A stretch of DNA of 33,108 bases from Oscillospiraceae bacterium (GTDB lineage Bacteria; Bacillota; Clostridia; Oscillospirales; Acutalibacteraceae): NCBI GenBank assembly GCA_015066045.1, contig SVPD01000024.1, positions 1 through 33,108 of the forward strand, given 5' to 3'. Position 1 is the stretch's first letter; the number at the start of each line of letters is the position of its first letter. Made by a program: the position numbers and the translations under genes. This document shows positions 1 through 33,108 of this stretch, in pieces. A model generated the notes under the pieces. That model was not told where the DNA came from. It saw only the letters and a list, made by a program, of their open reading frames with translations, and made no database searches.

Positions 1-373
1 TTTAATTGTTTTACGGAATAATATGGTGTTGCATATAATAAATATTTGCTTTTTTAGACGTTTTTTCGCCCTCTCGAGGTATAATCATACATCTTCGGAG
101 CGAAGAAAACGCCTTCTGCATCTTACTTCAACAGCCCCTTGTCACTTCCTCAAACCAAAAAAATATCTCAATAAAAACTGCTTTGTACCTTAAAATTCAG
201 ATAGTTTTGATGAAGAACAAGGCAAAAAGCGCAGTAATCCTTGCGGATTACGAGCATTTTTAACGCAGTAATTCGCAAAAATGGCGAATTTTAAGGCTTA
301 AATTCCTTATGAAGTGTCGCCCTTATGACTTTATTTTACGGAAAAGCCGAATAATATTTCTTTTTAAAAATTA
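1..373. other. Intergenic region, no gene supported
   Basis: No reading frame here has a credible start, ribosome binding site and coding character. The stretch holds a short dispersed repeat (about 188-296, listed separately) and AT-rich sequence. A TATAAT at 80-85 lacks a good -35 at the right distance, so I do not call it a promoter. The end of any upstream gene lies outside the window. Confidence 0.6.
188..296. repeat. Short structured intergenic repeat, copy 1
   Basis: An 11-bp perfect inverted repeat (CCTTAAAATTC at 188-198, GAATTTTAAGG at 286-296) flanks a core at about 216-268. The core contains the motifs CAAGGCAAAAAGCGCAGTAA, a TAATCC/GGATTA hairpin and ATTTTTAACG. The same core order recurs at about 16318-16372 with several substitutions, so this is a dispersed family and not chance. 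No coding potential. I infer a small non-autonomous or REP-like element; its function is unknown. Confidence 0.6.
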
Positions 374-403
374 TTGCAGAGAGGCGGCAGCTTATAGTAT
401 AAT
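374..403 (+). promoter_or_regulatory. Sigma-A-like promoter for acyltransferase/glycerate kinase
   Basis: TTGCAG (374-379) and TATAAT (398-403) are separated by 18 bp. They lie 40 bp upstream of the ATG at 444, which is preceded by AAAGGA. The -10 is a consensus match. Expected transcription start is near 410. Confidence 0.6.
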
Positions 404-443
404 AGAAAGGTAAAGATAAAAATAAACCGAAAGGATATATCAT

Positions 444-1859
444 ATGACAGAAAAATCCTTTGAGTGGCTTCCTCTCGACAATGCAGGCAAGATTTTTCCC
501 GGACAGAACTCTGAGAAATGGTCAAATGTTTTCCGTATGTCCGTTCAGCTTAAGGAGGACATAGAGCCCGACACTCTGAAAGAAGCCCTGAAGCGTACTC
601 TGGACAGAATACCGAGCCTTAAGGTCAGACTCAGAAAAAGTCTTTTTGCCGACTATTTCGAAAGAAACGAAAAGGAATGTCCCGTCAGACACGACGTAAA
701 AAATTTCTGCTACAGGATAAATTTCAAAGAAAACAACGGCTACCTTTTCAGGATTTTCTACCATAAAAGCCGCATCAGCATCGATGTGTACCACGCTCTG
801 TGTGACGGCTACGGTGCCTCTGTCTTTCTTTGCACTCTCGCAGGTGAATATCTTCGTCTCAGAGGCTATGATATCTCTCACGCACCCTCCGTGCTGGATG
901 TAAATGAAAAGGCAAAGGCGGAGGAATACGCAGATCCCTATGAGCTATATGCCACCTCTGATAAAACCTGTAAGCTTCTGGAAACACCCGCATACCATAA
1001 AAAAGGCACTGCCCTGCCCGCCCATATGAGCCATTACACCACTGTGCTTATGTCCTTCAGTGAGCTTCACGCTCTGAGCAAAAGCTACTCTGTTACGGTG
1101 ACGGAGCTTCTGGCTGCGATTCTGGCAGACATTCACTACCGTAAGCAGCTTTCCGAGTGCAAAAGGCAAAAGGACGTTTCTGTGCAGATTCCCGTAAATC
1201 TGAGAAAGGCCTTTCCCACTGTCTCGCTGAGAAATTTCGTAATCTGCCTGACGGTAAAAATAAGCCCGCGAAAAAAAGAATACAGCTTCGAAGAAATAGT
1301 CAGAGCCGTTTCGGAGCAGCTGAGAGCGGCAAACAACAGAGATTTTCTCCACGCCTACATAACCCAGACCGTAAAGCTGCAAACCGTACTGCTGCGCTTC
1401 GTTCCCCTTATAATAAAAAACACGGCAGTCAAGGTCAGCTTTTTCTTCGGTGCGGAATACTCTACCTCCGCTCTTCTGTCAAATCTCGGCCCCGTGTCTG
1501 TTCCCGAGGAGATGAAGGAGCATATAGAAAGCTTTTCGTTTTTCACGGGCCCCGGACTCGTAAACGGCTGCCGCTGCGGTGCCGCATCCGTGGGAGACCG
1601 TTTCGCCTTTACCTTTTCTAACCGCTATGAGGAAAGCGACATAGAAAGGGAATTTATAAAAAAGCTGACGGATATGGGAATCAGGGTAGCTCTGGAAACT
1701 AACAGAAGCGAATTTTTATCCTCTCCGCAGCTTATTCCTCTCGCAGACACAGAGGCCTGCTCCGACGAAGTGTTTATTCCCTCTGCAGAGGACAGAGCAG
1801 ACTTCGGAAAATCGCCCCTCGGCACGAAAGAAAAAATCAGACGTTTCTTTATCTCCTGA
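444..1859 (+). CDS. Condensation-domain-like acyltransferase (alcohol acetyltransferase family)
   Basis: A 471-aa cytoplasmic protein with the HxxxDG signature of CoA-dependent acyltransferases and NRPS condensation domains: H117-ALC-D121-G122. The His is the expected general base for acyl transfer to an alcohol or amine. The C-terminal part has the TFSNRYEESD-type strand typical of the alcohol acetyltransferase/PapA-like group. Length fits that fold (two chloramphenicol-acetyltransferase-like halves). The start is supported by AAAGGA 8 bp upstream and a consensus promoter. Glycerate kinase follows 19 bp downstream, so the two are probably cotranscribed. The acyl donor and acceptor cannot be read from sequence. 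No adenylation or carrier domain is nearby, so a stand-alone enzyme is more likely than part of an NRPS. Confidence 0.75.
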   Translation: MTEKSFEWLPLDNAGKIFPGQNSEKWSNVFRMSVQLKEDIEPDTLKEALKRTLDRIPSLKVRLRKSLFADYFERNEKECPVRHDVKNFCYRINFKENNGYLFRIFYHKSRISIDVYHALCDGYGASVFLCTLAGEYLRLRGYDISHAPSVLDVNEKAKAEEYADPYELYATSDKTCKLLETPAYHKKGTALPAHMSHYTTVLMSFSELHALSKSYSVTVTELLAAILADIHYRKQLSECKRQKDVSVQIPVNLRKAFPTVSLRNFVICLTVKISPRKKEYSFEEIVRAVSEQLRAANNRDFLHAYITQTVKLQTVLLRFVPLIIKNTAVKVSFFFGAEYSTSALLSNLGPVSVPEEMKEHIESFSFFTGPGLVNGCRCGAASVGDRFAFTFSNRYEESDIEREFIKKLTDMGIRVALETNRSEFLSSPQLIPLADTEACSDEVFIPSAEDRADFGKSPLGTKEKIRRFFIS

Positions 1860-1878
1860 TATGTTCTAAGGTGACATT

Positions 1879-3027
1879 ATGAAAGTTTTAATAGCAATCG
1901 ATTCCTTCAAGGGCAGTCTTTCCTCTCTCGAAGCAGGAACGGCCGCAGCAGAAGGAATCAGAAGAGTATATCCCGAGTCGGAATGCGAGGTGCTTACCGT
2001 AGCCGACGGCGGAGAGGGCACCGTAGAGGCTCTTATGTCCGCGCTCGGAGCAGAAAGGGTAACGGCAGAGGCTTCCGATCCGCTCGGCAGACGGATAAGC
2101 TGCAGCTACGGCATTACCCGTGAAGGCACGGCACTGATGGAAATGTCCTCGGCAGCCGGTATAACCCTTTTGAAAAAAGAGGAGCTGAACCCCCTGCTCA
2201 CTACCACCTACGGTGTGGGCGAAATGATAATAGATGCTCTCGGTCGGGGCTGCCGCAGCTTTATTATAGGTATCGGCGGCAGTGCCACAAACGACGGCGG
2301 TGCCGGTATGCTGCAGGCTCTGGACTTCGCCTTACTCGACAAAAGCGGCAGAGACATCCCCCTCGGCGCTAAGGGACTCAGCCTTCTCGACCGTATAAGC
2401 GATGAAGGTGTGAGAACGGAGCTGCACGGCTGCAGCTTCCGTATAGCCTGCGATGTTACAAACCCTCTCTGCGGTGAAAACGGCTGCAGTGCGGTCTTCG
2501 GTCCTCAGAAGGGGGCCACGGCTGAAAGTGTGAAGGAGATGGACTCTTACCTTCTCCGACTGGCTGAAAAAGCAAAAATAATCAGACCTCTTTCAGACCA
2601 GACCTTCCCCGGCTCAGGTGCGGCGGGCGGTCTCGGCTTCGCCTTCAGGACCTTTCTCGGCGGTGAGCTTTTAAGCGGCATCGAGCTTATTCTCGACGAA
2701 ATACACATCGAGGATAAAATCAGAAGCTCCGACATCGTCATTACCGGAGAGGGCAGAATAGACAGTCAGACCGTTATGGGCAAGGCTCCCGGCGGCGTGG
2801 CTATGAAAGCAAAAAAGCACGGCAAGCCCGTAATAGCCTTTTCGGGTGCCGTGACTGAGGATGCGGTTTACTGCAACGGAAAGGGCATCGACGCCTTCTT
2901 CCCCATAGTAAGAGGTGTTACCACCTTAGAGGAGGCTATGAATAAAAGTACTGCCTCGGCAAATATGGCAGACACGGCCGAGCAGGTGTTCAGAGTCATA
3001 CGCTGTATGAACGGACTGGAAATTTAA
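1879..3027 (+). CDS. glxK: Glycerate 2-kinase (GlxK/GarK family)
   Basis: 382 aa, the usual length of the bacterial glycerate kinase type 1 family (about 380). The N-terminus MKVLIAIDSFKGSLSS and the internal ADGGEGTVEAL, GIGGSATNDGGAGM and ITGEGRIDSQT blocks are family hallmarks. The enzyme phosphorylates D-glycerate with ATP, normally to 2-phosphoglycerate, feeding lower glycolysis. It starts with ATG after AAGGTGAC, 19 bp after the acyltransferase stop, and the message ends at the hairpin at 3052. No glycerate-producing enzymes (glucarate, glyoxylate or serine routes) are adjacent, so the physiological source of glycerate is unclear. Family assignment is confident; the 2- versus 3-phosphate product is from family knowledge. 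Confidence 0.92.
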   Translation: MKVLIAIDSFKGSLSSLEAGTAAAEGIRRVYPESECEVLTVADGGEGTVEALMSALGAERVTAEASDPLGRRISCSYGITREGTALMEMSSAAGITLLKKEELNPLLTTTYGVGEMIIDALGRGCRSFIIGIGGSATNDGGAGMLQALDFALLDKSGRDIPLGAKGLSLLDRISDEGVRTELHGCSFRIACDVTNPLCGENGCSAVFGPQKGATAESVKEMDSYLLRLAEKAKIIRPLSDQTFPGSGAAGGLGFAFRTFLGGELLSGIELILDEIHIEDKIRSSDIVITGEGRIDSQTVMGKAPGGVAMKAKKHGKPVIAFSGAVTEDAVYCNGKGIDAFFPIVRGVTTLEEAMNKSTASANMADTAEQVFRVIRCMNGLEI

Positions 3028-3051
3028 AAGCTGTCGCATCCGCCACAAGCA

Positions 3052-3099
3052 AAAAACAGATGTGTTAAAGCTGACATCAGCTGAAATACATCTGTTTTT
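3052..3099. terminator. Bidirectional intrinsic terminator
   Basis: AAAAACAGATGT (3052-3063) pairs with ACATCTGTTTTT (3088-3099). An inner AGCTGA/TCAGCT dyad lies within the loop. T-runs on both strands suit convergent termination of glxK (+) and the gtrA-like gene (-). Confidence 0.8.
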
Positions 3100-3155
3100 A
3101 CTTTTATGTGTTATATAAGAGATTTTTCTGCCTCACGCAGTAATAATTCCGTGGG

Positions 3156-3620
3156 TTAATCAGATTTGCTTTTTCTGAACACCGCAAATTTACTCACGAA
3201 ATAATTTATCAGCACCACGATTACACCGACTAAAATTTTGGCAATATACTGCCCGTTTATCTCAGTGCCGAAAAGCTCAAGGGAATACTCTCCGAAGCCT
3301 AAAACCCACACCAGAAGTATCAGACCGCCTTCCTCGACGAAAAAGCTGAAAACTCTGGCACTGAAGAATACGGATACCTCCTTTATTACTGTTTTCGGTG
3401 CCGTACTCTTTGACTCGAAAACGAAAAGCTTATTGGTAATAAAGGCGAAGCAGACAGAAAAGAACCAGGCTATTGCATTGGTTATATAATAAAAATTCTC
3501 GCCCAGAAGCTTACTGAATAGCCAGTAAATCACGAAATTGACCACCGTAGTCAGTCCGCCGAAAAAAACATAGGTTATCAGTTCTTTATATTTTATAAAA
3601 AGCTCAGTCAGTTTCTTCAT
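3156..3620 (-). CDS. GtrA family membrane protein
   Basis: A 154-aa protein with four hydrophobic segments (about residues 13-35, 41-63, 85-107 and 122-145) and the GtrA-type start ELITYVFFGGLTTVVNFVIY. GtrA proteins are thought to translocate undecaprenyl-phosphate-linked sugars across the membrane for glycan decoration. The ATG lies 17 bp inside the end of the upstream glycosyltransferase gene, so the pair is translationally linked, as gtrA/gtrB pairs often are. Which glycan is modified (teichoic acid, polysaccharide or other) cannot be told, because the specific sugar transferase that usually forms the third member is absent here. Confidence 0.88.
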   Translation of the reverse strand: MKKLTELFIKYKELITYVFFGGLTTVVNFVIYWLFSKLLGENFYYITNAIAWFFSVCFAFITNKLFVFESKSTAPKTVIKEVSVFFSARVFSFFVEEGGLILLVWVLGFGEYSLELFGTEINGQYIAKILVGVIVVLINYFVSKFAVFRKSKSD

Positions 3621-4542
3621 AGTCCAGATGTTCCTTTAAAATATATACAGGTCTGTCTTTGCTCTGCACATATATTTTAGACAAATACAGACTGATAATT
3701 CCCAGATTTAAAAGTATGGCTCCGCCCACAAGAAAAACCGTAGCCATTATTCTCAGCAGTACAGCCGTGAGTGCCGTAGAAAACAAGAAAGAACCCACAG
3801 AGCACAGAAAGGCAAAGAAAAAGAATGCGACGGAGGTTCCAAGCGAGATTTTCAGAGGAGCCGTGGAAAAGGCAAGAATACCCTCAAGAGCATACATTAT
3901 AAGCTTAAAAAGGCTCCATTTGCTTTCACCGCTTTCTCTTTCGGCTACGGTGTAGGGAATATACTCCGTGCGGAAGCCTACGAAGCTGAACATACCCTTT
4001 GAAAAGCGGTGATATTCCTTCATCTGCAAAAGAGCATCTGCCACATTTCTTCTGAAAAGGCGGAAATCCGAAGCGTTATGAACGAAATCCACCTCAGAAA
4101 TAAGATTTATACACTTATAAAAGAGTGTCTTGAGGAAGGAAACAGGCTTACCCTCTTTTCTTTCCTCCTGACAGGCGGTAACACAGTCGATATCGTCGTC
4201 ACTTTTCATAACCTCGAGCATTTCGAGCACCACCTCAGGTCTCTGCTGTAAGTCCGCATCGATAATGCACATAAGGTCACCCTTAGCCCTGGAAAGGCCT
4301 GCATAAATGGCAGCCTCCTTACCGAAATTACGGCTGAAGGAGATGACCTGAATATTCTTTTTTTCATTTTTATCAAAATAAAGACCTCTGAGCCTTTCAC
4401 GGGTACTGTCCTTACTTCCGTCGTTTACGAATACGAATTCATAATCCTCTACCTTGCCTTCGAAAACCTCGTTTACAAGGTCAAAGAATTTCTCTACATT
4501 ACCCTCTTCGTTATAGCAGGGAACTATCAGCGATAATTTCAT
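3604..4542 (-). CDS. Family 2 glycosyltransferase, GtrB/DPM1-like
   Basis: 312 aa. The N-terminal GT-A domain has the LIVPCYNEE opening, NDGSKDST near residues 40-47 and the IDADLQQRPE metal/sugar-nucleotide motif with D95 and D97. Two C-terminal membrane helices (about 230-260 and 265-295) match the GtrB/polyprenyl-phosphate glycosyltransferase layout. The expected reaction is transfer of a hexose from UDP-sugar to undecaprenyl phosphate at the inner face of the membrane. The overlapping GtrA-like protein would then flip the lipid-linked sugar. The ATG is preceded by GGGGGAG. It lies just downstream of a terminator that ends the preceding gene, so its own promoter should be in the short gap or it relies on readthrough. 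Confidence 0.88.
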   Translation of the reverse strand: MKLSLIVPCYNEEGNVEKFFDLVNEVFEGKVEDYEFVFVNDGSKDSTRERLRGLYFDKNEKKNIQVISFSRNFGKEAAIYAGLSRAKGDLMCIIDADLQQRPEVVLEMLEVMKSDDDIDCVTACQEERKEGKPVSFLKTLFYKCINLISEVDFVHNASDFRLFRRNVADALLQMKEYHRFSKGMFSFVGFRTEYIPYTVAERESGESKWSLFKLIMYALEGILAFSTAPLKISLGTSVAFFFFAFLCSVGSFLFSTALTAVLLRIMATVFLVGGAILLNLGIISLYLSKIYVQSKDRPVYILKEHLDYEETD

Positions 4543-4573
4543 TTTTTCATCTCCCCCGAGAGAATGATTTAAT

Positions 4574-4609
4574 CAAAAACTGACCGACTGCCGCAATGCA
4601 GCAGCCGGT
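4574..4609 (-). terminator. Intrinsic terminator after the 598-aa membrane protein gene
   Basis: Read on the minus strand, ACCGGCTGC pairs with GCAGTCGGT (one G-U pair; plus coordinates 4601-4609 and 4583-4591), followed by CAGTTTTTG. It sits 9 bp after the stop codon at 4618. Confidence 0.65.
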
Positions 4610-4617
4610 TTATTTTT

Positions 4618-6414
4618 TCAGTTTATTTCTTTGGCAGCCACGATATCACCCTTTTCGGGTTCTTCACTGTCCTCAGCAGCGGAGTAAGTGATTTTTACCG
4701 TCTGCCCCTTATTCATAATAACCACTGCGGGCTCGTCTGAAGCTTTGACCGTGTAATAAATGCCGCTTTCACCGAGCTCGATGTAGTAAACGCTTTCACC
4801 GTTCATAACTGCCGTTCTGATGTCGGTGATTTCGCCCTTTACGGTTACGTCCTTTTCAGCAGGAGTAACTGCACCGCTCTGCTGATTTTCTGTGTCTGTA
4901 GCGTCGATGATATCCTCGATATCCACATCGATTCTGATATTGTTATGCTCGAGCTTTTCCACATATTCTTCCATACACTCTGCGATAGTCACACCGGTAA
5001 CGGCCACCTGATAATTCTGCACATTAACCATAGCAAATCTTTTAACGAGACTGTCAGCATCCTTAAGAGACATAAAGTAGGTGGGCTGACCGCTGATATT
5101 GAGAAGAATGGGAAAGGTAGCATTGTAGGAATAGTCCTGAACGTCACCCTGTGCAGAGGACATAGCCGAATATTCCTTGGCGCCGGATACCTCATAGAAG
5201 GATGCGTCTTTTGTTCTCATATTTACGAGAACGAAGCCGATGATAGCCTGGTCATTACCGGCAGAGGTAACACCCGTATACATATAAACGTCATCATTCT
5301 GAGCAAGATAGTTGGAGCCCTCTGTGGCCACTCTTACGCCGTCCTGACCGAGAATGGAGTTTATGAAGCCCTTCTGATACTGACCGTAGTAATTGAACTG
5401 CTCGATGAGAAGAGAGTCTGAATAGATACCGTCAATCCACTGCAGCTCCTTGCTGTCTCTCACCTGCTCAACAGTGTATTCCACCATTTCGCCGGTGATG
5501 GCGTTTACGATAACTACACCCTTTACATCAGTACCGCCGAAAAGGCCGATAGTTTTATCCAGAACGGGACAGAGCCAGTAGGGATCACCGTTTTCATCGA
5601 TTTCAAATCTGGGAGTGTCGAAAATATAGGTGGGATATGCGAAGCGGACATGTCTCATAAGGTACTTTGAGAAATGCTCGGTGGTGGAATATCTGATATA
5701 TTCTCCCTCGGGCAGGAGAACGAGCTCACTTTTCTGGGTAACCATATTTACGATAACATAGCCGGGAAGACCTTCACCTGTATTCTTTAGCCATTTGAAA
5801 ACATCGCCGTAGGAAAGAGTGGTTACCTTTACGGGAGAATTCTTATAGTTAATCTGTGTAAAGCTTGTTGCGATTTCAAACTGTGAAACCTTATCGATTT
5901 TAGAAAGGTCACCGAGAGTTCTGTTTGCCAGAACGCTTGCTGCTGCCGTGTCGAGAACGGGAACAGAGGAGAAATCTGCCTCCTGTATTTCCTCGGCAAA
6001 GTTCGTATTTTCGTTTACATCGATAATCTTACTGTAGGTCTTGGCTCTGAAAAAGACGGAGGAAACCGCCATACCGATAGCCACCACTACCACGAGAATA
6101 CCGATAAAAATACCGGGGATGATAGATTTTTTCTTTACGTACTCAGTGTATTCGGGCTTCATCATAGCACCCGAGGTGATATTGAGCAGTGCTACGAAAA
6201 TGGCAGCTACCACACCGAAATACATATAGGTGTCCGTGCTTTTGAAATTCATGGGAGGAAGCATAAAGTAATATGCGACCACGGCACCGATAACAGTACC
6301 GATAATGCTTATGAGTAATTTTAATCCGGCTTTTTTGGGCACAAGATATGCAGCCTTGCCGCTGCCCTTGCTTTCACCCTTGCCGCCTGTGAAGTCAACC
6401 TTGATAGGGTCCAT
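4618..6414 (-). CDS. Large membrane-anchored protein of unknown function
   Basis: A 598-aa protein I cannot place in a named family. The N-terminus is Gly/Lys-rich, then hydrophobic segments follow at about residues 31-51, 61-82 and 98-122. The remaining ~470 residues should be outside or inside as one large domain. It contains two similar-looking blocks of the type GYVIVNMVTQKSELV and GVVIVNAITGEMVEYT, plus GFVLVNMRTKDASFYEV, i.e. repeated [GV]-hydrophobic-VN-x(2)-T strands. These suggest a duplicated beta-rich fold, PepSY-like in rhythm. A short C-terminal region (about 525-598) reads like a small OB/beta-barrel domain (TVKGEITDIR... VKITYSA). Promoter at 6457-6485, AAGGAG before the ATG and its own terminator make it a monocistronic, clearly real gene. 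Confidence 0.8.
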   Translation of the reverse strand: MDPIKVDFTGGKGESKGSGKAAYLVPKKAGLKLLISIIGTVIGAVVAYYFMLPPMNFKSTDTYMYFGVVAAIFVALLNITSGAMMKPEYTEYVKKKSIIPGIFIGILVVVVAIGMAVSSVFFRAKTYSKIIDVNENTNFAEEIQEADFSSVPVLDTAAASVLANRTLGDLSKIDKVSQFEIATSFTQINYKNSPVKVTTLSYGDVFKWLKNTGEGLPGYVIVNMVTQKSELVLLPEGEYIRYSTTEHFSKYLMRHVRFAYPTYIFDTPRFEIDENGDPYWLCPVLDKTIGLFGGTDVKGVVIVNAITGEMVEYTVEQVRDSKELQWIDGIYSDSLLIEQFNYYGQYQKGFINSILGQDGVRVATEGSNYLAQNDDVYMYTGVTSAGNDQAIIGFVLVNMRTKDASFYEVSGAKEYSAMSSAQGDVQDYSYNATFPILLNISGQPTYFMSLKDADSLVKRFAMVNVQNYQVAVTGVTIAECMEEYVEKLEHNNIRIDVDIEDIIDATDTENQQSGAVTPAEKDVTVKGEITDIRTAVMNGESVYYIELGESGIYYTVKASDEPAVVIMNKGQTVKITYSAAEDSEEPEKGDIVAAKEIN

Positions 6415-6456
6415 TCTTCTGCATCTCCTTTGTGTTAGTTTTCAGTATATTATAGT

Positions 6457-6485
6457 ATTATACATATATTTGGCAAAAATTGCAA
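6457..6485 (-). promoter_or_regulatory. Promoter for the 598-aa membrane protein gene
   Basis: On the minus strand TTGCAA (6485-6480) and TATAAT (6462-6457) are 17 bp apart, a near-consensus sigma-A promoter. It is 43 bp upstream of the ATG, in the gap after the lysR stop. Confidence 0.7.
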
Positions 6486-6493
6486 TAGTATTA

Positions 6494-7381
6494 TCAATCT
6501 TCGCCCTTTGTCAGCAGCTTTATGGCATAGCGTGCATAAGCAGAAAGGTACTGCCCCTTCTTTACCACCACTGCCGGCTGCCTGAGATAAAAGCTGTTTT
6601 TCAGCTTTACCACCGTAACATTTCTGTGCCTTTTTCCGTTTACGAACTGCAGAGGAAGCAGCGTGGCACCCACTCCCGCACAGGCCATCTCCCATGCACT
6701 GGTGAGATTAACCACCTCGGCAGCAATCTGCGGCCTTACATCCGAATGGATACATAGCTTTTCGAAAAGCTGCCTCATTTCCTGACCTGCACCGAGAACT
6801 ACAAAGGGAATATCCTTACAGAGAGAAAAATCCGTTTCCTCGGACACGCTGAAATCAGTCTTTATGCTTTCGGGTATAACCAAGGCCAGTCTGTCCGGCT
6901 CGATAAGAACGGCATCCAGCACGCTTTCGTCCACGGGCATATTTACCACTGCGAAATCAAACATACCCTCTGCCGCATTCTTTCTCAGTGCTTCACTGCC
7001 CTCCTCGGCAAGCTTCACCTGTACTCCCGGAAATTTTTCTCTTACTTTTTTTACCGTTTCGGGAATAAGGTAGGCACTGCGGAAGGGTGTGATGCCTATA
7101 ACCAGCTGCCCCTTGTCTCCGCTTCCGAACTGCTCCATGGATTTCATAAGCTGAGACTCTCTGTAAAGAATCTCTCTGGCCTCACGGATAAAATGCTCGC
7201 CCGCAGCCGTCAGAGTAACCGGATTACGGTTACGGTCGAAAAGCTGAACACCCAGCTCCTTTTCCAGAGAGAGAATCTGCTTACTCAGAGCAGGCTGAGT
7301 GATATTAAGGCTCTCGGCTACGTGAGAAAAATTTCCCGACTCCGAAAGCAGAACGGCATACTGTAATTGTCTCGAATTCAC
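6494..7381 (-). CDS. LysR family transcriptional regulator
   Basis: 295 aa, standard for the family. The N-terminal winged helix-turn-helix spans about residues 1-60 (MNSRQLQYAVLL, then ITQPALSKQILSLEKELG and the LFDRN wing). The rest is the periplasmic-binding-protein-like effector domain (GITPFRSAYLIPETV, FDFAVVNMPVDE). The start is GTG at 7381 after AAGGTGGTG. It is transcribed divergently from the DctM-type permease gene with 245 bp between them, the classic arrangement in which the LysR protein controls its neighbour and responds to the transported ligand or a metabolite of it. The ligand is not predictable. Confidence 0.93.
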   Translation of the reverse strand: MNSRQLQYAVLLSESGNFSHVAESLNITQPALSKQILSLEKELGVQLFDRNRNPVTLTAAGEHFIREAREILYRESQLMKSMEQFGSGDKGQLVIGITPFRSAYLIPETVKKVREKFPGVQVKLAEEGSEALRKNAAEGMFDFAVVNMPVDESVLDAVLIEPDRLALVIPESIKTDFSVSEETDFSLCKDIPFVVLGAGQEMRQLFEKLCIHSDVRPQIAAEVVNLTSAWEMACAGVGATLLPLQFVNGKRHRNVTVVKLKNSFYLRQPAVVVKKGQYLSAYARYAIKLLTKGED

Positions 7382-7518
7382 CTTTTTTCACCACCTTATA
7401 TAATTATTGTTATATATACTATAATGATTTACTTATGTTAGAATAACACTTTGCCGAAAAAAAATCAACCGAAAAAGGTCACATAAAATTAAAAATAATA
7501 TAAAATCGGAAAAAACTC

Positions 7519-7546
7519 TTGACATAACCGGAAAAGTATATATAAT
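7519..7546 (+). promoter_or_regulatory. Promoter of the TRAP-type permease operon
   Basis: Consensus TTGACA (7519-7524) and TATAAT (7541-7546) with a 16-bp spacer. The transcript would begin near 7553, giving a leader of about 74 nt before the ATG at 7627. Confidence 0.75.
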
Positions 7547-7556
7547 ATAACTTGTT

Positions 7557-7597
7557 GGTAATGAGTTTCATAACAGATAGGTAATGAAGCTTATAAC
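7557..7597 (+). repeat. Direct repeat downstream of the permease promoter, candidate operator
   Basis: GGTAATGAGTTTCATAAC (7557-7574) and GGTAATGAAGCTTATAAC (7580-7597) match at 15 of 18 positions and are phased 23 bp apart, about two helical turns. Each half is itself weakly dyadic (TAATGA...TCATAA). They begin right after the predicted transcription start. A regulator dimer bound here would block elongation or initiation; an mRNA-level role is also possible. Confidence 0.45.
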
Positions 7598-7626
7598 GAA
7601 AAATTTATAAAAAAGGAGTTTTATCC

Positions 7627-8991
7627 ATGGAATCTTTGCTGTATTTAGGCATTATGCTGGCAGTTATCTGCATATGGTTCCTGGCCTTCAAGCGTCCCGT
7701 TTATGAGGCAGTTCTTCTCGCCTTCGTGGTGCTTCTGGCCGTTACGGGTACCTGGCCGAATGTTCTGGACTATATCAATGAGGGCTTGTCCACCTCACTG
7801 CTTTATTCGATGGTTGCCTTCGTTTCTATGTCAATCATCCTCACTAAGACGAAAATCGTAGACAGCTGCATCGCAGTTATCCTTTCCTTCATCGGCCGTA
7901 TCAGAGGCGGTGCGGGCTACACTGCCGTTATAGCCAGTGCCTTTATGGGTGCGCTTTCCGGCTCCGGTCCGGGTAATGTTATGGCTACAGGCTCTCTCAC
8001 CATCCCTGCCATGAAAAAGACAGGCTTCCCTGCAGAGCTGGCCGCTAACATCGAGTCCAATGCAAGCTATATGGGTAATATGATCCCTCCTTCATCAAAT
8101 ATCGTGGCAGCCATGGCCGCTTATACCGCCTATGCTGCAGCTAACGGCTTGGAGGAAGTTTCACAGGGTAAATTCTGGATAGTTCTCTGGGGCATCTCCG
8201 CTTGGTTCATCGCCCAGCGTCTCATTATGGTATGGGCCTTCTGTAAGCATTATAAGGTAGAGAAGATGAAAAAGGAAGACCTCCCCGACCTTAAGGAAAC
8301 CCTGAAAATCGGCTGGCAGGCTATGCTTCTCCCCGTCATTATTCTTCTCCCCTTTATTCTTGACGCTGCCTTCTCCGATAATTTCTTCGTGGAGCGTCTC
8401 GGTGCAGACGGAGCCAAGTATCTTTCGAAGTCCGTGCTTCTTTTCGTCGGAGGTATTTCCTCCATTTATGCCTGCCTCATCGCCAAGGATAAATCCGCAG
8501 TTACCCCCGCCAAGCTGGCAAAGATGTTCGCAGACGGTGTGAAAACCATCTCTCCCGCCATCGCAGTATGCGTGTTCGGCTATATGATCGGTGCTATGTT
8601 CGATGACCTCGGTGTAGCCGAGGCTCTCGGTGAGGTTATGGCTTCATGGAGCTTCAGTAAGCTCGGTATGGTTCTGGCTATCTGCGCCATCACCTGTGTA
8701 ATGGGTATGGTGGTTCCCGGCTCATCTCAGGTAGTTATCTTCGGACCTGTTTTCATCACCCTTCTGGCAAACGTAGGTGTAAGCCCACTTCTGGCTGCCG
8801 CTATGCTTCCCTGTATCTGCGGCGTTATGTGCGGCATTACTCCTCCCCTCGGTCTCGGTATGTATGCCGGTATGACCATCGCACGGTCCGATTTCAGCAA
8901 AACCTTTAAAAATAACATGTGGTGGGTAGTAGCACAGTTCGTTCTTCAGGTCGCTGTCCTGATGGGCTGGCTGCCCGTCTTCGGAATATAA
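7627..8991 (+). CDS. TRAP transporter large permease, DctM-like
   Basis: 454 aa with about 12 hydrophobic segments. The first half carries SGSGPGNVMATGSLTIPAMK followed by a SYMGNMIPPSS loop. The second half has the related VVPGSSQVVIFGP and CGITPPLGLGMYAG loops, giving the two internally related halves of the DctM/ion-transporter superfamily. TRAP permeases import organic acids with Na+ and normally need a DctP binding protein and a DctQ small subunit. Neither is present here; instead a 97-aa membrane protein follows 12 bp later. AAGGAG precedes the ATG. The substrate is unknown; a divergent LysR gene suggests an inducible organic anion. A non-TRAP member of the same superfamily is the main alternative. 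Confidence 0.75.
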   Translation: MESLLYLGIMLAVICIWFLAFKRPVYEAVLLAFVVLLAVTGTWPNVLDYINEGLSTSLLYSMVAFVSMSIILTKTKIVDSCIAVILSFIGRIRGGAGYTAVIASAFMGALSGSGPGNVMATGSLTIPAMKKTGFPAELAANIESNASYMGNMIPPSSNIVAAMAAYTAYAAANGLEEVSQGKFWIVLWGISAWFIAQRLIMVWAFCKHYKVEKMKKEDLPDLKETLKIGWQAMLLPVIILLPFILDAAFSDNFFVERLGADGAKYLSKSVLLFVGGISSIYACLIAKDKSAVTPAKLAKMFADGVKTISPAIAVCVFGYMIGAMFDDLGVAEALGEVMASWSFSKLGMVLAICAITCVMGMVVPGSSQVVIFGPVFITLLANVGVSPLLAAAMLPCICGVMCGITPPLGLGMYAGMTIARSDFSKTFKNNMWWVVAQFVLQVAVLMGWLPVFGI

Positions 8992-9003
8992 GGAGGTAAC
9001 ATT

Positions 9004-9297
9004 ATGAAAGAATTCTGTAAAAAGCTTTCGGCTGTGCTGAAGACAATCTTCGGCTACGGCATCATGATTTGCCTGTTTGCGGGCGGTCTCACCTTCTTCG
9101 GCTATGTGGCTGCACTCATTATCGGCGGCGATACGGCTGCAGCTATCTGCACCTTCCTTTACAAGACAGTTATCCCCGTTATCATCTATCTGTCCGTAAT
9201 AATGGTGCTTCTCGGTCTGGTCGCTATGTACCTGAACGGAGAAAAGGCTCTCACTCCCGAAAAGAAAGAATCGAAAAAGCACGAGGGCGAAATGTAA
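9004..9297 (+). CDS. Small membrane protein, candidate partner of the DctM-like permease
   Basis: A 97-aa protein with two or possibly three membrane segments (about residues 15-40 and 50-82) and a charged Lys/Glu C-terminal tail. AAGGAGG stands 7 bp before the ATG and the gap to the permease gene is 12 bp, so it is cotranscribed and well translated. It is shorter than a DctQ subunit (about 150-200 aa, four helices) and shows no DctQ motif I recognise. From position alone I infer a reduced small subunit or stabiliser of the permease. A terminator follows at 9312. Confidence 0.75.
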   Translation: MKEFCKKLSAVLKTIFGYGIMICLFAGGLTFFGYVAALIIGGDTAAAICTFLYKTVIPVIIYLSVIMVLLGLVAMYLNGEKALTPEKKESKKHEGEM

Positions 9298-9311
9298 AAA
9301 AAGATAATCCG

Positions 9312-9356
9312 AAACCGCTGTATCTGCCTCAGGCCTTTTACAGCGGTTTGATTTTT
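9312..9356 (+). terminator. Intrinsic terminator of the permease operon
   Basis: AAACCGCTGTA (9312-9322) pairs perfectly with TACAGCGGTTT (9339-9349), followed by GATTTTTT. Confidence 0.85.
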
Positions 9357-9417
9357 TCTATCGGCTACCCGCAAAAGGTAAGTCCGATATTTTTTTAATC
9401 TTTTTTAATCAAACCCG

Positions 9418-9446
9418 TTGCTTTTTTTAAGACTGTGTAGTATAAT
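9418..9446 (+). promoter_or_regulatory. Promoter of the ArsB/NhaD-type transporter
   Basis: TTGCTT (9418-9423) and consensus TATAAT (9441-9446) with the optimal 17-bp spacer. The start of transcription is expected at about 9452, the first base of the structured leader, leaving a 5' UTR of roughly 195 nt. Confidence 0.7.
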
Positions 9447-9450
9447 TCTC

Positions 9451-9607
9451 ACTGCAATCCCGATAAGTGGTGGAGTCTGTCATAGAATGTAATAGCATTC
9501 TATTTATAAGGATTGCGGCTTCGTGCCTTTTATCACTGAGGGGCATTGTGACATAAAAGGCGAGGCTTTATGAAATCCGCTGCAGTTCAGGTGGGTTTTA
9601 TTTTTTT
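9451..9607 (+). ncRNA. Structured 5' leader, candidate riboswitch with attenuator
   Basis: Starting at the predicted +1, ACTGCA (9451-9456) can close on TGCAGT (9581-9586). Inside are a perfect 8-bp hairpin (9482-9489 with 9496-9503) and a perfect 9-bp stem (9525-9533 with 9553-9561) extended by CAC/GTG. Alternatives exist: GCAATCC (9454-9460) with GGATTGC (9510-9516), and GGATT (9510-9514) with AATCC (9574-9578). The last 3' segment can form AATCCGC/GTGGGTT (9574-9580, 9591-9597) followed by a 12-nt run with one A among Ts, a plausible terminator. Mutually exclusive pairings are what a transcription-attenuating riboswitch needs. I cannot match it to a known class; an ion-sensing class would suit the downstream gene. 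Confidence 0.55.
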
Positions 9608-9648
9608 GTACAGACACGCCCGAAAATAATCTTAAGGAGTTTTTAAAA

Positions 9649-11022
9649 ATGAGTCCTATTACCATTACTGCTCTGATTATCTTCGCCGTGACATACATCC
9701 TTATGCTGGCTTTTCAGAAAATCAGACCTTATGTGACTGTCGGTTCTGCTCTGGTGTTCGTGACACTCGGCATTATCGCTTCGTCAAATCCCGCTCTTTT
9801 CGGCGAAGGCTTCTTCGCTCTTTCATCAGGTAATTACAGTTATTCCGTCGGCGCTGCCCTTTCGGAAATCGACTGGAATGTTATTATGATGATAGCAGGT
9901 ACTATGGGTACCGTTTACCTTTTCATCGAATCAAAGATGCCTCAGCTTATGTCTGACATCCTTATTTCGAAGATGCCCAATATGAAATGGGTTGTGGTCG
10001 CACTCTCTCTTTTCGCAGGCATCGTCTCCGCCTTCGTGGACAATGTGGCCACCGTGCTTATGATCGCCCCCGTAGCACTCGCCTTCTGCAAAAAGATAAA
10101 TGTCTCACCTGTTCCTGCCATCATCTGCATCGCCGTTTCCTCTAATTTACAGGGTGCGGCTACTCTCGTAGGTGATACCACCTCCATCCTTCTGGCCAAG
10201 GCGGCAAATCTGGATTTCTCCGATTTCTTCGTTCATGACGGCCACGTGGGTATGTTCTGGGTAGTACAGGCCGGCGCTATCGTAAGTGCATTAATCATCG
10301 TCTGGATGTTCCGTAAGGATAAAGATAAAATCTCCTTTGAGGGAAGAACTGTAGTCGAGGACAAATTCCCAACCTACCTTCTCGTGGGCACAGTCCTCTC
10401 CCTTATTGCCGTTTCCTTCATCCCCTACAAGGATGCTGCCGCTCCCGGCCAGCTCTGGAAGCCCGACATCACAAACGGTATTCTCTGTATCGCCTTTTTC
10501 CTCGTAGGTGTTATACGTGAACTTTTCGTCAAGAAAAACAAGAAAATCGTAAAAAACGCCTTTAAAGAGATCGACTATTATACCATCGTCCTTCTCTCAG
10601 GTCTTTTCGTGGTAATCGGCGGTATCAAAAACGCCGGTGTTATCGACGTTATCGGCTCAGCCATTGCCTCACTCGGCTCAGGCTCCACCTTTATGGTTTA
10701 CACCATCATCGTGTGGATGAGTGTTATACTTTCAGCATTCATTGATAATATTCCCTATACCGCGACGATGCTTTCTATCGTACCCGTTATCGCAGGCGAT
10801 CTGGGCATAGAGCCCACTCTCCTTTACTACGGACTTCTCTGCGGTGCCACTCTCGGCGGCAACCTTACTCCCATCGGTGCCAGTGCAAACATCGCAGGTA
10901 TCGGTATTCTCCGTAAGGAGGGGCATGAGGTAAAGGCTACCACCTTTATGAAATACGGTGTGCCCTTCACCTTGGCCGCAGTTATCACAGGTTATCTCCT
11001 TCTGTGGCTCATCTGGAAATAA
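9649..11022 (+). CDS. ArsB/NhaD-type ion transporter (SLC13/CitM superfamily)
   Basis: 457 aa with about 11-12 membrane segments in two related halves. Paired signature loops are SAFVDNVATVLMIAPVALAF with GDTTSILLA in the first half, and SAFIDNIPYTATMLSIVPV with GGNLTPIGASANIAG in the second. This pattern is typical of the ArsB/NhaD permease group: Na+/H+ antiport, arsenite efflux or anion transport. No arsR, arsC or arsA is adjacent, so an Na+/H+ or anion role is more likely than arsenic resistance. AAGGAG precedes the ATG. Expression probably depends on the long structured leader at 9451-9607. The gene is monocistronic, ending at the hairpin at 11061. Confidence 0.85.
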   Translation: MSPITITALIIFAVTYILMLAFQKIRPYVTVGSALVFVTLGIIASSNPALFGEGFFALSSGNYSYSVGAALSEIDWNVIMMIAGTMGTVYLFIESKMPQLMSDILISKMPNMKWVVVALSLFAGIVSAFVDNVATVLMIAPVALAFCKKINVSPVPAIICIAVSSNLQGAATLVGDTTSILLAKAANLDFSDFFVHDGHVGMFWVVQAGAIVSALIIVWMFRKDKDKISFEGRTVVEDKFPTYLLVGTVLSLIAVSFIPYKDAAAPGQLWKPDITNGILCIAFFLVGVIRELFVKKNKKIVKNAFKEIDYYTIVLLSGLFVVIGGIKNAGVIDVIGSAIASLGSGSTFMVYTIIVWMSVILSAFIDNIPYTATMLSIVPVIAGDLGIEPTLLYYGLLCGATLGGNLTPIGASANIAGIGILRKEGHEVKATTFMKYGVPFTLAAVITGYLLLWLIWK

Positions 11023-11060
11023 ATCTTTGTATTTTTCATTTATTTTTTTAAAAATCGGAG

Positions 11061-11104
11061 CAAAAACCATCCTACGGCTGAAAAGCTGTGCGATGGTTTT
11101 TTGC
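11061..11104 (+). terminator. Intrinsic terminator after the ArsB/NhaD-type gene
   Basis: GCAAAAACCATC (11061-11072) pairs with GATGGTTTTTTGC (11092-11104). The T-run is inside the descending arm; the A-run gives it possible activity on the other strand too. Confidence 0.7.
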
Positions 11105-11129
11105 TTTGTCGGATTTGTTCCTGAACCTC

Positions 11130-11158
11130 TTGATTATTTTTTGCTAAAGAGGTATACT
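11130..11158 (+). promoter_or_regulatory. Promoter of the PTS EIIC/HAD/rsuA operon
   Basis: TTGATT (11130-11135) and TATACT (11153-11158) with a 17-bp spacer. They lie 32 bp upstream of the ATG at 11191. Confidence 0.65.
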
Positions 11159-11190
11159 TGAATAAGTGTATCCTGAAAGGGGACAGTAAA

Positions 11191-12195
11191 ATGAATTTCG
11201 TAAAAAAGTATTTTAAACGCTATTTCGTGGACGCTATGAGCTATATGGCTCTCGGCCTTTTCTCCTCTCTTATCGTGGGGCTTATCATAAGTCAGATAGC
11301 CAAAATTCCGAATTTAGAGATTTTAGCCACCTTCTCAGGTGTCCTCTCCGCCTCCTCCCCCGTAGTGGGTGGGGCTATAGGTGCGGCTATAGCTTACGGA
11401 CTTAAAAGCAAGCCTCTCGTGGTCTTTTCCTGCATAGCGGTCGGTGCCTTCGGCTATGAGCTGGGCGGCCCCGTGGGTGCTTATGTTTCGGCACTCGCCG
11501 CTAACGAAATCGCCTCTCTCGTAGCAGGCAAAACTAAAATCGACATCGTTATCACCCCCATCGTTACCATCGTTACGGGCGGCTTTGTCAGCACCTTTGT
11601 GGGGCCTTATCTGTCCGATTTTATGTCGGGACTCGGTGAGCTCATAAACAGTGCCACTCAGCTTCATCCCTTCCCTATGGGTATTAGCGTATCCGTGCTG
11701 GTCGGTCTGGCTCTGACGGCACCTATTTCCTCAGCTGCTCTGTGTATTATGCTCGGCATAGAGGGCATCGCAGCGGGTGCGGCGGCAGTAGGCTGTGCAG
11801 CTCAGATGGTCGGCTTTGCCGTGACCTCCTTCAAGGTAAACGGTGTGGGCGGACTCATTTCTCAGGGACTCGGCACAAGCATGCTTCAGTTCGGAAACAT
11901 TATGCGTCATCCCCAGATTATTCTGGCTCCCACTCTGGCAGGTGCAGTGCTGGGACCTGTTTCCACCTGTCTGCTCGGTATGACAAACACTCCCTCCGGT
12001 GCAGGTATGGGCACCAGCGGTCTCGTAGGCCAGTTCGGTGCTCTGTCAGCTATGGGAAGCAGCACGGAAAGCATCATAACCATAATAATTATGCATTTCA
12101 TCGCTCCCGCCATACTCTCTCTCTTTTTCCATCTCATTTTAAAAAAGCTCGGCATAGTCAGGGATGAATATTTATCTCTGAAAAAGCCGGAATAA
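11191..12195 (+). CDS. PTS EIIC-like membrane protein (PTS_EIIC_2 family)
   Basis: 334 aa from the ATG at 11191, which has AAAGGGG 8 bp upstream. A longer reading from TTG at 11158 overlaps the -10 box and is rejected. About ten hydrophobic, glycine-rich segments; GGPVGAYVSALAANEIASLV, LTAPISSAALCIMLG and TPSGAGMGTSGLVGQ are typical of the compact PTS EIIC-related family PF13303. No EIIA, EIIB, HPr or regulator gene is near, so either partners are encoded elsewhere or the protein works as a non-phosphorylating permease. It leads an operon with a HAD phosphatase 13 bp downstream, which could dephosphorylate an imported sugar phosphate; that link is inference. Confidence 0.82.
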   Translation: MNFVKKYFKRYFVDAMSYMALGLFSSLIVGLIISQIAKIPNLEILATFSGVLSASSPVVGGAIGAAIAYGLKSKPLVVFSCIAVGAFGYELGGPVGAYVSALAANEIASLVAGKTKIDIVITPIVTIVTGGFVSTFVGPYLSDFMSGLGELINSATQLHPFPMGISVSVLVGLALTAPISSAALCIMLGIEGIAAGAAAVGCAAQMVGFAVTSFKVNGVGGLISQGLGTSMLQFGNIMRHPQIILAPTLAGAVLGPVSTCLLGMTNTPSGAGMGTSGLVGQFGALSAMGSSTESIITIIIMHFIAPAILSLFFHLILKKLGIVRDEYLSLKKPE

Positions 12196-12208
12196 GAAAG
12201 GAGCTTTT

Positions 12209-12778
12209 ATGAACGTATACGATTTCGACGATACTATCTACAGAGGCGACTCATCTCTTCACTTCTTTCTCTTTTATCTGAAAAAGGAGCCTACACTCGT
12301 CAGATATCTTCCCTTTGTGCTGAAAACTCTTTATAATTACCATAAGGAAAAAATCCGCTTTGATGACATCATCGACTCCTTCGGCCACGTTTTCGAGGAT
12401 TATTTCACCACCCACGATGTGGATTTCGATGCAGTGGTAAAGGAATTCTGGGATAAGCACGAGCACAGAGTGAAGCCCTTTTATAAAGAAATCCAGCAGG
12501 AGGATGACCTTATCATCACTGCCTGTCCTAATTTTATGGCGCAGGAAATCTGCCGCAGACTGGGCATAAAGCACTGTCTGGGCACAGAGTTTGACATCGA
12601 GACGGGCAAATTCATAAGAGGCTGCTTCCGTGAAAGAAAGATCGAGTTTTTCCGTGAGGCCTTTCCCGACGGAGTAATAGACGATTTTTACACCGACTCT
12701 ATGAACGATAAGTTCCTTTTCCCCTATGCCAAAAGAGTTTTCTTCGTCAAGGGTGACAAAATAACAAGGATAAAATAA
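12209..12778 (+). CDS. HAD-IB family phosphatase
   Basis: 189 aa. The N-terminal MNVYDFDDTIYRGDSS supplies the HAD nucleophile motif DFDDT (D5, D7). The middle ITACPNFMAQE is motif II, a Ser/Thr-type strand. Near the C-terminus VIDDFYTDSMND carries the acidic motif for Mg2+. A helical cap insertion between motifs I and II places it in subfamily IB, with SerB and related phosphomonoesterases. AAGGAG precedes the ATG. It sits 13 bp after the EIIC-like gene and 1 bp before rsuA, so all are one transcript. The substrate is not predictable; a small phosphomonoester is expected. Confidence 0.85.
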   Translation: MNVYDFDDTIYRGDSSLHFFLFYLKKEPTLVRYLPFVLKTLYNYHKEKIRFDDIIDSFGHVFEDYFTTHDVDFDAVVKEFWDKHEHRVKPFYKEIQQEDDLIITACPNFMAQEICRRLGIKHCLGTEFDIETGKFIRGCFRERKIEFFREAFPDGVIDDFYTDSMNDKFLFPYAKRVFFVKGDKITRIK

Positions 12779-12779
12779 T

Positions 12780-13487
12780 ATGGAAAGACTCGATAAAATC
12801 ATTTCCTCTCAGGGAAAATATTCCCGTTCAGAGGTAAAAAAGCTGGTTAGAGCGGGCCTTGTCCTTCTTAACGGTGAAAAGGTAAAGTCAGCCGATGTAA
12901 AGGCCGATGCAGATAGGGACACCATCTCTGTAAACGGAGAGGTCATCTCCTATAAAAAGCATATCTACATTATGCTCAACAAGCCACAGGGTGTGGTTTC
13001 CGCCACAGACGATCCCGTTCACAAGACTGTTATCGACCTCGTTCCGCCCTCTCTTTTCAGACAGGGGCTTTTTCCGGCCGGCAGACTCGACGGAGACACC
13101 ACAGGCTTCGTTCTCATCACCGATGACGGTGATTTCGCTCACCGCATACTTTCCCCTAAAAATCACATAATGAAGACCTATCACGCCACTCTTGACCACA
13201 CTCTCACCGACGAGGATATAAAGGCCTTCACCGAGGGAATAGAGCTGCGTGACGGCACCCTCTGTCTCGAGGCACAGGTAAAAATGCTCAGTGAGGAGCC
13301 GCCCGTAGCCGAGGTCAGAATTCACGAGGGCAAATATCATCAGGTGAAAAGAATGTTTGCCGCTCTGGGAAACAAGGTGATCGCCCTTAAAAGAGTACAG
13401 ATGGGCGGTCTCGAGCTGGACGGGAGGCTGAAAGAGGGCGAATGCAGAGAGCTCACACCGGACGAGCTCAAAGCTGTTACAGGCTGA
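12780..13487 (+). CDS. rsuA: 16S rRNA pseudouridine synthase, RsuA/RluB family
   Basis: 235 aa. An N-terminal S4 RNA-binding domain (about residues 1-58: ERLDKIISSQGKYSRSEVKKL) is followed by the catalytic domain with the LNKPQGVVSA strand and the GRLDGDTTGFVLITDDG motif holding the catalytic Asp (D104). Family members isomerise a single uridine, U516 of 16S rRNA for RsuA; related RluB/E/F act on 23S rRNA. Length and the KYHQVKRMFAALG block favour RsuA. The ATG is 1 bp after the HAD stop. Its presence behind a transporter is common operon filling and not a functional clue. Confidence 0.9.
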   Translation: MERLDKIISSQGKYSRSEVKKLVRAGLVLLNGEKVKSADVKADADRDTISVNGEVISYKKHIYIMLNKPQGVVSATDDPVHKTVIDLVPPSLFRQGLFPAGRLDGDTTGFVLITDDGDFAHRILSPKNHIMKTYHATLDHTLTDEDIKAFTEGIELRDGTLCLEAQVKMLSEEPPVAEVRIHEGKYHQVKRMFAALGNKVIALKRVQMGGLELDGRLKEGECRELTPDELKAVTG

Positions 13488-13537
13488 TCAAAGGTTTCTT
13501 TAAGGTACCCGTAATACACTTAATCAGAGGTGGTTTT

Positions 13538-13939
13538 ATGCTCAATAAATTCAGACAGTTTATGTACGGACGTTACGGCGGCAACGATGCGCTCAATATC
13601 TTTCTTGTCATCCTCGGCGCCTTTATTACCCTAATTCTTTCATTTTTCTTTTACAGAGCTCCCTTTGCACGGCTGATAGGTCTCATTCCCTACGGCATAG
13701 CGGTTTTCAGAGCTCTTTCCAGAAACTACGACGCACGAATTAAGGAAAATGCCAGATTTCTCGAGGTGTCTGCGCCCTGGAGAGCCTTCATACAGAAAAA
13801 AATCAGCCAGTTCAGAGACAAGGACCACAGATATTATGCCTGCCCCAAATGCCACCGTACTCTGAGAGTACCCAAAGGCAGAGGTAAAATCAGAATCAGC
13901 TGCCCCCACTGCGGTAAGGAGTTCACGAAAAAGACCTGA
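13538..13939 (+). CDS. Small membrane protein with C-terminal zinc ribbon
   Basis: 133 aa from the ATG at 13538, preceded by AGAGGTGG. Upstream in-frame starts run through the rsuA 3' end and lack a ribosome binding site. Two hydrophobic segments (about residues 17-38 and 44-60) are followed by a basic cytoplasmic stretch and a CPKC-x(16)-CPHC zinc-ribbon at the C-terminus. The end is very basic (GKEFTKKT). Similar short proteins are widespread in Clostridia with no assigned role. It probably ends the operon, 50 bp after rsuA. Confidence 0.8.
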   Translation: MLNKFRQFMYGRYGGNDALNIFLVILGAFITLILSFFFYRAPFARLIGLIPYGIAVFRALSRNYDARIKENARFLEVSAPWRAFIQKKISQFRDKDHRYYACPKCHRTLRVPKGRGKIRISCPHCGKEFTKKT

Positions 13940-14010
13940 CATCCGTCCCCTGCCGACTAAGCGGCAAGGCTCCGGAATAAATTTTTTCAGTTCAGCAAAC
14001 AATCAAAAAA

Positions 14011-14048
14011 AGCCGAGGTGCAGATGTGAAATGCACCTCGGCTTTTTT
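14011..14048 (+). terminator. Strong intrinsic terminator
   Basis: AGCCGAGGTGCA (14011-14022) pairs perfectly with TGCACCTCGGCT (14032-14043), followed by TTTTTG. The A-run before it makes it partly bidirectional. It separates the zinc-ribbon gene from xpt. Confidence 0.92.
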
Positions 14049-14135
14049 GTACGTGCCGTCATTTATGTGCTGACCTTTGTTAAAAACCACCAAAGAATTT
14101 TTAGCATTTTGTTTCACCTTTTCTTTCTGTTTCTA

Positions 14136-14164
14136 TTGCAAATTCTGTCATATTTTGTTAAAAT
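14136..14164 (+). promoter_or_regulatory. Promoter of xpt
   Basis: TTGCAA (14136-14141) and TAAAAT (14159-14164) with a 17-bp spacer. Just downstream, two copies of ACATGT (14165-14170 and 14186-14191) stand 21 bp apart at the predicted start and in the leader, possible operator halves. I found no purine riboswitch core in this leader; with only about 37 nt there is no room for one. Confidence 0.6.
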
Positions 14165-14207
14165 ACATGTGTTGATTTGTTATGTACATGTAAGGAGAGA
14201 AAAGGAA

Positions 14208-14786
14208 ATGAGACTTCTCGAAGAAAGAATATCGAAGGACGGAAAGGTTTTTCCCGGTAACATTCTTAAGGTTGACTCCTTTCTCAACCATCAGATTGAT
14301 GTGTCTCTTCTCTGCGAAATGGGAAAAGAAATAAAAAGATTATACAGTGACTGCGAAATCAATAAGGTTCTCACCATAGAAGCCTCCGGCATCGGTGTAG
14401 CCTGTATTGTTGCGCAGTTTTTTGATTGTCCCGTCCTTTTCGCCAAAAAAACCAAAACCAAAAACATAGCAAATGCTGTCTATAAAACACAGGTGGAGTC
14501 CTTCACCCACGGCACCATCTACGATGTCATCGTATCAAAGGATTTCCTTTCCGCTGACGACAAGGTTCTTATCGTGGATGATTTTCTCGCCGAGGGTAAC
14601 GCCCTCATCGGTCTTATCGACCTGTGCAATCAGGCAGGGGCCGAGGTAAAGGGCTGCGCCATCGCCGTGGAAAAGGGCTTTCAGAAGGGCGGCCGCAGAA
14701 TCCGTGACATGGGAGTAAGAGTGGAATCTCTCGCCATAGTAGAAAGCATGAGCGACGATTCTCTCACCTTCCGCAGTCAGGACTGA
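14208..14786 (+). CDS. xpt: Xanthine phosphoribosyltransferase
   Basis: 192 aa from the ATG at 14208, preceded by AAGGAGAG. An in-frame ATG at 14031 lies inside the terminator hairpin and is rejected. The PRPP-binding loop VLIVDDFLAEGNA is at residues 120-132, and the N-terminus RLLEERISKDGKVFPGNILK matches Bacillus-type Xpt. The enzyme converts xanthine (and less well guanine) plus PRPP to XMP, salvaging purine bases in the cytoplasm. The next genes encode a BMP-family nucleoside importer, which supports a purine uptake and salvage unit. Length equals the family norm. Confidence 0.93.
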   Translation: MRLLEERISKDGKVFPGNILKVDSFLNHQIDVSLLCEMGKEIKRLYSDCEINKVLTIEASGIGVACIVAQFFDCPVLFAKKTKTKNIANAVYKTQVESFTHGTIYDVIVSKDFLSADDKVLIVDDFLAEGNALIGLIDLCNQAGAEVKGCAIAVEKGFQKGGRRIRDMGVRVESLAIVESMSDDSLTFRSQD

Positions 14787-14794
14787 ACACGTAA

Positions 14795-14814
14795 TTTACC
14801 GAAGCATCGGTAAA
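14795..14814 (+). promoter_or_regulatory. Hairpin between xpt and the nucleoside-binding protein gene
   Basis: TTTACCGA (14795-14802), loop AGCA, TCGGTAAA (14807-14814): a perfect 8-bp stem, 33 bp before the next ATG. The following bases are A-rich, not T-rich, so it is a weak terminator at best. It could be an operator, an mRNA-stabilising hairpin or an attenuator. Confidence 0.4.
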
Positions 14815-14847
14815 AATAAAAAATTTTCCCAAAGGGAGGACTAAAAC

Positions 14848-16116
14848 ATGAAAAAAATTCTTGCAGTTCTTCTTGCAGCAGTTATGCTCTTCGCTTTAGC
14901 AGCATGCGGCGGTAACAGCGGCAATGAAGGCAACGAAAAGCTCGGCATGAGTGAATCTCCTATCGCCGAAGTTGAGCTCAAGGCTGACTATGAAGTTCCC
15001 GCAGACTTCAAAATCGGTTTCATCTGTCTCCACGATGAAAACTCCACCTATGACCTCAACTTCCTTAACGCAGTAGACAAGATTCAGGCAGCTCTCAGCC
15101 TCACAGACGAGCAGGTTATCGTTAAGGTAAACGTACCCGAGGGTAACGAATGCTACGTAGCAGCTAAGGACCTTGTAGGCGAAGGCTGCAAAATCATCTT
15201 CGCTAACTCCTTCGGCCATGAGGACTTTATGATTCAGGCTGCAAAGGAATTCCCCGAAGTAGAATTCTGCCATGCTACAGGTACAAAGGCTCACACAGAA
15301 GGCCTTGACAACTACCACAACGCTTTCGCATCCATTTATCAGGGCCGTTTCCTTGCAGGTGTTGCTGCAGGTCTCAAGCTCAACGAAATGATCGAAGCAG
15401 GTCAGTTCACCGCAGAAGAAGCCAAGATGGGTTATGTAGGTGCTTACACCTATGCTGAGGTTATCTCCGGCTACACATCCTTCTATCTCGGCGCAAAGAG
15501 CGTATGCCCCACAGTTACTATGGATGTTCAGTTCACAGGCTCATGGTATGACGCTACAGAAGAAAAGAACGCTGCAGAGGCTCTCATCGCCAGAGACTGT
15601 AAGCTCATCAGCCAGCACGCTGACTCTATGGGCGCTCCCGGTGCTTGCGAGGCTGCCGGCATTCCCAATGTTTCCTACAACGGTTCAACCTACGAGTCCT
15701 GCTATGAAACCTTCATCGTTTCTTCAGCTATCAACTGGGCTCCCTACTACAACTACATCATCGGTCAGGTTATCAAGGGCGAAGCTATCGCTGCTGACTG
15801 GTGCGGCGGCATCGCAGAAGGCTCTGTAGTTCTTACCGGCATCAATCAGGATGTAGCTGCAGAAGGCACTCTTGCTAAGCTTCAGGCTATAGTAGAAGAT
15901 CTCAAAGCAGGCAAAATCAAGGTATTCGATACCGCTACCTTCACAGTTGGCGGCGAAGCTCTCGAATCATACGAAGCTGACGTTGACACAGATGCTGCTT
16001 ACACTCCTGACACAGAAGCTATCGCTGACGGTTACTTCCACGAATCAGAGTCCCGCTCAGCTCCCTACTTCGACCTCAGAATTGACGGCATCAACCTTCT
16101 CAACGAGAAATTCTGA
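14848..16116 (+). CDS. BMP-family nucleoside-binding lipoprotein of an ABC importer
   Basis: 422 aa with a lipoprotein signal: MKK, a hydrophobic stretch and lipobox LFALAAC with the acylated Cys at residue 20. The mature part is a BmpA/Med-type (PF02608) periplasmic-binding fold: FKIGFICLHDENSTYDLNF, QGRFLAGVAAGLKLNE, and the late GSVVLTG strand. BMP proteins bind purine nucleosides and deliver them to a dedicated ABC importer. GGGAGG precedes the ATG. Codons are strongly biased (GCT, GCA, CTC, AAG), as in highly expressed genes. The ATPase gene lies 459 bp further on because a MITE-like element and a terminator hairpin intervene, which would lower transporter expression relative to the binding protein. 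Confidence 0.93.
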   Translation: MKKILAVLLAAVMLFALAACGGNSGNEGNEKLGMSESPIAEVELKADYEVPADFKIGFICLHDENSTYDLNFLNAVDKIQAALSLTDEQVIVKVNVPEGNECYVAAKDLVGEGCKIIFANSFGHEDFMIQAAKEFPEVEFCHATGTKAHTEGLDNYHNAFASIYQGRFLAGVAAGLKLNEMIEAGQFTAEEAKMGYVGAYTYAEVISGYTSFYLGAKSVCPTVTMDVQFTGSWYDATEEKNAAEALIARDCKLISQHADSMGAPGACEAAGIPNVSYNGSTYESCYETFIVSSAINWAPYYNYIIGQVIKGEAIAADWCGGIAEGSVVLTGINQDVAAEGTLAKLQAIVEDLKAGKIKVFDTATFTVGGEALESYEADVDTDAAYTPDTEAIADGYFHESESRSAPYFDLRIDGINLLNEKF

Positions 16117-16146
16117 TTTAATCCGCAACTAAATCAGAGTCCTGCA

Positions 16147-16429
16147 CGCTTAGGGTGACGAGTATAATCCGAACCCGCCCAAAAGCGTGAATTTTCGCAG
16201 CTTTTCGGCATTTCGGTTTTGAAAGGCGTCAGCCTGTCGGCACCCTCAATATCCAAAAATCCTGCAAAAATTCGCACTTTTGGGTCTGCGATTTTTTGCG
16301 GAGCGGATTTTTGGCAAGACAAGGCACAAAACGCAGTAAATCCTATCGGATTTACGAGTATTTTAACGAAGTGTTGGCGGAAATCCGCCCGTAAAAAACG
16401 GGGTTCGGATTATGCTCGTCACCCTAGCG
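16147..16429. mobile_element. MITE-like structured element with terminal inverted repeats
   Basis: A 25-nt repeat at 16152-16176 is the inverse complement of 16401-16425 with a single mismatch. The match continues outward as CGCT/AGCG with one unpaired T, so the element is about 283 bp. Inside are further inverted pairs: the GCCCAAAAGCGTGAATTTTC block near 16177 against an inverse block near 16262-16285, and the core at 16318-16372 that is shared with the repeat at 216-268. There is no transposase and no credible ORF. It lies between the binding-protein stop and its terminator hairpin. No clear target-site duplication is visible. Confidence 0.7.
16318..16372. repeat. Dispersed repeat core, copy 2
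   Basis: The motif order CAAGGCACAAAACGCAGTAA, AATCC/GGATT hairpin, TTACGAG, ATTTTAACG matches the core at 216-268 with several substitutions and small indels. In this copy it is embedded in the larger element at 16147-16429. Confidence 0.65.
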
Positions 16430-16455
16430 TTCGGGAACCTTGTTGTTCTACAATC

Positions 16456-16493
16456 AAGCGGGACACTAATCTGTCCCGCTTACTGTTATTTTT
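16456..16493 (+). terminator. Terminator hairpin inside the nucleoside transporter operon
   Basis: AAGCGGGACA (16456-16465) and TGTCCCGCTT (16472-16481) form a perfect 10-bp stem with a 6-nt loop, followed by ACTGTTATTTTT. The T-tract is interrupted, so partial readthrough into the ATPase gene is expected, a common way to make more binding protein than permease. Confidence 0.65.
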
Positions 16494-16575
16494 AAGTTAT
16501 GAAAAGATATCCCCCGACAGGGGTGTGTTTTGATAATTTAAGCCTTATTATCCGCATAAAAAGGAGGAATGTATT

Positions 16576-18123
16576 TTGGAAAAAGCCCCCGCAATCGAGC
16601 TGAAAAATATCTGTAAGTCCTTTGCAGGCAAAATCGCCAATAACAATGTCTGTCTTACGGTAAACCGAGGAGAAATCCTCTCCGTTCTCGGTGAAAACGG
16701 CAGCGGCAAAACCACTCTTATGAATATGATAGCCGGTATCTATTTCCCCGACGAGGGACAGATATTCATTGACGGCAAAGAGGTGGTTATCCGCTCTCCC
16801 AAGGACGCCTTCAAATATAAGATAGGTATGATTCATCAGCACTTCAAGCTCGTTGATGTGTTTTCCGCCACCGAAAATATCATTCTCGGTCTCAACGAAA
16901 AGGGCTCCTTCAACATTAAGGAGGCAGTCAAAAAGGTAAAGGAAATCAGCGACAAATACGGCTTTGAAATCGATCCGCTGAAAAAGATTCACGAAATGTC
17001 CGTTTCCGAAAAGCAGACCGTAGAAATCATAAAGGTTCTTTACAGAGGCGCCGACATTCTCATTCTCGACGAGCCCACCGCCGTTCTTACGCCTCAGGAA
17101 ACCCAGAAGCTTTTCGCCGTTCTGCGCAGAATGAGAGAGCACGGCAAATCCATCATAATCATCACCCATAAGCTCCACGAGGTGCTTTCTCTTTCAGACA
17201 AGGTAGCCGTTCTGCGAAAGGGCGAATATGTGGGCACCGTGGAAACTGCTCAGACAAATGAGGCTGAGCTTACGGAAATGATGGTAGGTAAAAAGATAAT
17301 CCTTAACATCGACCGCAGCGAGCCCGAAAACTGCACGGAAAGACTCGTGGTAAAGGGACTCAACTGTGTGGACCGTGAGGGTGTAAAGGTGCTCAATAAC
17401 ATCTCCTTCACCGCCTACTCGGGAGAAATCCTCGGCATCGCAGGCATCGCAGGCTCAGGACAGAGAGAGCTTCTGGAGGCTATCGCAGGTCTGCAGAAGG
17501 TCAATGAAGGCGAAATCATTTACAATAACCCGAAAACGGGTACTCAGGATAATCTCCGTGACAAAACTCCTATGCAGATAAGAGAGCTCGGTGTCCGTCT
17601 CTCCTTCGTTCCCGAGGACAGACTCGGTATGGGGCTCGTAGGTAATATGGACATCATCGATAATATGATGCTCCGCTCATACCGTAAGGGTAAATCGGTA
17701 TTTTTGGAAAGAAAGGCTCCGAAGGATCTGGCGGAAAAGATTATCAGGGATCTGGAGGTAGTAACTCCCGATGCACGCACTCCCGTCAGAAGACTTTCCG
17801 GCGGTAACATACAGAAAATCCTCGTCGGCAGAGAAATCGCAGCATCACCTACGGTGCTTATGGCTGCATATCCCGTAAGAGGTCTCGACATCGGCGCCTC
17901 CTATACTATATATAATCTGCTCAATAAGCAAAAGAAAAAGGGCGTGGCCGTCGTATTCGTCGGTGAGGACCTTGACGTGCTTATCGAGCTGTGTGACAGA
18001 ATACTCGTTATCGGCTCCGGCTCCATCACCGGTATAGTCGATGCACGAAGCACCACTAAGGAAGAAATAGGTCTTCTTATGACCAAGGCAAAGGACTCAC
18101 AGGGAGGTGGAAGCGATGAATAA
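16576..18123 (+). CDS. Nucleoside ABC importer ATP-binding protein (duplicated ABC)
   Basis: 515 aa with two ABC domains. The first has Walker A GENGSGKT (residues 39-46), the variant signature MSVSEKQTVEI and Walker B ILILDEPTAVL. The second has a degenerate Walker A (GIAGSGQRELLEA), an intact LSGGNIQK signature and a weak Walker B (VLMAAYPVRGLDIGA), lacking the usual acidic residues. This asymmetry is normal for YufO/RbsA-like nucleoside and sugar importers. The start is TTG at 16576 with AAGGAGG 8 bp upstream; the nearer ATG is out of frame. It overlaps the next gene by 8 bp. It powers uptake through the two following permeases. Confidence 0.93.
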   Translation: MEKAPAIELKNICKSFAGKIANNNVCLTVNRGEILSVLGENGSGKTTLMNMIAGIYFPDEGQIFIDGKEVVIRSPKDAFKYKIGMIHQHFKLVDVFSATENIILGLNEKGSFNIKEAVKKVKEISDKYGFEIDPLKKIHEMSVSEKQTVEIIKVLYRGADILILDEPTAVLTPQETQKLFAVLRRMREHGKSIIIITHKLHEVLSLSDKVAVLRKGEYVGTVETAQTNEAELTEMMVGKKIILNIDRSEPENCTERLVVKGLNCVDREGVKVLNNISFTAYSGEILGIAGIAGSGQRELLEAIAGLQKVNEGEIIYNNPKTGTQDNLRDKTPMQIRELGVRLSFVPEDRLGMGLVGNMDIIDNMMLRSYRKGKSVFLERKAPKDLAEKIIRDLEVVTPDARTPVRRLSGGNIQKILVGREIAASPTVLMAAYPVRGLDIGASYTIYNLLNKQKKKGVAVVFVGEDLDVLIELCDRILVIGSGSITGIVDARSTTKEEIGLLMTKAKDSQGGGSDE

Positions 18124-19189
18124 AATGAATATACATATAGTAAAGCGTGATGCCGTAGTATGGTATAAGAGCTTCGCCGTCCGTGCTGCCGCCATCATCG
18201 CCTCGCTCCTCGTTTCCGCAGTCGTAATCACTCTGCTCACAGGTAAAAACCCCATCGAGGTTTACTCCTCTATGCTCTCCGGTGCCTTCGGCTCCTCTCT
18301 GCGTATCTGGTCTCTTTTACAGAATGTGGCCGTTCTTCTGTGCATAGCCCTCGCTCTTACCCCCGCCTTTAAAATGAAGTTCTGGAACTGCGGCGGTGAA
18401 GGACAGGTCCTCGTGGGCGGTCTTGCCACAGTGTCGGTTATGATGTTTTTAGGTGACGCTCTCCCCTATCCGGTTCTTCTGCTCGTTATGATTCTGGCTT
18501 CCGTTCTGGCAGGTGTCATCTGGGCGGTTCTCCCCGCTATCTTCAAGGCAAGATGGAATACCAACGAAACACTTTTCACTCTTATGATGAACTATGTGGC
18601 TATTCAGCTGGTTGCCTTCTTCCTGAAATATTTCGTAAAAAGCGGCTCGGGTATCCTTACTCCCATGCCCGAATACGGTCTTCCGGTTATTTTTGACCAG
18701 CCTTATCTGCTGAATATTATCACCGTGGCTGCTCTCACCGTTCTCGTTTATATCTATCTGAAAAAGACAAAGCACGGCTACGAAATCTCCGTAGTAGGTG
18801 AAAGTGAAAACACTGCCAGATATATCGGCATAAACGTACCCAAGGTTATCATCAGAACTCTCGTGCTTTCGGGTGCTCTCTGCGGCATCGCAGGTCTTAT
18901 CCTCGTCGGCGGTACAAACCACACCATCAGCACCACCACCGCAGGCGGCAGAGGCTTTACGGCCATCATGGTTTCGTGGCTCGCCAAATTTAATCCCATT
19001 TATATGGTAATGACCTCCTTCCTCATCGTCTTTCTCGAAAAGGGTGCAGGTCAGGTTTCCACGGATTTCCGTCTCCCCGTGGCCATTTCAGACATCGTTA
19101 CGGGTATCATCCTCTTTTTCATTATCGGATGTGAATTTTTCCTCCAGTATAAAATTCTGGTTTCAAAGGGCAGAAAGGAGAATGACTGA
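18116..19189 (+). CDS. Nucleoside ABC importer permease 1
   Basis: 357 aa from the ATG at 18116, preceded by AGGGAGG; it overlaps the ATPase gene by 8 bp, indicating translational coupling. An upstream in-frame GTG at 18107 overlaps the ribosome binding site and is rejected. Eight to ten membrane segments; MKFWNCGGEGQVLVGGLATV and GESENTARYIGINVPKVIIR are hallmarks of the BPD_transp_2 family used by BMP-type nucleoside importers. It pairs with the next permease to form the channel. Confidence 0.92.
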   Translation: MNKMNIHIVKRDAVVWYKSFAVRAAAIIASLLVSAVVITLLTGKNPIEVYSSMLSGAFGSSLRIWSLLQNVAVLLCIALALTPAFKMKFWNCGGEGQVLVGGLATVSVMMFLGDALPYPVLLLVMILASVLAGVIWAVLPAIFKARWNTNETLFTLMMNYVAIQLVAFFLKYFVKSGSGILTPMPEYGLPVIFDQPYLLNIITVAALTVLVYIYLKKTKHGYEISVVGESENTARYIGINVPKVIIRTLVLSGALCGIAGLILVGGTNHTISTTTAGGRGFTAIMVSWLAKFNPIYMVMTSFLIVFLEKGAGQVSTDFRLPVAISDIVTGIILFFIIGCEFFLQYKILVSKGRKEND

Positions 19190-20136
19190 TGTTAGCATTT
19201 TTAGTAAGCTCGATAAGACTCGGTATGACCTTCCTTTTCGGCTCCACCGGTGAAACGATTACCGAAAAATCGGGGCACCTCAACCTCGGTATTCCCGGCG
19301 TTATGTGCGTGGGTGCCTCCTGCGGCTGCTTTGCAGAGTATCTTTATCTCACGGCGGCAAAAGCCAACGCCAATTATCTTCTGGCAGTTTTCATCCCCAT
19401 TGCAGCCACCCTTCTGGGCGGTGCTCTGATGGGACTCATTTTCAGCTTTCTCACCGTTACTCTCCGCGCCAATCAGAACGTTACAGGTCTCGCCCTGACC
19501 ACCTTCGGCGTAGGCGTTTCAGACTATATGATAGCAGAGACAGGTGCCATTTACAGTAAGGGCAGCCGCTATTTCACCACATCGCTTCCCTTCGCCGATG
19601 ACCTTGGTGCCATAGGTGAAATCTTTTTCTCCCACGGTATACTCATTTATCTGGCCATAATCATCGCTCTGGTTTCCGCCTTCGTTCTTAACAAGACAAG
19701 AATAGGCCTTAACCTGCGTGCAGTAGGCGAAAACCCCGCCACTGCCGACGCTGCGGGCATCAATGTTTCACGCTACCGTTATGCCTCCACCTGTATCGGC
19801 TGCGCCATCGCAGGCCTCGGCGGTCTTTCCTTCATTATGGACTACCTTAACGGTAACTGGGAATACTGCATCGATGCCATCGGCTGGCTGACCATCGCTC
19901 TGGTTATCTTCACCGTGTGGAAGCCCCATCTGGCTATTTTCGGCTCTCTTATCTTCGGTGCTCTCTACATCGCCAGCAGCTATATCACCGGCGTAAGCTT
20001 CGCCAGCAAGGAAATTTTCAAAATGCTTCCCTACGTGGTAACGGTAATCGTGCTTATTTTCACCAGCATCCGTGACCGCAAGGAAAACCAGCCTCCGCAG
20101 GCTCTCGGCCTCCCCTACTTCAGAGAAGAAAGATAA
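19189..20136 (+). CDS. Nucleoside ABC importer permease 2
   Basis: 315 aa; ATG overlaps the preceding TGA by one base (TGATG). About eight to nine membrane segments, with the GETITEKSGHLNLGIPGVM opening and the GLNLRAVGENPATADAAGIN coupling-loop region of the second BPD_transp_2 permease in these operons. It completes the binding protein/ATPase/two-permease set. The operon ends at the hairpin at 20162. Confidence 0.92.
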   Translation: MLAFLVSSIRLGMTFLFGSTGETITEKSGHLNLGIPGVMCVGASCGCFAEYLYLTAAKANANYLLAVFIPIAATLLGGALMGLIFSFLTVTLRANQNVTGLALTTFGVGVSDYMIAETGAIYSKGSRYFTTSLPFADDLGAIGEIFFSHGILIYLAIIIALVSAFVLNKTRIGLNLRAVGENPATADAAGINVSRYRYASTCIGCAIAGLGGLSFIMDYLNGNWEYCIDAIGWLTIALVIFTVWKPHLAIFGSLIFGALYIASSYITGVSFASKEIFKMLPYVVTVIVLIFTSIRDRKENQPPQALGLPYFREER

Positions 20137-20161
20137 TTCCCTTTTGTGCAAATTAGATACA

Positions 20162-20210
20162 AAATCTCTGCTTTTTTCGGCAAAAAGAACAAATGCAGAG
20201 ATTTGTTTCA
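20162..20210 (+). terminator. Terminator of the nucleoside importer operon
   Basis: AAATCTCTGC (20162-20171) pairs with GCAGAGATTT (20195-20204), with TTTTT/AAAAA able to extend the stem inward. GTTTC follows. Confidence 0.7.
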
Positions 20211-20239
20211 ATCTTTAAATTAAAAAGGTGAAAAAAGAC

Positions 20240-20268
20240 TTGACTTTTTTACAAAAATAATGTAACTT
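20240..20268 (+). promoter_or_regulatory. Promoter of the Pro/Thr/Ala-linker protein gene
   Basis: TTGACT (20240-20245) and TAACTT (20263-20268) with 17-bp spacing. The leader would be about 90 nt before the ATG at 20366; AAAGGGG is the ribosome binding site. Confidence 0.5.
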
Positions 20269-20365
20269 TATAGAGTAAATGACTACGTGTTGATTTGACC
20301 AAGACGAGCCATTATTACTTAAAACAAGCGTGTGAAACGCAATTTTTGAAAGGGGTTTAATAACC

Positions 20366-21334
20366 ATGAAAAAAGAAATTAAGGTTGTTGCTATCGTTCT
20401 CGTAGCCCTTATCGTTTTCTTAGCAGGCTTCGGACTTGGCGCAACAAAAGGCATCAACATCAACATCGGCTCTGAAAGCGGCATCAATGTTAATGTTAAC
20501 GGCGGCTCCGCAGGTGCAGCACAGGTAGTTGCTCCCACACAGGCTCCTACTGCAGCTCCTACACAGGCACCCACCGCAGCTCCCACAGAAGCACCTACTG
20601 CAGCTCCTACAGATGCTCCCGCATCTGACGCTCCTGCTACCGATGCTCCTGCCACAGATGCACCCGCTACAGACGCTCCCTCAGGTACATCTGTTCCCTC
20701 AACAAAGGCTGAAATCGCTGCAGCTTACAACAAGGCTGTTAACGATGCAAAGCATTACACAGGCAAGGTAACTCTTAAAAAGCACGACATCATTAATGTT
20801 GGTCTTCCCGACGGTCCTGCTGCAAAGATTCTCAACCCCATCGTTGAAAACCTTACAAAGACAGAACCCGCTGAGTGGACATTCGATAACGGCGCAGACG
20901 TAGCCGATCCCGCAAGAATGCTCGCAGACAAGATTATTCCCGGCGGCGGCAGAGATGCAGCAGTTCAGGAAGCAGGTCTCGCAAGTGCAACTGCTACAGC
21001 AAATGCTGACGGCGGTTATACAATGGTTCTTACTTTCATTTCTGAAACCTCAAACTTTGACGGAACAAAGAACACATCAGAGCCCACACATCACATGTCT
21101 GCTATGGACCCCCTGAACCTCGGTTCTCTTGACCTCGGTCCTGTTTCAATCACAAACGCTCAGCTCAACTATCCCGGTGCTACAATGACTGCTACAGTTG
21201 ACGGCCAGGGCAGACTTATCAGTCTCAAGCAGGAGCTTCCTATGAACGGTACAGGTACAGGTAAGGCAGGTATTTCACTTACACTCGAAATTGCAGGTTC
21301 TATGGACGGTACCTACGAATTTACTTATGCATAA
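20366..21334 (+). CDS. Membrane-anchored surface protein with Pro/Thr/Ala repeat linker
   Basis: 322 aa. A Lys-rich start and one hydrophobic helix (about residues 7-26) form a signal anchor; there is no lipobox Cys. Residues 54-105 are a low-complexity linker of APTxAPTA units turning into DAPAT units. The remaining ~215 residues look like a secreted, beta-rich domain (YTGKVTLKKHDIINVG..., ending SMDGTYEFTYA) without cysteines. I do not recognise its family. Codon choice is strongly biased to GCT/ACA/GCA like the binding-protein gene, suggesting high expression. It has its own promoter and terminator. An extracellular, wall-spanning protein is the likely location; function is unknown. Confidence 0.82.
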   Translation: MKKEIKVVAIVLVALIVFLAGFGLGATKGININIGSESGINVNVNGGSAGAAQVVAPTQAPTAAPTQAPTAAPTEAPTAAPTDAPASDAPATDAPATDAPATDAPSGTSVPSTKAEIAAAYNKAVNDAKHYTGKVTLKKHDIINVGLPDGPAAKILNPIVENLTKTEPAEWTFDNGADVADPARMLADKIIPGGGRDAAVQEAGLASATATANADGGYTMVLTFISETSNFDGTKNTSEPTHHMSAMDPLNLGSLDLGPVSITNAQLNYPGATMTATVDGQGRLISLKQELPMNGTGTGKAGISLTLEIAGSMDGTYEFTYA

Positions 21335-21345
21335 TTAACACAAAT

Positions 21346-21378
21346 AAAAAAGGGCTGTCAACAGACAGTCCTTTTTTT
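21346..21378 (+). terminator. Intrinsic terminator after the linker-protein gene
   Basis: AGGGCTGTC (21351-21359) pairs with GACAGTCCT (21364-21372, one G-U), loop AACA, then seven T. It ends 25 bp before the hydrolase ATG, so the hydrolase needs readthrough or a promoter hidden in the previous gene. Confidence 0.88.
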
Positions 21379-21402
21379 AACGGTAAAGAAAGGGAGAATA
21401 TT

Positions 21403-22365
21403 ATGAAGAAAGCAGGCATAGCCCTGGCACTCGGTGCGGCCGCAGGCGCAGGTATTTATGCGTTTCACGAGGGCATTTTCCACGCACTTATCGAGCGTGA
21501 TTTTACCATTCCCCCCGCCATCGCTAAGGTCATTACTCAGGACGACGGAAGCAGCGAGGATGAAAAGAAAAGGATAGAAAAAGAAAATCTCCGCTGGCTC
21601 ACGGAGTACGGCTACGAAACCTATACTATGATAAATGACAGAGGACAGACTCTCCACGGCTATCTTATGAGACCTGAAAAGGAAAGCAAGGTTTACGTTT
21701 TCGGCTCCCACGGCTACAGAAGCAACGGGAAGGGCGAGTGGTGCCACTATGCGAAGCATTACGTGGAGGAGCTGGGCTATAACATCTTTTTTGTAGACCA
21801 TCAGGCAGCAGGAGAAAGCGAGGGCAGATACATAGGCTTTTCCTCCTATGAGTCGAAGGATGCTATCCGTTGGCTGAGCTTTATGAATAAGGAATTCGGC
21901 AGCGACATACAGATTTTTCTGCACGGCATCTCTATGGGCAGTGCCACGGTAATGCTGATGACTGGAAGCGGTCAGCTCCCCGAAAACGTGAAATTTACCG
22001 TAGCTGACTGCGGCTTTACCAGTGCCTATGATGAGTTCGCCTGTAAGCTCGATGCACTTCATCTGCCCGAAGCCTCTCTCTCCTTTCTGAACGCCATAAA
22101 CCGCAGAAAAGCGGGCTATGACCTGAAAAAGGACACTAACGCTCTCGAGGCCGTAAAAAAAGCGAAAATTCCTATGCTTTTTATTCACGGCGGCAAGGAT
22201 GACTTTGTTCCTACCTATATGGCCTATCAGCTTCACGAGGCCTGCGGCTCGAAGTATAAGGATATTCTCATCGTACCCGAGGCGGACCACGCCCGCAGCT
22301 ACTATTTCGGTAAAAAGGACTACGATGCGAAGTTAGACGAATTTATCAGCAAATTCATTGATTAA
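21403..22365 (+). CDS. Alpha/beta hydrolase, membrane-anchored
   Basis: 320 aa. An N-terminal hydrophobic stretch (residues 5-20, GIALALGAAAGAGIYA) suggests an anchor or signal. The hydrolase core has the oxyanion-side SHGYRSNG, nucleophile elbow GISMG (S177), acid D266 in HGGKDDFVP and H296 in PEADHARSY, a complete triad. The family is close to BAAT/acyl-CoA-thioester and YqkD-like extracellular hydrolases of Firmicutes; substrate unknown. The start is set by AAAGGGAG. A 28-aa ORF with a strong ribosome binding site follows 17 bp downstream before the shared terminator. Confidence 0.85.
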   Translation: MKKAGIALALGAAAGAGIYAFHEGIFHALIERDFTIPPAIAKVITQDDGSSEDEKKRIEKENLRWLTEYGYETYTMINDRGQTLHGYLMRPEKESKVYVFGSHGYRSNGKGEWCHYAKHYVEELGYNIFFVDHQAAGESEGRYIGFSSYESKDAIRWLSFMNKEFGSDIQIFLHGISMGSATVMLMTGSGQLPENVKFTVADCGFTSAYDEFACKLDALHLPEASLSFLNAINRRKAGYDLKKDTNALEAVKKAKIPMLFIHGGKDDFVPTYMAYQLHEACGSKYKDILIVPEADHARSYYFGKKDYDAKLDEFISKFID

Positions 22366-22382
22366 TTAAAGGAGGATTTACT

Positions 22383-22469
22383 ATGCTCGATTTATTTCTC
22401 AGTGTTCTTAACACACTCATCGGCTTTATAAGAGCCTTTCTCTCCTCGGGTGTTCTCGAAAATATGTAA
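22383..22469 (+). CDS. 28-aa hydrophobic small protein
   Basis: ATG at 22383 to TAA at 22467-22469, with a full AAAGGAGG at 22369-22376 at 6 bp spacing. The peptide begins MLDLFLSVLNTLIGFIRA and ends VLENM; it is one helix, mostly hydrophobic with single Asp, Arg and Glu residues, net charge near -1. It lies between the hydrolase stop and the terminator at 22474, so it is the last gene of that transcript. I do not recognise a family. A membrane-associated microprotein or a regulator of the hydrolase are possibilities. Confidence 0.6.
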   Translation: MLDLFLSVLNTLIGFIRAFLSSGVLENM

Positions 22470-22473
22470 TTAA

Positions 22474-22511
22474 AAAATCACCGATATGCATCAGCATTAT
22501 CGGTGATTTTT
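22474..22511. terminator. Bidirectional intrinsic terminator
   Basis: AAAATCACCGATA (22474-22486) pairs with TATCGGTGATTTT (22498-22510), with T-runs on both strands. It ends the hydrolase transcript (+) and trxB (-). Confidence 0.88.
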
Positions 22512-22545
22512 ATAATCTGCAGGCTTTCCCGCTGAATGTGAAAAA

Positions 22546-23445
22546 TCAACTGTCCAGATATTCTACTGCCTTGGTCGCTGCCACCGTACCGTCAGCCGTG
22601 GCAGTGGTAAGCTGCCTGATATCCTTTTTACGGCAGTCACCGCATACATAAAGTCCGTTTCTTACCGTGCAGTCCTCCCCTGCCTCCACATAGCCGTAGG
22701 AGTCGAGAGGTAAAAGAGAGCTGAAATCAGCAGTGAGAGGAGTCTGACCGATAGCCATAAACAGTCCGCTTACATCGATTACTCTCTTTTCGCCCGTAAG
22801 CTTATTTTCCACAGTTATACTTTTAATTATCGGTGCTGCCTCGGCAGAAAGCAGAACACTGTCCGTGACAAGTTCTATGTTTTCCCTTTGCCTTGCCTTT
22901 TCAACTAAGCTTTTCTCTGCCCTGAAGCCGTCACGTCGGTGGACAAGATAAACCTTACGGCAGATATCGCTCAGATAAAGTGCATCCTGCAGGGCCGTGT
23001 TACCGCCTCCGATAACTGCCGTATCTCTGCCTCGGAAAAAATTTCCGTCACAGGTGGCGCAGTAGGAAAGGCCTCTGCCTATAAGCTTGTCCTCATCGGG
23101 TATGCCGGATTTTTTAGGCTCCGTACCCGGAGCAAAAATTACAGTCCTGGCTTTATATTCCTTATCTGCCGCCACAGTGAAAGAACCTTCATTTTCCTCC
23201 ACGGCCTTCACCTTAGCCGTGATAATCTCTGCGCCGAAAAGCTCAGCCTGCTTTTTCAGCTTCTCTGAAAGCTCGAAGCCGCTTATCTCCTCAAAGCCGG
23301 GATAATTTTCCACCTTATGGCTTTTGCTTATCTGTCCCCCGAAGGCTTTGCCCTCAAAAAGAAGAACACTTTTTCCGCTTCTCGCACCGTAAATTGCCGC
23401 CGTTAAGCCGGCAGGTCCGCCGCCTATGATAATTATATCCTTCAT
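22546..23445 (-). CDS. trxB: Thioredoxin-disulfide reductase
   Basis: 299 aa from the ATG at 23445, 8 bp after AGAGG; an upstream GTG at 23454 overlaps the ribosome binding site. FAD-binding GGGPAGLTAAIYGARSG is at the N-terminus, the redox-active CATC at residues 129-132, the NADPH site GGGNTALQDA from 146, and a late GDCR motif near the flavin. Low-Mr thioredoxin reductase transfers electrons from NADPH via FAD to thioredoxin. No thioredoxin gene is adjacent. The size is slightly shorter than the usual 305-320. An NADPH-binding HRRDGFR block follows the nucleotide loop, favouring NADPH over a ferredoxin-dependent variant. Confidence 0.93.
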   Translation of the reverse strand: MKDIIIIGGGPAGLTAAIYGARSGKSVLLFEGKAFGGQISKSHKVENYPGFEEISGFELSEKLKKQAELFGAEIITAKVKAVEENEGSFTVAADKEYKARTVIFAPGTEPKKSGIPDEDKLIGRGLSYCATCDGNFFRGRDTAVIGGGNTALQDALYLSDICRKVYLVHRRDGFRAEKSLVEKARQRENIELVTDSVLLSAEAAPIIKSITVENKLTGEKRVIDVSGLFMAIGQTPLTADFSSLLPLDSYGYVEAGEDCTVRNGLYVCGDCRKKDIRQLTTATADGTVAATKAVEYLDS

Positions 23446-23627
23446 ATTAAACACCTCTTTTCTTCATATTGCATAGTATATTTTAACACAAAGAAAGAGA
23501 GATTACTACTGAAGTTGGAAAAAACTTATAAAAATCAAAAAAATTTCCTTTATTATAGAAAATCCCTTTATAATGTGATATAATAACTAAGACTATGTGT
23601 ATTATTCTTTCGAAAGGAAGGATTGTT

Positions 23628-24398
23628 TTGACAAAGACGGTTAAAGGCTTAAAAATAAATTATATAGACGAAGGACAGGGTGAGCTTGTGGTTCTCCTGC
23701 ACGGCTGGGGCTCAAACATAAAGCTCTTCCAGGCCAGCGTGGACCTTTTAAAAAAGGGCTACAGAGTGGTCACTATGGATATGCCGGGCTTCGGTGAAAG
23801 CGAAGAGCCGAAGGAGCCCTGGAGCGTAGACGATTATGTGGACTTTCTGCTGGAGTTTTTAAAGGACTACGACTTTTCCGAGGTAACCCTTTTAGGTCAC
23901 TCCTTCGGCGGCAGAGTTATAATCAAGCTCTGCTCACGTGAAAATCCCTTTGAGGTGGAAAAGGTTATACTTGTCGATGCGGCAGGTGTTAAGCCGAAAA
24001 AGACCTTGAAGCAGAAAATCAGGCAGCGCATTTATAAAATGACCAAATGGATTTTCTCTCTTAAGATAGTGATGCTTCTTTTCCCCGATGCTCTGGAAAA
24101 GCTCCGCAAGCGTAACGGTTCAGCCGACTATAACGCTGCATCTCCCGTTATGAGACAGACCTTGGTAAAGGTAGTAAACGAAGACCTGACACATCTTATG
24201 CCGAATGTGAAATGCCCTGCTCTGCTCATCTGGGGCACGGCAGACGATGCCACCCCCTTAAGCGACGCCGAAATAATGGAAAAGCTTATGCCTCAGGCAG
24301 GTCTGGTCACCTTCGAGGGTGCGGGACACTACTCCTTCCTGGAAAGACAGGCACAGTACCTGAGAGTGCTGGCCTCATTTATGAAAATTGATTTATAA
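23628..24398 (+). CDS. Alpha/beta hydrolase
   Basis: 256 aa from TTG at 23628, which has AGGAAGG 6 bp upstream. The in-frame ATG at 23595 has no ribosome binding site and lies just after two TATAAT boxes (23569-23574, 23579-23584). Core features: LLHGWGSN oxyanion motif, MDMPGFGES, nucleophile elbow GHSFGG (S92), acid D206 in WGTADDATP and H234 in GAGHYSF. This is the classic intracellular hydrolase/MhpC-type layout with a helical cap at about 125-190. It starts an operon with a MurF-like ligase (17 bp) and Ddl, a conserved-looking arrangement, but no cell-wall role can be assigned from the sequence itself. Confidence 0.87.
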   Translation: MTKTVKGLKINYIDEGQGELVVLLHGWGSNIKLFQASVDLLKKGYRVVTMDMPGFGESEEPKEPWSVDDYVDFLLEFLKDYDFSEVTLLGHSFGGRVIIKLCSRENPFEVEKVILVDAAGVKPKKTLKQKIRQRIYKMTKWIFSLKIVMLLFPDALEKLRKRNGSADYNAASPVMRQTLVKVVNEDLTHLMPNVKCPALLIWGTADDATPLSDAEIMEKLMPQAGLVTFEGAGHYSFLERQAQYLRVLASFMKIDL

Positions 24399-24415
24399 TC
24401 AGAAGGGAAACGATT

Positions 24416-25987
24416 ATGGTTTTTACAGTTTCAGCTATTATCTGCTCGGTGCTTTTCGCCGTCAGTACAGTTTTGTGCCTCATCGATTCGATGCACTTCT
24501 TTCAGCTTAACTCCTATCGCTTTGACACCCACACCAAATGGATAAAGGAAAACACCAGAAAATATTATCTGCACGCCGTGCTTTCCGTTCTGGCTCTTAT
24601 AGCCGTTTTTCTCGAAATTCCCGGCCAGCTGAAGCTTTTTGCCTGTGCAGTGATATTCGCACTCGCATGCCCCGCCGAAAAGCCCAAAAAGGCCAAAAAG
24701 CCTCTCGTTTACACAGCCCGTGTAAAGAGAATGCTCGTCACCCTCGCTCTGCTTATACTGCTTATGACCGGTGCCGGCATCATCTTCGTAAATCCGACAC
24801 GTGTGAGCGTTTATCTGCTTATCCTCACCCTTATCTATACTCTTGCCCCCGTGCTCGTGCTTCTGGCAAATCTCATAAATAAGCCTATGGAGCTTTCCAT
24901 CAATAACGGCTATATAAAGGATGCAACGAGAATCCTCGCCTCCTGCCCTGATCTCAGAATCATAGGCATCACCGGCAGCTACGGCAAAACGAGCGTAAAG
25001 TACTACCTTACCACTCTGCTCAGAGCGAAATATAATGTGCTTATGACACCCGAAAGCTATAACACCCCTATGGGTGTGGTAAAAACCGTACGTGGCTCCC
25101 TGAAGGCTACACACGAAATTTTCGTGTGCGAAATGGGTGCCAAATGGGTAGGTGACATCAAAGAGCTTTGCGATATCGTTCATCCTCAGCACGGTGTAAT
25201 CACTTCCATCGGCCCTCAGCATCTCGAATCCTTCAAAACACTCGATGCAGTCAAAAGCACCAAATTTGAACTGTCCGATGCTCTTCCCGAGGGCGGTATG
25301 CTCTTTCTTAATGCAGACGACGAAAACATAAAGGCTCACGGCAGCACCCGTCCCTTTATCTCCTACAGTATCGATGCAGATGCCGACTACAAGGCCTACG
25401 ACATTTCCGTAAGCGAGAGAGGCACCACCTTCTCCGTAAGGACTCCCGAGGGCGAAAGTGAGCAGTTTTCCACCAAGCTCATCGGCAGACATAATGTTCT
25501 CAACATCGTCGGCGCTATCGCTATCAGCCATAAAATGGGCATCACTTTAAAGGAGCTCAAAGGTCAGGTCCGCCGTCTGGAGGGTGTGCCTCACCGTCTC
25601 CAGCTTTCTGACAGAGGCGATATGACCATCATCGACGATGCCTATAACTCTAACCCCAGCGGCACCAAGGCAGCCCTGGAGGCTCTCAGCCTTTTCGACG
25701 GCTACAGGATTCTCGTAACCCCCGGTATGGTAGAGCTCGGTGCCAAGCAGAATGAGCTTAACCGTGAATTCGGCAGAAATGCTGCCAAGGTCTGTGACTA
25801 TGTGGTTCTCGTCGGTCAGAAGCAGGCAGTTCCCATAAAGGCAGGCTTACTCGACGAAGCATATGACGAAAGCAGAATCTTTATAGCCGACACTATCGAA
25901 GAGGCTCTTTCTCACGTATATTCCATCGACAGTCAGGGCAGAAAAAAGATCGTTCTTTTAGAAAACGACCTTCCCGATAACTATTAA
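24416..25987 (+). CDS. Membrane-anchored Mur ligase, MurF-like
   Basis: 523 aa. About five hydrophobic segments occupy the first 155 residues (3-25, 50-66, 72-86, 106-124, 131-152), an extension absent from soluble MurF. Then comes a Mur ligase: ATP loop GITGSYGKTS (184-193), EMGAKWVGDIKELCDIVHP, the SIGPQHLESF block, LIGRHNVLNIVGAIAI and the C-terminal IIDDAYNSNPSGTKAALEAL, closest to MurF. MurF adds D-Ala-D-Ala to UDP-MurNAc-tripeptide. The next gene is ddl, which makes that dipeptide, so the assignment is well supported by context. Whether it replaces or supplements a soluble MurF cannot be told from this window. ATG 17 bp after the hydrolase stop. Confidence 0.87.
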   Translation: MVFTVSAIICSVLFAVSTVLCLIDSMHFFQLNSYRFDTHTKWIKENTRKYYLHAVLSVLALIAVFLEIPGQLKLFACAVIFALACPAEKPKKAKKPLVYTARVKRMLVTLALLILLMTGAGIIFVNPTRVSVYLLILTLIYTLAPVLVLLANLINKPMELSINNGYIKDATRILASCPDLRIIGITGSYGKTSVKYYLTTLLRAKYNVLMTPESYNTPMGVVKTVRGSLKATHEIFVCEMGAKWVGDIKELCDIVHPQHGVITSIGPQHLESFKTLDAVKSTKFELSDALPEGGMLFLNADDENIKAHGSTRPFISYSIDADADYKAYDISVSERGTTFSVRTPEGESEQFSTKLIGRHNVLNIVGAIAISHKMGITLKELKGQVRRLEGVPHRLQLSDRGDMTIIDDAYNSNPSGTKAALEALSLFDGYRILVTPGMVELGAKQNELNREFGRNAAKVCDYVVLVGQKQAVPIKAGLLDEAYDESRIFIADTIEEALSHVYSIDSQGRKKIVLLENDLPDNY

Positions 25988-26008
25988 TTTTATTCTGAGG
26001 TGATAATA

Positions 26009-27238
26009 ATGAAAACTAAGGTTGGCGTATTCTTCGGCGGCAAAACTACCGAGCACGAAATTTCCGTAATTTCCGCTATTCAGGCCATCGGATATTTAGA
26101 CAGAGAAAAATACGATGTTATCCCCGTCTACATAACCAAAAGCAACGAATTTTATGTAGGCGAGAAAATCGGTGACATCTCCGCATACACAGACATACCC
26201 TCTCTTTTAAAGGAAAGTCAGAGAGTTATTATGGTAAACGACGAGGGCAAGGCTAAGCTCATAAAATACCCTCAGAAAATGTTTTCGAAGCCTCTCTACG
26301 ACTACATCGACATCGCATTTCCCATCGTACACGGCACTAACGTAGAGGACGGTACGCTTCAGGGCTTTCTGCAGATGATGGGCATTCCCTATGTGGGCTG
26401 CGACGTACTCTCCTCAGCAGTGGGTATGGATAAATATGTGATGAAAACCGTGCTCAAGGATAACGGTATTCCCGTTCTTGACTGCAAATGCTACACATCA
26501 AATCAGTATGATGACGATGTGGATGCACTCGTAAATGAAATCGAAAAGGAAATCGGCTATCCCGTTATCGTAAAGCCCGTAAACCTCGGCTCCTCCATCG
26601 GTATTTCAAAGGCTGACGACAGAGACGAGCTTTATGACTCTCTGGAAACCGCCTTCGCCTATGCTACCAAGGTACTCATCGAAAGAGCGGTACAGAATCT
26701 CAAGGAAATCAACTGCTCCGTTTTAGGTGACTATAGCGGTGCAGAGGCCTCAGAATGTGAAGAGCCCGTTTCCTCGGATAAAATCCTCACCTTCACTGAA
26801 AAATACATCGGTGACGGCTCAGCCAAAGGCTCAAAGGGCGCAGTAAAATCCTCACCCTCGGGCAGCAAGGGCATGGCTACTCTGAAAAGAAAAATTCCCG
26901 CCGAAATCACCGATGAGCAGAGAGACACCGTCCGTAAAATGGCAGTAGACGCCTTCAAGGTGCTCGGCTGCAGCGGTGTTTCACGTATCGACTTTATGAT
27001 GGACACTGCCACGGGCGAAATCTGGCTGAACGAAATCAACACCATCCCCGGCTCTCTCTCCTTCTATCTCTGGGAGCCTATAGGTGTAAAATACACAGAG
27101 CTTCTCGATAAGATGATATCCCTCGCTCTGAAAAGAGAAAGAGAGCAGGAAAACATCACCTTCTCCTTCGACTCAAATGTCCTGCAGGGCGTTAAGCTCG
27201 GCGGCGGAGCCAAGGGTGCAAAGGGAAGCAAGATGTAA
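26009..27238 (+). CDS. ddl: D-alanine--D-alanine ligase
   Basis: 409 aa from the ATG at 26009, 6 bp after TGAGGTG; an in-frame GTG at 26000 is part of that ribosome binding site. ATP-grasp enzyme: GVFFGGKTTEHEIS at the start, FPIVHGTNVEDGTLQGFLQ, VKPVNLGSSIGISKA, GCSGVSRIDFMMD and the Mg2+-binding NEINTIPGSLSFYLWE. It joins two D-Ala for peptidoglycan. The omega-loop region after EKYIGDG carries a Gly/Ser/Lys-rich insertion of roughly 20 residues (AKGSKGAVKSS...), and the C-terminus ends in a similar GGGAKGAKGSKM tail; canonical Ddl is 300-370 aa. VanA-type D-Lac ligases are the alternative, but no van genes are present. Confidence 0.93.
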   Translation: MKTKVGVFFGGKTTEHEISVISAIQAIGYLDREKYDVIPVYITKSNEFYVGEKIGDISAYTDIPSLLKESQRVIMVNDEGKAKLIKYPQKMFSKPLYDYIDIAFPIVHGTNVEDGTLQGFLQMMGIPYVGCDVLSSAVGMDKYVMKTVLKDNGIPVLDCKCYTSNQYDDDVDALVNEIEKEIGYPVIVKPVNLGSSIGISKADDRDELYDSLETAFAYATKVLIERAVQNLKEINCSVLGDYSGAEASECEEPVSSDKILTFTEKYIGDGSAKGSKGAVKSSPSGSKGMATLKRKIPAEITDEQRDTVRKMAVDAFKVLGCSGVSRIDFMMDTATGEIWLNEINTIPGSLSFYLWEPIGVKYTELLDKMISLALKREREQENITFSFDSNVLQGVKLGGGAKGAKGSKM

Positions 27239-27247
27239 TTAATTCTC

Positions 27248-27274
27248 AATTCACAATGCGCAATGCACAATCGC
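27248..27274. repeat. Left copy of an inverted 27-nt intergenic repeat
   Basis: This AT-rich block with nested CACAAT/CAATGC units is the inverse complement of 27818-27844, differing at about five positions. It starts 10 bp after the ddl stop. Confidence 0.5.
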
Positions 27275-27372
27275 GGGCAGGGTTTCAGGAATAAAAAAAT
27301 GATAGTCCGCAGCCTTTACGGTGATAAACGTAGAGAACAGGTTGTGCCGTGTCCGCAAAAGAGATATAAACT

Positions 27373-27410
27373 AAAGCACAGGAATTGAATTTTCCTGTGC
27401 TTTTAATATT
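27373..27410. terminator. Bidirectional intrinsic terminator
   Basis: AAAGCACAGGAA (27373-27384) pairs perfectly with TTCCTGTGCTTT (27392-27403), then TAATATTT. It stands between convergent ddl and the 74-aa zinc-ribbon gene. Confidence 0.85.
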
Positions 27411-27423
27411 TATAAAATATGTT

Positions 27424-27648
27424 TTACTCTGCCTTCTCCGAATAATCGATAACTACTTTCTCGCACTCGGCACAATTATATGCAATGCAGGTCGGTCCCG
27501 TCCAGTTATGAGAGCTGAGCAGAAATTCATCCTCCAGCGCTATATCAGGTGCAAACCAGAATTTATGCTCCTTAGTTGTAAAGAAAATCTTACGGGCGCT
27601 CTGCACTACACCCTTTACCATTTCTTCTCCACAACATGGACATTTCAT
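27424..27648 (-). CDS. Small zinc-ribbon protein (DUF6487-like)
   Basis: 74 aa from the ATG at 27648, which has GGTGGTG just upstream; an in-frame ATG at 27663 has no ribosome binding site. The start MKCPCCGEEMVKG and a later NCAECEKVVIDYS give two CxxC pairs that should bind one zinc. A central FWFAPDI hydrophobic stretch lies between. Such proteins are common in Clostridia and unassigned functionally. It is in a segment bounded by inverted repeats (27248-27274, 27818-27844), separate from the upstream minus-strand operon. Confidence 0.75.
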   Translation of the reverse strand: MKCPCCGEEMVKGVVQSARKIFFTTKEHKFWFAPDIALEDEFLLSSHNWTGPTCIAYNCAECEKVVIDYSEKAE

Positions 27649-27733
27649 CTCATCACCACCCATAAACCGTTTATGTATGAATAATACTATAAAAGCATAA
27701 ATGTGTCAATAAAGGAACATAGAATAAAAATAC

Positions 27734-27756
27734 GGGCGGGATGAGTCATCCCGCCC
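27734..27756. repeat. REP-like GC-rich palindrome
   Basis: GGGCGGGATG (27734-27743), loop AGT, CATCCCGCCC (27747-27756): a perfect 10-bp stem in otherwise AT-rich sequence. No long T-tract follows on either strand, so a repeat-family hairpin is more likely than a strong terminator, though it could stop transcripts from the MGMT-type gene. Confidence 0.5.
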
Positions 27757-27817
27757 TACATTATTCAGATTCGTAAAATCGGCGGTGTAACACTTCTTAT
27801 TTCCCGAAGTATCCCCT

Positions 27818-27844
27818 GCGATTGTGAATTACACATTGCGAATT
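27818..27844. repeat. Right copy of the inverted 27-nt repeat
   Basis: Inverse complement of 27248-27274 with about five differences. It overlaps the last bases of the MGMT-type gene's stop codon, so an insertion may have supplied the stop. Confidence 0.5.
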
Positions 27845-28142
27845 ATCCCCAGAAGCACTCTCTTTCCACCCTGCCTTCAAGGTCGAAGGTAACTCCCTCG
27901 CCCTCGAGTAAGGCTCTCTGCACCTGTTTACCTCCGAAGGCAAAGCCCTCAGAGAGTCTGCCGTCAGAGAAAACCACTCTGTGGCAGGGTATTTCTCCCG
28001 GAGCGGGATTTGAATGCAGGGCATAGCCGACCACTCTCGACCAGCGGGGATTTCCCGCCATCATAGCCACCTGACCGTAGGAGGCCACCTTGCCCCTCGG
28101 AATTTCCTTTACTACGGCATAAATTCTGTCAAATGTGTTCAT
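27843..28142 (-). CDS. MGMT-type DNA alkyltransferase domain protein
   Basis: 99 aa from the ATG at 28142, preceded by TGAGG; a longer in-frame reading runs antisense to the preceding gene's His-rich tail and is rejected. It is the DNA-binding/catalytic domain of methylguanine methyltransferases alone: IPRGKVASYGQVAMMAGNP (recognition helix) and GEIPCHRVV, with the alkyl-accepting Cys present. The N-terminal Ada/Ogt domain is missing. Stand-alone domains of this size are usually alkyltransferase-like proteins (ATL), but those have lost the Cys (PWHR). Here the Cys remains, so repair activity is possible. It starts 8 bp after the NifX-like stop, hence cotranscription. Confidence 0.85.
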   Translation of the reverse strand: MNTFDRIYAVVKEIPRGKVASYGQVAMMAGNPRWSRVVGYALHSNPAPGEIPCHRVVFSDGRLSEGFAFGGKQVQRALLEGEGVTFDLEGRVERECFWG

Positions 28143-28149
28143 TAATACC

Positions 28150-28539
28150 TCAGTGGTTTCCGCAGCCATGCTCACCGCAGACGTGGTCTCCGCCGTGCTC
28201 GTGGTCATGGTGGTCACACTTAACGTCGGGATTATAGCGAAGAGAGCCTGCGATAAAGCTTACCGCCGCCATATCTGCCGCACCCTGAACACCGCCGTAA
28301 ACCTTGATTCCCGCCTCAGCCAAAGCGTTCTGCGCACCGCCGCCGATACCGCCGCAGATTACCACATCCACGCCCTGAGCGGAAAGAAAGCCTGCTAAAG
28401 CTCCGTGGCCGCTGCCGTTAGTGTCCAAAACTGCGGCAGACTTCACCGTATCGTTTTCTACCTCATAGATTTTAAACTGACTTGTGTGACCGAAATGCTG
28501 GAAAACCTGTCCGTTTTCATAAGTTATTGCTATTTTCAT
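28150..28539 (-). CDS. NifX/NafY-type Fe-Mo cofactor-binding family protein with His-rich tail
   Basis: 129 aa. Residues 1-105 are the dinitrogenase iron-molybdenum cofactor domain (PF02579): MKIAITYENGQVFQHFGHT and VICGGIGGGAQNALAEAGI. The last ~22 residues are His/Cys/Asp-rich (CDHHDHEHGGDH, then GEHGCGNH), a likely metal-binding tail. No nif or other nitrogenase gene is present. In non-diazotrophic anaerobes this family accompanies MRP/ApbC iron-sulfur proteins, so a metal or Fe-S handling role is inferred. AAAGGAG precedes the ATG, 36 bp after the symporter stop. Confidence 0.88.
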   Translation of the reverse strand: MKIAITYENGQVFQHFGHTSQFKIYEVENDTVKSAAVLDTNGSGHGALAGFLSAQGVDVVICGGIGGGAQNALAEAGIKVYGGVQGAADMAAVSFIAGSLRYNPDVKCDHHDHEHGGDHVCGEHGCGNH

Positions 28540-28575
28540 TTTTATATTCTCCTTTTTATAATAGATTATACTTTT

Positions 28576-30033
28576 TTATTCTGTTATATCGTAGGTCTTT
28601 GACATCATGCTCAGAGCCTGCTCACGGGTGATTTTGCCTGTATTGCATTCTATCATAATCTGAACATCCTTATCCTTAAGGTCATAGAAAAGCCATACTA
28701 TGTAGGCAAGAAAGCCTCCGATGGCGGGAATAAGCATAAAGATAAGCCAAAGCATATTCAGTGCATGGGGAGTCTGGGTTACACCGCTCTGCTCCAGCTC
28801 CTGAAAGGAGCTGACCTCCACCATTTTCCAGCCTACCGACTGAAGACCGAGCAGGAACATTCCCAGTGAGCCTGAGATGGAGCCCGTAAGCTTGGCCATA
28901 AAGGTCTGCACGGCAAAGGTTATACCCTTAGCCTCAGTGCCGCTCTTGAAGCGACCGTATTCTGCACAGTCGGGAGTGAAGATAAACATTTCCAGTGCCA
29001 CCACTGCCAGAGGAATGGAGCGGATAGTGAACATAATAATGTAAACGACCACATTTCCGTAGCCTATCGCCCATGTCAGCACGCTGAGAATAACATAAAG
29101 CAGCAGACACACACGGTTTACCTTCATTTTGTCGTATTTTCGGATAATCTTCGGCAGAAGAAGTGCGATAATAAGCTGCGGCACCGTTCCCACCGCACCG
29201 ACTACAAGAGAGAACAAGGCACTGTGGAACAGATAATAGGAAACATAAAGAGTAAAGGCATTTCCTATGCTCAGTGCAGAATAGAAGAAAAGTCCGAGAT
29301 AATATATCAGAAGATATTTATTTTTCACGAGATATGAAAACATTCTTCCGATAGTAAAGGTTTCCTCCGCCTCAGCGTGGAAGCGTTCCTTGAGCTTAAA
29401 GGAGGCGGGAAGCATCAGAGCAAAGGCCATAATGCAGATTATTACGGTTATCATACCGTAATTCATACCTACCTTTTCGCTGATAAGAACAGTGGAAAGA
29501 GTGGAGGTAATGCCCACGCCCGCATAGGTAGCTATGCTTTTATAGGACTGGATGGTATTTCTTTCGTCGATGCTCTGACTCATAGAGGTAAGAATGCCGA
29601 AAATGGGCACGTCACACAGGGTATAAGCCGTATCCCAGAGCATATAGGCAATAGCGAACCACACCAGCTTGACCGTCTGAGACGAGCCCTCGGGTATAAC
29701 GAAGGTAAGAATGGTCGCTATAGGAATAAGCATAGTGGAAACACGTATCCAGGGCAGATATTTTTTACCGCTTCTGAATCTGACCGAGTCAAATATCACA
29801 CCGAAAAGAGTGTCGTTTACTGCGTCCCACACCTTTACGATAAGCATAACAGTAGCTGATTTCATCGGATCGATGCCGAGAAACAGGAGATATGTAGTAA
29901 GACACACATTGAAAAGGGTGTAAATCATATTCTGCCCCGCAAAATATGAATAGTAGCTGAGTCTTTCCGTGGGCTCTGTAGACCATTCCGGCCTTCCCGC
30001 AAAAACACTTTTAACTTTAGTAATCAGTTCCAT
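28576..30033 (-). CDS. GPH-family sugar:cation symporter (MelB-like)
   Basis: 485 aa from the ATG at 30033, preceded by AGGGGAGA; a GTG at 30048 lies in that ribosome binding site. About 12 membrane helices. The ERLSYYSYFAGQNMIYTLFN start, KVWDAVNDTLFGVIFDSVRF loop and KKYLPWIRVSTMLIP stretch are diagnostic of the glycoside-pentoside-hexuronide family, which imports unphosphorylated glycosides with Na+ or H+. A GH13_31 alpha-glucosidase is encoded directly upstream, so alpha-glucosides such as isomaltose-type oligosaccharides are the inferred cargo. The alpha-glucosidase stop (30045) is 11 bp before this start. Confidence 0.9.
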   Translation of the reverse strand: MELITKVKSVFAGRPEWSTEPTERLSYYSYFAGQNMIYTLFNVCLTTYLLFLGIDPMKSATVMLIVKVWDAVNDTLFGVIFDSVRFRSGKKYLPWIRVSTMLIPIATILTFVIPEGSSQTVKLVWFAIAYMLWDTAYTLCDVPIFGILTSMSQSIDERNTIQSYKSIATYAGVGITSTLSTVLISEKVGMNYGMITVIICIMAFALMLPASFKLKERFHAEAEETFTIGRMFSYLVKNKYLLIYYLGLFFYSALSIGNAFTLYVSYYLFHSALFSLVVGAVGTVPQLIIALLLPKIIRKYDKMKVNRVCLLLYVILSVLTWAIGYGNVVVYIIMFTIRSIPLAVVALEMFIFTPDCAEYGRFKSGTEAKGITFAVQTFMAKLTGSISGSLGMFLLGLQSVGWKMVEVSSFQELEQSGVTQTPHALNMLWLIFMLIPAIGGFLAYIVWLFYDLKDKDVQIMIECNTGKITREQALSMMSKTYDITE

Positions 30034-30044
30034 ATTTTCTCCCC

Positions 30045-31709
30045 TCACTTATCCTGCTTTTTCCACAGATAAACTCTCGCCTCATAGGGACGGAGAGTGA
30101 AAAACCGTGCGCTGTCGTAGTTGCACAGGCAAAGCTCTGCATTTTCTGTATCAAAGCCCTTGGGAGCGGTCCATTTTTCACTCTTGTCCGAGAAGGAGCA
30201 GACGACTAATATCCTCTGCTTTTCATCCTCACGGGAATAGGTGTAAAATTTAGAGGACTGCTTTGCGTATTCTTTGTAATCGCCGTAGCGCACACAGGAT
30301 AGCTCCTTACGCAGGCTGATGGCTCTGCGATAAAAATTCAGCACGGATTTTTCGTCCTTTTCCTGCGCAGCCACATTTATGCTTTTATAGTTTTCGTTTA
30401 CATAAAACCAGGGAGTGCCGGTGGTAAAGCCTGCATTTTCGCTGTCATCCCACTGAACGGGAGTACGTGCCGAGTCACGTGAGCCGTGCCACAGACGCTG
30501 CAAACGCTTTTCCGGTGACTTCTTTACCGCCACATTTTCATACTGCCAGCGAGTCTGCACATCCTCATACATAGACGGATCCTCCGGATACCAGTTGCTC
30601 ATACCTATTTCCTGCCCCTGATAAATAAAGGGAGTACCCTTCAGGAAAAGATAGGAAACGGCCAGCATTTTAGCACTTTCACTGAGAAAGCTTTCACTGC
30701 CGTAGCGTGAAACGATTCTCGGATGGTCGTGATTTTCCATATAAAGCATATTCCAGCTCTTGCCCTCGAGTCCCTTCTGCCATTTAGAAAAGGCTCTTTT
30801 AAGCTTTCGCAGTGAAAAGGGCATATGCACGAAGTCCGTGAACATACAGTCAGCCTCCTGTGTAGAAAACTGAATCATCATATCAAGAACAGGCTCATTT
30901 GTCTCGTCTATATATTGCAGTGCCTTTTTCGGGCTTATCATCGGTGCCTCTGCCAGTGTCATACAGTCATAATGCGAAAAAACATCATCTCTGAATTCTT
31001 TGAGATATTCATGCAGATGGGGGCCGTGGTTGAAATAATTGAAGCCCTTTGATGCAGGCATAATACGGTCATCGGGCAGACCTTCCTTTTTCGAAATGAA
31101 GGTTATTACATCCTCACGGAAGCCGTCCACGCCCATATCCAGCCAGAAGCGCAGCACCCTTTTGACCTCTTCACGCACCAGCGGATTATCCATATTCAGA
31201 TCCGGCTGCTGAATAGCAAACAGATGCATATAATACTCCTGCCTTACCTCGTCCCACTGCCATGCCTTACCCTCGAAGAGAGAGTCCCAGTTGTTCGGCA
31301 ATCCGCCGTCGGGCTTGGCAGGTCGCCAGATATAATAGTCCGTATAGGGCTCTATTCTCTGCCGACTTTTCTGAAACCATTCGTGACGGTCGCTCGTATG
31401 ATTAACGACCAAATCCATAATTACCTTCATACCTCTTTCGTGAGCGCCGTCGAGAACTTTTCTGAAAGCTTCCATTCCTCCGAACTCTTCGGCTATGTCA
31501 AGATAATCGGAAATGTCATATCCGCAGTCCACACCGGGCGAGGGATAAAGCGGAGAAAACCATATTCCGTCGCAGCCAAGAGACTTTATGTAGTCCAGCT
31601 TTTCATATACGCCTATAAGGTCGCCCATTCCGTCACCGTTTCCGTCACGGAAGGAACGTGGCCATATCTGATAAAACACCTTATCCTTATACCATTGATT
31701 TCCGTTCAC
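30045..31709 (-). CDS. malL: GH13_31 alpha-glucosidase, probable oligo-1,6-glucosidase
   Basis: 554 aa with the GH13 (beta/alpha)8 catalytic domain. VFYQIWPRSFRDGNGDGMGD opens it; MDLVVNHTS is region I; GVDGFREDV carries nucleophile D200; TLAEAP acid/base E254; MENHDHPR stabiliser D328. The QPDLN motif V (168-172) marks subfamily GH13_31. The residue after the nucleophile is Val, which in this subfamily goes with alpha-1,6 specificity (Thr/Ala with alpha-1,4). No signal peptide: cytoplasmic. GTG start after AGAGGG. Coupling to a GPH symporter, and no PTS EII, argues against a trehalose-6-phosphate hydrolase. Confidence 0.9.
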   Translation of the reverse strand: MNGNQWYKDKVFYQIWPRSFRDGNGDGMGDLIGVYEKLDYIKSLGCDGIWFSPLYPSPGVDCGYDISDYLDIAEEFGGMEAFRKVLDGAHERGMKVIMDLVVNHTSDRHEWFQKSRQRIEPYTDYYIWRPAKPDGGLPNNWDSLFEGKAWQWDEVRQEYYMHLFAIQQPDLNMDNPLVREEVKRVLRFWLDMGVDGFREDVITFISKKEGLPDDRIMPASKGFNYFNHGPHLHEYLKEFRDDVFSHYDCMTLAEAPMISPKKALQYIDETNEPVLDMMIQFSTQEADCMFTDFVHMPFSLRKLKRAFSKWQKGLEGKSWNMLYMENHDHPRIVSRYGSESFLSESAKMLAVSYLFLKGTPFIYQGQEIGMSNWYPEDPSMYEDVQTRWQYENVAVKKSPEKRLQRLWHGSRDSARTPVQWDDSENAGFTTGTPWFYVNENYKSINVAAQEKDEKSVLNFYRRAISLRKELSCVRYGDYKEYAKQSSKFYTYSREDEKQRILVVCSFSDKSEKWTAPKGFDTENAELCLCNYDSARFFTLRPYEARVYLWKKQDK

Positions 31710-31806
31710 AGACCATACCCTCTTTCCGATGTTATTCTATAGCTTTTTTCACAGATGACACTCTGCATTAAAATCAGCGTCAATCCGGATGCGCTCAATA
31801 ATGCAC

Positions 31807-31822
31807 TGAGAAATTCTTTTCA
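31807..31822. promoter_or_regulatory. Dyad upstream of the alpha-glucosidase, candidate operator
   Basis: TGAGAAATTCTTTTCA is an imperfect 16-bp palindrome about 100 bp upstream of the malL start. It resembles LacI-family/cre-type operators in size but lacks the central CG. No regulator gene is adjacent. Confidence 0.25.
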
Positions 31823-31927
31823 GCATCAATGAGCTTTAAATATATTATAACAAAGAATAAAAGAAATTGATATACCTTTTACCGATAATTTTTTATTAAC
31901 GTTGCTCCCGCTGCACTAATTCAAGAT

Positions 31928-31970
31928 AAAAAATAGGGGATGTAAAAAACTTGCGTTTTTTACATCCCCT
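31928..31970 (-). terminator. Terminator of the zinc-ribbon membrane protein gene
   Basis: On the minus strand AGGGGATGTAAAAAAC pairs with GTTTTTTACATCCCCT (plus 31955-31970 and 31935-31950), followed by ATTTTTTATC. It begins 6 bp after the stop codon. Confidence 0.9.
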
Positions 31971-31975
31971 TAGCC

Positions 31976-32770
31976 TTATTCTTTCAGACTCACATCGTTT
32001 TCGGCCGTAATCAGCTCGCCCTTTTCATTCCATGAGGCTTCATCGGCACTGTAATATATCTTTCCGTTCTTATCCTTATAAGCATAGTCGTAATATCTGT
32101 ATTCACTGTCCTCTGCTTCCAGCAGACTGTTATAATATTCATCTAACTCCTCCTCGCTCATAGATGCGGTGTCCTCTGTAACGATCTCAAGAAGTCCGCC
32201 CTTGTCACAGTAGAACCAGCCGTCCTCGGACACATAGCAGTCATAGGTGAAATACTTTTTACCGTCATCACGGACATAGTAATAATCCGCCAGGGCAAAA
32301 AGCTCGTCCTCCGTGTTTTCGGGCTCTTCCACCGTATAGGTATAGGTTCTGTTTTCCTCATCGTAAAGAATAACCTTGTCCCACTGATCGTAGCTGTTTC
32401 CTTTTTTGTCATAAAAAACTCCGCCGACAGAAATTCTGTTATCCTCGCCCAAAAGCCCCGAAAACGGATCCTCTATGATTTCCTTGGCGAAAAGGAAGCC
32501 CGAAGCAATACCTGTTATCAGCACTGCCGTCAGCGTTACTATAACTGCTGCGCCGAATATTTTTGTGAGCTTTCTCTGCTTTTCCTTTTCCTCTTTAGCA
32601 ATCACGGGAAGGTCGATAAGGCAGTTCGAGCACATCTGAAAGCTATCGGGAAATTTCCGTCCGCACTGATAGCAAACCTTCGTTTCGGGACCGGGGAAAT
32701 CCTTTCTTTTGACAAGAAAGACTATAAGCGTCCATATGCCGAAAAGAAAGCCGCATATGTACCAGCCCAC
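31976..32770 (-). CDS. Zinc-ribbon membrane protein, 5' end displaced by a frameshift
   Basis: 264 aa in the longest frame from GTG at 32770. It has a membrane helix (about residues 3-20, WYICGFLFGIWTLIVFLV), a zinc ribbon CYQCG-x(10)-CSNC, a second helix (about 70-95), and a 170-residue acidic, Tyr-rich C-terminal domain of unknown function (YYYVRDDGKKYFTYD, DYAYKDKNGKIYYSADE). The GTG has no ribosome binding site. The frame stays open upstream to about 32870 as plausible coding sequence (HYSAKYRNHQLSVGWY) without a start, while a good start is in another frame at 32889. The true protein is therefore about 304 aa. Terminator at 31928. Confidence 0.75.
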   Translation of the reverse strand: MGWYICGFLFGIWTLIVFLVKRKDFPGPETKVCYQCGRKFPDSFQMCSNCLIDLPVIAKEEKEKQRKLTKIFGAAVIVTLTAVLITGIASGFLFAKEIIEDPFSGLLGEDNRISVGGVFYDKKGNSYDQWDKVILYDEENRTYTYTVEEPENTEDELFALADYYYVRDDGKKYFTYDCYVSEDGWFYCDKGGLLEIVTEDTASMSEEELDEYYNSLLEAEDSEYRYYDYAYKDKNGKIYYSADEASWNEKGELITAENDVSLKE

Positions 32771-32889
32771 GGAAAGCTGATGGTTTCTGTACTTGGCCGA
32801 ATAGTGCAGAGTATGGAAAAAATTATCGTCAAAAGCTCCAGTACACTTATAATCGGAATTAAAAGCATTAAGTTTTCAAACAGATCCAT
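32722..32889 (-). pseudogene. Out-of-frame 5' portion of the zinc-ribbon membrane protein gene
   Basis: ATG at 32889 follows AAAGGAG and encodes MDLFENLMLLIPIISVLELL, a convincing first membrane helix, but the frame ends at a TAG (32722-32724) after 55 aa. At the run of six T on the minus strand (plus A-run 32817-32822) one extra base, or a -1 ribosomal slip, would give ...LTIIFFHTLHYSAKY... and join the downstream 264-aa frame. This may be a sequencing error, a genuine mutation or programmed slippage. Confidence 0.6.
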
Positions 32890-32946
32890 TTTTATTTCTC
32901 CTTTTTTATAATACTTGCCCTTTATTTTTTAAATATATACTTCCTT

Positions 32947-32988
32947 AACAGGCGGCTGAGCAGAGAGCCGCCTGTTCATTATTTTGTT
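32947..32988. terminator. Strong hairpin upstream of the zinc-ribbon gene
   Basis: AACAGGCGGCT (32947-32957) pairs perfectly with AGCCGCCTGTT (32966-32976), then CATTATTTTG on the plus strand. Orientation is unclear: no plus-strand gene ends here. Confidence 0.6.
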
Positions 32989-32996
32989 AACGAAAA

Positions 32997-33108
32997 CCCC
33001 CGGCTGTGCCGGGGAGTTCAAAAAAAGCTTTAGCGTTCAGTAGAATAAAGAAAAGCTCCTTTTGAAAGTAAAGCGGCTACCAACAGCAATAATAACAAAA
33101 GGAGATTA
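32997..33108 (+). mobile_element. Probable left end of an IS200/IS605-type element, cut by the window edge
   Basis: A GC-rich hairpin (CCCCGGC at 32998-33004, loop TGT, GCCGGGG at 33008-33014) is followed by an AT-rich leader with AAGCTTTAGCG and AAAGCGGCTACC, ending in AAAAGGAGATTA, a ribosome binding site with no gene left in the window. This layout (subterminal hairpin, ~80-nt leader, strong ribosome binding site) matches IS200-type ends preceding tnpA. The transposase itself is outside the window. Confidence 0.5.

Follow-up and report, generated by a model that had tools for sequence, protein, structure and literature searches.

The window, by which we mean the whole analysed stretch of 33,108 nucleotides (contig SVPD01000024.1), carries a gene for a CitMHS/ArsB-type permease that is preceded by a structured leader (Table 1). 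NCBIfam returned matches of the permease to MamN, ArsB and NhaD, all of them below the cut-offs. Upstream of the leader, a LysR-type regulator gene (6494–7381, minus strand) is divergent from a TRAP DctM permease gene (7627–8991), which is followed by a 97-residue open reading frame (9004–9297) with no Pfam match.

Table 1. Coordinates of the leader and of the gene behind it
Feature	Position	Strand	Basis or remark
−10 box TATAAT	9441–9446	+	Sequence; weak −35 TTGCTT at 9418–9423, spacer 17
Conserved aptamer-like domain	9453–9517	+	Model R1 71.8 bits (window copy among the R1 training sequences), model R2 68.7 bits
P1a 5′ strand GCAATCC	9454–9460	+	Pairs with 9510–9516
P1b 5′ strand ATAA	9463–9466	+	Pairs with 9504–9507
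One-sided bulge GTGGTGGAGTCTGTC (core)	9467–9481	+	Nearly invariant; proposed upstream half of the antiterminator
P2 hairpin ATAGAATG-TAATAG-CATTCTAT	9482–9503	+	Covariation; 8 bp, 9482–9489 with 9496–9503
P1b 3′ strand TTAT	9504–9507	+	Covariation
P1a 3′ strand GGATTGC	9510–9516	+	GGATT 9510–9514 alternatively pairs with AATCC 9574–9578
Linker hairpin, 9-bp stem GCCTTTTAT/ATAAAAGGC	9517–9567	+	Fold
Intrinsic terminator and T-tract	9570–9607	+	Terminator scan; terminator 9570–9601, T-tract to 9607
Ribosome binding site AAGGAG	9634–9639	+	Sequence
CitMHS/ArsB-type permease, 457 aa, regulated gene	9649–11022	+	Pfam CitMHS 1.9e-49, ArsB 1.9e-10

Judged from the position of the TATAAT box, the 5′ end of the RNA lies close to the first bases of P1. 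A first-pass annotation, made from the letters alone, had let the RNA start almost exactly at a predicted +1; the −10 box agrees with this, but the −35 element is weak and a strict scan found no promoter at its threshold near the box. Of 122 homologues from the searches described below, 85 have a −10-like sequence in the 32 nt before the domain, compared to 18 of 121 control windows.

The leader folds with −51.4 kcal/mol, against −38 (sd 3.75) for 200 dinucleotide shuffles (z = −3.57), and the terminator scan returned one terminator where 0.4 were expected in shuffles. The earlier proposal of a structured leader with attenuator logic is thus borne out: the two perfect hairpins of 8 and 9 bp, the terminator stem with its T-tract, the GCAATCC/GGATTGC pairing (P1a, which covaries in homologues) and the alternative GGATT/AATCC pairing are all present in, or possible for, the sequence. 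Its extent needs correction, as the conserved unit comprises only about 65 nt with two helices and a 15-nt bulge. When homologues were compared by eye, the linker hairpin was partly kept in the closest relative (L002) only. A multi-branched closure by ACTGCA 9451–9456 and TGCAGT 9581–9586 had also been suggested. These segments can indeed pair, and the closed form is the predicted minimum of the transcript 9451–9586 (−40.1); it is lost in the full-length fold, and by eye the pairing is absent in L002, L003 and L004. We therefore rejected it as a conserved aptamer stem and regard it as at most one antiterminator fold of the window copy.

Conservation and covariation of the domain

A BLASTN search with 9440–9650 found matches in 15 of 98 genomes including its own, all but one in the same genus, and outside close relatives conservation was limited to about the first 65 nt. 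With an E-value limit of 0.01, a covariance model built from 11 of these sequences (R1) had matches in 26 of the 394 genomes searched in the order, representing 19 of 169 genera. With a second model built from 40 copies (R2), matches were obtained in 8 of 391 genomes of the class, four of them above 45 bits and the others at 23–26 bits, and in 6 of 398 genomes of the phylum, where the only strong match was in the element's own genome. Four family searches yielded 7 of 21, 10 of 63, 11 of 190 and 10 of 167 genomes, partly those found before. The pattern AAGYGGTGGAGTCTGTCA occurred in at least 117 stretches of the named genome collection; of the 117 loci listed, R2 matched 103 (101 strongly, two weakly), while 14, including Lentzea, Streptomyces and Dysgonomonas, had no R2 match. 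The carriers among the matches listed include Gemmiger, Pseudoflavonifractor, Agathobaculum, Massilimicrobiota, Erysipelatoclostridium and Candidatus Blautia species.

Some candidates were set aside. L048, L050, L051 and L169–L173 scored 23–28 bits and proved on inspection to be mostly coding sequence or to miss much of the core; L049, L122 and L168 were left out of the counts as doubtful, and L197 (28 bits) was not counted. A viral collection contained 21 pattern stretches; the model matched 12 of them, in no case reaching 24 bits, and we took these matches as chance.

The domain consists of a stem P1, a 15-nt one-sided bulge (GYGGUGGAGUCUGUC) and the hairpin P2. In an alignment of 100 copies from 99 loci, which was fitted to the model and therefore favours it, the 19 consensus pairs were formed in 92.2% of the cells, compared to 73.4% in shuffled alignments and at most 56.5% when the pairing was slid. 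Double changes occupied 367 cells versus 122 in shuffles, with a covariation score of 0.579 versus 0.236; neither value was reached by any of 500 shuffles. Counting pairs is less discriminating, with double changes in 17 of 19 pairs against a shuffle average of 14.8, a value of 17 being reached by 17 of the 500 shuffles. The least regular helix is P1a (82.7% of cells paired, double changes in 7 of 7 pairs), followed by P2 (96.6%, 6 of 7) and P1b (98.7%, 4 of 5 model pairs). Among the copies, P2 even exchanges a whole block, from AUAG/CUAU to ACCG/CGGU. RNAalifold, run on the same alignment, predicted the same three helices by itself, with compensatory changes in 15 of 17 pairs. The covariation check that the first-pass annotation had called for thus came out in favour of a functional RNA, and we regard it as practically certain that this conserved domain in 5′ leaders is a real structured RNA.

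The bulge, which had not been singled out before, is nearly invariant. It sits on the 5′ side only, between P1b and P2, and the two A-U pairs that flank it never vary. Copies found with the exact pattern have the core fixed by construction, and we therefore quote its conservation only from the other 63 of the 100 rows, which came from BLAST or from the core-trained model and in some cases represent the same genome twice. In these rows the second base varies (C in 21, U in 40, A in 2), and three other bases depart once each. The individual departures are GGC in L022 and A at base 2 in L028, both before pyruvate kinase genes; GCGAUGG in L047 and A at base 2 in L176, both before genes for the membrane pyrophosphatase HppA; and GAGCCUGUC in the copy of L198 (1501–1569) and L200, directly upstream of an Mrp-type Na+/H+ antiporter operon. 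The pyruvate kinase leaders L187, L188 and L189 (about 1501–1567, minus strand) share a distinct P1b resembling GCGAG..CUAUUCGC. Together with the bulge changes in L022 and L028, these departures perhaps mark a ligand variant.

Terminator and proposed antiterminator

An intrinsic terminator follows 114 of 123 domains. Its 5′ arm often contains the complement of the bulge: the motif GRCAGR was found in 56 of 112 arms. Of 791 other terminators, taken as background from 91 of these loci, 25 carry it (odds ratio 31; p = 5e-38, a value made too small by relatedness). Including 8 nt more upstream, the motif is present in 68 of 112 arms, distributed over the leaders of ArsB (15 of 26), TrkH (9 of 13), PiT (13 of 19), HppA (19 of 31) and DUF1538 genes (5 of 9); it occurs in none of the four pyruvate kinase leaders. 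In half of the arms, the strict motif is missing. The duplex energy between core and arm, tried before the motif, agrees more weakly and is only moderate evidence (mean −11.8; with 300 shuffled cores the means averaged −8.9 with an sd of 1.1, and the lowest was −12.0). Contiguous runs of at least 7 pairs are only slightly more frequent than in the background (0.50 versus 0.32), and runs of at least 8 or 9 are hardly enriched. Relatedness of the sequences inflates all counts given here.

Since the terminator arm so often carries the bulge complement, the aptamer together with the terminator on the one hand, and the antiterminator on the other, are mutually exclusive. Computed folds are consistent with such an expression platform. 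Of 111 transcripts truncated at the 5′ arm, 77 place five or more expected pairs between bulge and arm, and in only 18 does P1b have a probability above 0.5. When eight full-length leaders were folded, seven formed the terminator and one (L082) the antiterminator; a domain-like P1 and P2 were present in five of the seven, while L029 and L151 fold that part otherwise. In the window copy, arm positions 9576–9583 are complementary to core positions 9467–9474, and the two competing folds have nearly equal energies, −38.6 with the aptamer and −38.1 with the bulge-arm duplex. Core-arm pairing is weak in this copy (1.6 expected pairs); the closed fold of 9451–9586 provides a second possible antiterminator. 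We conclude that the element is very probably an attenuator.

We propose that a bound ligand would keep the bulge inside the P1/P2 domain, which would leave the terminator arm free, so that the terminator forms and the gene is switched off. Without ligand, the bulge (GGAGUCUGUC) would capture the arm (GACAGAnYCC) and transcription would continue. As P1, with its covarying pairs, is part of the structure in which the terminator can form, the ligand should switch the gene off, and an OFF switch is the likely direction.

Genes behind the domain and the proposed ligand

Each domain was assigned the nearest gene that lies on its own strand, no more than 900 nt away, and matches one of a fixed set of seed proteins, whose families were named by Pfam and NCBIfam; an unseeded gene in between would escape this procedure. 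For 127 non-redundant copies, which include the pattern-found ones among the matches listed, the genes are HppA (38), CitMHS/ArsB (27), PiT (20), TrkH (12), DUF1538 (9) and pyruvate kinase (7), with one each of a P-type ATPase, OadB, a Na/Ca exchanger, an LPG-synthase-like protein, NptA, Mrp and a glutamate-synthase-like protein; five are classed as other, one of which (L060) shows by eye an HppA-like start with a broken frame, and two lie at contig ends. The 37 copies that remain without the pattern-found ones precede HppA (12), ArsB (8), pyruvate kinase (5) and PiT (3), with no TrkH and no DUF1538, some pattern-free duplicates having been merged into pattern-found copies. Several copies can share a contig or genome, for example before TrkH and HppA (L081), before PiT and HppA (L100), or before PiT, LPG-synthase-like and HppA genes (genome G347). 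The element looks like a compact, strongly conserved RNA switch that Clostridia and their relatives carry in front of many different genes for ion pumps and transporters. These genes point to ion homeostasis, in line with the first-pass hypothesis of an ion- or metabolite-sensing riboswitch. The more specific link to ArsB/NhaD-type transporters holds for the window, where the downstream gene is of CitMHS/ArsB type, but the element is not tied to such genes (27 of 127 copies). Compared with the window protein, 24 of these 27 are 75–100% identical and three 53–55%.

The common theme of the genes is membrane ion transport and energy conservation. DUF1538 proteins resemble, below NCBIfam cut-offs, the Na,Li,K/H+ antiporter subunits UmpA and UmpB; the Mrp operon was confirmed by Pfam (MNHE, MrpF, MnhG, MnhB and antiporter domains), and the P-type ATPase is close to both Na,K-ATPase alpha and Ca2+ ATPases. 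The best solved relative of the pyrophosphatase seed by sequence is a K+-insensitive proton pump, and the seed, a partial protein, stays below the NCBIfam cut-offs for sodium-translocating pyrophosphatase, so that these enzymes may be H+ pumps. The two full HppA proteins examined carry GNTVKA, and five pyruvate kinases differ from one another at the position that, in an alignment by eye, corresponds to the K+ switch; we took these residues as uninformative about K+ dependence.

We favour, with middling confidence, the reading that 9453–9517 is a ligand-binding domain of a new riboswitch-like class, which would attenuate genes of ion transport and membrane energy in response to a monovalent cation. 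That the ligand is small rather than a protein appears probable; that it is an alkali cation is an evenly balanced prediction. K+ fits the OFF direction better, as for TrkH, and Na+ fits the gene list better, accounting for most gene types (Mrp, UmpAB-like, OadB, Na/Ca exchanger and perhaps HppA and PiT), although switching off would be odd for the Na+ exporters among them (Mrp, UmpAB-like, OadB). Neither ion gives a simple explanation for PiT and pyruvate kinase, and a monovalent cation remains the most likely ligand. Tentatively, the element could be the first K+- (or phosphate-) sensing riboswitch, a 65-nt RNA that would read cytoplasmic K+ or phosphate and jointly turn off K+ uptake, phosphate uptake, pyrophosphatase pumps and pyruvate kinase. 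An RNA this small and almost invariant that links pyrophosphatase pumps with the uptake of phosphate and K+, with Na+/H+ antiporters and with pyruvate kinase would reveal how Clostridia keep their ions in balance in step with energy metabolism. The domain is also short enough for direct biochemistry.

The same OFF switch might instead sense inorganic phosphate (or pyrophosphate). The 20 PiT genes and the one NptA encode phosphate importers, which would suit OFF logic directly, the 38 membrane pyrophosphatases release phosphate, and an NptA-like gene follows the DUF1538 genes of L059 and L067. TrkH (12 copies), Mrp, OadB, the Na/Ca exchanger and the P-type ATPase, however, have no obvious phosphate link, and we consider phosphate an unlikely ligand. 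The opposite logic, in which Na+ would favour the pairing of bulge and terminator arm in a pseudoknot-like fold and so induce Na+ exporters, draws on the gene set: Mrp, UmpAB-like, OadB, Na/Ca exchanger, TrkH and pyrophosphatase genes resemble the regulon described for the Na+-I riboswitch, an ON switch, in the portions of PMC9337991 compared. Yet the terminator partner lies at a variable distance and varies in sequence, and the covarying P1 is part of the fold that leaves the terminator free, which makes a Na+ ON switch improbable. A trans-acting protein could also recognise the bulge in an antitermination site, as a single invariant bulge could serve as one; the element is scattered (present in 19 of the order's 169 genera, and in other groups too), and this and the differing gene sets suit a stand-alone sensor better, so that a protein site is quite improbable. 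That the element is a diverged member of an established ion-riboswitch class (Na+-I, Li+-I, Li+-II, Na+-II or c-di-AMP) is very improbable, for although the gene types overlap, no Rfam family scored above its threshold over the domain, either in the window or at the other loci searched.

In keeping with the earlier failure to match several known classes, no family reached the Rfam gathering score anywhere in the window. Over the domain, none did so in 19 loci, and none appeared in 20 loci at E up to 1 (the two sets partly overlap). Four matches were returned over 9350–9720 at E up to 10, partly touching the leader (14.1–16 bits against cut-offs of 55–117), none of them an ion riboswitch. The library includes the Na+-I family (DUF1646 motif, RF03071, "Sodium"), whose model matched neither the leader, even with E allowed up to 10, nor any part of the genome. 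The nhaA-I and ydaO families were not among the matches to window or leader, insofar as the library searched contains their models; the Li+-I/Li+-II and Na+-II models presumably belong to it. Compared to the larger ydaO riboswitch, the element has a small two-helix fold and a regulon led by HppA, ArsB-type and PiT genes.

The excerpts of the literature compared (PMC9337991, PMC9646797, PMC11109978, PMC6429828, PMC7266159) describe classes with which the element shares features. Na+-I shares the leader aptamer, terminator-based control and a regulon of Na+ transport and use that includes oxaloacetate decarboxylase; it is reported there as an ON switch, whereas our element looks OFF by fold logic (PMC9337991). 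Li+-I/Li+-II and Na+-II (nhaA-I and nhaA-II motifs) likewise occupy leaders of ion transporters according to the text compared (PMC9646797), but none of our 127 copies was classed as nhaA with the fixed seed set. The ydaO c-di-AMP riboswitch, as these excerpts describe it, is an attenuator that terminates with ligand (PMC9337991), as proposed here, and is linked to K+ transporters (PMC7266159).

The alkali-ion riboswitches in the compared parts of the cited papers are for Na+ and Li+. A full-text literature search returned no occurrence of "K+ riboswitch" or "potassium riboswitch", no "inorganic phosphate riboswitch" among the matches listed, and no instance of the core letters in main texts, an unnamed motif in supplements being possible. 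The main texts of the papers searched for terms do not mention hppA, trkH or pyrophosphatase, and term searches of PMC8632094 and PMC8040213 gave no match. The class is best read as probably new relative to the Rfam models and the main texts searched; two of the papers also mention candidates named nqrA-II and TIGR03647.

Several loci have unusual surroundings. In L059 and L067, an apparent operon behind the switch comprises DUF1538, a PII-like protein (by eye) and a Na/Pi cotransporter (NptA-like), and in L085 the gene order is TrkH, TrkA-like, HppA. Helix-turn-helix transposase-like reading frames lie behind the domain in L023 and L038, and the frame between domain and PiT in L020 and L021 (after 1567) is, by eye, presumably also transposase-like. 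In L186/L201 (5915–5983, minus strand), the domain has no recognisable gene directly behind it on its own strand and is possibly an orphan.
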